Source of the DNA: Candidatus Aenigmatarchaeota archaeon
GTDB taxonomy: Archaea; Aenigmatarchaeota; Aenigmatarchaeia; GW2011-AR5
Direction of reading: 5' to 3'
NCBI GenBank assembly: GCA_016187335.1
Contig: JACPJW010000001.1
Coordinates: 254,547 to 318,546 of the forward strand
DNA: 64,000 nucleotides
In this document: positions 1-64,000 of the stretch, piece after piece
Layout: each line of letters starts with the position of its first letter
Position numbering within the stretch: position 1 is the stretch's first letter
Notes under the pieces: generated by a model
Told to the model about the DNA's origin: nothing
The model's database searches: none
Seen by the model: only the letters and a program-made list of their open reading frames with translations
Translations under genes and position numbers: made by a program

Positions 1-270
1 CCGTATGAAACCGTGATTGGGGGCAAAACAGTAACGGTTGTGGGGGGAACAGTGCTGGGTGAACATGGTGGATACAGAAGGGTAAGATTGTATATAAGAG
101 GGTGGCATGATATTGACTCTCTCGCAGTTATGCATAAAGGTCATACTGGGGAAGAAACTGTAATTGAAAGATATGTATTAGTACCTGTTCTGACTGTTAA
201 CGTATTGCCTGTGCTGCCTGTTGAATGCCCTGTTATTGGAAAATTATACGAACCTGCTGGCAGAAGATAA
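1..270 (+). CDS. C-terminal part of an unknown protein (cut by window edge)
   Basis: The frame is open from base 1 to a TAA at 268-270, so the start lies outside the window. The 89 visible residues are rich in Val and Gly, look beta-strand rich, and end in a Val/Pro-rich stretch. I recognise no family and see no membrane segment or metal motif. It converges on the minus-strand zinc-ribbon gene that follows. Confidence 0.5.
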   Translation, partial: PYETVIGGKTVTVVGGTVLGEHGGYRRVRLYIRGWHDIDSLAVMHKGHTGEETVIERYVLVPVLTVNVLPVLPVECPVIGKLYEPAGRR

Positions 271-311
271 AAACATACGTAATAAAAACAGAAATCATGA
301 GCAAATTTTTC

Positions 312-455
312 TCAGCACTTCTCGCACATCGTGCCGCAGTGCATGCCTGATTTGCTTGATTTGTAGCCGCAGTGCACGCACATGTACATATCCTTCGGCT
401 TCGCTGCCTTTCTTGATGCTTTCCTTGCTTTGGATGCCTTTCTTCTCTTTGCCAC
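312..455 (-). CDS. 47-aa basic zinc-ribbon protein
   Basis: This short gene starts at GTG (453-455) behind a good Shine-Dalgarno (AAGGTGA, 461-467). The first 20 residues are a Lys/Arg/Ala-rich basic tail (AKRRKASKARKASRK), which suggests nucleic-acid binding. The rest holds a compact four-cysteine knuckle: CVHC about 20 residues before CEKC, with another Cys in HCGTMC between. An in-frame GTG at 462-464 would add three residues, but the SD position favours the later one. It follows tRNA-Glu on the same strand and its SD lies in a leader hairpin. Zinc binding is inferred from cysteine spacing; the function is unknown. Confidence 0.65.
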   Translation of the reverse strand: MAKRRKASKARKASRKAAKPKDMYMCVHCGYKSSKSGMHCGTMCEKC

Positions 456-460
456 CAGAA

Positions 461-510
461 TCACCTTGAAATAAAATTGGAAGAAATCTTCTTAAGCGGG
501 AATTTCAAGG
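461..510 (-). promoter_or_regulatory. Leader hairpin that can mask the ribosome-binding site
   Basis: On the minus strand CCTTGAAAT (510-502) pairs perfectly with ATTTCAAGG (472-464). The 3' arm includes the AAGG of the SD (467-461) of the zinc-ribbon gene. A smaller GAAG/CTTC hairpin lies in the loop. The pairing is seen directly; translational control is inference. Confidence 0.5.
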
Positions 511-538
511 AAAGGTATCACTCGGAAGATGTGAAAAA

Positions 539-718
539 TGCTCCCGCCGGGATTTGAATGCCCGGATCCTTTCAATCTCTAAAGGATCTCCCGGGTCTCC
601 GGCTTTCTTTGATATCATTACAAAGCGTTTCTGCTTTGCTCTAACCTTTCAAAGATCGGCTGATTTTTCATGCCGTCGCGAAAGGCCGGAATCCTTGGCC
701 GGTCTAGACTACGGGAGC
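539..718 (-). tRNA. tRNA-Glu (anticodon TTC) with two introns
   Basis: The acceptor strands GCTCCCG (718-712) and CGGGAGC (546-540) pair fully, with discriminator A at 539 and no encoded CCA. The anticodon stem CCGGC/GCCGG flanks CTTTCG, and the anticodon TTC is at 682-680. Intron 1 is about 74 nt (605-678) at the canonical 37/38 site. A second insert of about 31 nt (559-589) splits the T arm between stem strand CCGGG (594-590) and loop TTCAAAT (558-552). It folds into an ATCCTTT/AAAGGAT hairpin. Removing both gives a normal 75-nt cloverleaf. Exact splice points may shift by a base or two. The tRNA lies 84 nt upstream of the zinc-ribbon gene, same strand. Confidence 0.88.
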
Positions 719-730
719 ATTTTTGTCAAA

Positions 731-908
731 ATAACATGCTCTAATATGAATCCACGTTTTTAGTCGTGGATTTTTATGTGCATGTTATCTCAGATACGCT
801 GTATTTTATCTACCGTCTAATTCATGGAGAGCGAAGCTCTCCTGAATTTCTCATAGGACTTCATGAGAAGTCCTTTGCAGAAAAGACGGTAGTTTTCAAC
901 GTATCTGA
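731..908. other. Strongly folded intergenic element (nested hairpins), possible structured RNA
   Basis: Two adjacent compound hairpins fill this gap. The first pairs ATAACATGC (731-739) with GCATGTTAT (780-788) and encloses ATCCACG/CGTGGAT (750-756/765-771). The second pairs TCAGATACG (790-798) with CGTATCTGA (900-908), encloses CTACCGTCT/AGACGGTAG (810-818/884-892), and inside that carries a 13-bp hairpin with one bulge (819-848) and an 8-bp hairpin (855-874). In minus orientation it lies between the membrane-protein gene and tRNA-Glu, 13 nt from the tRNA 5' end. It could be a 3' UTR structure, a processed leader or a repeat. No known RNA family is recognised. Confidence 0.55.
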
Positions 909-915
909 AGATAAA

Positions 916-1329
916 CTATGGAGAAACGTTTTTAATATGCTTGCGGGCGGCCTTTTTCTTCTTAAGAAGCGCCTCCTGTTTTTGTATGAGCACCTCTTGC
1001 TTTTTCATCTTCTTTTTTATCAGTTCCTCCTGCTTTCTGATCCTTTTTTCCATCAGTTCGGCCCTTTCCTTCAGCCGCTTGGCCGTGATTTCGCCCAGTT
1101 CCTGCGTCTTTATCAGGGTCCATGCAGCAAGCATGACAAGAATAGTGACAATGAAAGCTGTCATGAACTTTGCCGACACGCGCTCGCTGGGGGGTATTAT
1201 TGTCTCTATCCCGCTTCTCAAGGCATCGTTCCAGAACAAGCCTACGACAAACGCCAGGGCCGTGATTATGGCGCTGGTAAGCATCCCGTGTATATCGCGC
1301 TTCCGTGCATGCTCTTCCAGAGTTGCCAT
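916..1329 (-). CDS. Small two-TM membrane protein with charged coiled-coil tail
   Basis: The 137-residue protein has a short polar N-terminus, a first membrane helix at about residues 17-35 with an Asn-Asp pair just after it (LFWNDAL), a second helix at about 55-72, and a long Lys/Glu-rich C-terminal coiled coil (80-130). The architecture resembles the archaeal DUF5654 group, which I recall only loosely. The start is ATG behind AAGGA, 22 nt after the preceding Nudix gene, so the two are probably cotranscribed. The function is unknown. Confidence 0.65.
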   Translation of the reverse strand: MATLEEHARKRDIHGMLTSAIITALAFVVGLFWNDALRSGIETIIPPSERVSAKFMTAFIVTILVMLAAWTLIKTQELGEITAKRLKERAELMEKRIRKQEELIKKKMKKQEVLIQKQEALLKKKKAARKHIKNVSP

Positions 1330-1351
1330 GATTATTCCTTGCGGCGCTTGA

Positions 1352-1945
1352 TTAAATGCTTTGCTGCCGTACTGCTTCCGTAATGTGAGCCGCGGCTATT
1401 CTTGACCAGTTCTCAAGGTTGTGCTTCTTCAGGCCTTCCAGAGGCACCAGTTTTCCTTCCAGGATGTCTTTTTCCCTGACGGCAATCTTGGAGCTGCCTT
1501 TGACAACATAGCATACGCCAAAGTGAACCTTGCCCACGTCGTTGCTGTCGTCGTTGATAAAGCCAAGGGGTTTCGGGCTGAAGCGGCCGCGATAGCGGAC
1601 CTCTTCAAAGAATTCCCGTTCCAGGGCCTTGCCAATTATTTCAGAAATTTTGCCGTCCTCTTCCCTTATATGCCCGCCGACGCCGATGCTGTACAAATTG
1701 TGCAGCCTTGCTTCGCCGCTGTTTTTCAGGCGCTGCATCATAAAAACCCTGGTTCCGTGGATAAAAATAATGTAAGGTATTATCTGCTTCAGTGAAGGGT
1801 CTTCTTCTACTTCATCCCTGTTTTTGAAGAAAGCATGCCTTTTGATTTCCTCAAGCAATTTTTCGTTCCCTTCGTAAGGAATAAACCCCTGGAAATCCTT
1901 CTTGAGCAGGAATTTCCTCGGGACGACCATTATTTTTTCTTGCAT
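1352..1945 (-). CDS. Nudix-family phosphohydrolase
   Basis: The protein has a Nudix fold with an extended Nudix loop: GGHI, an insertion, then SE, seven residues and REFFEEVR, which supplies the metal-binding glutamates. The N-terminus (KIMVVPRKFLLKKDFQGF) and the HNLYSIGVGGH segment resemble the MutT-like phosphoesterase group COG4112. The substrate is unknown, most likely a nucleoside diphosphate derivative. The open frame continues back to the 3' end of tRNA-Val, but that part is repeat sequence, so I start at ATG 1945; ATG 1930 is an alternative. It is one of four Nudix genes in the window, three of them in this tRNA/nucleotide array. Confidence 0.82.
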   Translation of the reverse strand: MQEKIMVVPRKFLLKKDFQGFIPYEGNEKLLEEIKRHAFFKNRDEVEEDPSLKQIIPYIIFIHGTRVFMMQRLKNSGEARLHNLYSIGVGGHIREEDGKISEIIGKALEREFFEEVRYRGRFSPKPLGFINDDSNDVGKVHFGVCYVVKGSSKIAVREKDILEGKLVPLEGLKKHNLENWSRIAAAHITEAVRQQSI

Positions 1946-2029
1946 ATTTTTCCGCCAGCGCTTTATCTCATAATATTTTTCTTTCCGTGCACGCTTTTTT
2001 TGATGAAACTTTTTTCTAAAAAGTTTCAA
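1944..2029 (-). repeat. Two abutting copies (C and E) of the hairpin repeat, between tRNA-Val and the Nudix gene
   Basis: On the minus strand copy C (2029-1972) reads hairpin GAAACTTTTT/AAAAAGTTTC, then ATCAAAAAAAGCG, TGCACGGAAAG and AAAAATATTATG. Copy E (1966-1944) repeats the tail, AAAGCGCTGGCGGAAAAATAT, and runs into the Nudix start codon. Copy C begins one base after the tRNA-Val discriminator and is homologous to the anticodon-loop intron of that tRNA. Confidence 0.7.
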
Positions 2030-2275
2030 TGGGTCGGGGCGGATTCGAACCGCCGGCTTATGCCTCTCATACCCTTGTGACAGTATTTTCCGCCAGCGCT
2101 TTTTTGATCAAACTTTTTCTAAAAGTTTGAAAGGGCTGTAAGGGCATCGTCATCTGTGGTTCGTAGTCTGCGAACCAAGATCTCAAAGACCTACGGTCTT
2201 TGCAGATAACCAATTTCTGAACTTTCTTTTGATAGAACTTTTCTTTCTAAGAAAAGTTCTCTAGACCACCGACCC
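2030..2275 (-). tRNA. tRNA-Val (anticodon TAC) with three introns
   Basis: The acceptor GGGTCGG (2275-2269) pairs with CCGACCC (2037-2031); discriminator A is at 2030; no CCA is encoded. Exon blocks TAGA, TTGGTTAT (2213-2206), GACGATGCCCTTACA (2151-2137) and AGGCATAAGCC plus T arm GGCGG-TTCGAAT-CCGCC join into a 75-nt cloverleaf with anticodon TAC at 2140-2138. Intron 1 (2214-2259, 46 nt) and intron 2 (2152-2205, 54 nt) lie in the D loop; intron 3 (2066-2136, 71 nt) is at 37/38. Introns 1 and 3 belong to the dispersed hairpin repeat; intron 2 is a stem ATCTG/CAGAT enclosing two hairpins. The tRNA starts 2 nt after the broken Nudix gene's stop. Splice points are approximate. Confidence 0.9.
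2082..2136 (-). repeat. Hairpin repeat copy D, forming tRNA-Val intron 3
   Basis: On the minus strand: GCCCTTT, hairpin CAAACTTTT/AAAAGTTTG, then ATCAAAAAAGCGCTGGCGG and AAAATACT. The repeat starts at the 5' splice site (2136). It shares its ACAGCCC entry and GCGCTGGCGGAAA end with tRNA-Ser intron 1. Confidence 0.72.
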
Positions 2276-2277
2276 AG

Positions 2278-2721
2278 TCATAAACGCATCGCTAATTTTA
2301 TTTCTTGCGCTTTTTCTATCCATAAAGGTATGCTACCAAACGAGAACTTTTTATTATAGGTATTATCCGAATCCGATGAAACCGGCAAAACCCATTCGAA
2401 TTTGACATTCTCGTCGCTCAATTTAATAGATGACATTTCGGTAGTAGCTAAATAAATGACACCTATCCTTATTTTCTTATCCCAAAATTTTGCGATATCG
2501 ACATAAACAGGATAAATTTCATCTGGAACTATTTTTGTTTCTTCTTCGACTTCACGTAAGATCGCCTGTTCAAGCGTTTCACCTAGATGTACTTTCCCGC
2601 CCGGCAGGTCCTAGGTGCCGGATTTATGGCCATACTTCTTACCTGCCTGAAGCAGCAGTACCTTGTCATTCCTGAATATCACGATTTTCTGAAACACGCC
2701 GTCTGGGATGAATTCAGCCAT
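2278..2721 (-). pseudogene. Nudix hydrolase broken by an in-frame TAG at a conserved Trp
   Basis: Reading through gives 147 residues with a good Nudix box (GGKVHLGETLEQAILREVEEE). Codon 37 is TAG (2611-2613), in SGT-stop-DLPGG, where relatives have Trp; TGG to TAG is a single transition. It is probably a nonsense mutation or base-call error. Readthrough is unlikely because other genes here end normally in TAG. The ATG is just after the preceding gene's stop, and the final TGA is 2 nt before tRNA-Val. The C-terminal half is more AT-rich than its neighbours, which hints at acquisition. Confidence 0.8.
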
Positions 2722-2723
2722 GC

Positions 2724-3284
2724 TTATTCCTCGTGAAGGTATTTGTCAAGCGGATGGTGCTCTTTTTCATAGTATTTCAGTGCTTCCTCTATAATCGAGA
2801 TGTCCTTGGCTTTGGCGCCGCTGGAGAAAAATTCAACAATGAAAGATGCCGCCTCGTCCGCGTCCGCGGCGACCTTGTCGCATGTTAGTTTGACAAAGGG
2901 ATGAATCCAGTCTCTGAATACCTTGCCCATGATTTTCTTTTCATGCCTGTTGAAGCGTCCTCCTTTAGGCGCTATGCCTATCAGAGGCTTCTTGAAATGC
3001 TTTGCTATAAGCATTTCCTGCGAGGCTCCGATGCCAATGTCGTCTGCAAGGTTTACAATTACTATGTCTGCGGATTTTATCATGAACGCATCCCTGCCCA
3101 CAACGAACCGCTCGTTATTGTCGTCAAAATAAGAACCGTCGTGGTATTTCGAAGGGTCTAGATTGATTATTTCGAAGCCCGTCTTCTCCGTGAGCTTTTT
3201 GCATAAGCTGTCACGCCAGTCATGCGCACCTTCTTCCGGCTCTGTTATGCTTCCTGCGACGTAAATCTTTATTTTTCTTGTCAT
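2724..3284 (-). CDS. Nucleoside 2-deoxyribosyltransferase-like protein
   Basis: The 186-residue protein opens with KIYVAGSI, the start of the nucleoside 2-deoxyribosyltransferase/Rossmann-like fold. RDAFMIKSADIVIVNL and GIGASQEMLIAKHFKKP follow, matching the Asp and Glu positions that bind and cleave the N-glycosidic bond in that superfamily. Likely substrates are (deoxy)nucleosides or nucleotides. ATG 3284 overlaps the stop of the upstream Nudix gene (ATGA), so the two are coupled. Together with MazG and the Nudix enzymes it points to nucleotide-pool cleaning. The exact substrate cannot be read from sequence. Confidence 0.78.
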   Translation of the reverse strand: MTRKIKIYVAGSITEPEEGAHDWRDSLCKKLTEKTGFEIINLDPSKYHDGSYFDDNNERFVVGRDAFMIKSADIVIVNLADDIGIGASQEMLIAKHFKKPLIGIAPKGGRFNRHEKKIMGKVFRDWIHPFVKLTCDKVAADADEAASFIVEFFSSGAKAKDISIIEEALKYYEKEHHPLDKYLHEE

Positions 3285-3739
3285 AATTCCCTTACCTCGT
3301 GTTTTAGCAGCTTTTTCGCGTCCTTGTCGAAATAAAAGCGCCCGTGGAATTTCCTGCCGCTGAGCATCAGCGGCATCCAGACGGCGTCGTCCGGCCACAT
3401 GTCCTTGTACGGCACTTTGCTTACTGGAAACCATTTGGGCGCGGCTTCCTTTGTTTCCTTTTCAATGCCGTCGTAGTCATCGGCAACAAAAACATGGACA
3501 TGCCAGTTTACGACATCATACTGCCCGAAGAAAAACTCCAGTTCGCCTGCTTTTCTGGGGTTGTCCGGGACTATGCCTGTTTCTTCCAAAACCTCGCGCG
3601 ACGCCGCTTCCGCTATATCCTCGTTCATCCCTACCTTGCCGCCGGGGCCGTTCCATTTGCCGGCGCCGAAGCCGCGCTTCTTCTGTATCAGCAGCACCTT
3701 GCCGGCCTTGATGACGTAGCATAACGTAGCAGTTGTCAT
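3281..3739 (-). CDS. MTH1-like Nudix hydrolase (8-oxo-dGTPase type)
   Basis: This 152-residue Nudix protein has a canonical box (GGKVGMNEDIAEAASREVLEE, then TG). It has the MTH1-style features GFGAGKWNGPGG before the box, the HVHVF strand, and MWPDDAVWMP near the C-terminus, where MTH1 places its base-recognition WPDD. It probably hydrolyses oxidised purine deoxynucleoside triphosphates to monophosphates. I start at ATG 3739 behind GGAGTGA; the frame extends to 3778 but would overlap mazG. It lies 4 nt after mazG and overlaps the next gene by 4 nt. Confidence 0.85.
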   Translation of the reverse strand: MTTATLCYVIKAGKVLLIQKKRGFGAGKWNGPGGKVGMNEDIAEAASREVLEETGIVPDNPRKAGELEFFFGQYDVVNWHVHVFVADDYDGIEKETKEAAPKWFPVSKVPYKDMWPDDAVWMPLMLSGRKFHGRFYFDKDAKKLLKHEVREL

Positions 3740-3743
3740 AGCA

Positions 3744-4070
3744 TCACTCCGGTCTTTTATGGAATCCTCCATCATCAAGCCTGCGATTCACTTTCTCGTA
3801 TTTTTCCAACAGGATTTTTTCCGGGTCAGCGCCCAGCTCGGAAAGCAGCAGAAAGCCGAAGGTTATCACGTCGGCTGCTTCTTCCGCAAGGTCTTTGAAA
3901 AACTCTTCCTTGCTTATGGGGTCCCCTCTCTTCAGCTTTTTGACATTGTTGAGCACCTCGCCCGCTTCCCCGCCCATTGCTATGGAGTAAAATTCCCAGT
4001 TGAACGCCTTGTTCTTGTCGTGCTTCCTGTCCCTTTCGTGAGCAATCCTTGCGAACTCGTTTATGTGCAT
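3744..4070 (-). CDS. MazG-like nucleotide pyrophosphohydrolase
   Basis: The 108-residue all-alpha protein carries the MazG metal-binding signature: GEAGEV, then about 26 residues later LAEEAADVITF. This family cleaves (d)NTPs to monophosphates and pyrophosphate. ATG 4070 follows the hydrolase stop directly (TGATATG) with a GGGAGTG sequence upstream. It sits in the same operon as a MTH1-like Nudix enzyme, which supports a role in removing aberrant nucleotides. Confidence 0.82.
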   Translation of the reverse strand: MHINEFARIAHERDRKHDKNKAFNWEFYSIAMGGEAGEVLNNVKKLKRGDPISKEEFFKDLAEEAADVITFGFLLLSELGADPEKILLEKYEKVNRRLDDGGFHKRPE

Positions 4071-4071
4071 A

Positions 4072-4920
4072 TCAGACCACACTCCCAAGCCATTTTAGCA
4101 CCGCTGCGCTTAATTCCTTTTCCCTGCCTTCAAAGCTGTGGTTGGCGCCTTTGATTATTTCCCATGCAAATTTTCCGGACCTGGTCTTGCCGGCAAGTAT
4201 TTCCATATAAGTTTTAACGGGCTTTACTGCGTACTCTTCCTTTGAGCCGAAGACGGCAAGCATCGGTATCTTGATTTTGGAAAATATTTTCAGGCCGGAG
4301 TCGTAATTGAACAGCTGTGCTTCCGTGTTTTCAGGGTCTGCAAAACTCAGGAACCGCTTGGGTGCGAAGCCCCAGAATTCTTTCAAAAGAACTTCTTTAC
4401 CAGTCATCTTTTTTGCCTTTTTTACAATCTTATCGAAACCCTTTCCTGCCTGCTTTCTTGCTATGTTGTAATCATCGGCAGGCGCAAGAAGAACCAGTGC
4501 CTTCACATTCTTGTCCTTGGTTTTGTATTGATAGAAAGTTATCTTCTGGCATCCCGTGCTGTGCCCCATTAAGATGATATTTTCATATCCAAGATCTTGC
4601 ACAGCCTTGACCGAGCCCTTTATGTCGTGTATGCAGTCTTCAAACCTTTCCTTTGCCGTGCCGAAATACAGGCTTTTTTTGCTGCCTTTTTTGTCAAAAC
4701 GAAAAACTACTCCCAGTCCCCGGTTACTGGGTAGAAAAAGGTCAAAATTATTTTTCTTTATTTCATTTACCATGTCTTCGGTTATTGACCATGCAAAGAA
4801 ACTGTCTGTCATCCCGAATACGTTTATGATTACATTCTTCGTTTTCCTGCCTGATTTGAACAGCAAACCCGACAATGCAAGACCGTCCGACGCGTAAAAC
4901 TTCACGAGTTCTGCTTTCAT
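4072..4920 (-). CDS. Alpha/beta hydrolase
   Basis: The 282-residue protein has the alpha/beta-hydrolase nucleophile elbow GHSTG, a following LLAPADDY strand, an AVFGSKEE segment where the acid usually sits, and the catalytic His in GANHSFEG near the C-terminus. It resembles DUF1749-like or lysophospholipase-like hydrolases; the substrate is unknown. I place the start at ATG 4920, three bases after the 3' end of tRNA-Ser. The frame runs up to 4956, but that segment is tRNA sequence, so the longer start is rejected. It is the first protein gene of the array. Confidence 0.8.
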   Translation of the reverse strand: MKAELVKFYASDGLALSGLLFKSGRKTKNVIINVFGMTDSFFAWSITEDMVNEIKKNNFDLFLPSNRGLGVVFRFDKKGSKKSLYFGTAKERFEDCIHDIKGSVKAVQDLGYENIILMGHSTGCQKITFYQYKTKDKNVKALVLLAPADDYNIARKQAGKGFDKIVKKAKKMTGKEVLLKEFWGFAPKRFLSFADPENTEAQLFNYDSGLKIFSKIKIPMLAVFGSKEEYAVKPVKTYMEILAGKTRSGKFAWEIIKGANHSFEGREKELSAAVLKWLGSVV

Positions 4921-4956
4921 GAGCGCTGGGAGAGGGAATTTCCCGACCCTTTCCAT

Positions 4957-5001
4957 AATATTTTCTTTTCCGTCGACGCTTTTCTTTCCAAAAGAAAAGG
5001 G
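4957..5001 (-). repeat. Hairpin repeat copy B, inside the tRNA-Ser T-loop intron
   Basis: On the minus strand: CCCTTTTC hairpin (CTTTTCTTT/AAAGAAAAG), then GCGTCGACGGAAAAGAAAATATT. Nearly identical to the free-standing copy at 44829-44875 outside the hairpin loop. Confidence 0.7.
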
Positions 5002-5046
5002 TCGCTTTGAACCCTCGCGGGCTTTCGCCCACAGGATGTTTACAAG

Positions 5047-5083
5047 CCTTTCCGCCAGCGCTTTTCACGTTAGCAAAAAGGGC
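5047..5083 (-). repeat. Hairpin repeat copy F, inside the tRNA-Ser anticodon intron
   Basis: On the minus strand: GCCCTTTTTGC, a short loop, then GAAAAGCGCTGGCGGAAAGG. It shares both ends (ACAGCCCTTT and AAGCGCTGGCGGAAA) with tRNA-Val intron 3, at the same 37/38 site of a different tRNA. Confidence 0.68.
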
Positions 5084-5145
5084 TGTAGCAATCCTGCGCC
5101 GTAACCAGGCTTGGCTATCCCAGCTTCTAACCTCATTTCCTTCTT

Positions 5146-5157
5146 AATATTTTTAAA
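5146..5157 (-). promoter_or_regulatory. TATA box for tRNA-Ser and the minus-strand array
   Basis: TTTAAAAATATT is centred about 26-27 nt upstream of the tRNA-Ser 5' end (5124), the standard archaeal TATA-to-start spacing. It would make tRNA-Ser the first gene of the co-directional array. Confidence 0.55.
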
Positions 5158-5200
5158 GAGGCTTTGTGACACGACTTTTAAGCAAAAACAGCCAGACATC

Positions 5201-5210
5201 TTTATATTCA
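5201..5210 (+). promoter_or_regulatory. TATA box of the PRC-barrel gene
   Basis: TTTATATTC lies 30-40 nt before the chosen ATG (5241), giving a predicted start near 5232 and a very short leader that holds AAGGTGA. Confidence 0.45.
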
Positions 5211-5240
5211 TGTTAAGCGTATATTATGCAAGGTGATGGC

Positions 5241-5540
5241 ATGGCCATAAACGTGAAGAGCTATTCCGAATTGACCCGCAAAGATGTTTTTACTGACAAG
5301 GGCGTTTACGCCGGCAAGGTCGTTGACGTTGGTCTTGACCTGGAAAGGTTCCGGGTGCGCTCCCTGGTCGTTGACGCCGTGCGCGGCTCGTTTCTGGCTA
5401 ATTTGGTAGGCGACAAGAAAGGCGTCGTGATTCCTTTCACGATGGTCAGGAGCGTCGGCGACATCGTGCTGATAAAGCACATACAGCCGATGATGGAAGA
5501 AGAGCAGCCTGCAGCAGCAGAAGCAACGGCAAGGGCTTAA
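5241..5540 (+). CDS. PRC-barrel domain protein
   Basis: The roughly 80-residue PRC-barrel follows the usual course: SYSELTRKDVFTDKGVYAGKV, then VDVGLDLERFRVRSLVV, a VVIPFTMVRSVGDIVLI strand, and an acidic Ala/Glu-rich tail. Archaeal PRC-barrel proteins include the SepF-associated cell-division factors CdpB1/B2 and small adaptor proteins; this may be one of them, but no partner is nearby. ATG 5241 is chosen because AAGGTGA precedes it; ATG 5226 would add five residues. Confidence 0.72.
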   Translation: MAINVKSYSELTRKDVFTDKGVYAGKVVDVGLDLERFRVRSLVVDAVRGSFLANLVGDKKGVVIPFTMVRSVGDIVLIKHIQPMMEEEQPAAAEATARA

Positions 5541-5671
5541 GTTTTTTCTTTGACCTGATTTATCTATGCGTATCGCAGGTTACGTCCAGATCTGCGTAGG
5601 TTCCCCCCAGTCTGGGATTTTGCGCTAAAATCATGCTATCTTTTAATACGTTAACCAACAAAATATGCACG

Positions 5672-6199
5672 ATGACTAGTTTTCTTCTTTACGGCCGGGG
5701 CGGGCAGGGAGTTGAAACGGCTGTGCGGATTCTGGGCAATGCCCTGCATTCTTCTGGCATGAATGTCCAGGACTTCGTTCTTTCCGGCATGGAGAGGCGC
5801 GGCTTCCCTGTGGAAGGTTACGTGAAATCCGAGAAAGTCCCTATAATTTCAAAGGACGTCGCGAGCCCTGATTTTCTTCTTGTCTTTGATACCACGCTGC
5901 CTCTGGACAACATGCTGAAGCAGTGCAACGAAAAGGCTGCTGTAATTTTCAACTCAAAGGACCATGTAAAGAATCCGCTGCTGAGAAAGCTGCCGGTAAA
6001 AACCTATTTTGTGAATGCCAGCGAAATATCCTACAACTACATGAGGGCAATAATGCCCAACACCGCCATGCTGGGCGCGCTGGCGAAGATAAACCCGAAA
6101 ATAACCTCGAAGAGCCTGAAAAACGCGATGCAGCTGCCCATGCAGCAGGAGAACTTGAAAGCCTTTGACGAAGGCTACAGGAACCTGAAAAGGAACTAG
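5672..6199 (+). CDS. porG: 2-oxoacid:ferredoxin oxidoreductase, gamma subunit (PorG-like)
   Basis: The 175-residue protein starts with the gamma-subunit signature LLYGRGGQGVETAVRILG and continues with GMERRGFPVEGYVKSEK and a C-terminal NTAMLGALAKI, matching the CoA-interacting gamma domain of pyruvate/2-oxoacid:ferredoxin oxidoreductases. ATG 5672 is the start that aligns with the family; the frame runs back to 5633. It is followed by porD and porA on the same strand with a hairpin pair between. The substrate is uncertain because alpha and beta are divergent. Confidence 0.82.
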   Translation: MTSFLLYGRGGQGVETAVRILGNALHSSGMNVQDFVLSGMERRGFPVEGYVKSEKVPIISKDVASPDFLLVFDTTLPLDNMLKQCNEKAAVIFNSKDHVKNPLLRKLPVKTYFVNASEISYNYMRAIMPNTAMLGALAKINPKITSKSLKNAMQLPMQQENLKAFDEGYRNLKRN

Positions 6200-6200
6200 T

Positions 6201-6253
6201 GAACTTTTCAGAAAAGTTCAATCAAAACGGTAGAACTTCTCAGAGTTCTATCG
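6201..6253 (+). repeat. Tandem hairpins between porG and porD, related to tRNA-Val intron 1
   Basis: GAACTTTT-CAG-AAAAGTTC (6201-6219) is followed by AATCAAAA and a second stem CGGTAGAACT/AGTTCTATCG (6228-6253). The GAACTTTTC, GAAAAGTTC and ATCAAAA blocks match tRNA-Val intron 1 read on its own strand. It begins two bases after the porG stop and may also modulate expression between the cotranscribed subunits. Confidence 0.5.
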
Positions 6254-6283
6254 TGCTCGGAATGGACAGGATGCGTGCTTGAT

Positions 6284-6559
6284 ATGAAAAGTGAAAATGA
6301 GATGAAGTACGACGAGAAGAAGCTGCCGGTAGGCGAGGGCATGGAAAAACCCAGTGTCGCTGAATGGCGGCAGTTCACGCCCAAAATTGACCTTAAGACG
6401 TGCACGAAGGATTACAGCTGCGTTGTTTTCTGCCCGCACAACGCCATCAGCATCAGGAAAGACGGGTTCCCTGAAATAGATTACGACAGGTGCACAGGCT
6501 GCCTGATATGCCTGAGGGAATGCCCCGTTTCTGCGATTTCTGAGGAGAAGAATTTGTAA
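6284..6559 (+). CDS. porD: 2-oxoacid:ferredoxin oxidoreductase, delta subunit (PorD-like, two Fe-S clusters)
   Basis: A 91-residue two-cluster ferredoxin. The second motif is complete: C70-x2-C73-x2-C76-x3-C80-P. The first reads C40-x2-D43-x2-C46-x3-C50-P, so the second cysteine is Asp, the arrangement known in Pyrococcus furiosus ferredoxin (Asp ligand at a [4Fe-4S] that converts to [3Fe-4S]). The N-terminal segment (KPSVAEWRQFTPKID) is as in PorD. It passes electrons from the beta subunit to ferredoxin. I start at ATG 6284; a GTG at 6275 is possible. porA follows after 12 nt. Confidence 0.82.
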   Translation: MKSENEMKYDEKKLPVGEGMEKPSVAEWRQFTPKIDLKTCTKDYSCVVFCPHNAISIRKDGFPEIDYDRCTGCLICLRECPVSAISEEKNL

Positions 6560-6571
6560 AGAGGATGGATT

Positions 6572-7645
6572 ATGAGCCCGTTGCTAAGCTATTACGAAGC
6601 AGCAGCGCATGCCGCCGCGCTTTCTGCTGTTGAGACCGTCCCTGTATTGCCCGCGCCGCTGGCAGCCGAAGCTTTCAAAGCAATGCGAAAAATACACCAG
6701 TGCGATTACGTTGACGTTGAATCGCAGAGCGCGATGCTCGCTTATGCCATGGCTTCCACCATAGCTGAAAGGCGTTCCTTCACAGCCTCTTCGAACATTT
6801 ACGCGCTCAACGAAGCCCACCAGGCGTCTTTCATGAGACTGCCTCTGGTCGCAACGAACTTTTCGCGCTCTCTGGGAACCTTCACGACAAGAAGCGATTT
6901 GACGGATTTATTTTCCTTGCGCGACGCGGGCTGGCTGCTGTTCATTGCCGAGAGCCCGCAGGAACTGCTTGACACGATAATAATGGCTTACAGGGTATGC
7001 GAGGACAACAAGGTGCTGCTGCCGGCTTTGGTGAACGTGGACGGCATAGCCAACATGCGCGAGGTTGTGAATGTCCCGAACAGGAAAATCATAGAAAACA
7101 TGCTCCCTAAGCTGCGCCTCCCGAGAAAGCTGAAGGACAACAACGTTTTCGGCCCTCCTGTTTTTGACGAATACCAGGAATTCCGCGAGCAGCAGCAGCT
7201 GGCGATGATGAATGCAAAAAAGATGATAAAGACCGCAGGCGAAAAGTGGAAAGAAAAGTTCAAAAGGAATTATGGCCTTGTTGAAAAATTCTACGCTGAT
7301 GATGCGGATTATATTCTTGTCACAGCAGGCTTCTATTCGTCATCAGCAAAAAGCTTTGTTCTGAAAGCAAGGCAGCAGGGCGAGAAAGTAGGCTTGCTGC
7401 GCATTCGCGTCGCGAGGCCTTGGCCGTCCGAGGATGTTGCCGATGCCGTGAAGAACGCGAAGAAAGCAGCTGTGATAGACAGGGGCGTGTCGCTGGGCTC
7501 AACGGGCTTTATGCACAACGAGGTGCGCGCTTCGCACGGCTTTGCTTCTTCATTTGTCAGCTACAAGCCGCTGGCGGAAAAGGACTTCGCCGACGTCCTG
7601 GCAAAACTGAAGAAGCAGGAAAAGCCCGAGACGGTTTGGTTCTAG
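6572..7645 (+). CDS. porA: 2-oxoacid:ferredoxin oxidoreductase, alpha subunit (divergent PorA)
   Basis: The 357-residue protein aligns along PorA. The N-terminal pyrimidine-type domain keeps the TPP-activating Glu in YVDVESQS (about residue 51), the FTASSNIYALNEAH segment, RLPLVATN and the RDAGWLLFIAESPQE block. The C-terminal domain (from about 235) reads YILVTAGFYSSSAKSF. The usual YPITPST segment near the N-terminus is changed to VPVLPAP, and the protein is about 30 residues shorter than typical PorA, so the substrate may not be pyruvate. RBS GAGGATGG precedes ATG 6572. Its TAG shares the CTAG tetranucleotide with the stop of the opposing gene. Confidence 0.8.
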   Translation: MSPLLSYYEAAAHAAALSAVETVPVLPAPLAAEAFKAMRKIHQCDYVDVESQSAMLAYAMASTIAERRSFTASSNIYALNEAHQASFMRLPLVATNFSRSLGTFTTRSDLTDLFSLRDAGWLLFIAESPQELLDTIIMAYRVCEDNKVLLPALVNVDGIANMREVVNVPNRKIIENMLPKLRLPRKLKDNNVFGPPVFDEYQEFREQQQLAMMNAKKMIKTAGEKWKEKFKRNYGLVEKFYADDADYILVTAGFYSSSAKSFVLKARQQGEKVGLLRIRVARPWPSEDVADAVKNAKKAAVIDRGVSLGSTGFMHNEVRASHGFASSFVSYKPLAEKDFADVLAKLKKQEKPETVWF

Positions 7646-8265
7646 CGGAACTTCGAACTGTACTTAATAGGCAATACAGGTACTAGCTGTTTTGCGACAT
7701 GTTGGGCTTGTGGAAGCGTCCTATATTTTACTTCAGGTGAATAGTTTGTTGTGGCATCCTGCGTTGGATTAAGAACAGTTAAATCGTATTGGTCGGACAA
7801 TTGCCAGCGGTGATTGCCAGGCCAAACCCATTCTGCAGATCCTCTATTTACAATCTTAACGAGCGGATATTCAGATGCTTTATCATAGCCTCGCATCTTC
7901 GAGAAACCGAACTGTACGATATCCAATCCTGTCATCCCGTCAAAATTTAATCTTACTATTGGATAACGATTTTCAGGTCTGGCTGGATCATTTAAATTAA
8001 CAAATTCGCCAGCATCAACTTTAACACTATGGCCAGCTATTAATTCAGTTCTTATCCCAAGGATATCAGAAAGGGCTCTTCTTAAGTAGGGCTCGAAAAC
8101 TTTCATCCTTTCGACTGGAAATACATAATATCGGCTGTAATGCAATTCTATTTCTTCGATACCTCGCAACACATCGAGAACTTTAGCTGTTTCCTCTGCT
8201 CTCAGCGTTGCGTCAAGTTGCCACTCGTCTCCTATCAACTTTTCACGCTGCTCCAGTCTTACCAT
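7642..8265 (-). CDS. Hypothetical protein inserted in the por cluster
   Basis: A 207-residue soluble protein with no recognisable family. It begins with an amphipathic acidic/basic helix region (RLEQREKLIGDEWQL) and contains Trp/Tyr-rich stretches (SAEWVWPGNHRWQL). There is no signal peptide, TM helix or metal motif. It converges on porA with overlapping stops (CTAG) and separates porA from porB. The base composition is more AT-rich than por, consistent with insertion. Confidence 0.6.
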   Translation of the reverse strand: MVRLEQREKLIGDEWQLDATLRAEETAKVLDVLRGIEEIELHYSRYYVFPVERMKVFEPYLRRALSDILGIRTELIAGHSVKVDAGEFVNLNDPARPENRYPIVRLNFDGMTGLDIVQFGFSKMRGYDKASEYPLVKIVNRGSAEWVWPGNHRWQLSDQYDLTVLNPTQDATTNYSPEVKYRTLPQAQHVAKQLVPVLPIKYSSKFR

Positions 8266-8347
8266 ACAAAGTCTATTGACAAAACCTTTTTAAGGCTAAA
8301 TCTCTGAAATCGGTGCATTACCTTATGAATACAATTTAATTACGTCC

Positions 8348-8782
8348 TCATAAGTCAGCTTCCTTCATTTTTTCGGAGAAGCCCCTTATCGTCTCGAACA
8401 TGCCTCTTATTCTCTTGCGAAGCACTTCCTCCTGCCCGGAAATGAAGTACCACGTGGAATATTCGCCGAATTTCCTGTCAAGAACATACCGCTTCACCGG
8501 CTCTCCCCGCTTTCCGCTTATCAGGAACAGCTCGTTGTGCTTGGGAAAGCTGTTTTTCAGTTCAGCAGCCGGCAGCGGCCCTTTTTGCTGCAGAAAGGAG
8601 AGAAAATCCGTGACGTTGCCGGCTTCAGGCTTCCTGAGCCCTTTGACCCAGTGGTAGACGGCAGAATAAGAAATATTGAGTTTTTCAGCTATTTCCCTGA
8701 CGCTCTTTCCTTCTTCGTGAAGCTGCATGGCCCTTTCGTAATTCCTGTCGTAGAACTCCTTTCCCCGGCGCATGCTTTTCAT
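8348..8782 (-). CDS. Helix-turn-helix protein, putative regulator divergent from porB
   Basis: A 144-residue protein. Residues 10-52 form a resolvase/Hin-like HTH (ERAMQLHEEGKSVREIAEK then LNISYSAVYHWVKG), the pattern used for DNA recognition. The remainder is a predicted alpha/beta domain ending in a charged helix. It is transcribed away from porB and the 186-bp shared region holds an inverted repeat (8808-8861), so control of itself and porB is plausible. A homing-endonuclease accessory or resolvase-like role is an alternative. Confidence 0.68.
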   Translation of the reverse strand: MKSMRRGKEFYDRNYERAMQLHEEGKSVREIAEKLNISYSAVYHWVKGLRKPEAGNVTDFLSFLQQKGPLPAAELKNSFPKHNELFLISGKRGEPVKRYVLDRKFGEYSTWYFISGQEEVLRKRIRGMFETIRGFSEKMKEADL

Positions 8783-8807
8783 ATGTACACTTGATTTTTG
8801 GTTTTGT

Positions 8808-8861
8808 TTTGATGAAAGCGGCTCAGGAGCTACCCGTGGTAATCATCGCTTTCGCGTCAAA
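8808..8861. promoter_or_regulatory. Inverted repeat enclosing two small hairpins, upstream of porB
   Basis: TTTGA-T-GAAAGCG (8808-8820) pairs with CGCTTTC-GCG-TCAAA (8847-8861) with a small bulge. Inside lie GCT-CAGG-AGC and TACC-CGT-GGTA. It may be an operator for the divergent HTH protein or another member of the folded-element class seen at 731-908. Confidence 0.4.
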
Positions 8862-8935
8862 CTGGGACAGTCTCTTCATTGCCGCTCCTAATTAGGGCAA
8901 GAATGCTTATATCTTTAAGGGCAGAGCTCTGCTTC

Positions 8936-8947
8936 TCTTTATAAATT
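8936..8947 (+). promoter_or_regulatory. TATA box for leaderless porB
   Basis: CTTTATAAATTT is centred about 26 nt before the porB ATG (8969), predicting transcription from the start codon. A second TATA-like GCTTATATCTTT lies at 8905-8916. Confidence 0.5.
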
Positions 8948-8968
8948 TTCTTTCCCAAGAGATGCTTC

Positions 8969-9793
8969 ATGGACGGGGAAAAAAGCGCCGCGCAGAAGGT
9001 GGCTCCGCAGCTTATCCGCGACGTATTCGGTGTGGGCACTTCTTGTCCCGGATGCGGCGAGCAGCTCGGCCTTAAGATTGCTTTGCAGGCCTTGGGCAGG
9101 TGCATTTTAGTGAACAGCAACGGCTCCGTGTCGCTGCTGGCAAAATACCCCAGGACTTCTTTTAACGTGCCCTTCGTGAACTGCGGCATGAACGCAGCGG
9201 CAGCTGCTTCTGCCATTGCCCGGGCGCAGAACAGGCCGGAAGTGAAAAATCCTGAAAAAGTCGTCGTTTACGCAGGCGATGCCGCGACGTCAATGCATCT
9301 CGGAGACGTCATTGCCGCGGCGGACCGTGGAGACAATGTTATCTACATCTGCTACAACAACAAGGGGTCCGGCTCTGTTAACCACGCCAGCAGGGTGGAA
9401 AAAAGCATAACGAAAAGCGTTGCATTAAGCTGCGCTTATGCAGCAACAGCTTCCATGGCGTTCCCTGACGATTATGCGGCAAAGCTGGCGAAGTCGGCAG
9501 CAATGAGCGGATTCAAGTTCATTGAGGTGCTTACGCCGTGCCCTGTTTCCTGGTCTTTTGACCCCTCAATAACCGTTGAAGTCGCCCGCCTCGCGGTAGA
9601 AACCGGCGTGTGGCCTGTTTTTGAAGTGGAAAATAAAAAAGTTTCGCTGACAAGAAGGCCTCTGAGGCTGGAGCCTGTGGAAAAATACATTTCTTTGCAG
9701 AAAAGGTTTTCCTTCAGTGAGGAGGAAATGACAGCAGTGCAGGAAGCCGTGAAGAAAAACTACAGGATGCTTTCCGAGGGAAAACTTGCCTGA
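8969..9793 (+). CDS. porB: 2-oxoacid:ferredoxin oxidoreductase, beta subunit (divergent PorB)
   Basis: The 274-residue protein keeps the PorB Fe-S ligands, CPGCGE (C26, C29) and PCPVSW (C191), and the general TPP-domain course. The TPP/Mg motif is altered: G103-D104-A105 instead of GDG, ending in YNN (129-131), and the following HLGDVIAAADRGDN replaces the usual DIG-type segment. It lies apart from porGDA behind two inverted genes and has its own TATA boxes. Electron transfer through PorD is likely; the changed TPP pocket leaves the substrate open. Confidence 0.8.
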   Translation: MDGEKSAAQKVAPQLIRDVFGVGTSCPGCGEQLGLKIALQALGRCILVNSNGSVSLLAKYPRTSFNVPFVNCGMNAAAAASAIARAQNRPEVKNPEKVVVYAGDAATSMHLGDVIAAADRGDNVIYICYNNKGSGSVNHASRVEKSITKSVALSCAYAATASMAFPDDYAAKLAKSAAMSGFKFIEVLTPCPVSWSFDPSITVEVARLAVETGVWPVFEVENKKVSLTRRPLRLEPVEKYISLQKRFSFSEEEMTAVQEAVKKNYRMLSEGKLA

Positions 9794-9918
9794 AATGCGC
9801 GGGCCCTTGGATATTCTTTCCTCTTGCCGGAATTTTTGCCAAGAATAAAATCAAAACCAGAAACAGGGCATAATTGGTTAAAATTATAAAAAATAAAAAA
9901 TAAATTACTCAGATTTTC

Positions 9919-9945
9919 TTATTTCCTTCTTTTCTTCTTTGCCAT
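9919..9945 (-). CDS. Possible 8-residue basic mini-ORF in the porB-pilin gap
   Basis: ATG at 9945 is preceded by AGGTGATT and encodes MAKKKRRK, then TAA. The start and SD resemble those of the zinc-ribbon gene at 312-455. It may be a tiny basic peptide, a leader peptide or a decayed gene start; eight codons give almost no statistical support. The rest of the 381-bp gap (9794-10174) is AT-rich with no other gene visible apart from the pilin TATA box. Confidence 0.2.
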   Translation of the reverse strand: MAKKKRRK

Positions 9946-10147
9946 TTTCAATCACCTAATTATTTTCTTGATATATGTTATTTGTTGACCTTATTTAAAT
10001 AATTTGCGCAATTTTTCTGTGAAAACAGCGAAAATTTTCTTTTTTCACCCGTTTGGAGAAAGCAAACCGCCTGTTCGTTCTGTTTTGCAAACACAATCCA
10101 CCTTCCAGAGAAGTGCTTCGTAAGAAAATACTCGTGGCAAAAAAGTA

Positions 10148-10155
10148 TTTATACC
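10148..10155 (+). promoter_or_regulatory. TATA box of the pilin gene
   Basis: TTTATACC is centred about 24 nt before ATG 10175, so the transcript is probably leaderless. Confidence 0.5.
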
Positions 10156-10174
10156 GATGAAATAAATTAAATCT

Positions 10175-10579
10175 ATGCGACAAAAAGGTATAACTCCCGT
10201 CATAGCGATAATCCTCCTTCTGCTGATAACAATATCTATGGTAGGCTTCGCTTTTGTATGGTTCACGCGCGTGTCCCAGATATCTTCGGAGAGGACGGAA
10301 TCGCAGCTCACGGAGCAGCTTACGCAGCAGGAAAAGAAGATAAGGATTGACAATGCAAAAAGCAATACGGTGACGCTGCGAAACATCGGGACGAAGGATG
10401 TCGCTTCCTCGGAGCTGGGATTTTTCGTTGACGACGCTCAGGCTTCACTTACATCAGGATGCGCGACGCTGACCGTGGGCGAAGTCGAGACGTGCACCAT
10501 AAGCGTCTCGTGCGTAGCCGGAACCGGCAAGATAAAGGTAACTGCCCCGGGCAACCAGGACGTCGTGATATGCAAGTAG
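10175..10579 (+). CDS. Archaeal type IV pilin-like protein
   Basis: The 134-residue precursor has a class III signal peptide: MRQKG followed by ITPVIAIILLLLITISMV. The prepilin peptidase (PibD type) should cut after Gly5, leaving the hydrophobic helix to assemble the filament. Residues 55-134 form a beta-rich head with cysteines at about 99, 109, 115 and 133 that could form disulfides, and Ser/Thr sites for modification. It is a lone pilin gene with no assembly ATPase nearby, so adhesion pilus versus other surface filament cannot be decided. Confidence 0.82.
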   Translation: MRQKGITPVIAIILLLLITISMVGFAFVWFTRVSQISSERTESQLTEQLTQQEKKIRIDNAKSNTVTLRNIGTKDVASSELGFFVDDAQASLTSGCATLTVGEVETCTISVSCVAGTGKIKVTAPGNQDVVICK

Positions 10580-10697
10580 AAGGCAAAACAAACTCCAGAA
10601 AATTTGCTAAAGCAGCAGCCTGTTCTTTCTTTTATCGGTATTTGTTTGTTGTTTGAGCATGAAAGAAAACGGGGCTTCCTTTCTCGCTTTGGTTCTT

Positions 10698-11849
10698 TTA
10701 CAGCCCTGCTTCCTTCCTCAGAACATCAGCTAGATCCGTCTTTTCCCATGTGAAATCAGCGTCATTCCGTCCGAAGTGCCCGTAGCACGACGTTTTCCCG
10801 TATACCGGCCTTCGCAGCTTCAGGTACTCTATTATCTTTGCGGGCCTCATGTCAAAGTGCCTGCCTATCAGCTCTAAGATCTTCTCTTCGGGGATTTTTG
10901 CCGTCCCGAAAGTGTTGATGTTGACGGAAACGGGCTTCGCGACGCCTATTGCGTAAGCAAGCTGCACCTCGCATTTTTCAGCGATTCCGGCGGCTACTAT
11001 GTTTTTCGCTATGTGCCTTGCCATGTACGAAGCCGAGCGGTCAACCTTTGTCGGATCCTTTCCGCTGAAAGCGCCGCCGCCGCTTCCGCCCATGCCGCCG
11101 TAGGTGTCAACAACCGTCTTTCTTCCCGTGAGCCCGGAATCCGCAACAGGGCCTCCGAGAACGAAGCGTCCTGTCTCGTTTATGAAGAATTTTGTTTCGC
11201 TGTCTATCCAGGCTCCGCACACGGGCTTTATCACTTTCTCGATTATTTCCTTTCTTATGTCCTCGCTGCTCACTTCAGGATCGTGCTGGACTGCGATGAC
11301 AACTGTTTCTATCCTTCTTGGCTTGCCGTTCTCGTATTCCACGGTCACCTGCGACTTGCCGTCGGGCCTTATCCATTTTATCTCGCCGCCCTTGCGCGCT
11401 TCGGCCATCCTCTGCGTCAGCTTGTGTGCGTACGTTATCGGGAACGGCATCATCTCCGGCGTCTCGCTGCATGCAAAGCCGAACATCATTCCCTGGTCGC
11501 CTGCTCCCTGCTCGTGCTCAGCTGTAGCTGTCACGCCCTGCGATATGTCCGGTGATTGCTCATGCAGGGATACAAGAACGGTGCAGTTGTCAACGTTGAA
11601 AAGGTATTCCGGCTTGTTGTACCCGATTTCCCTGATTACCTTTCTTACGGTTCCCTGGACATCAACGTAGCCTTTGGTCGTGACCTCGCCGGCAACGACA
11701 ATAAGGCTCAGCGTTGTCAGGACTTCCACGGCAACCCGGGAATTTGGGTCCTGCCTTATCAGGTCATCCAGCAGCGTGTCCGCTATCTGGTCGGCTATTT
11801 TGTCGGGATGACCTTCGGTGACCGATTCAGAAGTGAAGAGTCTTTTCAT
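10698..11849 (-). CDS. metK: S-adenosylmethionine synthetase, bacterial/eukaryal type
   Basis: The 383-residue enzyme makes S-adenosylmethionine from methionine and ATP. It has the MetK signatures [17 protein letters not shown] at the N-terminus, [10 protein letters not shown] in the centre, and [17 protein letters not shown] with the phosphate-binding Lys/Arg. It belongs to the COG0192 lineage, not the archaeal COG1812 enzyme usual in archaea, which suggests transfer from bacteria. The loop before GGGAFSG reads GGMGGS instead of the more usual Ala/Arg-His type. Confidence 0.93.
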
Positions 11850-11952
11850 AAAATCATCTCATGTATTTCCTGCTCTAATTTCTTAAACGTATAAATCGCA
11901 AAAGCTTTAATACCGAATTATTTCTTCCTTCATTATTCCAGTAAGAATAAAA

Positions 11953-12807
11953 CTAGCAGTCCGGCTGAGGCGTTCCTGCTGACCAGTCAGCAGCGATGTC
12001 GCTGTCGTTTAGAGCTTTTCTTGCCAGCGATTTCCCCTGCTTTGCTGCTAGGTCCCATGCCGGATAAGCATCGTTTGCGCCTTTCTCCCACGCCACGAAA
12101 TCAATTTCATTGCCGCTGCCATCTTTTAATGTCAGCTGGTCTCCGTCGTTATTGAGCGTCCTAGAAAAACCGCTGACATGCGGAGCGCAGTTGAAAGACT
12201 GCTGGAATGCCGTGGCGTTCTTCGCTATAACCAAGTAAGATTTTCTGCTGATCGTTATGTCGCTGAATTTCCACGTCCGGCTGTTGTCGCTTATAGTCCA
12301 TCCAGCAAGGGAAATGTCCGCGCCGGAGGGATTGTACAGTTCCAGCCACTCGTCCTTCTCGCCGCTCGTGCTTGTATCATACATGATTTCCGAGAAGATA
12401 ACGTGGTTAAGTTCATGCCCGGAGCATGACGGTGTGCATGCTTCGCAATTTCCGTTGATGCAGGTGTTATTGCAGCTTGCTATGTAGGAATCCGGGCACG
12501 TTATGCTCGTGACGCCGCAGTTCCTGCCTGCGCATAAATCTGCAGCAACCCACGTTCTGTTTTCTGTCGCCGGACTTATATCTGCCTCGTTCGTTTCTTC
12601 CGGTTTTGTTTCATTAATGCTCTCGTTAATGCTTTGGTTTCCTTCCGTTATGCTTTGGTCCGTAAAATTGATTGCCGCAGTGCCCTGATTATCATTCGAA
12701 ACGTTCTTGCCTGGAAAATCCTCTGCTGATGCGCTTTCCTTTGCAATATACCCCGTGCATCCGTTTGCGTAAACGACAAGAAGGAGAAGGACAATCCATT
12801 TGCCCAT
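11953..12807 (-). CDS. Surface lipoprotein with lamin-tail domain
   Basis: A 284-residue exported protein. The N-terminal hydrophobic helix ends in a lipobox-like VVYANGC, with Cys17 as candidate lipidation site. A Ser/Thr/Asn-rich linker (25-85) carries many N-glycosylation sequons. A Cys-rich segment (92-130) precedes a lamin-tail domain (about 134-250) with the features VIFSEIMYD, WLELYNPSG, AGWTISDNS and SGNEIDFVAW. Lamin-tail domains in prokaryotes occur in secreted or envelope proteins. The reference partner is unknown. Confidence 0.82.
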   Translation of the reverse strand: MGKWIVLLLLVVYANGCTGYIAKESASAEDFPGKNVSNDNQGTAAINFTDQSITEGNQSINESINETKPEETNEADISPATENRTWVAADLCAGRNCGVTSITCPDSYIASCNNTCINGNCEACTPSCSGHELNHVIFSEIMYDTSTSGEKDEWLELYNPSGADISLAGWTISDNSRTWKFSDITISRKSYLVIAKNATAFQQSFNCAPHVSGFSRTLNNDGDQLTLKDGSGNEIDFVAWEKGANDAYPAWDLAAKQGKSLARKALNDSDIAADWSAGTPQPDC

Positions 12808-12857
12808 TATGAATTTTTGGTCGCATGTCTTAAATAATTTGAAACATTCTCATTATC

Positions 12858-13553
12858 ATGTTCGTGACGAATGAAAGGGCAATGGTGCTGGGAAACAAGC
12901 TTGTAATCGCTGATATTCATCTGGGCATCACGCTGGAGATATACAAATCAGGCGTTTCGCTGCCGAGCCAGGTCAGGCCGATGCTGGACAGGATACACAA
13001 GCTAAAGAATCTCACAAAGTCAAAGGAACTGGTGCTTTTGGGCGATGTCAAGCACAACATACCAAACATAACTTTCCAGGAGTTGAGGGAAATCCCGCTT
13101 TTCCTGTCGCTGCTTGATTTTGACAAAATAACAATAGTCAAGGGCAATCACGACGGAAAAATAGAGTCTTTGATTTCGGAACAGGTACGCGAGAAGGTCC
13201 GGGTAAGGAAGTCCATGGTCATTGGTGATTACATTCTTACGCATGGTCACCGTTCTGTAAAGACGAACAAAAAAATAATAATAGGCCATAACCATCCTAA
13301 CGTGAAATTTGTTGACGCAATAGGCAACACTTATGCGGAGCCTGCATGGATAAAAAGCATGATAGGAAAGCAAAGAGTAATTATAATGCCTGCTTTCAAC
13401 GAATTATCAGGAAGCATGATCGTGAACGACGCAAGGTCCAGCAGCAAAGGCTACAAGCCGTTTTTAGGACCGGTAGCAAAAAGGATGAACAGAAACAGAA
13501 CAAAGGTATTTCTCCTTGACAGCACCGACCTCGGGTTTTTAAATGACTTGTAG
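12858..13553 (+). CDS. Metallophosphoesterase (archaeal Lhr-linked, COG1407 type)
   Basis: The 231-residue calcineurin-like phosphoesterase has all binuclear-metal motifs: ADIHLG (D-x-H), LLGDVKH (GD), KGNHDG (GNHD), THGH and GHNHP. It is of the type commonly found beside Lhr-family helicases in archaea. The helicase starts 17 bp downstream, so the two form an operon and probably act together on DNA or RNA ends. Confidence 0.87.
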   Translation: MFVTNERAMVLGNKLVIADIHLGITLEIYKSGVSLPSQVRPMLDRIHKLKNLTKSKELVLLGDVKHNIPNITFQELREIPLFLSLLDFDKITIVKGNHDGKIESLISEQVREKVRVRKSMVIGDYILTHGHRSVKTNKKIIIGHNHPNVKFVDAIGNTYAEPAWIKSMIGKQRVIIMPAFNELSGSMIVNDARSSSKGYKPFLGPVAKRMNRNRTKVFLLDSTDLGFLNDL

Positions 13554-13570
13554 GCTGCGAAGGTGTTTAC

Positions 13571-16357
13571 ATGGTATTCAAGCTGTTTTCAGAAAAACTG
13601 CAGTCCCTGATAAAGCAGAAGGGCTTTTTAGAGCCCACGTTGCCGCAGGTGCTGGGCGTGCCCGATATTATTTCCGGAAAGAATGTCCTGATAATCGCGC
13701 CCACGGGTTCGGGGAAAACAGAAACGACTTGCCTGCCCCTTTTTGACAAGATATACAGGGAGCAGTCAAAGCCCATAACAATGCTTTACGTGAATCCGCT
13801 GCGCTCGCTGTCCCGCGATTTGCTGGACCGCCTTGTATGGTGGGCTGACAAGCTGGACCTGGGCATAGCGGTGCGCCACGGAGACGTGTCGGCAAAAGAG
13901 CGGACGATACAAAGGGAAGCGCCGCCGCACATACTGATAACGACGCCGGAAACTTTGGGCGCAATCCTAACAGGGAAGATAATGCGCGAGCACCTGAAGA
14001 ACGTCAAGTATGTCGTTGTCGACGAAATCCACGAGCTCGTAGAAAGCAAGCGCGGCGTGCAGCTTTCGCTGATTCTGGAAAGGCTGCGGGACATTGCGGG
14101 AGATTTCCAGAGAATAGGCCTGTCCGCAACCGTGGGCAATCCCCAGACAGTCGCTGACTTTCTCGGCAGCGATGTAAAGATCATCCGGGCGGAGATGACG
14201 AAAAAATACATCATAAAAGTTGAGAGCCCGAAGGCGGGGCTGAAGGACAGGGCAATAGCCGACGACCTCGCAATAGGCGCCGAGACAACGGCTCGCCTGA
14301 GAAGCCTTCATGAAAAGATACAGAGCCACAATAGCGTTCTTGTTTTTACGAACACCCGCGAGACCGCAGAAGTTCTTTCCTCGCGCCTGCGTTCCCTGGA
14401 CCGCAGCCTGAAGCATGACGTCCACCACGGGTCTTTGTCAAAGGAAAGAAGGATACGCAGTGAGCAATTATTCAAGTCGCAGCAGCTGAAATCCCTGATA
14501 TCTACCAGCAGCCTGGAGCTTGGCATAGACATCGGCTCCATAGACCTTGTCGTGCAATACCTTTCCCCGAGGCAGGTGACAAAGCTAATACAGCGCGTGG
14601 GCCGTTCCGGGCACAATGTCGGCCAGACAAGCAAAGGCGTCATCCTGTCCGGTGACGAGGATGTTTTTGAATCATCAGTCATCGCAAACAGGGCGATGAA
14701 AAAGCAGCTGGAAGAGCCGCGCATCCATGAGAAAGCCCTGGACGTCCTGGCGAACCAGATTGTGGGCATCACCATGGACAGCAACGACGCGAGCGAGGAA
14801 AAAATTTATGCGCTGGTCACAAGGGCGTATCCGTACAGGTCCCTGAGCAGAAAAGAGTTTGACGATTTCATGAAATTTCTCGAGTCGCTTCACCTTTTCT
14901 GGATTAACCGCGGCGTCACTTCATATACAATCCGCAGGAAGAAGCGGTCCTTTGACTATTTTTTTGAAAACCTGTCGATGATACCTGACACGCGCCAGTA
15001 CAGGGTCATTTCCATAATAGAAGGCGAGCCCATCGGCAACTTGGACGAGGCTTTCGTCGCAGAGCACGGCCATACCGGCGAGAAATTCATCTGCAGCGGC
15101 CGCGCGTGGAGGGTCATTCAGGTGGAAGACAGGAAAGTCACCGTTGAGCCTGTTGATGACATAGAATCGGCAGTCCCGGCGTGGGAAGGCGAGCTCATTC
15201 CGGTGCCTTTTGATGTTGCGCAGGATGTCGGCCGCCTGAGGAAATATATTGCAGACAGCATGGAAAAGGGCGCTGCAAAGAATCTGCGGGCGGAATACAA
15301 AGTCGATGAGAACACGGCTGAAACGATGGTCAGTGTTGTAAGAAAGCAGAAAGAAACCCACGTCGTCCCGGATGACAAAAAGTGGCTGATGGAAAGCTAC
15401 AGGGACTTCGTCATCATTCACAGCTGCTGCGGCTCGAAGGTCAACGACACCATAGGCCGCTACCTCGCAGCAGTTATTACAGAAAAAAGCGGCGTGTCCG
15501 TCAACATGAAGAACGACCCATACCGCATCATACTGCAAACAATGTACAAGCCGGAAAAAATAGAGGCCCTGCTGAAAAGCGGCGGTGAAATAGAAGAGCT
15601 TCTGAAGGAAAGCATCTCGCGCTCGTCGATGTTCAAGTGGCGCTTTCTGCACAACGCGAAAAGGTTCGGCATCGTGTCAAAAAAAGTGGATTACGAAAGA
15701 ATAAACATGAAAAAAATCATGGAGCAGTATGAAAACACCCCTGTCCACGAAGAAACGATGCGCGAGGTGTTCCTGGAAAAGATGGACGTGAAAAAAGCGG
15801 GAGAAATTCTTTCAGCAGTTTCAGAAGGCAAAATCAAAATAATAACGCAGCCCGGGCTGAGTTATCTGGGATCTTTAGGCCTTACCCACCAGTTCGCCGA
15901 GGTCATGAAGCCGCTCATGCCGGAGCAGGAAATATTGCGGGCTTTCAGGAAAAGGTTGCTCAATACAAGCGTGCGCCTGGTATGCGTAAACTGCGGGGAA
16001 TACATGAACATAAAGCCCGTGAAAGCCGTGGACGACCAGCCGGAGTGCCCGAAATGCGGCTCAAGGCTTATCGCAGCAGTGAGAAGAAGCTTCCGCTCCG
16101 CTCCGGATATTGTGAAGAAAAGGATAAAGAAAAAGAAGATGAATGACGAGGAAACGAAGGAATTTCTCGGCATAAGGAGGTCGGCGGACCTGGTCATGGT
16201 TTACGGCAAAAAAGCCGTCGTCGCCCTGGCCGGGCGCGGCGTAGGCCCGCAGACGGCTGCGAGGATTCTGGCGATGCTGCCCGAAAAAAAGAAGCTGTTT
16301 GCGGAAATCCTGAAAGCCGAGAAGGAATTCGCAAGGACAAAGAAGTTCTGGAAGTAG
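13571..16357 (+). CDS. Lhr-like superfamily 2 helicase
   Basis: A 928-residue SF2 helicase. RecA-like domain 1 has APTGSGKT (43-50), DEIH (151-154) and SAT (185-187). Domain 2 carries LVFTN, HHGSLSKE and GRSGHN. The long C-terminal Lhr core follows, then a zinc ribbon (CVNC and CPKC, about 803-834) and a terminal helix-hairpin-helix (GRGVGPQTAARIL). Lhr proteins are 3'-5' helicases in DNA repair or RNA metabolism. RBS AAGGTG precedes ATG 13571. Confidence 0.93.
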   Translation: MVFKLFSEKLQSLIKQKGFLEPTLPQVLGVPDIISGKNVLIIAPTGSGKTETTCLPLFDKIYREQSKPITMLYVNPLRSLSRDLLDRLVWWADKLDLGIAVRHGDVSAKERTIQREAPPHILITTPETLGAILTGKIMREHLKNVKYVVVDEIHELVESKRGVQLSLILERLRDIAGDFQRIGLSATVGNPQTVADFLGSDVKIIRAEMTKKYIIKVESPKAGLKDRAIADDLAIGAETTARLRSLHEKIQSHNSVLVFTNTRETAEVLSSRLRSLDRSLKHDVHHGSLSKERRIRSEQLFKSQQLKSLISTSSLELGIDIGSIDLVVQYLSPRQVTKLIQRVGRSGHNVGQTSKGVILSGDEDVFESSVIANRAMKKQLEEPRIHEKALDVLANQIVGITMDSNDASEEKIYALVTRAYPYRSLSRKEFDDFMKFLESLHLFWINRGVTSYTIRRKKRSFDYFFENLSMIPDTRQYRVISIIEGEPIGNLDEAFVAEHGHTGEKFICSGRAWRVIQVEDRKVTVEPVDDIESAVPAWEGELIPVPFDVAQDVGRLRKYIADSMEKGAAKNLRAEYKVDENTAETMVSVVRKQKETHVVPDDKKWLMESYRDFVIIHSCCGSKVNDTIGRYLAAVITEKSGVSVNMKNDPYRIILQTMYKPEKIEALLKSGGEIEELLKESISRSSMFKWRFLHNAKRFGIVSKKVDYERINMKKIMEQYENTPVHEETMREVFLEKMDVKKAGEILSAVSEGKIKIITQPGLSYLGSLGLTHQFAEVMKPLMPEQEILRAFRKRLLNTSVRLVCVNCGEYMNIKPVKAVDDQPECPKCGSRLIAAVRRSFRSAPDIVKKRIKKKKMNDEETKEFLGIRRSADLVMVYGKKAVVALAGRGVGPQTAARILAMLPEKKKLFAEILKAEKEFARTKKFWK

Positions 16358-16388
16358 CTATTTAATTCCTTCTTCGGAAATTATATTT

Positions 16389-18737
16389 ATGCGCTTCTGC
16401 CTTTTGGACGCTGACTACGACGGAACAGAAATAAAAATGTTCGGCGTGGACGAGCATGGAAAGTCCGTGCTCGTCGTTGACGAATACGGACCCTACATTT
16501 ACGTTGACGCCAAAAACAAATCAGCCATAAAAGAAAAGTTGAAGAAAAGCAGGCTTGTGCTGAAGATAGAAGAAGTGAAGAGAAAAATCGGCTTGGAAGA
16601 AAAACTGCTGCTGAAGGTTTTTGTCGACCTGCCGCAGAATTTGTCGAGGGTTCGTGATTTGATAAAGCACAATCCCGCCGTCGCTGACGTTTTTGAGTAT
16701 ACCATACCCTTTTACAAGCGCTATCTTATAGACAAGAAAATCTACCCTTTCTCCTGGATTGACGTCGACGGAGAGGAAATAAAGGAAAAAAGCGGGTACA
16801 GCCATGCCGTAAAATCCAATAAACTTTCCGTCCTTGATAAAAAAACACTGCCGAAGATGCGCGTTCTTGCCTTTGACACGGAAGTGGTTGACAAGGAAAT
16901 AATAATGATTTCTTTGGTTTCCGGAAGCTACAGGAAAATACTGACGTACAAAAAATGCAGCGCTGCGCATTGCGAAGTCCTGAAAAGCGAGAAGGAAATG
17001 CTGCAGCGCTTTATTGAGCTTGTTAATGAACAGGATCCGGACGTCGTTGTCGGCTTCAATTCCGACGAGTTTGACTTCCAAGTGATCAGGGAGCGCTGCG
17101 ACTTCCACAAAATAGAAGCAAAAATAAACCGCGACGGCTCCTCGCTGCGCACAGTGCGCCGCGCCCACATATCCGCCGCGAAGCTGCGCGGCCGTCTGCA
17201 TATTGACCTGTTTAATTTTGTCGAAAACATTTTAGCGCCGCAGATGCAGCTTGAGGCAATAACGTTGTCGGAGGTATCAGAAGAACTATTGGGAGAAAGC
17301 AAGCTTGAGATTTCCTTTGAAGAAATCCTAGATGCCTGGAAGAAAGGAAAAATAGATTACCTGGCTGAGTATTGCCTGAAAGACTCCTTGCTCACTTACA
17401 GGCTTGCGGAGATGATGCTCCCGCAGATTACGGAAATTTCAAGGGTTTCCGGCCAGCTTCCATTTGATACTTCCCGGCTCACCTACGGGCTCCTGGTGGA
17501 ATGGTTCTTTGTCAGAAGGGCATCAGAAAAAGGAATCATATCGCCCAACCAGCCGCACTGGGACGAAATCCAGCGGCGCCGGCTTCAGCGGCCTTACAAA
17601 GGCGGCTACGTGATGGAACCAAAGCTGGGTTTGCATGATAACATAGCCGTGTTTGACTTCCGGTCCCTCTACCCGAGCATCATCGTAACATTCAACATCT
17701 CGCCTGAGACGCTGAACTGCTCCTGCTGCAGGAAAAACGGCCACAAAGTCCCGGGCATGAAATATCATTTCTGCAGGAAGCACCACGGCTTCGTTTCTGA
17801 TGTGGTCAAGGAAATAATCGAAGAGCGGGTGAAAATAAAAAATGAATTGAAAAAGCACAGGGAGAACAGCGAGGAATTCAAGCAATTAAATGAACAGCAA
17901 TACGCCGTGAAGATTCTGGCCAACGCATCCTACGGCATTCTTGGCTTCGCCGGCGCGCGCTGGTACTGCCGCGAATGCGCTGAAAGCAGCTCGGCCTTCG
18001 GCAGGCATTACATAAAGCAGACCATGGACAAGGCAAAAAAAAGCTTTGAATTGCTTTACGGCGACACTGACTCGCTCATGGTTTCTTTCAGGAATGAAAA
18101 AGACGTTGAGCAATTCCGGGAAAAGACAAACAAGGAACTGCCCGGCATCATGGAACTGGAGCTGCAAGGATTGTATTTAAGAGGCATTTTCGTCCCCCAG
18201 AAGCTCGGCACATACGTGGCAAAGAAAAGATATGCCCTCATCGACAAAAAAGGCGTTGTCACAGTCCGCGGCTTTGAAGCCGTTCGCAGGGACTGGTGCG
18301 ACCTCGCGAAGAACCTGCAGCACGAAGTGTTGCGGCTTGTCTTGAAAGGAAAGGAAAAGGAAGCTGCCAGCAAGGTCAGGGGAGTGATAAGAAAAGTAAA
18401 ATCCCGCAAGGTATCTCTTTCTGACCTGGCAATACGCACCATGCTTGGAAAGGAGCTTGAGGAATACAAGGCGACCGGGCCGCACACAGCTGTCGCAAAG
18501 AAGCTGGAGAAAGAAGGCCATGTCGTCAGGCAAGGCATGGTTCTTTCTTACGTTATCACAAAAAGGAAAGGCTCCGTATCAGAGAAAGCCGAAAGCATAG
18601 AAAAGGTTTCTCTGAAAGACTACGACGTTGATTATTACGTGAACAAGCAGATTCTTTCGGTCGCCCTGCGCGTCCTGCAGGTCCTGGGTTACAAGGAATC
18701 CGATTTCATGAACGGCCTGAAGAAGTTTGCGAAGTAG
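16389..18737 (+). CDS. polB: Family B DNA polymerase
   Basis: The 782-residue replicative-type polymerase has the 3'-5' exonuclease motifs FDTE (D163, E165), a VGFNSDEFD ExoII and YCLKDS ExoIII. The polymerase motifs are DFRSLYPS (423-430), KxxxNASYG (ILANASYG) and YGDTDS (557-562). A four-Cys insertion between the palm motifs (CSCC and FCRKHH) is of the kind seen in archaeal PolB enzymes. There is no intein. The 3' end overlaps the opposing gene by 32 bp. Confidence 0.95.
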   Translation: MRFCLLDADYDGTEIKMFGVDEHGKSVLVVDEYGPYIYVDAKNKSAIKEKLKKSRLVLKIEEVKRKIGLEEKLLLKVFVDLPQNLSRVRDLIKHNPAVADVFEYTIPFYKRYLIDKKIYPFSWIDVDGEEIKEKSGYSHAVKSNKLSVLDKKTLPKMRVLAFDTEVVDKEIIMISLVSGSYRKILTYKKCSAAHCEVLKSEKEMLQRFIELVNEQDPDVVVGFNSDEFDFQVIRERCDFHKIEAKINRDGSSLRTVRRAHISAAKLRGRLHIDLFNFVENILAPQMQLEAITLSEVSEELLGESKLEISFEEILDAWKKGKIDYLAEYCLKDSLLTYRLAEMMLPQITEISRVSGQLPFDTSRLTYGLLVEWFFVRRASEKGIISPNQPHWDEIQRRRLQRPYKGGYVMEPKLGLHDNIAVFDFRSLYPSIIVTFNISPETLNCSCCRKNGHKVPGMKYHFCRKHHGFVSDVVKEIIEERVKIKNELKKHRENSEEFKQLNEQQYAVKILANASYGILGFAGARWYCRECAESSSAFGRHYIKQTMDKAKKSFELLYGDTDSLMVSFRNEKDVEQFREKTNKELPGIMELELQGLYLRGIFVPQKLGTYVAKKRYALIDKKGVVTVRGFEAVRRDWCDLAKNLQHEVLRLVLKGKEKEAASKVRGVIRKVKSRKVSLSDLAIRTMLGKELEEYKATGPHTAVAKKLEKEGHVVRQGMVLSYVITKRKGSVSEKAESIEKVSLKDYDVDYYVNKQILSVALRVLQVLGYKESDFMNGLKKFAK

Positions 18738-19881
18738 CAACCCTGCGCTGGAGTTCCGTCATGTTTTGGTAACCGCCTCTTTTCATTCTTAATAAGACGC
18801 CGTACATCAGCAGCTTTGCAAGCCCAAGTCCGTAAAATGTGTAAGGAGTGTAGCCTTCAACCATGTTCACTTTTTTGTCATCGTCCCTGAACAACGTGTA
18901 AGCAAGGTAAGGGTCAAATATACCGCCTGTAGCGCTTATCACCGATTCAGGAAATTCTCTTCTTAGGTCGGTAACAGCTTTTATCATATAACCTGTTAAG
19001 TCTCTCCCGCTCCTGCCTGCAGAACCATAAGGCCAGTTCTTCGGGACTTTCAGTGTGTTGACGACCGTGAAGCCGTCACCGCCTCCTTTCATCCATGCTT
19101 CTGCAAGCCTGAAAGATTCCTTTCTTTCTTCTTCTGTCCTGTAAGGTCCCATCTTGACTAGCTTGAGTATATCCTCTCCAGCCATCTCGTGGATAAATCT
19201 TGCAGTTGCTTCGAAATGTTCGGGGGTTCTAAGCATCTGCAAAGATGCGGTGTTAGGAGAAAAAGGATTCCATTCAAAACCGTCAACATAGGGCAGAAGA
19301 TTTGCAATAAGTATTTCCATTTCTTTGTACGCTTGGTTCATTTTGTCAGGCGACGGCGGGATTCCGCAAATGCTGGCATATACTGGCTTCCTCACGCCTC
19401 TTGGAAGTTCATTCTGCCTGTACAGAATGAGTTTCGCCAAAAAATACTCAAGCCCTTCGCTGGGAAATCCCTGCGCATTATCAATATTTTCAAGTACATG
19501 ATCAACATCTATGCGCGGCGCCTTATTGCCTTCCCTATAAGGCACAACAACCGTTCCGGGTTTCAGAAAGCCGAAGACTCTTGAAAACGGCTCAAGAAGA
19601 TCCCCATTCTTGTCAAAGCCCGCAGCAGGCCCAAACGGAACAAATACACGGCCCTTCACTTCAGTTTTCATGTCATCTATATCAAATTCTTTAAACCGCC
19701 TTTCCAGGATGTCCAGATTCGCGTTAAGAAACCTTGTTGCATCGTTGTGCACGATTTCCGCTATATTTCTGCTGGCTTCTCCATCCACGCTGAGATAAGC
19801 CTTGAGGTAAGCATCGAAGTAAGCAGCCGTCCTGAGAAAAAGCCTGAAAATTAGAGGCTCGTCAATGCCTGCCTCGAACAA
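18706..19881 (-). CDS. Dihydroorotate dehydrogenase-like FMN enzyme
   Basis: A 391-residue TIM-barrel flavoprotein of the DHODH class 2-like type: PFGPAAGFDKNGDLLEPF, then FLKPGTV, QGFPSEGLEYF, NPFSPNTASL, the Lys strand ILKLVKMGP, GGGDGFTVVNT and a C-terminal ATGGIFDPYLAY. It may oxidise dihydroorotate in pyrimidine synthesis. The indicated start is TTG; the frame remains open upstream to a stop near 19926 with plausible coding sequence (DYRNPIVRQL) but no ATG or GTG, so the true start is unclear. Confidence 0.8.
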   Translation of the reverse strand: MFEAGIDEPLIFRLFLRTAAYFDAYLKAYLSVDGEASRNIAEIVHNDATRFLNANLDILERRFKEFDIDDMKTEVKGRVFVPFGPAAGFDKNGDLLEPFSRVFGFLKPGTVVVPYREGNKAPRIDVDHVLENIDNAQGFPSEGLEYFLAKLILYRQNELPRGVRKPVYASICGIPPSPDKMNQAYKEMEILIANLLPYVDGFEWNPFSPNTASLQMLRTPEHFEATARFIHEMAGEDILKLVKMGPYRTEEERKESFRLAEAWMKGGGDGFTVVNTLKVPKNWPYGSAGRSGRDLTGYMIKAVTDLRREFPESVISATGGIFDPYLAYTLFRDDDKKVNMVEGYTPYTFYGLGLAKLLMYGVLLRMKRGGYQNMTELQRRVATSQTSSGRS

Positions 19882-19950
19882 TTGTCTGACAATCGGATTT
19901 CTGTAATCCAGATGAACCCTCTCTTAATTACGCGCTCAAGAATAAAAGCC

Positions 19951-20484
19951 TTACTTGTGGTATTTTCCCCACACCTCGACGAAGCGCTCGAAATTTATCA
20001 GCACTGTTCTGCCGTCGCCGCCCAGTTCCGGGTTGAAAGCCACGCCGAAGAACGGCTGCTGGAGGTCCATGATGACCTCGAAAGGATACTTCGCTGAAGA
20101 CGCCATGACGGCAAAGTTTTCCGGCGCCTCGTTTATTGCGTATCTGGAATCTTTCATCACCACGAACATTCTTTTCATGTCAAGCAGCAGCGGACACGGC
20201 TTCTTCAGGGAAACCCTTTCCTGCCTTGCCGGCTTTGTTTCTGTGACTGATGCGCCGAAGGCGGCTGCAAGGTAAGCCGCGCCAAGGCCGATGCCGAGCA
20301 ACGGCCTGCCGGAGTCGACGAGCTTTTGCGTATTTTTCTGCGCGTCCCTGTTCATGGTCCCGTCGCTGAGGATGTAGGCGGATGCATTGTCCGGCAGCTT
20401 TTTCGGGTCGGCAATGGCGTTTTTCATCCTTATTGACCTTGAAATCTCTTCCGCGCCCTTGCCGTTGTTCACGATTACTATCAT
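19951..20484 (-). CDS. Glutamine amidotransferase-like protein lacking catalytic residues
   Basis: The 177-residue protein has the class I GATase fold of the GuaA N-terminal domain. The nucleophile elbow reads LLGIGLG (64-68), with Gly66 in place of Cys. The terminal triad motif reads FNPE (150-153), with Asn for His; only Glu remains. It should not hydrolyse glutamine and may act as a regulatory or binding subunit. No GMP synthetase ATPase gene is adjacent. A structured 155-bp region precedes it. Confidence 0.75.
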   Translation of the reverse strand: MIVIVNNGKGAEEISRSIRMKNAIADPKKLPDNASAYILSDGTMNRDAQKNTQKLVDSGRPLLGIGLGAAYLAAAFGASVTETKPARQERVSLKKPCPLLLDMKRMFVVMKDSRYAINEAPENFAVMASSAKYPFEVIMDLQQPFFGVAFNPELGGDGRTVLINFERFVEVWGKYHK

Positions 20485-20529
20485 AATATCTAATATGAAA
20501 TTAAGGAAAAAGTTTATTAAGTTGTCGCA

Positions 20530-20638
20530 GGGAATTTTCCGGAAAGTTTTCGTGAAAGTTTTAAAAGACTATCATGGCGAAAGGAAAAGCCGGATAAATT
20601 CCCGTAAAAACGGATTCTTGGCAAAATTCCGTTTTTGC
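20530..20638. other. Folded intergenic region between map and the GATase-like gene
   Basis: GGGAATTT (20530-20537) pairs with AAATTCCC (20596-20603) around smaller hairpins, and an 11-bp stem GTAAAAACGGA (20604-20614)/TCCGTTTTTGC (20628-20638) follows. The second stem could act as a terminator after the minus-strand map gene or as part of the GATase leader. Confidence 0.45.
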
Positions 20639-20639
20639 T

Positions 20640-21521
20640 TTACTTCGTCGTTATCAAAGGCTCGTCCCTGACGATGACAGTGTGCTCGTATTGCGCGACC
20701 TTGCCGCCGCTTTTTTCTTTGAGCACGGGGTATTCATAGACAGCCCCCCGCTGGCTGAGCTCGCGCAGGGCCATTCTTGTGTTAAAGAGCGGTAATGGTA
20801 TCCACCGCTCCGCAAAAGGCAGCCCGCTGAACACCGACGCGAAATTCATTATCTTCCTTGCGTCAACGCTTCTCACGGGCTTTCTCTCGTGAATCATGAA
20901 AATGAAAACCGTCTCCGTGTCTTTTACAGCCCCTTCGCCGTCGGTTGCAAACGGCTCTATCGCCAGAACCTGGTCTTCCTTCAGAACATAAGAAGAATTG
21001 TTTTTTACGTTGGGTATTTCCGGCTCAGCATGTTCGGTGTAACGGTCCAGGCCGTGGCCTGTCAGGTTCCTTACAGGGTTGCAGTTGTGTTTCTTTATAG
21101 TATCCTCAATCCTTGCCGATATATCAGCAACCATTGCTCCGGGCTTGCACATCTTTACGGCTTCGTCCAGCGCTTCCTTCACCGCCTCAACGATATGCTG
21201 CTTTTCTTCGTTGAATGATACGGTGTAAGCAGTATCAGCTATGTATCCGTCAACATGGACGCCGATGTCAATTTTTACCATGTCCTTGTCGGCAATTTTC
21301 GTTTCGTCGTTCTTCGGCGGCGTGTAGTGCGCGGATATTTCATTCAGGGAAAGGTTCACGGGGAACGCGGGCTCGGCTCCCTTGCTGCGGATTGCTCCTT
21401 CAATCTGCTCGGCTAATTCCAGCAAAGGCTTGCCGACTTTGAGCCATGACCTGCTTTCTTCCCTGACCTCAGCAGCGATTTTGCCCGCTAAAAGATACTT
21501 CTCTTCGGCTTCCTTGTCCAT
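20640..21521 (-). CDS. map: Methionine aminopeptidase, type 2
   Basis: The 293-residue enzyme removes initiator methionine. The pita-bread metal ligands are present: SAHYTP (His), DIGVHVDGYIADTA (two Asp), TGHGL (His), IEPFA (Glu) and QYEHT (Glu). The helical insertion after GHGL marks the archaeal/eukaryal type 2. ATG 21521 aligns with the family; the frame extends 20 codons upstream into the divergent gene's promoter. Confidence 0.92.
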   Translation of the reverse strand: MDKEAEEKYLLAGKIAAEVREESRSWLKVGKPLLELAEQIEGAIRSKGAEPAFPVNLSLNEISAHYTPPKNDETKIADKDMVKIDIGVHVDGYIADTAYTVSFNEEKQHIVEAVKEALDEAVKMCKPGAMVADISARIEDTIKKHNCNPVRNLTGHGLDRYTEHAEPEIPNVKNNSSYVLKEDQVLAIEPFATDGEGAVKDTETVFIFMIHERKPVRSVDARKIMNFASVFSGLPFAERWIPLPLFNTRMALRELSQRGAVYEYPVLKEKSGGKVAQYEHTVIVRDEPLITTK

Positions 21522-21573
21522 GCGATTACTTTCAAAAACAAGTTTTAAGAAAGTTATCAGGCAAGTTTGAGCG

Positions 21574-22008
21574 ATGAACATTCTGTCCAGGCTTCGCTCA
21601 AAAGGCAGGCTGATTCACGTGATTGCCTATGCAGCCCTGGGATTTGTTATTTTGACTCCGTTCTTGTTGTCAGCCCTTCAGCTTTTCAGCTTTTATCAGG
21701 ATGGGCGTTTTCCCCCTGCAGAGTGGTTCATACACTTGATACCGGGACTTATCACCGGCATTTCTTTGTTCCTGCTGGCTGCCGCAAAGGGAAAGCTGGT
21801 TCCTGATGAACATTTGGTGGCAGGAGTCGCGTTTGCAGGCTTGGGAAGCCTTTTCATCGGCGAATCTGTTTTATCTGTTTTCAGCATTTTCAGGCTTTCG
21901 TTTGAAATGGATTATACCTTTCTGCTGATGCTGCTGGTTGAGCTAATCGCCGGTTTGTCTTTTCTGGCTCTGGCCGTGATTAATCTCTTTGAGAAAAAAG
22001 GAAAATAG
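21574..22008 (+). CDS. Four-TM membrane protein
   Basis: The 144-residue protein has four predicted membrane helices (about 14-40, 52-70, 79-100 and 112-138), a basic N-terminus and a Lys-rich end, giving both termini in the cytoplasm. No family is recognised. It is divergent from map and convergent with the metallopeptidase. Confidence 0.6.
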   Translation: MNILSRLRSKGRLIHVIAYAALGFVILTPFLLSALQLFSFYQDGRFPPAEWFIHLIPGLITGISLFLLAAAKGKLVPDEHLVAGVAFAGLGSLFIGESVLSVFSIFRLSFEMDYTFLLMLLVELIAGLSFLALAVINLFEKKGK

Positions 22009-22018
22009 AATTCATCTG

Positions 22019-22504
22019 CTATCCGATGTAGTCGTCCTCAGATATTTCTATGAGTTCCAGCCCTTCGTAAGCAGGATGCCCGCCGGGATGCATGACCAGC
22101 GGCAGGAACTTGTTCATATCCTTCGCAAGCTCCGAAGAGACGTGGTGCTTTCCGAGAACCTGAGTGCATATCCGGTATGTGAGAATTCGCGTGGTTCTTT
22201 CATCCAGATAGCCCAAAGAGTGCAGGTATTCGTGGAGCAATATAGTGAAAAGGTACGGTTTCAGATAATCCGGGTCGGTCTGCGTTATCCTTCTGATTGC
22301 TGACTTGTTCAGCACAATGATGTTGGAGCCCACGGGGTAGAAGGCGTTTGTAATCCCGTTGCTGCTGTTGCCCAGTTCCATGAACCCTAGGTTTATTCCA
22401 GCCCGCGATTCGCCCGTAGTTTTCCTGACTGTTTCCTTCACCAGGTCAAAAACGTCCTCAAGGTTCTCTGCTTTCTCCAGGTCCTCGGATATTTTCGGAA
22501 TCAT
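22019..22504 (-). CDS. Small zinc metallopeptidase-like protein
   Basis: The 161-residue protein contains HEYLH (91-95) followed by SLGYLDE, a zincin HExxH motif whose third ligand could be the Glu of LDE. There is no signal peptide, so it probably acts in the cytoplasm. It starts upstream with a helical segment and ends in an acidic tail. The substrate is unknown. Confidence 0.68.
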   Translation of the reverse strand: MIPKISEDLEKAENLEDVFDLVKETVRKTTGESRAGINLGFMELGNSSNGITNAFYPVGSNIIVLNKSAIRRITQTDPDYLKPYLFTILLHEYLHSLGYLDERTTRILTYRICTQVLGKHHVSSELAKDMNKFLPLVMHPGGHPAYEGLELIEISEDDYIG

Positions 22505-22606
22505 GATACCACAACGGATTTGTTTTCAAAGTAACTTTCAAAGCCGTAAGCATTAGTTCTGTTTATTCAGCCTGAATTTCTGCTCTGCTATCTTCCGCTT
22601 TGATTC

Positions 22607-25600
22607 TTATCCCGTGTACGACACTTCTTCATCTATCTTCTGCGCTTTGCGCTTTTTCAGCACCGAAGCGTAGAACTCGTTCATGTCGTCGCTGACCGAG
22701 GGCTTGACTTCCCTGAACGCCGAGTCGAAGTCGCGCTTAGTTATCTCGTCCGCCCTGTCGACGTCCTTGCGCATCGCGTTCATCGCCGCTTCCCTGCACA
22801 GCGCCTCTATGTCCGCTCCGCTGAATCCTTCCGTTTCCTTTGCCAGCTTTTTCAAATCAACGTCTTTTAGCGGCATGTCTTTCGTATGGACCTTCAGTAT
22901 TTCATGCCGCGCCTTTTCGTCCGGGGTTGTGGTAAGAATCTGCCTGTCAAGTCTTCCCGGCCTCAGGAGGGCGGGGTCTATTATGTCGGGCCTGTTGGTT
23001 GCGGCAACCACGACAACATCGTGCAGGTCCTCTAATCCCGATATTTCTGCAAGCAGCTGGGAAACAACCCTTTCTGTGACGTTGCTGTCGCTTGAGTACC
23101 CCCTTCTGGGCACCAGCGCGTCGATTTCATCAAAAAATATTATTGACGGAGCTACCTGCTTCGCCCGGCGGAACACGTCCCTGATATGCTTTTCGGATTC
23201 CCCCACCCACATTGACAGCAGCTCGGGCCCTTTGACGCTGATGAAGTTTGCCCCGCTCTCGTTGGCCACGGCCTTAGCCAGCAAGGTCTTGCCGCAGCCC
23301 GGTGGTCCGTAAAGCAGGATGCCCCTTGGCGGGCTGATGCCAAGCCTTTTGAAAGATTCCGGGTGCTCCAGTGGCCATTCCACGACCTCCCTCAGCTGCT
23401 GTTTCACTTCCTCAAGGCCGCCGATGTCGTCCCATTTCACCTTTGGTATTTCTATCAGCACTTCCCGCATCGCTGAAGGCGCGACCATTTTCAGGGCGTG
23501 GTCGAAGTCCTCCTTTATTACAATAAGCTTTTTTAAAATGTCTGGCGGCAGCGGCTTGTCTTCCCTTAATTCCGACAAGTCAGGCAGCACCCGGCGCAGC
23601 GCGTGCATCGCGGCTTCCTTGCAGAGCGCGGCAAGGTCCGCTCCCACGTAGCCGTAAGTTATCTCCGATATTTTGTCAAGGTCGATTTCTTTCGCCAGGG
23701 GCATCCCCCTTGTGTGTATCTGCAATATCTCTTTTCTTCCTTCCTTTGTCGGGACGCCTATTTCTATTTCCCTGTCAAAGCGGCCGGGCCTGCGAAGGGC
23801 GGGGTCAATGGAGTTTGGTATGTTGGTAGCGCCTATGACTATGACTTTTCCACGGGATTTCAGGCCATCCATCAAAGTGAGCAACTGCGAGACCACGCGT
23901 TTCTCCACCTCGCCCTTGACCTCCTCGCGCTTCGGCGCTATTGCGTCTATTTCGTCTATGAAAATTATCGCCGGCGAACTCTTCTCCGCCTGATCGAAGA
24001 CCTTGCGAAGGTTTTCTTCACTGTTGTGCGCAAATATTCCGCCGAAGCCCGCGACAAAGTTTTCATTAGGGTTGACGGAAACGTCGTATACGTTGCCGTC
24101 GTAATCGATTTCTTTCTTTTCCACAACTTTGTCCCAGACCAGTTCCGAGTCAACAACGCGCCAGGCGTCCTCGTGCTTTTCCTTTTCCGGGTCGGTTTTC
24201 ATCAGTTCTTTTTTCAAAATGTCCTTTCCTATTGTTTTGGAATTAGACCATGCATTAAGCCGCTGGCTTGACTTAATCATTTCCCTCAATTCAGGCCAGA
24301 TAGGTATTTTCTGCGTCTTGTCGAACTTTTTGGAATTAAGGTAGTTTGAAATTCTAGCGTTTCTTTTTTCGTCCAGAAATCCTATTTCCAAGAATTTTTT
24401 GAACCCTTCAGGACTTTGTATAAGAACCCGGTAGCAGAGCTTGCCGTTCTTTTCCGTCTTTACGCTGCACTTGGAGACTATCCCGAAATACAGCAGCGTG
24501 TACATCAGCGAGTTCGCAAGCTTCCTGCTGTGCGTGCTTCCTTCTATGGTATGCGCCATTTTCGGCGGATAAACGCTTCCGTCGCCCGTGAAATATCCGC
24601 GCAGCATTGGTTTGAGCAGGTTAAGCGGCATGGACATCAGCTTGGGCGTGATTTCCTTGTTGTCCGCGCCTGTTTTGATGCCAAGGATTTTTTCAAAAAC
24701 AATTTTCAGCGGCTTGGAATTAAGCAGCATGTCGTCTTCGTATTCTGTCATGTGTATGCCGTATTTCTCGCAGAATCTTCTGACGACTTCCTTTGATTGC
24801 GGCAGTGAATTGGTTATCCTTATGGCATCTTTTGTGGTATACGAACCCTCCGCCAAGAACAATCCGACGAGGGTTGCGAAGTCCTCGTCCATGGTCATTT
24901 TTGCTGGCAGTTTTCCTGCGTTCTGTTTCGCTACGATGTCAACTTTCTCGTAATCAGCCGGGATGCCGCTTTCTTCGGCAAGTTTCAGAAATTCCTTTAT
25001 ACTCACAGCCACGTTTTTGCCGTAGATGTCGTAAACGTATTTTTCCTTTACATCGAGAATTTGAGCAGCCCTTTCAATGCCGGTTTTCTTTACAAATTCC
25101 TTTATCTGCGGGCTTCTGACGGACAATTCTTCGCTGCCGGAAAGTTCCTTTAGTATGTCTATTTCCTTGTAAGTTTCCGCCGCGGGCAGCCTTGAAGGCA
25201 CGGCAAGGTAAGTATCGCCGGCTGTTATGTCGCTTGTTTTTACATCAGAAATTTTTCCGTCCTTGAGCGCGAACAAGGAATGGTAATCCGTGACTTTTAT
25301 TTCCCTGCCGGTCGACGTCCTTATCTTGTATATCTTCTTGCCCTTCTGGAACGGATGCTCGATGAAGCTTTTTATCTGCCCTTTCTGCACCCTGCCTTCT
25401 TCGTCAAACTCCGCAACAGAATCAGCTGATTTCGACTTAACAACTTCCCCTATTTCCTGCACGGACGCAAGGCCATTTTCCACGGTGAATATGCTTTCGT
25501 CAGGCGTGAGCGACTCCCCGTAAAATTTTGAATTGTGCAGCACTACAACAGCCGGATTACCTCCGATGAAATTAGAATAAGGATTTATTGCAAAATCAAA

Positions 25601-26845
25601 AACTTCTCCTTCGCCCAATTCTTCTATGGAGTTGACAGAAGCAAATTCCAATCCATTTTCGCCTATCACGGCTGCCTGCTCTTTCTCTCTTAACTCCGTA
25701 ATACGAACCCATTCGTTTCCGTCGTTTCTTTTGATTAAGAACGGCTGGTTGTACGATGCCCTTACTTCTGCGCCGTTTGATAGTTTCACCCTGTATATTT
25801 TTGATTTGAGCTTGAAGGCATGGTGTATCCTGTCTTCAACTATTTTGTTTTCTTCGTTAAGGGCATAAACAAAGAAATCTTTGTCTGGTATAACGACTTC
25901 CAGATTTTCATGCCTTTCAGTAACTTTGCCGCTTTTCTTAACATCTTCATAAAGAGATTTTGCAGTCTTTACGCCTTCTGTGGTTTTTACTTCAGTTTCC
26001 CCGTCAACACACATTACCTCCGGACCGTTGATGACAAAAAACTTCGCGCCGCTCTCGTTGGCGACGGCCTTGGCAAGAAGGGTTTTTCCCGTGCCCGGCA
26101 CCCCGTGAAGCAGTATGCCCTTGGGCGGCTCGATGCCCAGCCGCTCAAAAAGCTCAGGGTGCTTCAGCGGCAGCTCTATCATCTCCCTTACCTTAATGAC
26201 CTCCTCGTGAAGCCCGCCCAAATCCTCGTAGGTCACCTCGGGTATTTTTTCCTCCTCAAGCGGCTTCGTCGCCTGCGGCAGCAGCTCAACGTCGGTCGCC
26301 CTTGTGATTCTTATGATTCCCTTGGGGTCAGCCGCCACGACAACGAATTTCTCCTCGCCAAAAGGCGTGAAGAAGAACTCGCCGAAATCCACGCCGAAGA
26401 ACTGCTCAAACAGCGTTGTCTGGTTCCTCCTGTCCTGCACGACGGGGTTGGGTATGATTATGTCTCCTAACAGAACAGGCCTCATGAGCAGGTTCTGCTT
26501 TATCAGGTTCGAGCCCATGTGTATGATGATGCCCTTGCGGGCAGGCGCTATTGTCACCGATTTTGCTTCCTTCGCATCCGCCTTCCTTATTGCAACGGGC
26601 TCGCCTATGCCCGCGTTGCAGTTCCTCCTGACCAGGCCGTCCATCCTGATGATGTCCAAGCCAACATCAGCAGGATAAGCCCTGATTACTATGGCCGCCG
26701 TCTTCCGCTTGCCCTCTATCTCGACAATGTCGCCTTCGGTGATGCCCAGCCTCTTCATGTCCTTGGCGGACAGCCTGACAATGCCCCTTCCAAAATCCGA
26801 CCTTTCAGTAAGCTCGCCGACGCGCAGCTTTATCTCTTCTGTCAT
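22607..26845 (-). CDS. cdc48: CDC48/VAT-type AAA+ ATPase precursor with two inteins
   Basis: The precursor has 1412 residues; removal of inteins of 160 and 497 residues leaves 755, the normal length. N domain 1-195; D1 Walker A GVPGTGKT (248-255); D1 Walker [12 protein letters not shown]2 Walker A GPPGCGKT, Walker [11 protein letters not shown] and pore segment [13 protein letters not shown]. Both inteins sit in D1 pore loop 1, interrupting the host sequence GPEVM/SKFYGE/SEENLRK. The mature hexamer unfolds proteins for the proteasome and remodels complexes. RBS AGGTGG precedes ATG 26845. Without splicing the D1 pore cannot form. Confidence 0.96.
24023..25513 (-). mobile_element. Intein 2 of CDC48 with LAGLIDADG homing endonuclease (497 aa)
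   Basis: It spans residues 445-941. Splicing block A starts with Ser ([14 protein letters not shown]); block B has T-x-x-H (VTDYHSLF); block F is [18 protein letters not shown]; block G ends FAHN before extein Ser942. The endonuclease shows the two LAGLIDADG helices [11 protein letters not shown] and [11 protein letters not shown], so it can home into an intein-free allele at this site. All splicing residues are present, and splicing should be active. Confidence 0.92.
25532..26011 (-). other. Intein 1 of CDC48, mini-intein (160 aa)
   Basis: It spans residues 279-438, from Cys279 ([10 protein letters not shown]) to VVVLHN, followed by extein Ser439. There is no endonuclease domain. Block F is [15 protein letters not shown]. 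Block B reads [10 protein letters not shown] where inteins normally have T-x-x-H, so the conserved Thr is Ser and the His is Gln. Some functional inteins also lack this His, so activity is likely but may be slow or conditional. Confidence 0.9.
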
Positions 26846-26985
26846 GTTTCCACCTGAATCATAATGGAAAGAATATTTCCGGTTCTGTCTTGATTCTGCT
26901 TAAAGCCAAAATTGTGTTCCATTCCGGCCTTGGCATCCGTATTCCTTTCACTATCACCTTTCTTTTTGATTATTAAAAAAGCTTT

Positions 26986-27321
26986 TCACCCCAAACCAGA
27001 CCGGCGCATGAAATGCGTCATCAGCTTGTCAAAATCCTTCATCATTACCTCTATTGTATCGTACTCAACCTTCTCGTCCCACTCGTCGAAGAACTGCTCG
27101 ACCTGCTTCATGTGCTCCATGGCGACAATAAACACGGAATCCGCCACCTTCATGTGCGGCACCTCGTCCAGCAAGCCGGCGCGGTGATACACGTATTTCT
27201 TGTTCTCTCCCGGCACCGTCTGCTTCCACCCGTGCAGCTCCTTGAAGAACTTCGCTCTTTCATAAACAGAGTCAAAGCGGTCGCTGTTTGTCCTGAAACG
27301 GATTATGATGCAGCGAGGCAT
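26986..27321 (-). CDS. Conserved-looking hypothetical protein
   Basis: A 111-residue soluble alpha/beta protein. It starts MPRCIIIRFRTNSDRF and has a helix-rich acidic second half (EQFFDEWDEKVEYDTIEV). There are no metal, membrane or nucleotide-binding motifs. The start at ATG 27321 is preferred over the in-frame start at 27330. Function unknown. Confidence 0.6.
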   Translation of the reverse strand: MPRCIIIRFRTNSDRFDSVYERAKFFKELHGWKQTVPGENKKYVYHRAGLLDEVPHMKVADSVFIVAMEHMKQVEQFFDEWDEKVEYDTIEVMMKDFDKLMTHFMRRSGLG

Positions 27322-27465
27322 TCTAAACACCCCGGAATCGGGTTAGTGTATTTGCGACGCTAAAGTATTTAAGTCTTTAGGGTAGCAGGCGACACTAATT
27401 CAAGAGCCTTTACGAGAAGGCGTTTCCTGATCTGGTTTTCTTTGTGGAGAAGAAATGGAAATAAC

Positions 27466-28086
27466 TTATTCTAATGTAGGAGAATGGTAACCTCGATCAA
27501 AAACGATGCTAAACTTAGAATCAGAAAGTATTCCTATTCTTTGTAATTCTTCATTTATTATCTGTTCAGCTCTTTCAGAACTTAGATTTTGCGAAGGAAC
27601 AAATTTGATAAACCATTCCTCTCTTGGGTAAATAGGAGCCAAAATATGTACCCATCCTTCATCTATATTGAAATGTACCATGAGACGATCACCATTGATA
27701 GCCATATGTTTTGGTGAACCTGCCCATGCACTCTCCTTTGTCCAGTAGTCATCGCTTACGTTAAAATTAACATTTATGTAATCATATACTGGGTATATGT
27801 AATCCCCGCCCTTGCATCCGCCGTCTGGCAGTGGATTTTTACAGTCTGGTGGTTTTATTTCAATTCGGATTGCATAACCTTGATTTTTCGCATTTTCAAG
27901 AACATTTGTTATATTGTACTGTACTTTATTAACAAATGTATCGTAGTGTAAGCCGACTTCCATGTTTATAAAATGCTTTTGTTTTTGATTTTCTTCTCCT
28001 GTGATGTTACCCCCTTCATATCTCAAAATGAAAATTAATAATGAAACCAAAATTACTATGGTTGTAAATAATAATGGATTTTTCAT
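27466..28086 (-). CDS. Exported or membrane-anchored hypothetical protein
   Basis: A 206-residue protein with an N-terminal hydrophobic segment (residues 5-21, LLFTTIVILVSLLIFIL), then a polar domain with several N-glycosylation sequons and a Cys pair (CKNPLPDGGC). It probably faces outward. AT-rich codons mark the start of the accessory island. No homologous family is recognised. Confidence 0.6.
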   Translation of the reverse strand: MKNPLLFTTIVILVSLLIFILRYEGGNITGEENQKQKHFINMEVGLHYDTFVNKVQYNITNVLENAKNQGYAIRIEIKPPDCKNPLPDGGCKGGDYIYPVYDYINVNFNVSDDYWTKESAWAGSPKHMAINGDRLMVHFNIDEGWVHILAPIYPREEWFIKFVPSQNLSSERAEQIINEELQRIGILSDSKFSIVFDRGYHSPTLE

Positions 28087-28184
28087 TTCAGCACCAATGA
28101 AGTTTAGTAGAAATATTTTTAAACAAGTTGATTGGGTGTCTATCACCCTCTACGCAACACCCCTCCTGCAACACCCGAGAATGC

Positions 28185-28337
28185 AATAGTAACACACAGG
28201 ACTTGATAAATGCTTATCGGCTTTACTACAACTTCATTCGTGTACATCAAGGATTAGGTATGACACCTGCGGAAAGGGCAGGATTGATGACGTTGGAAGG
28301 AAACAGATGGATTGAACTGTTAAAAATATTTCAATAA
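28185..28337 (+). pseudogene. Transposase C-terminal fragment
   Basis: About 50 residues, NAYRLYYNFIRVHQGLGMTPAE, match the end of the integrase-core domain of DDE transposases (YNFIRxHxGLGMTPA). The catalytic domain is absent, so this is an IS remnant. It converges on hicA with a 7-bp overlap. The upstream open frame is not part of it. Confidence 0.7.
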
Positions 28338-28555
28338 AATTCATCTTCAGGTTTTTTAGATTGTTTTATTATATGTCTTATAATAGTTGGTTGTATTTCT
28401 GGACGATGACTAACCATAGTAGTTAAGACTTCTGTATCAGTTTGTTTTCTGAATTTCAAATGGCGTCCCTTTACTACTTTAACTTGCTGAAATCCATTAC
28501 TTTGTAGTATTTGGATAATTTGTTTTCTTGGAAGTGGATGTAGTTTACCTTGCAT
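28331..28555 (-). CDS. hicA: HicA-type mRNA interferase toxin
   Basis: A 74-residue double-stranded-RNA-binding-like protein with the HicA pattern: KQIIQILQSNGFQQV, then GRHLKF (the His of the active site) and a basic C-terminal half. HicA toxins cut mRNA. The gene follows hicB by 12 nt with AAGGTT as RBS. The antitoxin-first order is one of the known arrangements. Confidence 0.8.
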   Translation of the reverse strand: MQGKLHPLPRKQIIQILQSNGFQQVKVVKGRHLKFRKQTDTEVLTTMVSHRPEIQPTIIRHIIKQSKKPEDEFY

Positions 28556-28567
28556 TAGAAATAACCT

Positions 28568-28954
28568 TCAGCATACTTTCACTATCTTATTGTTTTGAGC
28601 AAATTTATCGATAGGAAGATTTATTGGAATAGTTTTTACTTCTACTTGCAGTATAGTTTCAACTTTTGGTTTCTTTGTATATGGGTCTGACATGTAATCG
28701 TCTATCATATCAATTATACTTTTAATGGCTTCTTCTTGTGTTTCTCCTTGTGCACAAACATCAATTAATGGTGTAGTTGCAATCCATTCATTATTTTCTT
28801 TAAATATTGCTATAGGAAATTTTATTTGTATTGCAGATTTCAAACCCTGTTTTATTAATTCTTGCATAGGTTGTGGTAATCTTTTGACATCTGGTAAATT
28901 ACCAATTTCTTTTATAACATCTTTCAATTTAAAATCAGTCTTCTTCATATCCAT
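28568..28954 (-). CDS. hicB: HicB-type antitoxin
   Basis: The protein has a HicB partial RNase H-like fold: IAIFKENNEWIATTPLIDVC, then QGETQEEAIKSIIDMIDDY, preceded by an N-terminal extension of about 45 residues. It should neutralise HicA. No clear C-terminal DNA-binding domain is visible. ATG codons at 28954 and 28948 are both possible; the TATA box at 28964-28976 fits leaderless transcription from the second. Confidence 0.78.
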   Translation of the reverse strand: MDMKKTDFKLKDVIKEIGNLPDVKRLPQPMQELIKQGLKSAIQIKFPIAIFKENNEWIATTPLIDVCAQGETQEEAIKSIIDMIDDYMSDPYTKKPKVETILQVEVKTIPINLPIDKFAQNNKIVKVC

Positions 28955-28963
28955 CCTAACCAC

Positions 28964-28976
28964 ACCCTTTTATAAG
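28964..28976 (-). promoter_or_regulatory. TATA box of hicBA
   Basis: CCTTATAAAAGGG on the minus strand is about 26 nt upstream of ATG 28948 and nearly palindromic. Confidence 0.5.
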
Positions 28977-29033
28977 GTTAGGACTAAAAGCATATAAGTC
29001 AAGTTTCGGTATATAAAGATTTTTTATTGGGCA

Positions 29034-29077
29034 TTATCAGCTGCTTGGGACACCTATTACCTATCAGCCGTATATGG
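29034..29077 (+). repeat. Left copy of an imperfect 43-nt direct repeat
   Basis: It contains TTATCAG, TTGGGACACCTA, TATCAGCCGTATATGG and matches 31354-31396 with few changes. The two copies bracket a 2.3-kb segment of AT-rich genes. The rest of 28990-29243 holds no visible gene. Confidence 0.6.
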
Positions 29078-29243
29078 GACAATGCCAGAATTCGCGTTCT
29101 GTCGAAGATTCGGTTGGTGGATTAAATAAAATAGATGCTTTGTTAAACGGCATTGCTTCTGTCGTTTTTGGAAAATTGTTCCACATTCTCTTCTTTTAAG
29201 TCACTTTTGCCCTCTTATCTGCCTTTTGAGGAGGAGTGAGTAA

Positions 29244-29540
29244 GTGATAGCAAGCAACCAAAGACCCCTTAAAAAGCCCCAGAATATACAAAATATGATG
29301 GAACAAACAAAAATGTTGGTCTTCCCCAACAACTATATAGATAGAATCATAAAACTCTCTGGAGCGACTGTAGAAAATAACCTCATAGTCTATCGGGGCA
29401 GACGAGTTAAGTGTGAAGGCTGTAAGAAGCCAATTGAAAGGAAACATCTCGGAAGCGTAATGTCTCATTCGGAGCACTTCTTCTGTGACAATCCAGCCTG
29501 TTTCTCATCGTTTGTTAGGAGATTCAAATTGAAGAAGTGA
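29244..29540 (+). CDS. Small Cys-rich hypothetical protein
   Basis: A 98-residue protein starting at GTG behind GAGGAG. Its second half has CEGC and, about 22 residues on, FFCDNPAC, a possible zinc site of the FLYWCH/HNH-like or zinc-ribbon type, followed by a basic end. It is the first gene inside the direct-repeat-bounded segment, with the next gene 4 nt downstream. Confidence 0.55.
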   Translation: MIASNQRPLKKPQNIQNMMEQTKMLVFPNNYIDRIIKLSGATVENNLIVYRGRRVKCEGCKKPIERKHLGSVMSHSEHFFCDNPACFSSFVRRFKLKK

Positions 29541-29544
29541 TTTC

Positions 29545-30438
29545 GTGACAGAAACTACGCTTATTCAATATATTCTTGAAAATATCTGGAATATATTGAT
29601 GGCTGTTGGTGCAATAGGGACATTAATAGCTTACATATATTTTGAACAAAAACACAAAAATAGTCCTGAAGCAATGGCAGTCAAAATTCAAACTCAACAA
29701 CAAGCTCAACAAATCCAAGAATACAAAACGAGTGAACCTATTGTCGTTGTCAATATACTTCCACCTGATGACAAGATAGCGAAGCAGTTACATAAAAAAG
29801 AGCTGTATGGTTATGTCAGAACTGACCAAGCTGAACAATACAGTGTAATAGCGTCGCCGTCTCTTGATTACCAACATATTATCATTACCTTGAAAGGGTT
29901 TGTACCTAATATTGATTTGGACAACATTCTTGTCGCTAGTGGAATTGCACAGGCTGACAAGAATAATGATAGCAAACTATCTCAACAACTCTATCGTAAC
30001 ATGAAAGACCGCTTTGGAATAAGAGGAATACAAATCTATAACAGATTGATATCTGATAATTTATTTGAAAAACGATTATTGCCGAAGCTTCAGGATTTAA
30101 TGAAGCAATATCCAACTGCCGACATGAAGACCATTGAAAAAGTGTTTAGTGAATATTATGAAACATTTCTAACAAAATTGGCGGATGTTACGTGGGTATC
30201 AAAGCACCAGAAAGAAAGTATTATTAGACGAAATCTTACATCTGGAATAGAAATGGTTCGTAAGGCAGAACTTGATGTATTCTTGGTTTTCGGGAAAGGA
30301 ACAACAGTAATTGACCGTATAAGAATAATCGCTAATGAAATATTGCAGATGGTTGACGGATTAGAGATGAAAGAAATAGCAGAGACAAATATTGGTGGCG
30401 AACCAGCAAGAATGTTTAGGATATACAAGAAAGCTTAA
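29545..30438 (+). CDS. Single-TM hypothetical protein with large cytoplasmic domain
   Basis: A 297-residue protein with GTG start. An N-terminal helix (about 13-31, IWNILMAVGAIGTLIAYIYF) is followed by a Gln-rich linker (QTQQQAQQIQ) and an alpha/beta plus helical domain without known motifs. It may form a membrane-anchored complex with the Cys-rich protein upstream, since they are 4 nt apart. No family is recognised. Confidence 0.55.
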   Translation: MTETTLIQYILENIWNILMAVGAIGTLIAYIYFEQKHKNSPEAMAVKIQTQQQAQQIQEYKTSEPIVVVNILPPDDKIAKQLHKKELYGYVRTDQAEQYSVIASPSLDYQHIIITLKGFVPNIDLDNILVASGIAQADKNNDSKLSQQLYRNMKDRFGIRGIQIYNRLISDNLFEKRLLPKLQDLMKQYPTADMKTIEKVFSEYYETFLTKLADVTWVSKHQKESIIRRNLTSGIEMVRKAELDVFLVFGKGTTVIDRIRIIANEILQMVDGLEMKEIAETNIGGEPARMFRIYKKA

Positions 30439-30445
30439 TGAGTTC

Positions 30446-30619
30446 TCATTCTTTAGCCTTTTTCGCAGCATCCTGTAAAATATAAAAAACTTTTTCAAAA
30501 TCGCCAGAATAAATAGTGAATGACTTGCTTTGCTTATTACTATTACATAGGCTTGCAAATTTCCAACCTTTAAATCGACAGCACGGAAGTACGATTAAAT
30601 AACTTCTTTCTAAACTATT
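30446..30619 (-). pseudogene. Possible degenerate ORF without start codon
   Basis: A minus-strand frame is open for about 58 codons to TGA (30446-30448) and reads like protein (FTIYSGDFEKVFYILQDAAK), but no ATG, GTG or TTG lies at a sensible start. It fills the gap between two plus-strand genes and may be a relic. Confidence 0.25.
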
Positions 30620-30622
30620 TCT

Positions 30623-31093
30623 ATGACAGAAATTATTTTTGGGTTAGACTTACTTGGCATTTTCAACTTAGTCGGCTCTTCTATAGCTATTTTTCTTGGA
30701 ATATTAAAGATTACAGAATGGTTGGCTCGACCAAAAATAGAATTCGAAATTATAGATAAGGACTACGGTATATGGAAAGATGCTTGGCATTACATTTTTG
30801 CTAACATAAATATTATTAACATAGGTAAAAAAGATGCTCAAATAAAAAAAGTTGTATTTGAATTAACAGACCCGGAAGGTAAAAAGTTCACAAAAGAAAT
30901 TCCAGAAAATTTTACTGTGTCTGCTGAAATGCCTGTAATGAAATATCAACGAGTGGACTTTACTCATACGCCAAAAGAGAAAACAGTGGGCAAGAAAACT
31001 ACAAAAATAATCTACATAGATATACACAATAGAAAGTATACAGTTGATTTGGGTGAATTAGAATTTAGAGATTTCGAAAAATCAAATCCGTAA
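30623..31093 (+). CDS. Single-TM hypothetical protein
   Basis: A 156-residue protein with an N-terminal membrane helix (LLGIFNLVGSSIAIFLGILK) and a beta-sandwich-like domain, WHYIFANINIINIGKKDAQI, ending in strands with conserved-looking hydrophobic spacing. The fold resembles small Ig-like domains seen downstream of single TM helices in defence and mobile islands, but this is only a visual impression. Confidence 0.55.
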   Translation: MTEIIFGLDLLGIFNLVGSSIAIFLGILKITEWLARPKIEFEIIDKDYGIWKDAWHYIFANINIINIGKKDAQIKKVVFELTDPEGKKFTKEIPENFTVSAEMPVMKYQRVDFTHTPKEKTVGKKTTKIIYIDIHNRKYTVDLGELEFRDFEKSNP

Positions 31094-31219
31094 TTTCTTT
31101 CTATATTTAACCTACATATCAACTCTTTGCAACAAACAGTCGATAATGTTATAAAAAGAAAGCATGTTAATCGAAAGCTTCTTATAACAGAGATATACAT
31201 CACTTTGAGAGAAGATTAT

Positions 31220-31357
31220 ATGAAAACGATTAAAAAAGTAAGAGAAGAATACAAATGTCCACATTGTCATGAAAAGAATCTATCATTTCAAGCTGAAAAT
31301 GTACATTGTTGGAATTGTGATGCCGATTCTGACATTGGAATGAAGAAGTGGGATTAA
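31220..31357 (+). CDS. 45-aa zinc-ribbon protein
   Basis: From ATG 31220 the frame encodes KCPHCHEKNLSFQAENVHC, then WNCD, giving a CPHC/CWNC zinc ribbon. The ORF could start further upstream but the ATG position fits. The stop codon lies inside the right direct repeat. Confidence 0.5.
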   Translation: MKTIKKVREEYKCPHCHEKNLSFQAENVHCWNCDADSDIGMKKWD

Positions 31358-31396
31358 TCAGTCATTTGGGACACCTAACTAATCAGTCGTACGTGG
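31354..31396 (+). repeat. Right copy of the imperfect 43-nt direct repeat
   Basis: TTAATCAG, TTGGGACACCTA, AATCAGTCGTACGTGG, matching 29034-29077. Confidence 0.6.
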
Positions 31397-31452
31397 ATTA
31401 GAAATCCAATAATCAATTAATTCTAACGCAATTTCTTCATCCATAGAATCAC

Positions 31453-32067
31453 TTATTTACACTCGTCCTCTGTTTCATTAAAAATACAAAAAGAAATATT
31501 TGTATAGTAAGTTTTCTGGCAAAGAGTGCAATAAAAATGGATAGGTATAGTTATGTTTCCCAATGGCACTATTTCTTTTTTGCATGAACTGTCTACTGAA
31601 GTGGAACAATAGTATATGCCTAAAGTTGTACAATTTCCTTCATGTGAAGGTATGTTACCAAAATAACTTGACAATACATTTACATAGAAATTAGTATCGG
31701 CATTATAGTAAATGCTTATAGGTCCTGTAGAAGTTTTACCTTCGTTTCTGAAACATATATCTGTATAAACCCAATCTTTTCTTCCTTCTTCTGTAATAAA
31801 TCTGGTATTAGAATAATTATGATAGGAACCTGACTGCCAGATTGATAAATAAGGACCTTCTAAGAGGGTTTCTCTTTCTAACAAATCATTTTGAGTTTTG
31901 ACTAATTTATTTTGAGAATTAACTAGTTTATTTTGAGAGTCAACCAGCAACCATGTGAAAATTGCAACGCCTATTGTTGCAATTGCTAAGATTATAGTAG
32001 CAATAGACAGTAGTTGTGTCCAGAATAGTTTTTTTCCTCTTTCTTCTCTTAGATTTTTTATTTTCAT
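31453..32067 (-). CDS. Single-TM protein with coiled coil and Cys-rich exported domain
   Basis: The 204-residue protein has a membrane helix (about 20-41), three direct repeats of a seven-residue NSQNKLV-type coiled-coil unit, then an outward domain with seven cysteines and sequons. No enzyme motif is seen. AT-rich like the rest of the island; divergent from radB. Confidence 0.6.
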   Translation of the reverse strand: MKIKNLREERGKKLFWTQLLSIATIILAIATIGVAIFTWLLVDSQNKLVNSQNKLVKTQNDLLERETLLEGPYLSIWQSGSYHNYSNTRFITEEGRKDWVYTDICFRNEGKTSTGPISIYYNADTNFYVNVLSSYFGNIPSHEGNCTTLGIYYCSTSVDSSCKKEIVPLGNITIPIHFYCTLCQKTYYTNISFCIFNETEDECK

Positions 32068-32157
32068 CAGATATTATATGTCGGGTAAGTTTTAAGCCAA
32101 CTCTAGGGCGTGTTGCATACCGACGGATTTTAAATCCCTTCCACGTTTATGTAATTC

Positions 32158-32820
32158 ATGCGCCTCGCGACCAACACGCCTTTGGACAAGCTCCTTGACG
32201 GCGGCATAGAGGACGACGTTATCACGAACGTCTACGGGCCCGCGGGCTCCGGCAAGACGAACATAGCGATTGCTGCAGCAATAAATTGCTCGAAAAAAGT
32301 AGTTTATCTGGATACCGAGGGCTCGTTTTCTCTGGAAAGGTTCGAGCAGCTTGGCGGCAGGAACCTGAAGAACATCATGCTCATCAACGTCCACGCATGG
32401 AAGGAGCAGTGCGAAGCCGTGGCAGGAATGGAGAAATTAGCCGAGAAGGGCGACGTGGGGCTTGTTGTTGTTGATTCGCTTGTTGCTTTGTACCGCCTGG
32501 AGCTCACTGACAGGAACTACCAGACAATCAACAAGCAGCTGGCAACGCAGTATTCTGTCCTTTCCAAAATAGCCAGAAAATTCCATGTGCCCGTTCTTGT
32601 GACGAACCAGGTTTACAGCGCCGGCGACGAGATAGAGCTGACGTCCCGGGCGATAGCAAAGTACTGGAGCAAGGCTTTGGTTGAATTGCGCAAGCTGGAA
32701 AAGGAGAACGTGCGCTTAGCAATTCTTAGGAAGCATAGGTCGCTTCCAGAAGGCAGGAAGATAGAGTTCGAGATAACCGGCAGCGGCATGAAGGCTCTGG
32801 GGAAGTTCTCTATATTTTGA
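32158..32820 (+). CDS. radB: RadB recombinase paralogue
   Basis: The 220-residue RecA-fold ATPase lacks the N-terminal domain of RadA. Walker A is GPAGSGKT; Walker B is LVVVDSLVAL; there is a Gln-rich NKQLATQYSVLSKIARK segment and LVTNQVYS. RadB assists homologous recombination in euryarchaea. It starts at ATG 32158 directly after the AT-rich island. Confidence 0.9.
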   Translation: MRLATNTPLDKLLDGGIEDDVITNVYGPAGSGKTNIAIAAAINCSKKVVYLDTEGSFSLERFEQLGGRNLKNIMLINVHAWKEQCEAVAGMEKLAEKGDVGLVVVDSLVALYRLELTDRNYQTINKQLATQYSVLSKIARKFHVPVLVTNQVYSAGDEIELTSRAIAKYWSKALVELRKLEKENVRLAILRKHRSLPEGRKIEFEITGSGMKALGKFSIF

Positions 32821-32862
32821 AGGGAAAGGAAGACCGGGTTGGCTTAATTAATTCAGCGTATC

Positions 32863-33249
32863 TCATTCCCATAATTTTATTTCTTTAACCCTTAAGAAAT
32901 CGGCTTTGTTATCGGTAATTATTTCCAAATCATTCAGGATAGCTGTTGCAGCAATAAGAATGTCGAAGTTGCCTATGAGTTTGCCTTCTTTTCTCAGATT
33001 ATTTCTTATCTCGCCGAATTTCTGGCATATTTCTATATCTATTTCAAGGACAGTAACGCCGCTCAGAAAATCATCCAATGCGTTCATCGCCTTTTCTTTG
33101 TTTTTGGATTCTGCAATTCCTTAGTAAATTTCTGCAAGAGAAATTATGCTTACGTAAAGGCCCCTTTCAAAGAGGGATTGAAGGGCACCAACGGATTTAT
33201 CCTTACCTTTCAGGTAGTCAATAATCCAGTCGGTATCGACCAAATACAT
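32863..33249 (-). pseudogene. vapC: VapC PIN-domain toxin interrupted by in-frame TAA
   Basis: Readthrough gives 128 residues with the PIN acidic sites: LVDTDWIIDYL (D5), SLAEIY, DILIAATAI and ITDNKADF. Codon 43 is TAA (33121-33123), in EIY-stop-GIAES, where VapC relatives usually have Glu or Tyr. ATG 33249 overlaps the vapB stop. Either the toxin is dead or the base is miscalled. Confidence 0.8.
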
Positions 33250-33437
33250 CAGAATTCCTTTTCTATAATCTTTCTGGAAGAGTAAATCTTTTTCTTCAGT
33301 TTTTCCGCATTGACGTTTTTCCAGGAACCTGCTGCCTTTACAAAGCGTGATTTAGAACGGGAAGTGTATAATCTTCTCTTAACTGTTTTGATTCCATTTC
33401 TTAGTTTTGCACCTATTTTTACAACCATACCAACCAT
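33249..33437 (-). CDS. vapB: VapB-type antitoxin
   Basis: The 62-residue basic protein has the C-terminal signature AAGSWKNVNAEKLKKKIYSSR, which matches the VapB segment that wraps the PIN toxin (GSW, then E-x6-I). Translation is coupled to vapC by TGATG. The N-terminus is short for a DNA-binding domain. Confidence 0.7.
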   Translation of the reverse strand: MVGMVVKIGAKLRNGIKTVKRRLYTSRSKSRFVKAAGSWKNVNAEKLKKKIYSSRKIIEKEF

Positions 33438-33582
33438 TAATTTATTAAGAAAAGAGGGTATTTATAGGTTTGATTTTTGAGAAAGCCAAGCTCGTTCATA
33501 TTTCAGCTTTATGGGTTAGTGGGGGCGGCGGGCTGGTTTCCGACTTTTAATACCCTCAGAGCCAATTATATCCAGATACGGC

Positions 33583-33891
33583 ATGAAAAAGAGTCTTGAA
33601 AGGCTCACGAGGATGTCCTTTGTTCTGCTCATCTTATTTGTCATATTCCTCCTTGTGGCTGTTTTCAACGTGTTCCTGAAAAGCCTGCCGCTGGTTGTTT
33701 CCATATCAATTCTCATCGTCGCCGTTGCCGTGACAATCCTTACATTAGGGGAGATAGAGGGCTTCCTGCTTTTCGTCGCCGCGATAATCGTTGCCGTCGT
33801 CTTCATTCTTACTTTCAATTTAGAATTCACGCTGACGTCCTCGGCTGTCATAATCGGCGCCATAGTCGTGCTGATAACTTTAGTGTCGTAA
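33583..33891 (+). CDS. Small multi-TM membrane protein
   Basis: The 102-residue, almost wholly hydrophobic protein has about three to four membrane helices after a short basic N-terminus. No family is recognised. Two further small membrane proteins follow on the same strand. Confidence 0.55.
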   Translation: MKKSLERLTRMSFVLLILFVIFLLVAVFNVFLKSLPLVVSISILIVAVAVTILTLGEIEGFLLFVAAIIVAVVFILTFNLEFTLTSSAVIIGAIVVLITLVS

Positions 33892-34021
33892 GAATAATGG
33901 AATAGCTGCCTAGAGCCCGGAAATGCTTGATGCAGGCGCTTGGCGGACTTCGTTCTGTTGTGAAAAAGCGAGTTGCTGAGTTCAGTATTTAAGAGTAGTG
34001 TGGATATTTCTAAAAGATTTT

Positions 34022-34306
34022 ATGGTGTTCCACAAAATCCTGTCGTTTGCAGACATGGTAGCAGCCGCGATAATCATTCTGTACCTGGTGAAGTTCCTGC
34101 CGCTGGCGCTCGTGAAGGACGTTGCCTTCTATTTGATAATCAAGGGAGCGGTCTTCCTGCTTTTTTCCAGGGACTTTGCCAGCTCTGTTGACGTCGTTTT
34201 CGGGATTTATTTATTAATACTCGCCTCGGGGATATATACAAGCAATTTCATAACAATTCTTGCAGCAGTATGGCTCCTGCAAAAGTCTGTATTCGGGTTG
34301 ATGTGA
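34022..34306 (+). CDS. Small multi-TM membrane protein
   Basis: From ATG 34022 it gives 94 residues with three membrane helices and a short charged loop (FSRDFASSVD). A GTG at 33998 is possible. Function unknown; cluster context with 33583 and 34331. Confidence 0.55.
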   Translation: MVFHKILSFADMVAAAIIILYLVKFLPLALVKDVAFYLIIKGAVFLLFSRDFASSVDVVFGIYLLILASGIYTSNFITILAAVWLLQKSVFGLM

Positions 34307-34330
34307 AAGTAATAAAACGGTGATTGGCAA

Positions 34331-34438
34331 ATGTCGGCAATGGCATCGGATTCGGTAATAGTCGCCTCAATGGTGGCGCTGATAATCCTGGGAGCGCTTT
34401 CCGTGGGGCTTTTTGTCAAGCTTGCCGCAGGGCTTTAG
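34331..34438 (+). CDS. 35-aa single-TM peptide
   Basis: ATG 34331 follows GGTGAT and encodes a Ser/Ala N-terminus and one membrane helix (VIVASMVALIILGALSVGLF) ending KLAAGL, then TAG. The stop overlaps that of the opposing gene (34435). The RBS and clean helix support a real small membrane protein. Confidence 0.5.
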   Translation: MSAMASDSVIVASMVALIILGALSVGLFVKLAAGL

Positions 34439-35100
34439 GCCACCGGCTCCAGAACCTTCAGCACGATTCCTTTTCCTGCCAGGGCTTTTGCTAAGGGCGA
34501 AATATCGTTGTCCAGCTGCAGCCCGTACTTGTCTGACCTGTAATGCATAGGAATGAGAAATTTGGGCTTTATCACCGCCGCGGCTTCTCCAGCCTCGGAC
34601 GCCGTCATGGTGTAAGTCCCCCCGACAGGCATCAGGGCGGCGTCAATCCTGTGCAGTTCATGCATCTCCGTTATGTTGTCCGTGTCGCCGGCGTGATAGA
34701 TTCTTTTTCCGTCTATCTCAACAACAAAGCCCAGCCCGGCGCCCTTCGGATGGAAAGGCATGTCCGGCGACCTGAATTTGTCCACATTGTAAGCGGGAAC
34801 AGCTTCCACCTCGATGCCATGCTTGTAAACGTCGCCCGGTTTCATGACAACCTGGGCTTGTATTTTTTCCGCAGCAGCCTTTGAAGAAATTATTATGGTG
34901 CTGTCCTTTCTTACCTGCTTTATCTTCTCCGCATCGCAGTGGTCGTAGTGGTCGTGCGTTACCAAGATATAGTCGGCTTTTTCCGGGCTGCTCGGCAGGA
35001 CGAAGGGGTCTATGTAGATTACCTTGCTGCCCTTTATCAGAAAGGAAGCGTGCCCGAGCCATGTTATTTCTACGTTATCAAGAACGAGTGTGCTTGGCAT
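34435..35100 (-). CDS. UPF0173 metal-dependent hydrolase (metallo-beta-lactamase fold)
   Basis: The 221-residue protein has LGHASFLI, the metal motif THDHYDHCD, HAGDT and IPMHYRSD, which define the UlaG-like/UPF0173 group of beta-lactamase-fold hydrolases. The substrate is not known for archaeal members. Confidence 0.87.
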   Translation of the reverse strand: MPSTLVLDNVEITWLGHASFLIKGSKVIYIDPFVLPSSPEKADYILVTHDHYDHCDAEKIKQVRKDSTIIISSKAAAEKIQAQVVMKPGDVYKHGIEVEAVPAYNVDKFRSPDMPFHPKGAGLGFVVEIDGKRIYHAGDTDNITEMHELHRIDAALMPVGGTYTMTASEAGEAAAVIKPKFLIPMHYRSDKYGLQLDNDISPLAKALAGKGIVLKVLEPVA

Positions 35101-35140
35101 AGTAAGAATAAGTCACGAACGTTTAAAAATCAGAATAATT

Positions 35141-35617
35141 TCAAATTTTCCTTTTCCTTAGTTTATTCATAGCTACCTTTGCCTGTGCCGCACTAGTCAT
35201 TTCAAAAATCAAGGGATCGTTATAAAAATCTAAAATTGACTTCTTTTCGAGGTATTCCTTTAGAACAAACCAAAAAAGCAAAACAAACAATATTCCAGAT
35301 ATTATAAGAGTCTGCATATAATATCCTTTTTCGATAAGATAAAGCGACGTCAAAGACGAAATAAGACTTCCCAAGACACCAATCGTTATACCCATAAGAA
35401 GAAATTTTATTTCTTTTAATTTTTGTTCGTGTTCATGTGCATACAATTTTGAATGAACTCTTGACATCTCAAGCAATTCTTTGGGCACGCCTTCTTGTAT
35501 TTTTTCAATAACCTTTTTGATATCTGCCTCAACTTCTGTAAGATGCATTGATTTCTTGGTTATAAACCGCATTGCTATTCTTGTGAAAAATCCAAGTTTT
35601 TTCGGTTTCTTATCCAT
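35141..35617 (-). CDS. Two-TM hypothetical protein
   Basis: The 158-residue protein has a basic N-terminus, a helical region (25-70) and two membrane helices (about 73-96 and 100-122), then a charged C-terminal region (YLEKKSILDFYNDP). More AT-rich than topA beside it. No family recognised. Confidence 0.58.
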   Translation of the reverse strand: MDKKPKKLGFFTRIAMRFITKKSMHLTEVEADIKKVIEKIQEGVPKELLEMSRVHSKLYAHEHEQKLKEIKFLLMGITIGVLGSLISSLTSLYLIEKGYYMQTLIISGILFVLLFWFVLKEYLEKKSILDFYNDPLIFEMTSAAQAKVAMNKLRKRKI

Positions 35618-35653
35618 AAAATACCTCGATAAAGAAGTTCTACAGTTACTTCT

Positions 35654-37852
35654 TCACTTTTCCGCTTTTGCTTCGGCCTTGTGGCTTTTCATGTGCAGCG
35701 TTAAGGCGCGCTGCGAGCTGTAGCTTTTGCTGCACACCTCGCACTTCAACTGCTGCGCAAGCTTGGACGCCTTTCTGCTGTCCGCCTGGACCTGCTTTAA
35801 TTTCTTCTTGTCCAGCCATTCCTTCTTCGTCGGGCAGTTGGGGTCAAGGCACATCCTGAAAGGCCGCCTTCCGGGCACGCTGACCTGAATCATCGGCGTC
35901 TTGCATTCCTCGCATACCTTGTCCAGAGCCATTATCGTTCCCTCGCGCGGCAGCGGAAATCCCGTCCTGCACCCTTTCTTGTATCCCGTGCATCCGACGA
36001 AGCGCTTCTTTGTTCTCCATGACTTGTGCACCTTCAGCGTGCCTCCGCATTCCCTGCATGTTCCGAGGATGCTCTGCTTGTCCTGCGTTGCGATGACGGC
36101 ATTGGTCAGTTCCTCGCCGATTTTCTTTTCCTTTTTTCTGAATTCTTCGGATATCTTTATCAGACGCTTCTTCGAGTCTTCAACAACGTCTTCCCTTTTC
36201 ATCTTCCCTTCCTGCACAGCTTCCGTAGATTCCTCAAAATGCCTGGTAAGCTTTTCAGAAACTACATCAGGTATGTTCTTCTCCAGGATTTCCGCCAGCT
36301 GCATGCCCAGCTCGGTTACTTCAATGCTTTTTCCGATGAGATATCCTCGGTCGTATAGTATCTGCAGAATATTCGCACGTGTTGCCTGGGTTCCCAAGCC
36401 GGCTTGTTCCATTGCCTTGAGAACTGAGCCTTGCGAGTATCGGGGCGGCGGCTGCGTTTCCTTTTCCGCCTGCTGGACATCCTTTATGGCAAGCTTGTCG
36501 CCAACGTGTATTTCAGGGAGTATTACTTCTTCCCGGCCGGCGTATTTGCCGTAAAGCGCCGTCCATCCAGGCTCTATTGTCTTCGTCCCGCGCAAAAAGA
36601 AATCTTCTCCGTTGGCGTCCAGTTTTACGTTCATGAACTCCCTTTTTGCCGGGTCGCCGAAAACCGCTAAAAATCTTCTTACAACTAAATCATACACTTT
36701 CATCTGCTTGTCCCCCAGTTTTTTGTACAAGCCCGTCGGATAGATAGCCGGGTGCGCCGCTGAGGTTGCCTTTCCTGACGTCGGCTTCAGCTCCTTTCTG
36801 CCCAGAAGGAATCCCGTGTCCTTGCTGTAAGCCGGCTGTTTTGCCAGAGACGACAGGATTTTCTTGTAGTTGATGTCCGGCGGCAGCTGCTGGCTTCCTG
36901 TTCTGGGATAAGAAATAATCCCTGCCTGATAAAGCGATTCCGCTATGCTCAGGCCCTGCTGCGGGGAATATCCGAAGTAGCGGTAGATGTCCGCAAGGAA
37001 CGCCGTGGTATTGTAAGGCACAGGCGGCTTCTGCGTCATTAATTTCTTTTTGATGTCCTTTACAGCGGCAGAAGCTGTTTTTGCTTTCTTCAAGATGCTG
37101 TCGGCTTCGCCCCTGCTCCATATCTTGTCCTTGGCGTGCATCGCCTTGAGTCCGCCTTTCAGTTCAAGCGTTATTTCCCAGAAAGGCTTCGGCTTGAAAG
37201 CGCGCACCTTCTTTTCGTGTTTCGCGAGCATGTGAAGAACCGGGCCCTGGACGCGCCCCGTGGAAAGTATCCTGAACCTTTTTGCCGCTGCTTTTATGGA
37301 AAGCGTCAGCGCGCGGGTAAGGTTTATGCCCCACATGTTGTCCAGATAATGACGGGTCAGGCCGGATTCTATCTGGCTGAAGTCCAGGTGCTTTAGCGGC
37401 TTTTCATAGCTTTCCAGCAGCTCTTCCTTTGTCATCGTGCTGAATTTCATGCGTAGCGCGTCGTTCCTGTTGCACAAAAACCGCAAAATATTGTAGCCGA
37501 TGACGCTGCCCTCGTCGTCATAGTCCGTGCAGACGATGTATTCGTCGCCGTTTCCTACGACCTTCTGCACGACGTCAAAATATTTCTTGCTGAACATCGC
37601 CGTCCTTGTTGCCTGGAAAGAAGGAATCCATTCAACGTCAAAAACAGGATAAGTCCATCCCCTGCCTTTCTGCTTTAACGTGAACAAATGGCCGACAGCC
37701 GCGACTACCACGTGGTTTTTTCCGCCTTTCCTGAACTCGTAATAGCGCACTTTCTGCTCGTTCTCGTGCGTTTTCATTGAGCCCTTGTCGGCAAGCGCCT
37801 CGGCTATCGCTTTCGCGGCGCTGGGCTTCTCCGCTATCATCACTATTGTCAT
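35654..37852 (-). CDS. topA: DNA topoisomerase I (type IA) with C-terminal C2H2 zinc finger
   Basis: The 732-residue enzyme has a TOPRIM domain at the N-terminus (MIAEKPSAAKAI, and CTDYDDEGSVIG with the metal Asp residues), and the catalytic Tyr in IISYPRTGS. Four-Cys zinc ribbons (CREC with GCTGYKKGC; CEEC with CLDPNC) follow, and at the very end a classical C2H2 finger: C704-x2-C707-x12-H720-x3-H724. It relaxes negative supercoils. Start ATG 37852 aligns with the family; the upstream frame to 37951 is leader. Confidence 0.93.
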   Translation of the reverse strand: MTIVMIAEKPSAAKAIAEALADKGSMKTHENEQKVRYYEFRKGGKNHVVVAAVGHLFTLKQKGRGWTYPVFDVEWIPSFQATRTAMFSKKYFDVVQKVVGNGDEYIVCTDYDDEGSVIGYNILRFLCNRNDALRMKFSTMTKEELLESYEKPLKHLDFSQIESGLTRHYLDNMWGINLTRALTLSIKAAAKRFRILSTGRVQGPVLHMLAKHEKKVRAFKPKPFWEITLELKGGLKAMHAKDKIWSRGEADSILKKAKTASAAVKDIKKKLMTQKPPVPYNTTAFLADIYRYFGYSPQQGLSIAESLYQAGIISYPRTGSQQLPPDINYKKILSSLAKQPAYSKDTGFLLGRKELKPTSGKATSAAHPAIYPTGLYKKLGDKQMKVYDLVVRRFLAVFGDPAKREFMNVKLDANGEDFFLRGTKTIEPGWTALYGKYAGREEVILPEIHVGDKLAIKDVQQAEKETQPPPRYSQGSVLKAMEQAGLGTQATRANILQILYDRGYLIGKSIEVTELGMQLAEILEKNIPDVVSEKLTRHFEESTEAVQEGKMKREDVVEDSKKRLIKISEEFRKKEKKIGEELTNAVIATQDKQSILGTCRECGGTLKVHKSWRTKKRFVGCTGYKKGCRTGFPLPREGTIMALDKVCEECKTPMIQVSVPGRRPFRMCLDPNCPTKKEWLDKKKLKQVQADSRKASKLAQQLKCEVCSKSYSSQRALTLHMKSHKAEAKAEK

Positions 37853-37874
37853 TTTGAAAACCTCGTTACAGATT

Positions 37875-37939
37875 GAAGTTGCAAAGCAACTTCGGTTTGC
37901 TTTACAAAAGAAATGTTCTTTATTTTGATTGGACATTTC
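37875..37939. other. Hairpins upstream of topA
   Basis: GAAGTTGC-AAA-GCAACTTC (37875-37893) is a perfect 8-bp stem; GAAATGT (37910-37916) pairs with ACATTTC (37933-37939). They lie in the topA leader region. Confidence 0.4.
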
Positions 37940-38068
37940 ATTTTGAAACACCTGGACAGAATTTAATCCGGCCTGTATTCAGGAAGAATTTAGAAAAACA
38001 CTTCATCGCTTTACAGCTCCACTGTCCTTTTAATATAGGAGAAAAGGTTTAAATCGTTAAAGTCCCTT

Positions 38069-38224
38069 TCACGCCTTCGTTACAAGGTCGTCTATGATGT
38101 CAATGATGACGGCGAAAAGAAACCAGTTAACGGTAAACTTCACTCCCATCATCAGTACGAGAAGGATGTAAAGTATCGTTGCAGTCGGGAACGACCCTAT
38201 GAATTTCAGCAGGAATTTCTTCAT
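38069..38224 (-). CDS. 51-aa two-TM membrane protein downstream of serS
   Basis: ATG 38224 is four bases after the serS stop. The protein has two membrane segments (SFPTATILYILLVLMMGV, and VNWFLFAVIIDII) and ends KA. It is probably cotranscribed with serS. Function unknown. The rest of the gap to topA is non-coding. Confidence 0.5.
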   Translation of the reverse strand: MKKFLLKFIGSFPTATILYILLVLMMGVKFTVNWFLFAVIIDIIDDLVTKA

Positions 38225-38228
38225 TGAA

Positions 38229-39506
38229 TCATTTCTCCATCTTGTCAAAGCCGGTGTAAGGCCGCAGCGCTTTCGGGATGAGCACGGAGCCGTCCTTCTG
38301 CTGGTGCTGCTCTATGATTGCCATCATGGTCCGGCTTGTAGCAATGGCAGTGTTGTTCAGCGTGTGGACAAAGCCCTTTGGCGGGGTTCCTTCCTTTTCG
38401 CGGAATTTTATGTTCAGCCTGCGCGCCTGGAAATCCGTGCAGTTGGAATTGCTGCCGGCTTCACGGAAAACGCCGTCGGCCATCCAGACCTCCGTGTCGT
38501 ATTTCTTCGCCGCTATGATTCCTATATCGCCCGTGCACACGCTGACGACGCGGTGGTGCAGCTCCAGCTGCTGGTAAAGCTGCTCGCTGTTTTGCTGCAG
38601 CTCTTCGTGCAGTGCCCATGACTGCTCCGGCGCTGAAAAAATGAACTGCTCGACCTTGTTGAACTGGTGCATCCTGAACAGCCCTTTTGTATACTTTCCG
38701 TGAGCGCCGACCTCCTTTCTGAAGCACGGAGAAACGCCCGCGATTTTCAAAGGCAACTCCTGCTCCAGCAGCGTTTCGTCCATCAGCATCGCCCCTATCG
38801 GATGCTCTGATGTCGCTATCAGATGCAAATCCTCGCCTTCTATTTTGTACAATACGTCAATGAAATCCGCAAGCGATGTCACCCCTTCGTAAGGCTTCCT
38901 GTTGAGCATGTAAGGAGGATTCACTACAACAAAGCCTCTCTTCCTCAGGAAGTCCAGGGCAAAACGCTGCAGCGCCATGTCAAGAAGCACCAGCTCGTTT
39001 TTCATGTAGAAAAAACCGTGCCCCGCGACCTTTGCCGCGCGCCCGCTGTCAATAAGCCCTAAATTTTCAAGAAGCTCCGCATGCCCTTTCGGCTTAAAGT
39101 CAAATTTCGGTGCTTCGCCGTAACGCCTTATTTCCACGTTGTCCTTGTCATCAGCGCCTATTGGCACTGATTCGTGCAGCACGTTAGGCAGCTGCATCAG
39201 AATCAGCCTGCACTGCTCGTTTAGCTGGTTAAGCTTTGTATCGTTTTTCCTTATCTTTTCGGGTATTTCCTTTATTTCTTTCATCCTCGCTGCTATCGGC
39301 TTCTTTTTTGCCTTCAGCTCCGCGATCTCTTTTGTCACGACATTCCTTTTGTATCGCAGTTCTTCCGTTTTTTTCAGCAGCCCTAATCTTTCCGAATCTT
39401 TCTTGATAAGCTCGTGCAGCAGCTTTATCTTCGCCTCGTCCCTGCGCTTTTTCAGGTCATTTTCAACGACAGCCGGGTTTTCCCTGATGAGTTTTATGTC
39501 AAGCAT
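38229..39506 (-). CDS. serS: Seryl-tRNA synthetase
   Basis: The 425-residue class II synthetase has the N-terminal coiled-coil arm (about 30-105) that holds the tRNA-Ser variable arm, and the core motifs AHGKYTKGLFRMHQF (motif 2) and GSNSNCTDFQARR plus the C-terminal RTMMAIIE (motif 3). It charges tRNA-Ser such as the GCT isoacceptor in this window. ATG 39506 overlaps the end of the phosphatase gene by 8 bp. Confidence 0.93.
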   Translation of the reverse strand: MLDIKLIRENPAVVENDLKKRRDEAKIKLLHELIKKDSERLGLLKKTEELRYKRNVVTKEIAELKAKKKPIAARMKEIKEIPEKIRKNDTKLNQLNEQCRLILMQLPNVLHESVPIGADDKDNVEIRRYGEAPKFDFKPKGHAELLENLGLIDSGRAAKVAGHGFFYMKNELVLLDMALQRFALDFLRKRGFVVVNPPYMLNRKPYEGVTSLADFIDVLYKIEGEDLHLIATSEHPIGAMLMDETLLEQELPLKIAGVSPCFRKEVGAHGKYTKGLFRMHQFNKVEQFIFSAPEQSWALHEELQQNSEQLYQQLELHHRVVSVCTGDIGIIAAKKYDTEVWMADGVFREAGSNSNCTDFQARRLNIKFREKEGTPPKGFVHTLNNTAIATSRTMMAIIEQHQQKDGSVLIPKALRPYTGFDKMEK

Positions 39507-40147
39507 GTTGTTCCCCAAAAATGCCAATCAATTCCCAAAGGTCCTTTGATTCTATAAGGTAATCAGTGTATTTTCTTACAATGTCCTTGGGGGCAATCCC
39601 TACAGCGATATCCGCTTCCTCAAACATTGCAATATCGTTTGCGCCGTCTCCGACGGCTATCACTTTTCCAAAATTGTATTCTTTTCTAAGGGCTTTAATA
39701 GGCTCTGATTTGTCAATTAGAGGGATAAACCGTTTCAATGTGCTGCCCGCCAAAAACTGTTCCTGTTGCGAACACAACATCTGCGTATAAGCCGTTTTTT
39801 CTTACCAGGTGTTCAACTATGAAATCAAGCCCTCCGGTAACAACAGCTATTGCATAGTCTTCTTTTACACGCTCCAGTGTTTTCTTTGCGTTTGGCATAA
39901 GCGATATGTCATCAACAGCGCGCAATATTTGATCCCTTGTCAAGTGTTTTATTTTTTCAACCCTGGCTCTTAGTGACTCTTCAAAACAGATCTTTCCTTC
40001 CATGCCTGCTCTGGTCACTTCCTTCATGTAAGCCTCCTGGCCGGCGTATCGGCCTATATGTTCCATCGTCTCGCCGTCAAGGAGCGTTCCCTCAAAATCA
40101 AACACGACAAGCCTAGGTTTACCTAAAGAAAAAGCATTGCTCAGCAA
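39499..40147 (-). pseudogene. serB: Phosphoserine-phosphatase-like HAD enzyme with a frameshift
   Basis: Two overlapping frames encode the halves of one HAD phosphatase. The first (from 40147) has VVFDFEGTLLDGETM and VVTGGLDFIVEHL. The second (to 39499) has AVGDGANDIAMFEEADIAVGI and the C-terminal region. The change lies between about 39730 and 39765 and behaves like one extra base. It may be a sequencing error, because the rest is well conserved, or a real pseudogene. Location directly upstream of serS fits serine metabolism. Confidence 0.8.
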
Positions 40148-40183
40148 ACGGATTGGTACGGCATCGCCATCACTTTATTTTGA

Positions 40184-40648
40184 TTATTTTGATCGCAACA
40201 TTTTTAAAGCTTCTGTGGCATAGAAGCGCAGCGCCGGGCTCATGAGCGTTTTTTTCAGTTCTGTTTTATCAAACCATCTTATCTCGTTGTGCTCGTGTTC
40301 TTTCAGTTTTATTTTGTCTTTTTTTGAACTCATAAAATAAATCAGGACGATATGCCTGTGGCTGCCTCTGATTTCGTGTATGTCAACATACTGCGGAGTG
40401 AGCAGGAATTTTGTGCCCTTGCTCCTGATCCTGGGCCTGTTGTCGCTGATTGTCAGATCCTTTTCCGATAAGCCGCACTCCTCTTTTATTTTCCTGAACA
40501 ATGCTTCGTCTGCGTCCTCGTTCAGCTCTATGTGGCCGCCTATGGGAAGCCATTTGCTTAGCTCTTTGTGGTGTATCAGCAGCACTTTGTCTTTATGGAC
40601 AATATAAGCGGCTATGGTGAAGTCTATCTTTTCATGAATATGGGGCAT
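40184..40648 (-). CDS. Nudix hydrolase with altered Nudix box
   Basis: A 154-residue Nudix protein: WLPIGGHIELNEDADEALF, then RKIKEECGL. In GX5EX7REUXEEXGU the Glu after Arg is Lys (RK for RE), and the two following glutamates are retained. This position is a metal ligand or base in studied members, so activity may be reduced or changed. I start at ATG 40648. Divergent from the MGMT-like gene. Confidence 0.8.
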   Translation of the reverse strand: MPHIHEKIDFTIAAYIVHKDKVLLIHHKELSKWLPIGGHIELNEDADEALFRKIKEECGLSEKDLTISDNRPRIRSKGTKFLLTPQYVDIHEIRGSHRHIVLIYFMSSKKDKIKLKEHEHNEIRWFDKTELKKTLMSPALRFYATEALKMLRSK

Positions 40649-40697
40649 GCTTAACCTTACCAAAAAACTTTTATAAATTCGCTGCCAAAATGCTGAA

Positions 40698-40991
40698 ATG
40701 CACAAGGCTTTGCTTCTGCTCAGGAAAATACCAAAGGGAAAGGTCACCACTTATGGCGCTCTGGCAAAAGCCTGTAATTCTTCACCAAGGGCAATAGGCT
40801 CTGTCATGCGAAGCAATCCAAGGCCCGACCTCTATCCGTGCTACAAAGTAGTGGCAAGCGACGGCGGGATAGGCGGCTACGCCGGATGCGTGAAGGGAAA
40901 GAAAATTGCTGAGAAGATTTCACTGCTGAAGAAAGACGGGATAAGAATCAGGAACAGAAAAATTGAGGATAAGTATATTTATAGGTTTTAA
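40698..40991 (+). CDS. Short MGMT/alkyltransferase-like protein
   Basis: The 97-residue protein is the DNA-binding/active-site domain alone: IPKGKVTTYGALAKA, SPRAIGSVMR and PCYKVVASDGGIGGYAG. The acceptor Cys is kept, and the usual PCHRV is PCYKV. It may repair O6-alkylguanine or act as a damage sensor. The next gene starts two bases after its stop. Confidence 0.82.
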   Translation: MHKALLLLRKIPKGKVTTYGALAKACNSSPRAIGSVMRSNPRPDLYPCYKVVASDGGIGGYAGCVKGKKIAEKISLLKKDGIRIRNRKIEDKYIYRF

Positions 40992-40992
40992 A

Positions 40993-41343
40993 ATGACGCG
41001 TGTTCTCACAGGCGGCACTTTTAATAAAATTCACAAAGGTCATGTAGAACTTTTGAAACGTGCCAAAAAACTCGGGCATCTGATAGTTGTGATTGCGCAT
41101 AATAATCATAACAAAAAACCTTATACCATTCCTGCTGAGAAAAGAAAGAAAATAGTAGAGAAACTAAAAATTGCTGAGAAAGTGATAATAGGCGATCATG
41201 ATAGATTTGCAGGGGTAATAGAAAGAGAAAAGCCTGATGTAATCGTTCTGGGCTACGACCAAAATCTTCCTGACAAAGAAACCAAAGAATTGGTAGCGAA
41301 AATGGGCATAAAAGTTATAAGATTGAAAAAATTTAGCGTGTAA
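40993..41343 (+). CDS. Cytidylyltransferase-fold nucleotidyltransferase
   Basis: A 116-residue protein with LTGGTFNKIHKGHVELL (HxGH nucleotidyl-transfer motif) and VLGYDQN. It is near archaeal FAD synthetase RibL and glycerol-phosphate cytidylyltransferases but lacks the usual ISST segment and is shorter, so its substrate remains open. ATG 40993 is chosen over 40963. Confidence 0.72.
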   Translation: MTRVLTGGTFNKIHKGHVELLKRAKKLGHLIVVIAHNNHNKKPYTIPAEKRKKIVEKLKIAEKVIIGDHDRFAGVIEREKPDVIVLGYDQNLPDKETKELVAKMGIKVIRLKKFSV

Positions 41344-42412
41344 CTTCCTGCTTCCTCACAAAATCATAAAGCTCCTTCGCCTTGCCCTTTTCGAAATGGA
41401 TCCTTATCGGCTTTATCATTTTGTCGATGTAAACGGCAGCGGCATTTTTAAGGTCAGCAGGATGCAAATCTCCTTTTGCAAACGCCTGCTCTAATTCGTT
41501 GTAAGAGGAAAAAACAGCATCGCCGCCGAACTTTGCAGGGCGCTCTATCTTCATTTTGTCAAATTTCCTGAAAACAAGATATTTGCAGTATTCCAGGACC
41601 GGATTATTGTGTATTTCTTTCGCCGGGCAAAAAGCATTGTTTAATTTCTTTTTGATTTCATCGGCGCTGTCGTGGACAAAAACAGCTGTGGACGGCTTGC
41701 TCTTGCTCATTTTTGAGCTTATCTCAGCGTCCTTCTTTTTGTCATCCTCAAAGCCTTCGGGCTGCTTTATTCCTTCCAGACCCATCAGCATGTGGTGGGA
41801 AACAATCACAGGCGACCACCAGCCAAGCTTAGGTCCTACTTCGCGCGCAAGCATGTTCGCCCTGCGCTGGTCAAGCCCAAGCTGGCATATATCTGCCTCT
41901 AGTTCAAATATGTCCGCGGTCTGCATCATCGGGTAGAAGTATTGCGCTACTTCTTTCATTTCCCCTTCCTTCCTGCCCATTATTGTCAGCGCACGCGTGG
42001 CCCTCTGCACTGTCGTGTGCTTCGCAATCAGTATTACTTTTTTCCAGTATTCCGTCCTGCTCGCTATGTCCGAAGCCCAGACATATTCAGCGTTTTTCAC
42101 GCCCGCGGCTTTCCACACTTCTATGAAATACTTGCCGACGGTTTGTATTTTTTCCAGGTCGCCGCCCATCTTGTTGTTGACCCATGCGTGCCAGTCGGCA
42201 ATGAATAGTTTGAATCTAACGCCTGCCTTGTGCATGTCCTCAAGAAGCAGCGGCCTGAATACTCCGAACGCTATATGGGCCTCGCCTGAAGGTTCGAATC
42301 CGTCATAAGCTATTGGATGCTTTTTTTGTTCAAGAAGCGATTTTAGCTCCTCCTTGGTTACTATTTCCTCGCCGACGCTTTCGATGTATCTAAGCCTTTG
42401 TTCGGTAGTCAT
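41333..42412 (-). CDS. tyrS: Tyrosyl-tRNA synthetase, archaeal type
   Basis: The 359-residue class I enzyme has YDGFEPSGEAHIAFG (HIGH-like), FIADWHAWVNN, QTADIFELEADICQLG and KMSKSKP. It has no S4 C-terminal domain, as expected in archaea. It converges on the nucleotidyltransferase gene with an 11-bp overlap. Confidence 0.93.
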   Translation of the reverse strand: MTTEQRLRYIESVGEEIVTKEELKSLLEQKKHPIAYDGFEPSGEAHIAFGVFRPLLLEDMHKAGVRFKLFIADWHAWVNNKMGGDLEKIQTVGKYFIEVWKAAGVKNAEYVWASDIASRTEYWKKVILIAKHTTVQRATRALTIMGRKEGEMKEVAQYFYPMMQTADIFELEADICQLGLDQRRANMLAREVGPKLGWWSPVIVSHHMLMGLEGIKQPEGFEDDKKKDAEISSKMSKSKPSTAVFVHDSADEIKKKLNNAFCPAKEIHNNPVLEYCKYLVFRKFDKMKIERPAKFGGDAVFSSYNELEQAFAKGDLHPADLKNAAAVYIDKMIKPIRIHFEKGKAKELYDFVRKQEVTR

Positions 42413-42465
42413 TATAGCACCTTTTTAAATTATGATTTAAGTGTATAAATAAAACTGTGATACAC

Positions 42466-43710
42466 ATGAAAATCAAACTTCTTGGCAGCGGCGACGAAGT
42501 CGGAAAAAGCTGCCTTATTGTTTCCGACAAAAGCAAAGGCGTAGTGCTTGACTGCGGCGTGAAGCTGCAGCCGGAGCCGCCGACGTACCCGCGCGTCGCC
42601 GGCGAAGACATTAATGCCTTGATTTTAAGCCACGCGCACCTTGACCATAGCGGCGCGGTGCCCACGCTTTACCGGAAAAATAAGATCCCTGCTTTCATGA
42701 ACGACGTGACTTTCGAGCTGGCCCTGCTGCTGATAAAGGACAGCATGAAAGTAGGGCAAAAACAAGGGTACGGAGTCCCTTATTCAAAGAACGACTTGAA
42801 GCGGTTTGTGAAAAGCGCGAAAATTGTCAATTACCACGAAAAATTCTCGGCCGGAAACTTCCGCTGCTCCCTGTATCCGTCAGGGCATATCCCTGGTTCT
42901 TCTTCTGTGATGCTTCAGGGAAGCAAGAAAGTATTTTACACGTCGGATATCCAGACGCTGGAAAGCCATCTTCTCAACCCGTGCAAGCTCCCTGACAAGG
43001 TCGATACTCTCGTTATAGAAAGCACTTACAGCTACAAGAGCCATCCTCCGCGCGAAATCGAGGAGAAAAAACTCGTCGCTGCCGTTGAGGAGGCTTTGGC
43101 CCGGGAAGAAGCCGCCCTGATACCTGTTTTTGCCGTCGGCAGGGCGCAGGAGATATTGCTCATTCTTTCTGATTACGCAGGCAAAATATCCTTGGACGGC
43201 ATGGCGAAAGGCGCTTCAGAAATCATAATGTCTTATCCGCGGTACCTCAAAGAGCCTGAAAAATTGCGCAAGGTTTTGAAAAAGGTTAATTTCGTTCGCA
43301 GCCAGAAAGACAGGGAAGATGCGCTGAAAAGAAATCCGATAATTATCTCGTCTGCCGGGATGCTCGGCGGCGGCCCTGCAATCAGTTATTTGAGGAGCAT
43401 CAGGAAAAGGCCGGAATCCAAGGTGCTTTTCTGCGGCTTCCTTGTGGAGGAATCGCCAGGAAGGAATTTAATAGAAACAAAGATATTCAAGACAGCCGAG
43501 GAGCAGTTTGACGTTCACTGCGATGTGCAGAGGTTCGAGATGAGCGCCCATGCCGACAGAAGCGGGCTGTTCAAAATCATTGAGAAAACAAGGCCGGAAA
43601 CGGTTGTCTGCGTGCACGGCGAGCACTGCAGGGATTTTGCCAAGGAAATTTCTTCCAGATTTTCAATAAACGCCTTTGCTCCGAAAGACGGGGAAGAAAT
43701 AAGGGTGTAA
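42466..43710 (+). CDS. Beta-CASP metallo-beta-lactamase RNase (aCPSF-like)
   Basis: The 414-residue protein has the MBL motif SHAHLDHSG, GHIPGS, TSDIQT, the beta-CASP region with PVFAVGRAQEILLIL and the C-terminal MSAHADR and VHGEH. It has no KH domains, so it is of the aCPSF2 kind. It should process or degrade RNA. TATAAATA lies at 42444-42451. ATG 42466 is preferred to GTG 42457. Confidence 0.88.
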   Translation: MKIKLLGSGDEVGKSCLIVSDKSKGVVLDCGVKLQPEPPTYPRVAGEDINALILSHAHLDHSGAVPTLYRKNKIPAFMNDVTFELALLLIKDSMKVGQKQGYGVPYSKNDLKRFVKSAKIVNYHEKFSAGNFRCSLYPSGHIPGSSSVMLQGSKKVFYTSDIQTLESHLLNPCKLPDKVDTLVIESTYSYKSHPPREIEEKKLVAAVEEALAREEAALIPVFAVGRAQEILLILSDYAGKISLDGMAKGASEIIMSYPRYLKEPEKLRKVLKKVNFVRSQKDREDALKRNPIIISSAGMLGGGPAISYLRSIRKRPESKVLFCGFLVEESPGRNLIETKIFKTAEEQFDVHCDVQRFEMSAHADRSGLFKIIEKTRPETVVCVHGEHCRDFAKEISSRFSINAFAPKDGEEIRV

Positions 43711-43760
43711 ATTCCGTTTCCTTGTTCTTCTTTTAAAGATAATCAAAACTAGCATTTATT

Positions 43761-44789
43761 ATGATAGAAATCCCAGGCGATTACGGCGAGGGCGGCGGCC
43801 AGATAATCAGAACAGCAATAGCGTTATCCGCTGTAACAGGAAAGCCGTGCAGAATCAGCAGCATAAGAGCGAAGCGGGCGAAGCCGGGTCTGCAGACGCA
43901 GCATCTTGAAGGTGTAAAAGCACTGGCAAAATTATGCGGTGCGGATGTCAAAGGCGCGCATCTCGGTTCTACTGAACTGGCTTTCAGCCCGCAGAAAATA
44001 AAGGGCGGCAACATTTCCATAAGCATTCCTACAGCCGGAAGCACCGGGCTTGTTCTGCAGGGTTTGATGATAGCCGCAATCCATGCTGACAAAGCCGTTA
44101 ATATTTCAATCAGCGGGGGCGCGACAAACGGCAAGTGGGCAATGCCGCTGAACTACGCAAAGCAAGTCCTGCTGCCGCTGCTTGGAAAAATGGGCTATAA
44201 AGCTGAGATTGATGTGGAGCGCTACGGATATTATCCGAAAGGCGGTGCGGTTGTCTCTGTAGTTATTGAACCGTGTAAGCTTTCGCCGCTGGTGTTGCTG
44301 GAAAGGGGGGAAATTGTTTCTGTTAATGGCGTATCCCACGCCTCCAAAGAACTGACGAAAAACAACGTGGCGGAACGCCAGCAGAAAGCTGCGCGTGATG
44401 TGATTTTCAAGGAACTGAAAATTACAGCCGACGTCAGGTCGCGGTATAATGACACGGCATGCCCAGGCTCTGCCATCGATCTGTGGGCAAAATGTGAAAA
44501 CTCTGTTTTGGGCTCCGATGGATTAGGCGAGCGCGGAAAGCGCGCCGAGGATGTTGGCAAGGAAGCTGCTGAAAAATTGGTGCAGCAGCTGCGGAGCGGC
44601 GCTGCTGTGGATGAGCATGCCGAGGACCAGCTGATACCTTACATGGCTCTGGCGGCAGAAAGCGGCACAAGCAGCATCAAGGTGCCTGTGCTGACTGAAC
44701 ACACGCAGACAAACATCTGGGTCGTCGAGAAATTTCTGGACGTGAAGTTTGAAATGGAAGGAAGCGTGCTTCATTGCAAGAAATTGTAA
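43761..44789 (+). CDS. rtcA: RNA 3'-terminal phosphate cyclase
   Basis: The 342-residue enzyme converts RNA 3'-phosphates to 2',3'-cyclic phosphates. It has GDYGEGGGQIIRTAIALS, KPGLQTQHLEG, GSTGLVLQG, RGYYPKGGA-type sequence (RYGYYPKGG) and EHTQTNIWV with the guanosine/adenylate-accepting His. Its location beside an RNase suggests RNA end metabolism, possibly including tRNA splicing products. Confidence 0.93.
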   Translation: MIEIPGDYGEGGGQIIRTAIALSAVTGKPCRISSIRAKRAKPGLQTQHLEGVKALAKLCGADVKGAHLGSTELAFSPQKIKGGNISISIPTAGSTGLVLQGLMIAAIHADKAVNISISGGATNGKWAMPLNYAKQVLLPLLGKMGYKAEIDVERYGYYPKGGAVVSVVIEPCKLSPLVLLERGEIVSVNGVSHASKELTKNNVAERQQKAARDVIFKELKITADVRSRYNDTACPGSAIDLWAKCENSVLGSDGLGERGKRAEDVGKEAAEKLVQQLRSGAAVDEHAEDQLIPYMALAAESGTSSIKVPVLTEHTQTNIWVVEKFLDVKFEMEGSVLHCKKL

Positions 44790-44828
44790 AGATGAAGCCA
44801 TGCGCCAGATTACTTTTTGAATTTCTAA

Positions 44829-44875
44829 TAATATTTTCTTTTCCGTAGAGGCTTTTCTTTTCAAAAGAAAGGGCT
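44829..44875. repeat. Free-standing hairpin repeat copy A
   Basis: AATATTTTCTTTTCCGTAGA, then GGCTTTTCTTT and its complement, ending AAAGGGCT. It lies between two convergent genes, 39 kb from the tRNA copies, and its first 17 bases are identical to the corresponding part of copy B. Confidence 0.7.
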
Positions 44876-44876
44876 C

Positions 44877-45092
44877 TTAGAACATGAACCTCTTCTGCTT
44901 CTTCTTGGACATTTTTATGGTAAGCATATTCTTGTCAAGAAACGCGTCAAGCTTTTTGTGGTCTATTGTTTCCGGCAGCGTTATGCGCATTATTACCTCG
45001 TCGTTGTTCTCTTCCACGTCCACGGGCAGGTCAATAAAATGCCTGAAGTCCTTTTCCCAGTAGAATATATACTCGTTTTTTTTCCTTGGCAT
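44877..45092 (-). CDS. Short Hsp20-like protein
   Basis: A 71-residue protein with VDVEENNDEVIMRITLPETI and LDAFLDKNMLTIKM, which resemble the first and later strands of an alpha-crystallin domain. It is too short for a complete Hsp20. It may be a truncated or minimal member. It is preceded by an AT-rich leader and followed by repeat copy A. Confidence 0.55.
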   Translation of the reverse strand: MPRKKNEYIFYWEKDFRHFIDLPVDVEENNDEVIMRITLPETIDHKKLDAFLDKNMLTIKMSKKKQKRFMF

Positions 45093-45220
45093 CCAGACAC
45101 CTGATTTCTCTGTTCAAAGTGTATCATATTTGAACTTATACTTAAAATAATTTTTGCTTTCCTCCTTCTTGGTAAACTTTATATTTCAGACTGTTTGGAA
45201 TCATGTTTCACTTTGCTGCT

Positions 45221-46033
45221 CTATACGGCTGCGGTGGAATATAATTCCATTTCCCTTCCTATTAAGTCATGGGCATTTATCGCGTGATAATGTCCGTTCT
45301 CCACGATAATAAGGTTGCCCTTTGCCGCTACGACCGTGCCGGATATTTCTTTTCCGCTGCCGACTGCGAATTTCTTCGGGTGGCTGGGAACCCTGTCAAG
45401 GCGGTAATGTTTCCTGAAGTCGTGTATTTCGGGGTATATCATGTGCTGCGCAAAATCAGTTTTTTTAAGCCTGCTTATGGCGTTGAACAAGGCAACAGCC
45501 GCGTTGTTGGGGTTGCCGAAAATCAGTTCGTGCTTTTTGTCGCCCCATACCCTGTCGACGACGCCGATGGATTTCATTATTTCGTGTTCCAGTTTTCTTG
45601 CAATGAAACCGTCCTTGACAACGCCCACCTTGGCGGCCATGTCCGCTCCCTGCTCCACCAGCCTTTCAAGAACGCGGAACTCCATGCTTATGCCTACCTT
45701 GACCAGGGAATCAAAAGCGGCAAGGTACACAAAATACCTCTCTTCCTTGCAGTCCTCCCTTCTTTTCAGGTTGATGCACTGCGACCCGTCGCACTGGACG
45801 CAGAGAAAGAAGTCGTCGCGCAGCCTGCATTCGTTGCAGTAATATCCCTTTTCGATTACGGCGCTGTTGGGGCACTTCACGTGCTTTCCCTTGGCAAAAT
45901 GGCCTATGCATTTCTTCTCGCCTATCTTCAAAGAAATTCTAGAATCAAATAACCGCAGCCTTTCAAACCCGTTGCCGTTGTTGAATACCAGGAACGGCTC
46001 CCAGTTCTCCCATTTGTATTTTACTGCCTGCAT
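45221..46033 (-). CDS. DUF2797 family protein (zinc ribbon plus GIY-YIG-like domain)
   Basis: The 270-residue protein has CIGHFAKGKHVKC, CNECRLRDDFFLC and CDGSQC clusters (zinc), then YFVYLAAFDSLVKVGIS, which matches the YIG-like strand of DUF2797, with R residues and a QGAD turn. Function unknown, nucleic-acid nuclease suspected. The start ATG lies within the end of the upstream ORF. Confidence 0.78.
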   Translation of the reverse strand: MQAVKYKWENWEPFLVFNNGNGFERLRLFDSRISLKIGEKKCIGHFAKGKHVKCPNSAVIEKGYYCNECRLRDDFFLCVQCDGSQCINLKRREDCKEERYFVYLAAFDSLVKVGISMEFRVLERLVEQGADMAAKVGVVKDGFIARKLEHEIMKSIGVVDRVWGDKKHELIFGNPNNAAVALFNAISRLKKTDFAQHMIYPEIHDFRKHYRLDRVPSHPKKFAVGSGKEISGTVVAAKGNLIIVENGHYHAINAHDLIGREMELYSTAAV

Positions 46034-46607
46034 CCAATCGCCTGTACTTCTTCAGCGCCTTTTCGAGGTTGCTGTCAATCCATAAGTTTCTCTTTAGCGC
46101 TTCAAATAAGCTTTTCGCTTTTGCTTCGTATGCTTTATTCCTTGTCAGCTGGTGCAGCATCTCGGCTGCCGTGCTGTCCACGGCGTAAAAGGCAACCCAC
46201 GGCGCGCTCAGGCTTAGGTAATCAGCGAAGCTTTCAGGCTTCCTGCCGGCTGTTTTTGCGTACATGTAGTACAGGTAATCGTCCTTCAGCAGCTTTGCCG
46301 TTTCCCTGAATGCCATGACATCCTCGATGAGCTGCGGCAGCCCCATCGGCCTTATGAATATCCTGTTCAGGCTTTCGGTGAACATGGAGCGCAGCGCCTT
46401 CCTGTCATGCTCCGCGAGGAATGCGTTCATCCTGCTTACTGATAATGTCGCCCTGCTTTCCTCAATTATCAGCGCGTCTATTTCTGCTATCCTGAATTCT
46501 ATTGTGTCAAGAGGGATCTTGTTCGGGAATTTCTTTATGCTTTCATCAAATAAAGAAGAAGCGAATGCCTCGTTTTTATTCCGCCTGACTTTTTTCACGA
46601 TTCGCAT
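45963..46607 (-). CDS. Hypothetical helical protein overlapping the DUF2797 gene
   Basis: A 214-residue protein rich in helices, basic at the N-terminus (RIVKKVRRNKNEA). The last 24 residues overlap the DUF2797 gene in another frame and look like a shadow of it, so a lost stop or a small frameshift near 46033 is possible. No family recognised. Confidence 0.55.
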   Translation of the reverse strand: MRIVKKVRRNKNEAFASSLFDESIKKFPNKIPLDTIEFRIAEIDALIIEESRATLSVSRMNAFLAEHDRKALRSMFTESLNRIFIRPMGLPQLIEDVMAFRETAKLLKDDYLYYMYAKTAGRKPESFADYLSLSAPWVAFYAVDSTAAEMLHQLTRNKAYEAKAKSLFEALKRNLWIDSNLEKALKKYRRLDAGSKIQMGELGAVPGIQQRQRV

Positions 46608-46623
46608 AATTTATTATTGCCGG

Positions 46624-47469
46624 TTACTTAATATCTTTCCACTGCTTGATTGCCCGCTCGTAGCCGTCCGTCGTGCTCACGTCTATGCTGGTCCCGTCGT
46701 GGACAAAGCCGCACAGGTGGCCTTCTTTTGCCAGCCTGTCGAAAAGGTCTTCTATCATGAATTTTCCTTTCTGGACGTATTTGATTATGTCCGGCTCGAA
46801 AATATGGAATCCCGTGCTTATCAGGTTCGAAGGCGCCTCGCTTTTTCTCGGCTTCTCGACGAATTCAAGTATCTGGTTGCCCCTCATTTTCACGACGCCG
46901 AAGGAGCTTATGTCGTCGCTCGTTCTGAGGAGCAGCGTTGCGGCGCTTCCCTGCTTTTTGTGAAAATCAAGCACTGACTGTATGTCCGGGTCCATAAGCG
47001 TGTCCACGTTAAGCATGCCGAACGTGTCGGTTATGTGCTCCTCTGCGAGCTTCAGGGCGCCTGCCGTCCCCAGGGGCTTCTGCTCCACTATGTAATTTAT
47101 GTTCACGCCGAATTTTGACCCGTCGCCGAAATAGTCCACGATTTTTTCGTACATGTAGCCTACGGCAATTATGAGGTTCCTCACTCCGTTTTTCTTCAGC
47201 ATGCTTATCTGGTGCTCTAGAATGGGTTTTCCATGTATCGGTATGAGCGGCTTCGGAATTTCATAGGTGATCGGCCTCAGCTTTACACCTTCGCCGCCTG
47301 CCATTATAAGCACGGTATCCAGCTGCGGTATGTCCATGGATTTCAGGACCAGCTGCTCGATTGCGTGCGACCTGTTTCTTACGTCCTTGCCGTTGACGAG
47401 CCTGTCGACTTTCCTCAGAACAGAAGAATCAAGGGTTATCGTTATTCTTTCCTTTTTATCCCTTTTCAT
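46624..47469 (-). CDS. Ribbon-helix-helix domain fused to sugar-1-phosphate nucleotidyltransferase
   Basis: Residues 7-48 form a CopG/MetJ-type ribbon-helix-helix: ERITITLDSSVLRKVDRLV and RNRSHAIEQLVLKSM. Residues 52-281 form a nucleotidyltransferase with MAGGEGVKLRPITYEIPKPLIP, EHQISMLKKNGV, the EQKPLGTAGAL segment and the metal Asp in NVDTL. The enzyme half resembles guanylyl- and hexose-1-phosphate transferases such as HddC. Divergent from the heptose operon with 87 bp between, and a palindrome overlaps its start codon. A trigger enzyme that senses sugar nucleotide and controls both genes is my inference. Confidence 0.85.
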   Translation of the reverse strand: MKRDKKERITITLDSSVLRKVDRLVNGKDVRNRSHAIEQLVLKSMDIPQLDTVLIMAGGEGVKLRPITYEIPKPLIPIHGKPILEHQISMLKKNGVRNLIIAVGYMYEKIVDYFGDGSKFGVNINYIVEQKPLGTAGALKLAEEHITDTFGMLNVDTLMDPDIQSVLDFHKKQGSAATLLLRTSDDISSFGVVKMRGNQILEFVEKPRKSEAPSNLISTGFHIFEPDIIKYVQKGKFMIEDLFDRLAKEGHLCGFVHDGTSIDVSTTDGYERAIKQWKDIK

Positions 47470-47530
47470 AGTATGAAAAAGTATGAAAAGTATTTAAGGA
47501 TAGGTAAATTATGTGAAAAAGTATGATAAT
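47463..47530. promoter_or_regulatory. Palindrome and GTATGAAAAA direct repeats in the divergent promoter
   Basis: TTTTCATA-G-TATGAAAA (47463-47479) is a perfect palindrome. GTATGAAAAA recurs at 47471 and 47481 (10 bp, one turn apart), with TGTGAAAAA at 47512 and GTATGATAA at 47521. They flank the TATTTAAG TATA-like sequence at 47490-47497. This fits an operator array for a dimeric RHH protein. Confidence 0.55.
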
Positions 47531-47556
47531 TTCCTTGCTGTGTCGGAGACGATAAA

Positions 47557-49131
47557 ATGATTTCAAAAGCCAAGGCGCCTGTGCGCATATCCTTCGGTAC
47601 CTGCGGCGATACCGATTACTATATAGACCTCATAAAATGGGGCAATGGCATCAACGCAACCGTAGACCTGTATTCTTACTGCGAGGTTCATAAAAGGGAC
47701 GACAAAAAAATTGTCTTGCGGTCGCTGGAAACAGGGCAGGTCATTGCCTTTGATTCCGTGGAAGATATAGAGCCGGGCGGCAGGGAACTGAACCTGATGA
47801 AGGCTGTTGTGAAGCATTACAAAAACGGCGGGGTTGAAGTGATAACCCACACCGATGCCCCTCTGGAAAGCGGGCTTGGAGGGAGTGCTGCGCACGCCGT
47901 TGCGATGATAAGGGCATTTGACCAGCTCAACGGCATAAAAAGAACCCCCGAAGAAGTTGCAAAGCTTGCGTACGATATTGAAAGGAATGTCGTCGGGATT
48001 GAAGGCGGGTACCAGGACCAGTGGTCATCCTCTTACGGCGGCATGAATTACATGGAATTCACTGCAGAAGGGGTAAAGATAACCCCGCTGAAGCTCAACG
48101 GATCTGAGCTGAATTTTCTTGAGAAAAATACTATCCTTGTTTTCGTTCCCAGGGAAGGCGAGGGAAAAGCGGTGCATTTTGAGCAGAGAAAGAAGGGACA
48201 GGAAAGCGTTCCTCTCCTGATGATGAAAAGAGAAAACGTGCTGAGGCTGAAAGATGCGCTGGAAAGGAGGAAATTCGGCGAGATCGGAAGCATTCTGCAT
48301 TTTGACTGGAAAATAAAAAAACAGCTTGCGCCGGGCATATCAAACAAGCGCATAGACGAGATTTATGATGCCGCTATAGGTGCCGGCGCGCTGGGCGGCA
48401 GGTTCATAGGAGCGGGTGCCGGAGGCTCTGCTATTTTCTTTTGCCCGGATAAAAGGGAGGAAGTCTTAAGGGCTCTGGAGAAGGCCGGCACGAAAGAAAT
48501 CAGGTACGGCTTCGAGAGGCATCACGCCCAGAAGGATTATAAAGAGCCGATAAATGAAAGGATTGCGGAACATGCCTCGCTGATGGAAAAGATCCTGCAG
48601 GACGGGGAAATAACGGAAAAGGCGCACCAGATAACAAACAAGATAGTAGAATGCTACAAGAACGACGGCAAGGTCGTCGTCTTCGGGAACGGCGGCTCCG
48701 CGGCCGACGCGCAGCATATTGTTGCGGAGCTCGTGAACAAGTTCAAGATTGACAGGCCGATGCTGAATGCGATCGCGCTTACTGTGAACACGTCAATACT
48801 CACGTCAATAGCCAACGATTCCACGTACGACGAGGTGTTTTCCCGCCAGATAGAGTTCCTCGTTGATTCCCGGGATGTTGTCATAGGGATAAGCACAAGC
48901 GGAAAGGCGGTAAACGTCATGAAAGCGCTGAAAAAAGCGAAGGAAAGGGGAGCTGTGGTTGTTTATTTCACCGGCAAGGACGGCGGCATGATAAGCAATA
49001 TGTGCGAAAAAGACGGCACCATAGACATTTCGCTGAAAGTTCCCCACACAAAAACGGAAAGGATACAGGAAGGCCACATGATTTTCGGTCATATAATATG
49101 CGAGCTCGTTGAAAGCGAGCTTTACGGCTGA
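47557..49131 (+). CDS. hddA-gmhA: Fused D-glycero-D-manno-heptose-7-phosphate kinase and sedoheptulose-7-phosphate isomerase
   Basis: Residues 1-330 form a GHMP kinase with KAPVRISFGTCGDTDYY, PLESGLGGSAAHAVAM (ATP loop) and GAGAGGSAIFF, as in HddA. Residues 345-524 form a SIS isomerase with GNGGSAADAQH (about 377-387), ISTSGKAVNVMKAL and GHMIFGHIICELVE, as in GmhA. Isomerase converts sedoheptulose-7-P to heptose-7-P and the kinase makes the 1,7-bisphosphate, so the fusion could channel the first two steps. GGAGACG precedes the ATG. Confidence 0.9.
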   Translation: MISKAKAPVRISFGTCGDTDYYIDLIKWGNGINATVDLYSYCEVHKRDDKKIVLRSLETGQVIAFDSVEDIEPGGRELNLMKAVVKHYKNGGVEVITHTDAPLESGLGGSAAHAVAMIRAFDQLNGIKRTPEEVAKLAYDIERNVVGIEGGYQDQWSSSYGGMNYMEFTAEGVKITPLKLNGSELNFLEKNTILVFVPREGEGKAVHFEQRKKGQESVPLLMMKRENVLRLKDALERRKFGEIGSILHFDWKIKKQLAPGISNKRIDEIYDAAIGAGALGGRFIGAGAGGSAIFFCPDKREEVLRALEKAGTKEIRYGFERHHAQKDYKEPINERIAEHASLMEKILQDGEITEKAHQITNKIVECYKNDGKVVVFGNGGSAADAQHIVAELVNKFKIDRPMLNAIALTVNTSILTSIANDSTYDEVFSRQIEFLVDSRDVVIGISTSGKAVNVMKALKKAKERGAVVVYFTGKDGGMISNMCEKDGTIDISLKVPHTKTERIQEGHMIFGHIICELVESELYG

Positions 49132-49142
49132 AGGGTGATTTC

Positions 49143-49721
49143 ATGATTGCGACTTTTCTTGACAGGGATGGCGTTATAAACAAGGAAACAACTCTGGGGC
49201 CCGATAAAAAAATAACTGTTTTCAGTAACGCCGCCGAAGCTGTAAAGATGCTCAACAAAATAGGCAAGGTCATTGTCGTCACCAACCAGCCCTGGATAGC
49301 CAGGGGGATGCTGACCGAGGAAGAGCTTGAAGGCGTCCACAGAGAAATGGTGGAAAAATTGGCTGCCAGCGGCGCGAAAATTGACAGCGTTTATTACTGC
49401 CCGCATCACCCGGAAATCCATCATAAGGATGTTCCTGACTGGGCAAGGAAATACCGTGTTGACTGCAGTTGCAGGAAGCCGAAAACAGGCATGCTGGAAC
49501 AGGCTGCACTGGACTTCAAACTGGACCTCAAAAAATGCTTTCTTGTCGGCGACAGAACCGTTGACATACTGGCTGGAAGAAACGCCGGGTGCACGACAAT
49601 TCTTGTCAGGACGGGAGAAGCCGGCATGGATGGGAAATATGAAGCCAGTCCTGACTATGTATGCGAAGACATCTACGATGCCGCGCTGATTATATCAGGA
49701 ATAATGAAGGGTGAAAAATAA
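49143..49721 (+). CDS. gmhB: D,D-heptose 1,7-bisphosphate phosphatase
   Basis: The 192-residue HAD phosphatase has FLDRDGVINKE (nucleophile Asp), VTNQPWIARG, the zinc loop YYCPHHPEIHH with DCSCRKPKTGM, and VGDRTVDILAG. It removes the 7-phosphate to give heptose-1-phosphate. AGGGTGAT precedes ATG 49143; the stop overlaps the next start by one base (TAATG). Confidence 0.9.
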   Translation: MIATFLDRDGVINKETTLGPDKKITVFSNAAEAVKMLNKIGKVIVVTNQPWIARGMLTEEELEGVHREMVEKLAASGAKIDSVYYCPHHPEIHHKDVPDWARKYRVDCSCRKPKTGMLEQAALDFKLDLKKCFLVGDRTVDILAGRNAGCTTILVRTGEAGMDGKYEASPDYVCEDIYDAALIISGIMKGEK

Positions 49722-50431
49722 TGCAATGCGTTATTCTGGCAGGAGGCCGCGGCGAGCGCTTGAGGCCCTTGACGGATTCACTGCCGAAGCCGATGCTGCC
49801 TTTTGGCGGCAAGCCCCTGCTGGAATATCATTTGTCTTTGCTGAAAAGGCACGGGATAACTGACGTTGTCATATGCGGCCATTATCTTTTTGACTCGATA
49901 AAAAACCATTTCGGCAACGGCGGCGCTTTCGGCGTGAAGATAAGCTATGTTCATGAAGAAAAGCCTCTGGGAACCGGCGGCGCGGTGAAAAATGCCGCCG
50001 GCGAAATAAAGGAAGATTTCATCCTTCTCAGCGGCGATGTTGCCACAAACCTTGACATAACCGCCTTGGCAGGATTTCATAAGGAGAAAAACGCTCTGGC
50101 TACGCTTGTCTTGAGGAAAACCGACCATCCGGAAGACAGTGACACAGTGCAGATTGACGGGCAGAGCAGAGTCACCAATTTCTTTTTCAAGGATGAAAAA
50201 ATCAAGAAGGGAAATTTAGGCAACACGGGGCTTTTTGCTTTCAAAAAAAGCATTCTGGACCGCATACCCGAAACCCCTTGCAACATGGAGAAAGATGTGG
50301 TAGCCGGCCTTATTCATGATTTTCCTGTTTACGGCTATGTGAGCGGCGATTACATAAAGGATATGGGAACTTTTGAAAGATATGAAAAAGTAAGGAAAGA
50401 TATTGAAAGCGGTGCTTTAACATGGGAATAA
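49721..50431 (+). CDS. hddC: D-glycero-D-manno-heptose-1-phosphate guanylyltransferase
   Basis: The 236-residue nucleotidyltransferase has ILAGGRGERLRPLTDSLPKP, HEEKPLGTGGA and SGDVATN. It should activate heptose-1-P to GDP-heptose. It shares its 10-bp 3' end with tpiA. The gene order isomerase-kinase, phosphatase, guanylyltransferase matches the GDP-heptose pathway known from Aneurinibacillus thermoaerophilus. Substrate nucleotide (GTP versus others) is inferred. Confidence 0.85.
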   Translation: MQCVILAGGRGERLRPLTDSLPKPMLPFGGKPLLEYHLSLLKRHGITDVVICGHYLFDSIKNHFGNGGAFGVKISYVHEEKPLGTGGAVKNAAGEIKEDFILLSGDVATNLDITALAGFHKEKNALATLVLRKTDHPEDSDTVQIDGQSRVTNFFFKDEKIKKGNLGNTGLFAFKKSILDRIPETPCNMEKDVVAGLIHDFPVYGYVSGDYIKDMGTFERYEKVRKDIESGALTWE

Positions 50432-51072
50432 TTGTGGTTAATTTTAAGGCTTACAGGGAGTCCGTGGGCAGGAATGCAGTGGAACTGGCGAAGAAGATTT
50501 GTTCCAGAAGATTTGACGGCGTTCATATCTCAGCTGCCGTCCAGCCCTCGGACATAAGCGGCGTGAGCATGATAATGCCAGTGCTTGCGCAGCATGTCGA
50601 TGCCGCGGATTTCGGCGCGTTCACAGGTCATTTCATCCCGGAAGCGGCGAAAGAAAGCGGCGCCGAAGGTGTCGTGATAAACCATTCTGAAATGCCGCTG
50701 GACTTGAAGACTATAGAAAAAACCATTGCACGGTCAAAATCCTGCGGCCTGAAAACGCTCGTGTGCGCCGCCACGCCTGAGATGGTCAGTGCTGTTTCGT
50801 TTTTTAATCCGGATATAATTTCCATAGAGCCGCCCGCGCTTATCGGGACGGGGAAGGCCTCGTCGCAGTTCATGCCCGGGATAATTTCCGGTGCCGTGAA
50901 GGGAAGCAGGGGCATACCGCTCATTTGCGGCGCGGGAATAGCAGCAGCCGATGACGTCAGAAAAGCCGTGGAGCTTGGATGCGCAGGCATCATGCTTTCA
51001 AGCGCTGTTGTCAAGTCGGAGAAGCCTGAAGAAAAAATAAAAGAGCTGGCGGAGGGCTTGTCTGGAAAGTGA
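50422..51072 (+). CDS. tpiA: Triosephosphate isomerase, archaeal type
   Basis: The 216-residue short TIM barrel has NFKAYRE, INHSEMPL (catalytic His), IEPPALIGTG (catalytic Glu) and GAGIAAADDVRKAVELG. It interconverts DHAP and glyceraldehyde-3-P. Its position inside the heptose operon suggests a supply role for sedoheptulose-7-P synthesis. Confidence 0.92.
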   Translation: MGIIVVNFKAYRESVGRNAVELAKKICSRRFDGVHISAAVQPSDISGVSMIMPVLAQHVDAADFGAFTGHFIPEAAKESGAEGVVINHSEMPLDLKTIEKTIARSKSCGLKTLVCAATPEMVSAVSFFNPDIISIEPPALIGTGKASSQFMPGIISGAVKGSRGIPLICGAGIAAADDVRKAVELGCAGIMLSSAVVKSEKPEEKIKELAEGLSGK

Positions 51073-51076
51073 TTTT

Positions 51077-51520
51077 ATGAAAATCGCAATAGGCTCCGAC
51101 CACGCCGGCTTCGCCCTGAAAGAAGCCTTGAAAAAGCATCTTGTCAAAGAAGGGCATTCCGTTGAGGATTTCGGCTGCGGCAGCGAAGAGCCTGTTGATT
51201 ACCCTGATGTATCAAAAAAAGTTTCTCAAGCAGTTGCCGAAGGGAAATATGATTTCGGCATACTTCTGTGCGGTACAGGGATCGGCACGTCCATAACAGC
51301 GAATAAGGTCGTGGGGATACGGGCCGCTTTGTGCTATGACAAATACACCGCCGAGATGAGCAGGGCTCATAACGATGCAAACATCCTGACAGTTGGAGGC
51401 AGGACGACTTCTTTCAGCAGAGCAGCGGAAATAGTTGACACGTTCCTGAAGACGAAATTTGAAGGCGGCAGGCACGAAAGGCGCGTAAAAAAGATAAGAG
51501 AGATTGAAAAAAATGGTTAA
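51077..51520 (+). CDS. rpiB: Ribose-5-phosphate isomerase B
   Basis: The 147-residue protein has IGSDHAGFALKEALKKHL, YPDVSKKV, LCGTGIGTSITANKV (catalytic Cys) and RAHNDANILTVGGR. It interconverts ribose- and ribulose-5-P and can feed transketolase-type reactions that make sedoheptulose-7-P. Overlaps rpe by 8 bp. Confidence 0.92.
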   Translation: MKIAIGSDHAGFALKEALKKHLVKEGHSVEDFGCGSEEPVDYPDVSKKVSQAVAEGKYDFGILLCGTGIGTSITANKVVGIRAALCYDKYTAEMSRAHNDANILTVGGRTTSFSRAAEIVDTFLKTKFEGGRHERRVKKIREIEKNG

Positions 51521-52148
51521 GGTCGGCGCATCAATACTTGACGCGGATTTCTCCATCCTCGGGGAGGAAATAAGGAGATTGGAGAAAGCCGGGATTGATT
51601 TCATATCGTTTGACATAATGGACGGCCGTTTCGTCCCGAATCTGACTTTCGGTCCTGACCTGATTAAATCCCTCAGGGATAAAACGGGCCTGCCTTTTGA
51701 GGCGCATCTTATGGTGGAGAGCCCGGAAAAGTATATCGGCAGGCTTGTTGATGCAGGCGTTGACATCATAAATATTCACGCGGAAAGCCGCGGAAAAATA
51801 GAAGACGTGATAAAATCTATAAAGGCTGGAGACAAAAAAGCCGGCATTGCCATTAATCCGGGAACTCCTCCGGAATCAATAGGAAAATTTGTTGACGCAA
51901 TAGACATGGTTCTCGTGATGGCAGTAGAGCCCGGGTTTTCCGGCCAGAAATTCATCGACATGTCCGGTAAAATAAAATACCTGAGGGGTCTGGAAAAGGG
52001 ATTTGACATATGCGTTGACGGGGGAATAAATGAAACGACAGCAAAGCAGGCTGCAGGCGCCGGGGCGACCATGGTCGTTTCGTCTTCGTACATTTTCAGC
52101 CATAAGGACTATTCAGAAGCCGTGAGAAAGCTGAAGACAGCCAGATGA
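51513..52148 (+). CDS. rpe: Ribulose-phosphate 3-epimerase
   Basis: The 211-residue TIM barrel has SILDADFSILGEEI, DIMDGRFVPNLTFGP (metal His/Asp set: DIMDG), FEAHLMVE, MAVEPGFSGQKF and CVDGGINETTA. It makes xylulose-5-P. ATG 51513 is the family start; the frame extends to 51504. Confidence 0.92.
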   Translation: MVKVGASILDADFSILGEEIRRLEKAGIDFISFDIMDGRFVPNLTFGPDLIKSLRDKTGLPFEAHLMVESPEKYIGRLVDAGVDIINIHAESRGKIEDVIKSIKAGDKKAGIAINPGTPPESIGKFVDAIDMVLVMAVEPGFSGQKFIDMSGKIKYLRGLEKGFDICVDGGINETTAKQAAGAGATMVVSSSYIFSHKDYSEAVRKLKTAR

Positions 52149-52196
52149 TGCCCTGATGATATGCTCTAATAAAGACTATGATTGCAGATGATAGGT

Positions 52197-53123
52197 ATGC
52201 GTGTGTTGGTGACAGGCGGAACTGGCTTCATTGGCAGCAACATAGCGGAAGCCTTGGCCGGGAAAGGTCATGAAGTGGTTGTTCTTGATAATTTCTCCCT
52301 TGGAAGGAACGAGAATGTAAGGGAAATAACCGGCAATGTAGAGGTTGTAAACGGCGATATAAGGGACTTTGAACTGCTGAAAAAAATAACAGCGGGATGT
52401 GATGCCATACTTAACCAGGCGGCGGCTTCCTCTTCGCCGATGTTCCGCTCTGACCTCCGCAGCGCCGTCGCCGTGAACGTTGACGGATTCGTGAATATAC
52501 TTAATGCAGCCAGGATGAATGACGTAAAAAGATTGGTTTATGCTTCCAGCTCTTCCATATACGGCAACAGCGCCCCGCCGCTCCGCGAGGACATGCCTGT
52601 TGTCCCTGTTAATTTTTACGCCTCCACAAAGCTTCTCAACGAGCATCTTGCTGTCCTGTTCGGCGCAGAGTACGGAATAGAAACCGTGGGCTTCCGTTAC
52701 ATGTCCGTGTATGGAAAAAACGAGAAATCAAAAGGTATGTTTGCAAACCTCGTGACGCAGTTCCTGTGGGCGATGATGGAAGGAAAGCAGCCGGAAATCT
52801 ACGGCGACGGCGAGCAGACCAGGGATTTCACCTATGTCAGGGACGTTGTCCGCGCTAACGTTTTAGCATTGGAGTCAAGAAAGCGCCTTCTCGGCGAAGT
52901 CTTTAATGTAGGCACGGGAAAAGCGCACTCCCTGAACGAGCTCGTCGCAATCATAAACAAAATCCTTGGCAAAAACATAAAGCCGAAATACGTTCCTGTG
53001 CCGGTGAAAAACTACATTGCAGTGCAGCAGGCTGACATAACGAAGATTTCAGCAGCCTTGGGCTACAGGCCTGAATACCCACTGGAATCAGGCATCAGGG
53101 ACATGCTTCCGCATTATTCGTGA
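52197..53123 (+). CDS. NAD-dependent NDP-sugar epimerase/dehydratase (GalE-like)
   Basis: The 308-residue extended SDR has VTGGTGFIGSNIAEAL (NAD loop), YASSSSIYG, YASTK (catalytic YxxxK) and RDFTYVRDVV. It acts on a nucleotide sugar, UDP- or GDP-linked. It ends the plus-strand heptose operon and overlaps the opposing methyltransferase by 10 bp. Confidence 0.86.
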   Translation: MRVLVTGGTGFIGSNIAEALAGKGHEVVVLDNFSLGRNENVREITGNVEVVNGDIRDFELLKKITAGCDAILNQAAASSSPMFRSDLRSAVAVNVDGFVNILNAARMNDVKRLVYASSSSIYGNSAPPLREDMPVVPVNFYASTKLLNEHLAVLFGAEYGIETVGFRYMSVYGKNEKSKGMFANLVTQFLWAMMEGKQPEIYGDGEQTRDFTYVRDVVRANVLALESRKRLLGEVFNVGTGKAHSLNELVAIINKILGKNIKPKYVPVPVKNYIAVQQADITKISAALGYRPEYPLESGIRDMLPHYS

Positions 53124-53755
53124 TTCTTCCTGCACAGGAACGTGAAATGGCAGCAATAGCGTTTTGGTATCCATTCCAGAAAGAACCGCGTGTTGTATTT
53201 ATGCGCCTTTTCTATAACGAAATATTTTCCTATGATGCTGCGCCATTCTTCTTCCGTAGCCAGACGCTCGTTTATCTGGCCTTGGGTATTTATGCCGAGT
53301 ATTTTATGCACCAGATACCGGGAATTCGGGACATGAATCAGTATTTTCGCTCCTTTCTTGGCAACGCGCCTCATCTCTTTCAGCGCTTTGTTGATGTCAA
53401 CGAAATGTTCCAGGCTGCCCATGCATGTTATGTAGTCAAAGTATCCGGAAGGAAACGGGATTTTTTCTGCCTCAGCTACCCTGAACTTTGATTTCCCTGA
53501 GATTTTCTCTGCCTTCTTTATCGCTTCCTTGCTTATGTCTACTCCGTACGTTTCCACGTATTTCTCCGCGGCAGCAAGCAGCGTTCCCTGCCCGCAGCCT
53601 ACGTCAAGCAGTCTTGCGTTTTCTTTCTTCAGCCCGAGAATTTTAAGGGCCCGCCTGTTGAAATTGCTGCCGGATATATAACCGCCTTTTTCGTATATTC
53701 TGTCGTAGAACTTTCCTACTTTGTTTTTGCTTTTGGTTCTTATCCTTTCAATCAT
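53114..53755 (-). CDS. SAM-dependent methyltransferase
   Basis: The 213-residue class I methyltransferase has LLDVGCGQGTLL (SAM loop), YGVDISKEAI, IPFPSGYFDYITCMGSLEHF and MRRVAKKGAKILIHVPN. Likely to modify a sugar or lipid of the glycan locus. Four-bp overlap with the next glycosyltransferase. Confidence 0.85.
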   Translation of the reverse strand: MIERIRTKSKNKVGKFYDRIYEKGGYISGSNFNRRALKILGLKKENARLLDVGCGQGTLLAAAEKYVETYGVDISKEAIKKAEKISGKSKFRVAEAEKIPFPSGYFDYITCMGSLEHFVDINKALKEMRRVAKKGAKILIHVPNSRYLVHKILGINTQGQINERLATEEEWRSIIGKYFVIEKAHKYNTRFFLEWIPKRYCCHFTFLCRKNHE

Positions 53756-54855
53756 GCTATTTCCTCGTAAATTTTATGCAGCTTTTTTACAACAATCTTG
53801 GTGTCAAAATTCTCTTTTACATGCGCCGAGCCTTCCCTGCCCATTTTTTCCGCTTCCTTGGAGTTGTCAAGAAGGTAATCTATTTTTTCTTTCATTTCAT
53901 CCCATTTCCCGTAATCAACCAGAAATCCGCTTTTGCCGTTTCTGACAACTTCAGGAATGCCCCCTACATTGGTGGCAACAATGGCGCATCCGCAGGATTC
54001 CGCTTCCGCTATCACCCTGGAAAATGCCTCGTACTTTGAAGGCAGCATCATGACCAAGGACCGCTGGTACCACTCGATGAGCCTTCCCAGCGGCAGGTTT
54101 TTCAGGAATTTCACGTTCCTGTTCCTGCTTAATTGCTCTATTTTAGGCAGCAGCGCATGCTGGTAAGGATTCCCTATGAAAACGAATTTTACATCGTCCC
54201 TTTCCTTGAGCAGCTGCCCTGCTATGTCCATTGCTGTATGGGCTCCTTTCTCAAAGAGCAGGTTGCTGACAAAAAGGACTGTCTTTTCCCTTTTTTTATT
54301 TGTTTTCTTTGGCCTGAACCTTCTCGTGTCAACTATGTTCGGCAGTATGTCCATGTTGTCCTCGCGCCCGCCTATTCTCATCAGCATCCTTTTTTCGTAT
54401 TCCGTGTGGGGCAGAACCCTGCCGGAAAATCTCAGCAGCGGCAGTCCCTGGGTTATGTGATAGGCGGAGAACATCAGCCATCTTTTTCTGCCGTAAACCG
54501 GCGGATGGTAGTAAGGCCCGAAAACATGCGGCGTCTTTCTGAGCTTGGCCGCGATAAGCCCTGCTGTCGCAGGGAAATATCCGTAGTGGTGCGAGTGGAT
54601 GACGTCAAATTTTTCCCTGGCAACGGCCTTGATCATCTCCGCTGAAACGTAGTAGCTTTCCGTGATCTGCGTCTTTTTCGGCCTTGTTATTTCTATGCCG
54701 TCTATTTCCTCCTTTTCCTTGAGGCCGTGCATAAGCGGGGTGAATATCTTTACTTCATGCCCTTTCTTTGCAAGGTTTTCAGCAAGCTCCTTTGAGTAAA
54801 GCGCAGCCCCCATAAGTGCCGGATAGTATGCGGGTGTAACGAATGCGATCTTCAT
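53752..54855 (-). CDS. GT4 family glycosyltransferase
   Basis: The 367-residue GT-B enzyme has the N-terminal AALYSKELAENLAKKGHEV and the C-terminal donor site PSKYEAFSRVIAEAESCGCAIVATNVGG with the E-x7-E motif. It has no signal peptide and probably acts at the cytoplasmic face. Three bp before the GT2 gene. Confidence 0.87.
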   Translation of the reverse strand: MKIAFVTPAYYPALMGAALYSKELAENLAKKGHEVKIFTPLMHGLKEKEEIDGIEITRPKKTQITESYYVSAEMIKAVAREKFDVIHSHHYGYFPATAGLIAAKLRKTPHVFGPYYHPPVYGRKRWLMFSAYHITQGLPLLRFSGRVLPHTEYEKRMLMRIGGREDNMDILPNIVDTRRFRPKKTNKKREKTVLFVSNLLFEKGAHTAMDIAGQLLKERDDVKFVFIGNPYQHALLPKIEQLSRNRNVKFLKNLPLGRLIEWYQRSLVMMLPSKYEAFSRVIAEAESCGCAIVATNVGGIPEVVRNGKSGFLVDYGKWDEMKEKIDYLLDNSKEAEKMGREGSAHVKENFDTKIVVKKLHKIYEEIA

Positions 54856-54857
54856 GC

Positions 54858-55799
54858 TCAGCCACCGGAACGCTTAAAAATACTCTTCAAGCCTGCCATA
54901 ATTCCCAGGAAATATGCGATTTCACGAACGAAAACAATCAAAATCATATGCGGATAAAATACGAATTCTTTCGTTTTAACTATGTAAAGTAATGGCTTCG
55001 ATAAAAAATAGAAAGCTGTAGTTGTTATCGTTGTTGTGATAAACCATGAATCTCCTTTTAGCAAATAAATAACCGATATTAGAAATAAAATTGTATAGAG
55101 AAATGTCAAAACATCGTACGCAGATATCATGTCCTTGTGCATCTTTATGAGCTCTATCTTCGCTTTTCCGTTCCTGTATATCTGCGTGAAGATGTCCTTG
55201 AGCGAGTTTCTTCTCTTGTGGTAAACGTAAAGAGCAGGGTCAAATTTCATCCTGAAGCCTTTTTTGAAGAGCCGGTGATGGAATTCCGGCTCCTGCAGTC
55301 CTGTTAGTGAGGGGTTAAAGCTTTCCTTTTCAAAAACCTTTTTCCTGTACGCGATGTTGGCAGCCCTCAGCCTGTTTTTAGCCTTCTCGCCGTAGACGGC
55401 TGTTTTCATTATCCTTGCCTTGTCTATCTGGTAAGCGGCTTTCTGGAAGAACGAGGAGTTGTCGGGAAGTATGTCCTCGCCGCTTACGACGTCGATGTCC
55501 TCTTCAAACTCTTTTTCTATTTTTTCCAGCCAGTTCTCAGGCACTACGCAGTCGTCGTCTGTAAACGCCGCGATATCGCCTCTGGCTGATGATGCGCCGG
55601 CATCGTAGGCTCCCCCTATGGTTCCGTTTGTATCAAAAACCGCGCGGGCTCCGTATTTTCCGGCAAGTTTTATGTTATTGTCTGATTTGCTGTCAAATAC
55701 GACTATAATCTCCTTCGGCTTCCTGGTCTGCCTGCTCAGGCTTCTTAGGCAGTCTTCAAGGTCTGGGCTGCCTTTTGTAGGCACAACTACAGAAATCAT
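54858..55799 (-). CDS. GT2 family glycosyltransferase with C-terminal membrane helices
   Basis: The 313-residue GT-A enzyme begins SVVVPTKGSPDLEDCLRSL, has FTDDDCVVPENW (metal DxD) and a C-terminal hydrophobic region (about 225-300) with two to three helices that anchor it to the membrane. It adds a sugar in polysaccharide or lipid-linked glycan assembly. Confidence 0.86.
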   Translation of the reverse strand: MISVVVPTKGSPDLEDCLRSLSRQTRKPKEIIVVFDSKSDNNIKLAGKYGARAVFDTNGTIGGAYDAGASSARGDIAAFTDDDCVVPENWLEKIEKEFEEDIDVVSGEDILPDNSSFFQKAAYQIDKARIMKTAVYGEKAKNRLRAANIAYRKKVFEKESFNPSLTGLQEPEFHHRLFKKGFRMKFDPALYVYHKRRNSLKDIFTQIYRNGKAKIELIKMHKDMISAYDVLTFLYTILFLISVIYLLKGDSWFITTTITTTAFYFLSKPLLYIVKTKEFVFYPHMILIVFVREIAYFLGIMAGLKSIFKRSGG

Positions 55800-55803
55800 T
55801 TGC

Positions 55804-56751
55804 TCACCCTTTATTCAGGAGGTTTTTGATTGATATCCTTATCGCTTCCTTTGAATTGTGCCTTGGTTTCCATCCCAGCTTCCTTATTTTTCTCGTGTCC
55901 AGGAGAAAACGCGGCACGTCGCCGGGCCATCCCCTGTCCCCGCCCGTGTACCTGAACTTTACATTTTTCAGCCCCATTTCTTCTGTCACAATTGAAGCTA
56001 TTTCATTGACTGTCAAAAAATCTTCCGGCCCGACGTTGTATATATTTAATTCGACTTTGGACTTGTTCAGTGCGGTGATGATGCCTTCAATGCAGTCGTC
56101 TGCAAGAAGGTATGATTTGCTTTGCCTGCCGTTGCCGAGTATCTCGAGCTCTCCTTGATTCTGTTTCAGTTTTTCAATGAAATCCGTGAGAACTGTTTTT
56201 CCCTTCTTCCTGCTCTTGCCGCTTATGATATTTGCAAGCCTGAGAATCCATCCCTGCACGCCAAACATGCTGGAATAAGCGCCTATCATGGCTTCGCATG
56301 CCGCTTTGCTTGCGGCGTATAGGGATATAGGCCTTAACGGGTAATCCTCAGGCGTGGGTATCTTCCCGGCTTCGCCGTAAACGGATGAGGAAGACGTGAA
56401 CACGATTTTCTTTACCCCGTTAACGCGCATGGCTTCCAGGACATTATAAGTTGCTATTGTGTTGAGGCGCAGGTCCTCGTCGGTGGGGTCGCCTTCCTTG
56501 TATTTTATGTCTGAGTTTGCCGCGAGATGAAAAACAATGTCGATGTTCTTGCACGCGTCCCCTATCTGCTTCCTGTTGAGAAGGTCCGCCCGTATGAACC
56601 TGAATTTGCCGTTTTTAAGAAGTTCCTTCAGATGCTCCTGCTTGCCGCTGCTCAGGTTGTCAAAAACCGCGACTTCGTATCCGTCTTTAACCAGCCTTCC
56701 AGCCAGATCAGAACCTATGCAGCCCGCACCGCCGGTCACTAACGCGCGCAT
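55804..56751 (-). CDS. NAD-dependent NDP-sugar epimerase/dehydratase
   Basis: The 315-residue extended SDR has VTGGAGCIGSDLAGRL, FTSSSSVYGEAG, YAASKAACE (YxxxK) and a nucleotide-sugar C-terminal domain. It is similar in type to the enzyme at 52197. First gene of a minus operon of four, with a divergent promoter shared with the GT pair at 56811. Confidence 0.86.
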   Translation of the reverse strand: MRALVTGGAGCIGSDLAGRLVKDGYEVAVFDNLSSGKQEHLKELLKNGKFRFIRADLLNRKQIGDACKNIDIVFHLAANSDIKYKEGDPTDEDLRLNTIATYNVLEAMRVNGVKKIVFTSSSSVYGEAGKIPTPEDYPLRPISLYAASKAACEAMIGAYSSMFGVQGWILRLANIISGKSRKKGKTVLTDFIEKLKQNQGELEILGNGRQSKSYLLADDCIEGIITALNKSKVELNIYNVGPEDFLTVNEIASIVTEEMGLKNVKFRYTGGDRGWPGDVPRFLLDTRKIRKLGWKPRHNSKEAIRISIKNLLNKG

Positions 56752-56810
56752 AATTACCTTTAGATTCAATAATCGGATACCTTTAAAAAACGTCCGTTTT
56801 GAGAATAAAT

Positions 56811-57767
56811 ATGAGCCGCTTATTTGTCACAAACAGGCCCAATTATTGCCATAAAAAATTTGCCGAATCGGTGGGCTGCAGTTTTTATCACGTGAAGCAC
56901 TTTATGCCCGAGAATATACCATTGCTGTCGCTGCCAGTAAACGGCATGCTGAATTCCTTTTTTCTGGGAAACGCCGAAGTTTTTTTTGCGGAAAGCGTGA
57001 TGGACTACTACCCGGTTTACTACAAGCATACTGGAGGCAAGAAAATCATCCTGATAGCCGAGGACACTTTGTTCAAGCTTGGTTCAATGAACGGAATAAG
57101 GAAAAACTACATAATAAAACTGTTCAGGTCGGCTGACGGCTTCATGGCTGTTTCAGACTTGTGCAAAGACATGATTCTCGGTTATGCAGAAAAGCCCGTG
57201 AGAGTGGCTTACCCGTTTCCGCACAAGGAATTCTTCCATGTCCGCTCGGATATAAAGAGCAGGAAAATACTGTTCATAGGGCGCAATGACAAAACAAAGG
57301 GGTTCCCGGAGCTTGTTGATGCCGTGAAGATTTTAAGGAAAAGCGACCCCGGATGGGAGCTGTTCTTGATCGGGGAATGCAGCAGGGCGGTGAAGAAGGA
57401 AGACGGCATACATCCCTTGGGATTTGTCAGGAACATCGAACCTTACATGAAATCGTGCGCGTATTACGTGCATCCGGCGCGTTTTGACCCGTGCCCTGCA
57501 ACCGTTTTTGAAGCCATGAACGCCGGCATGATAACTGTAATATCGGATAACATCGGCCAGACCAGGATTTTCAGGGAAAACGGCCTGGGCGGCCTTGTAC
57601 TGGACGACAACGCACCGGAAGCAATCGCGAAAAAACTGGATGAGCTTTCAGGGAAAGGCAACGTAAAACTGTCCCTTAAGTTAAGGAACCTTAGCAAGGA
57701 ATACAGGGAAGATAGAATGATTAAAATATTCAAAAGGGAGTTTGAATCCCTTCTGGAAGAGGTGTGA
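56811..57767 (+). CDS. Glycosyltransferase, GT4-like, paralogue 1
   Basis: The 318-residue GT-B protein has an unusual short N-domain (LFVTNRPNYCHKKFAESVG) and a typical C-domain: RKILFIGRNDKTKGFPELVDA, HPARFDPCPATVFEAMNAG. It is a tandem paralogue of the next gene, with a shared TxRPxYCxK start. ATG 56811 chosen; 4-bp overlap with the next gene. Confidence 0.82.
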   Translation: MSRLFVTNRPNYCHKKFAESVGCSFYHVKHFMPENIPLLSLPVNGMLNSFFLGNAEVFFAESVMDYYPVYYKHTGGKKIILIAEDTLFKLGSMNGIRKNYIIKLFRSADGFMAVSDLCKDMILGYAEKPVRVAYPFPHKEFFHVRSDIKSRKILFIGRNDKTKGFPELVDAVKILRKSDPGWELFLIGECSRAVKKEDGIHPLGFVRNIEPYMKSCAYYVHPARFDPCPATVFEAMNAGMITVISDNIGQTRIFRENGLGGLVLDDNAPEAIAKKLDELSGKGNVKLSLKLRNLSKEYREDRMIKIFKREFESLLEEV

Positions 57768-58744
57768 ATCCTGTGACAACCCACGTTACGTACAGGCCTC
57801 ATTATTGCGACAAAAGGTACGGGGAATACGTAGCCGACAGGATATACCACATGAGGCTTTTCAATATACCCAGAAACATCCCGGCCGTTTCAAACATAGT
57901 CATAGGCAGGATAAACTCATTCCTGCTGCCAAAGGATTCCGTATATCTGTGCAACGGGGCGTTTGAGCTGTACCCGGTTTACTACAGGAAGCCTGGAGCG
58001 AAGGTCGTGACGATGATGAAGGAGCTCACTTTCTGGGCTTTTGATTCGATGCCAAGGTACAAGCAGGACTTTTTGAAAAAACTCTTCTCCGTCAACACTG
58101 GAATCATAACAGACACCGAAATGATGAAGGCGCTGATAGAAAGGCACATAGACGTCCGCATAGAAGTGGTGAATCCTTTCTGCGCGCAGCCGTTTCTTGA
58201 AAACAAGCCGGACCTTGAGGCGAAAAGGATTGCTTTCATAGGCTCTTTTGAATCTCCCAACAAAGGCTACAGTGAACTTCTGGATGCGTTCAAGCTGCTG
58301 AGGAAAGGCGATAAAGAATGGGAGCTCTACATGATAGGAAAGCGCGGGACAGACTTTGTAAAGGAAAGTGTGGACGGGCTTCATGTGACAAACTTTGTGC
58401 CGTCGTTAAGGCCGTACCTGTCCAGATGCTCCATATACGTCCATCCGGCGCGTTTTGAGCCTTTCGGCATCAGCGTTTTGGAGGCCATGAGCGCCGGAGT
58501 CATCCCTGTTGTAACAAAGGCTACAGGGACTTCCGAGGTTCTGGAAAAAAACGGCCTGAAAAACCTTGTCATTGAAAGCAACAAACCTGGAGAAATCGTG
58601 TCGAAAATAAATGAAATACACAATTACAGCAAAGCCAGGAAAAAAGGCATTTCGGCAAAATGCAAGAAAATAATAAAGTGTGCGTATCTGGAAAAGGAAG
58701 GCCTGAAGGATTTCAAGAAGAAGTTCGTCCGCATCATACAGTGA
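57764..58744 (+). CDS. Glycosyltransferase, GT4-like, paralogue 2
   Basis: The 326-residue protein starts at GTG overlapping the previous stop (GTGA) and mirrors paralogue 1: TYRPHYCDKRYGEYVADRI, RIAFIGSFESPNKGYSELLDA, HPARFEPFGISVLEAMSAG. The pair arose by duplication and probably adds successive similar sugars. Confidence 0.82.
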   Translation: MNPVTTHVTYRPHYCDKRYGEYVADRIYHMRLFNIPRNIPAVSNIVIGRINSFLLPKDSVYLCNGAFELYPVYYRKPGAKVVTMMKELTFWAFDSMPRYKQDFLKKLFSVNTGIITDTEMMKALIERHIDVRIEVVNPFCAQPFLENKPDLEAKRIAFIGSFESPNKGYSELLDAFKLLRKGDKEWELYMIGKRGTDFVKESVDGLHVTNFVPSLRPYLSRCSIYVHPARFEPFGISVLEAMSAGVIPVVTKATGTSEVLEKNGLKNLVIESNKPGEIVSKINEIHNYSKARKKGISAKCKKIIKCAYLEKEGLKDFKKKFVRIIQ

Positions 58745-58765
58745 ACCAAATATTCCGTTGTATTG

Positions 58766-60055
58766 CTATAAATTAGCTTTAGGATTTGAGATGAATTCGT
58801 CAAAGCTTTCCCGGACGTACTTCATCTTCTCTTCGTTTATTCCGGGGTACACGCCGATGAAAAAGGAGTCGGTGAAGACCTTGTCGGAATTGGCCAGGCT
58901 TCCTGATGTCCTGAACTTGATTTTTGAATACGCCGAATGCCTCATTATGTTCCCGGCAAGGATGTATCTTGCCTCTATCTTCTTTTTGAAAAGAAAATCC
59001 ATCAGCTGCTCTCTGGTGAAGAGTTTTTTCGCTTTCTCAGTCATCGTCAGCGGGAATGCAAACCATGACGGCTTTGCGCGGTTGTTGACCGTTCTTGGAA
59101 GAATGAAATAATCTTCATATTTTTTGAAAAACCTAAGAAGCAGTCCGAAATTTTCCTGCCTGATTTTGTTGAACTCGCCCAGTTTTCCCATCTGGACTAT
59201 TCCTTTGGCTGCCTCAATTTCGCTGGCGTTAAAATTATATCCTATAGCTTCGTAAGTGTACTGCTGTATATAGTCGCTTCTTATCAGTCCCTGGTTAGGT
59301 ATGTAATCAACGCTGGAATATTGCCTTCCCCAGTTTTTCAGGGACAGCGCCCTGACGTAGAGTTCTTCGCTGTTCGTGATGAACATGCCGCCGCCCGCAG
59401 CCGAGATGTGATGGGAAGGGAAGAAAGAAAATGCCGCCGTATCGCCAAAAGTTCCCAGCATCCTGTTTCCGTAAAACGAGCCCAGCGCCTCGCAGCAGTC
59501 TTCCAGAAAAATCAGGTCGTGCTCTTCGACCAGATCCATTATCCTGTCCATGTCGGACATGTTGCCCAGAAGGTGCGGAATAATTATTGCCTTCGTTTTT
59601 TTAGTGACCGCGTTTTCCATCTGCTCGACATTTACATTGTATGTTCCTATGTCGCTGTCAGCAAGGACTATGTCCATTCCCTGCCTGATCGCCGGGTTTA
59701 TTGTTGTAGGGAACGTCAGAGCCGGCGTGATTATCTCGCTTCCTTTTTCCAGCCCTAAGGATTCAAAAGCCAGGATCAGTGCAGACGATCCCGAATTGCA
59801 GAATATGGAATGCTTTGCATTAAAAAATTTCTCCATTATGTTTTCAAATTCTTTGGTCCGCCTGCCGTTAACCCACCATCCGTCAAGAACTGCGTTTATC
59901 ATTTCAACCAGCTCTTTTTCGTCGTGCAGGGAGCCGCCGTAGCGAACAGGGGTAAGGCCGGGCTTGTTTGTTATTTCAAAATATTTCCTCGTTAAGTCGC
60001 CTATCTGCGACTTTATTTTTTCTGCTTCTGCATCGTTTTCTTTCTGTTCTTTCAT
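58766..60055 (-). CDS. DegT-family PLP deoxysugar dehydratase (RfbH/ColD-like)
   Basis: A 429-residue fold-I PLP enzyme. The lysine position reads FFPSHHISAAGGG with His216 in place of Lys, the hallmark of RfbH (E1) and ColD, which use PLP or PMP for C-3 dehydration. The RfbH [2Fe-2S] region (DCYCAPGC and on) is replaced by RQYSSVDYIPNQ without Cys, so no cluster is bound and it is closer to ColD. It would make a 3,6-dideoxy or related sugar from a 4-keto-6-deoxyhexose. Confidence 0.84.
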   Translation of the reverse strand: MKEQKENDAEAEKIKSQIGDLTRKYFEITNKPGLTPVRYGGSLHDEKELVEMINAVLDGWWVNGRRTKEFENIMEKFFNAKHSIFCNSGSSALILAFESLGLEKGSEIITPALTFPTTINPAIRQGMDIVLADSDIGTYNVNVEQMENAVTKKTKAIIIPHLLGNMSDMDRIMDLVEEHDLIFLEDCCEALGSFYGNRMLGTFGDTAAFSFFPSHHISAAGGGMFITNSEELYVRALSLKNWGRQYSSVDYIPNQGLIRSDYIQQYTYEAIGYNFNASEIEAAKGIVQMGKLGEFNKIRQENFGLLLRFFKKYEDYFILPRTVNNRAKPSWFAFPLTMTEKAKKLFTREQLMDFLFKKKIEARYILAGNIMRHSAYSKIKFRTSGSLANSDKVFTDSFFIGVYPGINEEKMKYVRESFDEFISNPKANL

Positions 60056-60087
60056 TCTTATCGCCTTGCGGAATTATACCAATAATC

Positions 60088-61212
60088 TTACACCGAAACT
60101 TTTTTATAGAAAGCCTGCCTTGTCTTCCTGAAATCAACTTCCTTTCTGGCTTTCATGGAGTTTTCCTTGAGTTTTTTGTATAGCTTTTTGTCGTCAATTA
60201 TTTTGACTATAGCGTCAGCCATGTCATGCTCATTTGGCTCTACAAGAATTCCGGAGCCGAACGACTTGACAACATCAGCATGCTGGCCGGTATTTGTTAT
60301 CAGAATCGGGTTCCCGCACGCCATGTACTCAAAGGGCTTGATGGACAGTGTTTCCTTAAGGATAGGGTCGTCCCTGAACGGGACAACGGTCAGGTCAGAT
60401 CCTTTCAGATATTCTATGGCTTTGTCGTGGTTTATGTAGCCTGTAATATGAATGTTTTTGTCGTTGCCGGCAAGCCCTCTTATGGATGCTTCTTGCGACC
60501 CTCCCCCTAAAAGCAGCAGCCTGGATTTTCTTTTTTTCTCGACTTTTTTGAATGCCTTTACGAGCATGTCAACGCCGCGCCAGGGGTCAAAAGACCCGAA
60601 GTAAGCGATTGTGAATTCTTTCCACATCCTTTTGGGCTTTATTTTTTCTATCGAAGCCAGGTCGGCGCCGTTCATGGCGAGAAATACGTTTTCATTATAG
60701 CGGGAATATTCTTTTTTGAGGTGCTCAGAGACGACAAAAACAGAATCGGCCGTTCTTACCGCCATTATTTCCAGGTATCGTGAAAACATCCAGTATAAGC
60801 CTATTAAGGGCGATTTTCTTTTCTGGTAAGTATGGTATAAAGCTGTCTGAGGGTCTACGCATACCACGTATACCTTTTTCCCGAACAGCTTCAGGAATGG
60901 CATCGTAAGCGCTGTAAAAAATGTCGGCGTCATGAAAATTATGAGGTCCTGCAAAAGCAAAAGCGGCAGTAAAAGAAATAGCGTGAAAGTGTAAACTAGG
61001 TGGTCGGCAGGGCCGACTTCTGTTATTTTCCTGCCTCTCAAAGGGAAGGGTATGATAATCTTCCTGACATGCGCGTCGCTGTAGGAAGTATAGGACTTTA
61101 TGGACATCCTTTTCCCTTTCCTGAAAAGCATTACAGTTACCTTGCCTTCCAGCGGCCCGAGCCACTCGTTAACGTAATCCGATTCATGCACGCCAAATAT
61201 TCTCTTTTTCAT
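60088..61212 (-). CDS. GT4 family glycosyltransferase
   Basis: The 374-residue protein has a hydrophobic segment at about 75-105 (TFLLLPLLLLQDLIIF), which may bind the membrane, and FAYFGSFDPWRGVD-type donor domain with SIKPFEYMACGNPILITN. 4-bp overlap with the upstream GT. Confidence 0.85.
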   Translation of the reverse strand: MKKRIFGVHESDYVNEWLGPLEGKVTVMLFRKGKRMSIKSYTSYSDAHVRKIIIPFPLRGRKITEVGPADHLVYTFTLFLLLPLLLLQDLIIFMTPTFFTALTMPFLKLFGKKVYVVCVDPQTALYHTYQKRKSPLIGLYWMFSRYLEIMAVRTADSVFVVSEHLKKEYSRYNENVFLAMNGADLASIEKIKPKRMWKEFTIAYFGSFDPWRGVDMLVKAFKKVEKKRKSRLLLLGGGSQEASIRGLAGNDKNIHITGYINHDKAIEYLKGSDLTVVPFRDDPILKETLSIKPFEYMACGNPILITNTGQHADVVKSFGSGILVEPNEHDMADAIVKIIDDKKLYKKLKENSMKARKEVDFRKTRQAFYKKVSV

Positions 61213-62387
61213 TTCAAACGCCCCGCACCTATGCGGTCATACATTTTTTCGTATTCTTTCATTATTTTTTTAATTTCAAACGCCCTTGACCGCTTCAGTG
61301 ATTTTTGAGCCATCTTCTTTCTTGTCTTTTCATCTTCAAGAAGGAGAATTACCTTGCCTGCAATATCTTTGAAATCCTTGGGCCTTGCAAGCATTCCATT
61401 ATCGCCTACAATCTCCCTTAAAACATCCATATCCGTTGTTATTACGGGCAGTCCTGATGACATTGCCTCTGCTATGACCATTCCAAAGGACTCCCGGAGG
61501 GTTGGGAAGCAGAATATGTCCGAAGAAGCGTAGGCTGACGAGAGGCTTTCCTCGCTCAGGCCGCCCGTGAAGACGACGTTTTTCTGCAGGCCCAGCTCCT
61601 TGACCAATTCAAGCCACCTGTTCATGGCATCGTATTCAAAGCTGCCCGGTCCTACGACAAGAAATTTGACTTCGGGGTGTTTTTTCCTGACGATGCTTGC
61701 CGCCCTGAGAAGGTATTCCACGCCTTTGTTGGGAATTAGTTTCCCTACAAAAATAACTTTCGGCGGGCCTTTTTTTTCTTCCTTTTTCGGGGAGAATTTT
61801 CTGTTATCGACAAAGTTGTATATTCTCTGTATTTTCCGCGGATCCATCCCGGTTCTTCTTATTATGTTTTTTCTCATCGTATCCGAAACTGTCGTGACAA
61901 AATCCGACCTTTTCATGACAAAGCTTTCAATGGCAAGTATTACCCCGTTGAACAGGTCCATTTCCTTTTCCGGGACATTCCATGCGGGGTTGTGGCATGT
62001 GTAGACCAGTTTGCTGCCTGAAGGAAGAAGGAATTTCGCCGTTGCTATGGGCAGCGCGGAAAACACGGTGTGTGCATGGACTATATCGCACCTGTTCTTG
62101 CTGTTTATTTTCCTTATCTCCCTGACCGCGCGGGCGCCGAAAACAAGTTCCGTCAGCCTGAGAAGGAAAACGTTGCCGAATTTTGGCACCTTGTACCTCA
62201 GGTAAACCGCCCCGTCAACGATTTCCTTTTCTTTGCTGCTGCTTTCCTTTCTGTCCAGAACATAAACATCGAACTTGTTTTTCGGCATGAACCTTGAAAT
62301 CTCGTAAATTATGATTTCCGTGGCGCCGCCTCTTTTCGGCGGTATCGGGACTACTCCGGAGCCTATCATGACAACTGTTTTTTTCAT
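61209..62387 (-). CDS. GT4 family glycosyltransferase
   Basis: The 392-residue protein has PPKRGGATEIIIYEI, VIFVGKLIPNKGVEYLLRA, and PTLRESFGMVIAEAMSSG (E-x7-E). Overlaps both neighbours by 4 bp (ATGA), so the three GTs are translationally coupled. Confidence 0.88.
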   Translation of the reverse strand: MKKTVVMIGSGVVPIPPKRGGATEIIIYEISRFMPKNKFDVYVLDRKESSSKEKEIVDGAVYLRYKVPKFGNVFLLRLTELVFGARAVREIRKINSKNRCDIVHAHTVFSALPIATAKFLLPSGSKLVYTCHNPAWNVPEKEMDLFNGVILAIESFVMKRSDFVTTVSDTMRKNIIRRTGMDPRKIQRIYNFVDNRKFSPKKEEKKGPPKVIFVGKLIPNKGVEYLLRAASIVRKKHPEVKFLVVGPGSFEYDAMNRWLELVKELGLQKNVVFTGGLSEESLSSAYASSDIFCFPTLRESFGMVIAEAMSSGLPVITTDMDVLREIVGDNGMLARPKDFKDIAGKVILLLEDEKTRKKMAQKSLKRSRAFEIKKIMKEYEKMYDRIGAGRLK

Positions 62388-63544
62388 CGCATCACGCTCT
62401 CGTACACTTCAATATATTTCTTTGCGACGTTTTTCCAGTCGTATTGAGCTGCTTTTTTCAGGTTGTTCTCCCTTATTCTGCCGGCCGTTTTCCTGCTTTC
62501 CAGCAATTCTATGCATGCCTTTGCCACGGCTTTGCTGTCCTTTGGTTTGACCAAGAAGCCGTTTTTCCTGTTCCCGATAATTTCCTTGTTGCCGGCAACG
62601 TCCGTTGTCACGACGGGCAGGCCGGATGCCATGGCTTCAATAAGGGTGATGCCGAATCCCTCATACAATGTCGGGAAAACAAACAAGTCCGACGACTTCA
62701 GCGCGCCTATTTTTGCTTCTTCAGGCAGAAACCCCAGAAATCTGGCGTTGTTTTCTATGCCGAGATTCCTGCATTTGTCCTCCAGATCCTTGTTCTGCCT
62801 GTAGCCTATGAAAACCGCCTTTGCTTCAGGGAATTTATCCAGTATTTCCGGCATCGCTTCAAGAAAATATTTCCACCCCTTCCGGCGCGTAGGCTGGCCG
62901 ACAAAAAGGAGTATCTTGCCCTCTATATCCATCTTTTTGAAATAGTTTTTTCCGGCCTTCCTGTATTTTTCAAGGATTATTCCGTTTGGTACAACGGATA
63001 TTTTGCCGGCATTTACGCCAAGCTTTATCAGTTCTGCCTTTTCCCATTCTGTCAGGGCAGTTATTTTGTCCGCCTGCAAAGGCAGATGTGCTAGCCAGTT
63101 TGCCGTGCGCCACGGGGATAAAAACGGGAAGCCTGCCTGTATATTTCCATTTATTCCCGCGGAAAACGGGTCCTCTGTGTCCATTACAATATAGGGGTCG
63201 TGGAAAATGCCGTGGACAGTGAAAACCGTCGGTATGTTTTTTATTTTTTTTCTTATAGTTGCGTAGCTCGATATAGGGGCCAGATGCCCGAGATGGTGCA
63301 TGTGCACAAGGTCAAAATCCCTGCCGAGCATGTACAGGAGCGACGAGGGCAGGACGGGGCTGAACCGCCTGACTTTTATGCCCTCGATTGTCTCTTCTGA
63401 AAGGGCATCATGCTTCTTCATCACGGAAGATGATGATATAACAGTGACATCGTGTCCCTTTCTGACAAGCTCTCTTGCAAGCCCGTATTCCGGAGTGTTC
63501 AAGTTCCTTATGACGCCCCCGCCTGAGGTCATCAGAATTTTCAT
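62384..63544 (-). CDS. GT4 family glycosyltransferase
   Basis: The 386-residue protein has PEYGLARELVRKGHDVTV, ILLFVGQPTRRKGWKYFLEA, and PTLYEGFGITLIEAMASG. First gene of the minus-strand run 63544 to 58766. Divergent from the partial methyltransferase. Confidence 0.88.
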   Translation of the reverse strand: MKILMTSGGGVIRNLNTPEYGLARELVRKGHDVTVISSSSVMKKHDALSEETIEGIKVRRFSPVLPSSLLYMLGRDFDLVHMHHLGHLAPISSYATIRKKIKNIPTVFTVHGIFHDPYIVMDTEDPFSAGINGNIQAGFPFLSPWRTANWLAHLPLQADKITALTEWEKAELIKLGVNAGKISVVPNGIILEKYRKAGKNYFKKMDIEGKILLFVGQPTRRKGWKYFLEAMPEILDKFPEAKAVFIGYRQNKDLEDKCRNLGIENNARFLGFLPEEAKIGALKSSDLFVFPTLYEGFGITLIEAMASGLPVVTTDVAGNKEIIGNRKNGFLVKPKDSKAVAKACIELLESRKTAGRIRENNLKKAAQYDWKNVAKKYIEVYESVMR

Positions 63545-63595
63545 AGAAATAGTTTCAGGGCAAGACTTAAATCCTGTTTAAATGATGTTTTCTTT

Positions 63596-64000
63596 ATGAA
63601 TTTGTTCAGCACGCTTGTCAAGCCTTTGTGCCTCTGCAAGGCCAAGAAAATAGGAAAGCACTGCGGCCCTTACGTTAATGGAAGGGTTCTTGACGTGGGA
63701 TCCGGCCGCTGCCTTATAGCAAAGGAGTTGCAGGAAAACTACAATGTCAGGATGACCTGCATTGATGTTGATGACCTGAACGAAACCAGCCTGCCGCTGA
63801 TTGTTTACGACGGCAAAAAAATACCCTTCGGCGGCGGCAGGTTCGATACAGTCCTGCTTGTGTACGTCCTCCACCACTGCGAAGACCCTGTTGCCGTTCT
63901 CAAAGAATGCAGGCGTGTCTGCAAAAACGGCGGGAAAATAATAATCTTTGAGGATTTTGGTTTCATCTGGCTTACTTATTTTATGGACATTGTAGCAAAC
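63596..64000 (+). CDS. SAM-dependent methyltransferase (cut by window edge)
   Basis: The frame is open from ATG 63596 to the end of the window (135 codons). It has GRVLDVGSGRCLIAKEL (SAM loop), CIDVDD, IPFGGGRFDTVLLVYVLHHC and ECRRVCKNGGKIIIFED, the class I methyltransferase course. Eight or more Cys are visible. It probably modifies a sugar or lipid of the locus. Confidence 0.85.
   Translation, partial: MNLFSTLVKPLCLCKAKKIGKHCGPYVNGRVLDVGSGRCLIAKELQENYNVRMTCIDVDDLNETSLPLIVYDGKKIPFGGGRFDTVLLVYVLHHCEDPVAVLKECRRVCKNGGKIIIFEDFGFIWLTYFMDIVAN

Follow-up and report, generated by a model that had tools for sequence, protein, structure and literature searches.

Dispersed short hairpin repeats as a likely source of tRNA introns in an aenigmatarchaeal genome

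Interrupted tRNA genes and their hairpins

The window, i.e., the whole stretch of 64,000 nucleotides that was analyzed, corresponds to G000:C2:254547-318546 of an aenigmatarchaeal genome (G000) of 1.01 Mb that is 91% complete. It contains a tRNA-Val(UAC) gene with three introns and a tRNA-Ser(GCU) gene with two introns (Table 1). The anticodon of tRNA-Val was assigned as UAC from the stem ATGCC/GGCAT and from the relatives. Removal of the introns gave canonical tRNAs matching the intronless orthologues, for Ser in genome G014 (89%) and for Val in G024. ARAGORN and Rfam reported no tRNA in the 64-kb window, because the elements described below interrupt the genes several times. An earlier note on this DNA had placed anticodon-loop introns at 2066-2136 (Val) and 5038-5085 (Ser); the intronless relatives gave the same limits and located both introns at position 37/38.

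The sequence blocks that the earlier note saw in both of these introns could be confirmed: ACAGCCCTTT is present in the two, and AAGCGCTGGCGGAAA occurs exactly at 2087-2101 and 5049-5063. The block at the entry of the introns is real, but part of it (ACA of C36-A37) is exon in tRNA-Val. The shared blocks are best explained as separate copies of one dispersed element, termed family A. At least two element families are at work in these introns, not one. The hairpins in the T-loop intron of tRNA-Ser and in D-loop intron 1 of tRNA-Val had been regarded as related; the former does carry A, but the latter carries a different family, termed B. A third hairpin, TGCAAAGA..TCTTTGAGAT, located in D-arm intron 2 of tRNA-Val, has just four exact copies in the genome. 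Outside the tRNA genes, the unit described as standing alone at 44829-44875 is a full A copy (44829-44876), and the stretch 3′ of tRNA-Val (1944-2029) contains a B hairpin and two 3′ halves of A in tandem, at the place where the congener used for comparison (G001, only 56% complete) has a complete A element.

Table 1. Features of the tRNA loci and of hairpin elements in the window.
Feature	Position	Strand	Basis or remark
tRNA-Val(UAC) gene, three introns	2030-2275	-	Exons GGGTCGG..GTCTAG / GGTTA / TGACGATGCCCTTACA / AGGCATAAGCC..CCGACCCA; intronless counterpart in G024 (L307), orthologue in G001
D-loop intron 1 of tRNA-Val: B hairpin and second right arm (AAAGTTC)	2212-2260	-	Sequence; absent in congener G001; limits approximate, ± a base or two
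D-arm intron 2 of tRNA-Val, with hairpin TGCAAAGA..TCTTTGAGAT	2153-2206	-	Similar intron in G014 Val
37/38 intron of tRNA-Val: A with B hairpin in loop, followed by second arm (AAGGG) and splice arm (TATG)	2066-2136	-	Same intron in G001
A element in Val 37/38 intron, first two bases exonic	2087-2138	-	Pattern match G000:C2:256633
B hairpin inside the loop of A (Val 37/38 intron)	2102-2129	-	Sequence
B hairpin directly 3′ of tRNA-Val	1998-2027	-	Sequence
A 3′ half, AAAGCGTGCACGGAAA	1982-1997	-	Pattern match
A 3′ half, AAAGCGCTGGCGGAAA	1949-1964	-	Orthologous position in G001, after tRNA-Val, has a complete A element
tRNA-Ser(GCU) gene, two introns	4925-5124	-	Exons 89% match to intronless G014 gene (L336)
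37/38 intron of tRNA-Ser: A element and GTAA splice arm	5038-5085	-	B intron in its place in G001
T-loop intron of tRNA-Ser: A element and second right arm GGGTCG	4939-5005	-	A in G001 too, with another stem; limits approximate
Stand-alone A element, immediately after TAA of 71-aa ORF 44877-45092 (-)	44829-44876	-	Full copy; compare G001 orthologue
B element immediately after stop codon of ORF 5633-6199	6200-6227	+	Sequence

Sequence, copy number and location of the two families

Family A follows the pattern nnn-CCCTTT-loop-AAAGCG-n′n′n′-N-CGGAAA, which folds into a hairpin in which three base pairs covary and a C x C mismatch is invariable. Copies were counted by exact-pattern searches with reversed-pattern controls. 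For the 12 fixed bases AAAGCGNNNNCGGAAA, 44 exact matches were found in G000, with ~0.1 expected and none for the reversed pattern, in agreement with the earlier proposal that the introns are copies of a dispersed genomic repeat. In 37 G000 copies, positions 1-3 of the outer stem were paired in 97, 97, and 95% of the cases, compared to means of 82, 47, and 45% (maxima 92, 68, and 65%) when the partners were shuffled; pairing at position 4 did not exceed chance. The same three positions were paired in 92, 92, and 82% of 50 copies from relatives. The middle C faces a C in every copy, and the variable loop sometimes holds another hairpin, which in the Val copy is family B. At the foot of the element the stem bases vary while pairing with each other, the 3′ tail is CGGAAA, and a fixed GTAG or CGTC tag is missing. 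Family B (GnAACTTTT..AAAAGTTnC-ATCAAAA) makes up other introns and also occurs nested within A. Searched as AACTTTT..AAAAGTTnnATCAAAA, it gave 69 exact matches in G000 and none in the control; its outer two pairs were kept in 53 to 54 of 54 copies, and its copies were unevenly distributed over the strands of the G000 contigs (52 versus 17). At gathering score, Rfam gave no match in the window and, at other element loci, only the rRNA and SRP hosts.

By eye and with tools, A copies were seen in introns of many tRNAs, at the D-loop, at 37/38, and at the T-loop. For 22 of the 44 A copies, a tRNA T-arm motif lay on the same strand at a distance of no more than 250 nt; for none was it found on the opposite strand only. 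Near tRNAs, 13 B copies had the same orientation and 4 the opposite one, and these 4 were not placed inside tRNAs. A copies also lie inside the genes for 16S rRNA (2 to 3 copies), 23S rRNA, SRP RNA, and RNase P RNA (48 bits, E 2.6e-12) and directly after tRNA 3′ ends, and some are far from any tRNA. With ORFs of at least 60 codons considered in G000 and its relatives, 16 of 87 A copies started 0 to 3 nt past a stop codon, where about 1 was expected (random positions match a 13-base window at 4.4%, which gives ~1 for 4 bases). Some A copies overlap stop codons and others abut them, and about a quarter of the B copies started -3 to +1 nt from a stop codon. In the thermosome leader, downstream of a TATA-like box and ahead of the ATG, B and a 3′ half of A were found in G000 and A at the same place in genome G017. 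The ProRS reading frame of G000 is open through an A copy, and PDB alignments of ProRS stop at this site or fray over it; in Methanophagales, A is present in frame within ORFs that resemble TnpA, a gene name assigned by motif recognition.

In a wider search, the pattern CCCTTTN{2,32}AAAGCGNNNNCGGAAA was found in at least 118 stretches of genome contigs, and the matches listed were largely archaeal, coming from Aenigmatarchaeota, Nanoarchaeota, Woesearchaeota, Altiarchaeota, Diapherotrites, Micrarchaeota, Methanophagales, Methanocellales, Hadesarchaea, and Thermococcaceae. Stem pairing, used as an independent test on the matches listed, mostly gave at least 3 pairs for archaeal and 0 to 2 pairs for bacterial sequences. 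The A element is also present in several other archaeal phyla, and the bacterial matches, with their poor pairing, look like chance. Most of the 23 pattern matches in viral contigs were likewise judged to be chance.

Intron sites in related genomes and the predicted splice motif

Among 58 relatives of the class, the number of A copies ranged from 0 to 32, with 0 to 3 matches for the reversed-pattern controls. Site 37/38 of tRNA-Ser(GCU) has no intron in G014, G021, G023, and G028; it is occupied by A in G000, G017, and G026, by B in G001, and by another hairpin in G012. Presence and absence at the same splice site thus differ even within a single genus, as the pair G014 and G017 shows; a comparison of this kind had been suggested in the earlier note. 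In the orthologous region of G001, not only is the Ser 37/38 intron B instead of A, but D-loop intron 1 of tRNA-Val is missing, whereas the Val 37/38 intron consists of A and B as in G000. As G014 has an element-free intron at the Val 37/38 site, an intron may already have been in place there when the element arrived.

Stem types also differed between the genomes: CTGG accounts for 16 of 26 copies in G017, CTTG for 10 of 18 in G008, and TGCA for 9 of 44 in G000 (chi-square p 3e-9). These genome-specific variants point to amplification within lineages. In G017, the thermosome leader and the T-loop of a tRNA contain identical 30-nt A copies. Two A copies at stop codons were compared with G001, and both were found at the orthologous place in both species with changed loops or stems; one of them follows the TAA of the 71-aa ORF, and in G001 the TAA of the orthologous gene (82% identity) is likewise directly followed by an A element, whose stem differs. 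These two copies are therefore either older than the species split or were kept by selection.

The introns show the order exon, element, second right arm (R′), and splice arm, the latter being complementary to the anticodon loop, whereas dispersed copies lack R′ and the splice arm. In the fold of the G001 pre-tRNA-Ser, the inner splice helix is formed by the left arm of the element and R′, and the element's own right arm stays within the intron. The minimum free energy (MFE) structure of this B-containing precursor shows a strict bulge-helix-bulge (BHB) motif, in which the bulges UA^G and CC^A flank UUGC/GCAA and GAACUUUU/AAAAGUUC forms the inner helix. The BHB motifs proposed for the precursors of G000 fared less well, as they can be drawn only above the MFE: the strict motif lies 3.8 kcal/mol off for Ser and 9.1 kcal/mol off for Val, where three of four central pairs form and the central helix contains one U-U. 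The corresponding value for G017 Ser is 4.4 kcal/mol. The 16S rRNA copy can be drawn as a BHB (AT^A, UUAG/CUAA, AG^A, and a 9-bp inner helix) at 8.7 kcal/mol above the MFE. On these predicted folds, the pre-tRNAs would be spliced as drawn. One gene for a tRNA splicing endonuclease was found in G000 (PF01974, G000:C2:410532, E 3.8e-28).

Origin of the introns and comparison with known systems

The identity of the repeats, their locations, the covariation of their stems, and their polarity are computed results. We consider it probable that A and B are dispersed, sense-oriented short hairpin repeats amplified within lineages, i.e., small mobile elements of the REP or palindromic-element type that colonize BHB introns and help to form them. 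Copies would survive at places that can accommodate one more RNA hairpin: tRNA and rRNA BHB introns, the RNAs of SRP and RNase P, the leaders of mRNAs, and the positions right behind stop codons and tRNA 3′ ends. In tRNAs, the left arm of the element would provide one strand of the inner splicing helix and the extra right arm its partner, and a short arm on the 3′ side, able to pair with the anticodon loop, would complete the BHB, so that the host endonuclease could excise the element. Insertion would be of low cost, because the endonuclease would cut the element out. Mobility is strongly suggested by the presence and absence of the elements, the replacement of one family by the other, and the genome-specific stems; the copies would move by an insertion mechanism acting on or near RNA. 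From sequence comparison, the element may enter existing introns, as at Val 37/38, or found new ones, as in D-loop intron 1 of tRNA-Val, and both may happen. The short hairpin repeat is thus a likely source of archaeal tRNA introns. The earlier view of the genomic repeat as donor is supported insofar as the introns hold the dispersed repeat, but the intergenic copies are only candidate donors, and the direction may also be the reverse. A broader version, according to which a pan-archaeal hairpin of ~30-60 nt without genes spreads through RNA, always in sense, and directly gives rise to new tRNA and rRNA BHB introns, appears unlikely; if true, it would describe an archaeal counterpart of a mobile intron that is gene-free and only about 30-60 nt long.

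The elements might instead be functional RNA elements (for 3′-end formation, mRNA stability, or protein binding to the hairpin) that are selected at gene ends and yield the intron copies as by-products. The sense orientation throughout, the start of A immediately past stop codons with a similar tendency of B, and the two copies kept at orthologous stop codons in G001 despite altered stems or loops agree with such a function. We nevertheless regard it as unlikely, as only a few tens of genes carry the elements, the copy number varies from 0 to 44 among G000 and its relatives, and the genome-specific stem types indicate amplification. A terminator would moreover be harmful in the 5′ leader, in tRNA introns, and within ORFs, and the copies in the 5′ leader and in tRNA introns rule out a reading of the elements as terminators only. 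The assumption that gene conversion among tRNA introns or constraints imposed by splicing produced the shared blocks, with no dispersed element involved, is hardly tenable: both introns do sit at 37/38 and both must form the splice motif, but neither CGGAAA nor the C x C mismatch is demanded by the BHB, the same element occurs in other archaeal phyla, and the copies far from any tRNA refute it.

Two routes of movement were weighed. Excised intron or element RNA might reverse-splice or be ligated into other RNAs and then be copied to DNA. Movement via RNA would account for the sense polarity of the copies (22:0 at tRNAs for A and 13 versus 4 for B), and the location at RNA boundaries and the occurrence in every structured RNA class examined fit with it. 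This route is rather unlikely, since a reverse transcriptase (PF00078) was found neither in G000 nor in the near-complete relatives tested, and since a spliced intron would be expected to bring along the second right arm and the splice arm that dispersed copies lack. Still less probable is single-strand transposition of a nonautonomous hairpin by an IS200/IS605- or RAYT-type enzyme, as for classical REPs. The REP-like size of the hairpin, its conserved mismatch, and the strand bias of B speak for it, but the 91% complete G000 gave no match to a Y1 transposase (Y1_Tnp, PF01797), the presence of Y1_Tnp in relatives was unrelated to copy number (many copies but no Y1_Tnp in G045, G032, and G024), and the foot of the stem varies where REPs have a fixed GTAG or CGTC tag. 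Neither enzyme was thus found as a resident mover in G000.

Our preferred reading, small mobile hairpins that settle in BHB introns, resembles several known systems in part. Archaeal BHB introns of tRNAs, rRNAs, and the Cbf5 pre-mRNA agree with those described here in position, in the arms of the splice motif, and in the endonuclease encoded in the genome, but here the body of the intron is a dispersed repeat, and A and B are interchangeable at one site. The palindromic elements of Rickettsia are palindromic repeats inserted in frame into protein genes and also found in RNA genes; they are bacterial, unrelated in sequence to A and B, and have no known link to BHB introns. Bacterial REPs tagged with GTAG or CGTC are short hairpin repeats present, like A and B, in tens of mostly noncoding copies, some of them within ORFs (PMC3733652). 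Unlike REPs, the archaeal elements have no fixed terminal tag and no resident Y1 transposase, show compensated variation of the outer stem, and occupy tRNA and rRNA introns.

Where archaeal tRNA introns originate has long been disputed, and reviews call the way in which they transpose unknown (PMC4033280, PMC4090602). Our literature search, which had most subscription journals outside its reach, turned up no description of a dispersed hairpin within the tRNA introns of archaea. A named element that is present at one splice site, swapped in the congener, and missing in others makes intron origin a testable process. For Thermoproteales, transposition of tRNA introns has been proposed (Fujishima et al. 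2010, as described in PMC4033280 and PMC4090602), and the reviews report similarity from intron to intron. According to these accounts, those introns, like the ones reported here, are similar in unrelated tRNAs, occupy canonical and noncanonical positions, and occur several per gene; here, such similarity in unrelated tRNAs is likewise combined with presence and absence among relatives. As far as these reviews describe the Thermoproteales introns, the present case differs in that the shared part is a repeat also found outside introns (in rRNA, SRP RNA, RNase P RNA, leaders, and gene ends) and that the hosts are DPANN and some euryarchaeal lineages. For Caldiarchaeum, the disruption of tRNA genes was ascribed to a mobile element of 1.8 kb encoding a recombinase (PMC3293823). 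Intron gain is attributed to a mobile element in that model as in ours, the elements in our case being gene-free hairpins of ~30-60 nt.

Family A elements in RNA genes

The 16S rRNA gene of the source genome (L011 and L076; contig C2 of G000, about 239900-242600) has several interruptions by family A, a dispersed hairpin, and by other hairpin inserts. At the insert in ATTAGAT^ACCC of this gene, a putative strict bulge-helix-bulge splice motif can be drawn. Family A was also present in the RNA genes listed in the table below.

RNA genes with a family A element
Feature	Coordinates	Remark
RNase P RNA with A element	L009:1317-1590	48.4 bits, below the gathering score
Archaeal SRP RNA gene with A element close to 5' end	L067:1442-1832	

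Tandem copies and strand distribution

The 3' half of family A, GAATGCACGGAAAGAAAAA, occurs in several tandem copies in a tRNA D-loop intron (locus L052), and the complete element is tandemly repeated in L128. In tRNA-Ser of a relative's genome, G012 (L343), the D-loop intron holds several AAAAGAACAAC units in tandem. Family B, a second dispersed hairpin family, was found 52 times on the minus strand versus 17 times on the plus strand of contigs C1 and C2 of G000.

Family A within protein reading frames

A full family A element lies within the ProRS frame (L093; G000:C2:578093), which stays open across it and would read PFGKSVDGK there; this segment may be translated or spliced out. The element also lies within an ABCE1-like (RNase L inhibitor) ORF of an Aenigmatarchaeota genome (L212:3597) and within TnpA-like ORFs of Methanophagales and one related archaeon (L162, L207, L237, and L265). 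The frame is maintained through the element in L162, L207, and L237; the element in L265 was inspected as DNA only. In L237, the element is read in a different frame of its own, and the ORF is still open.
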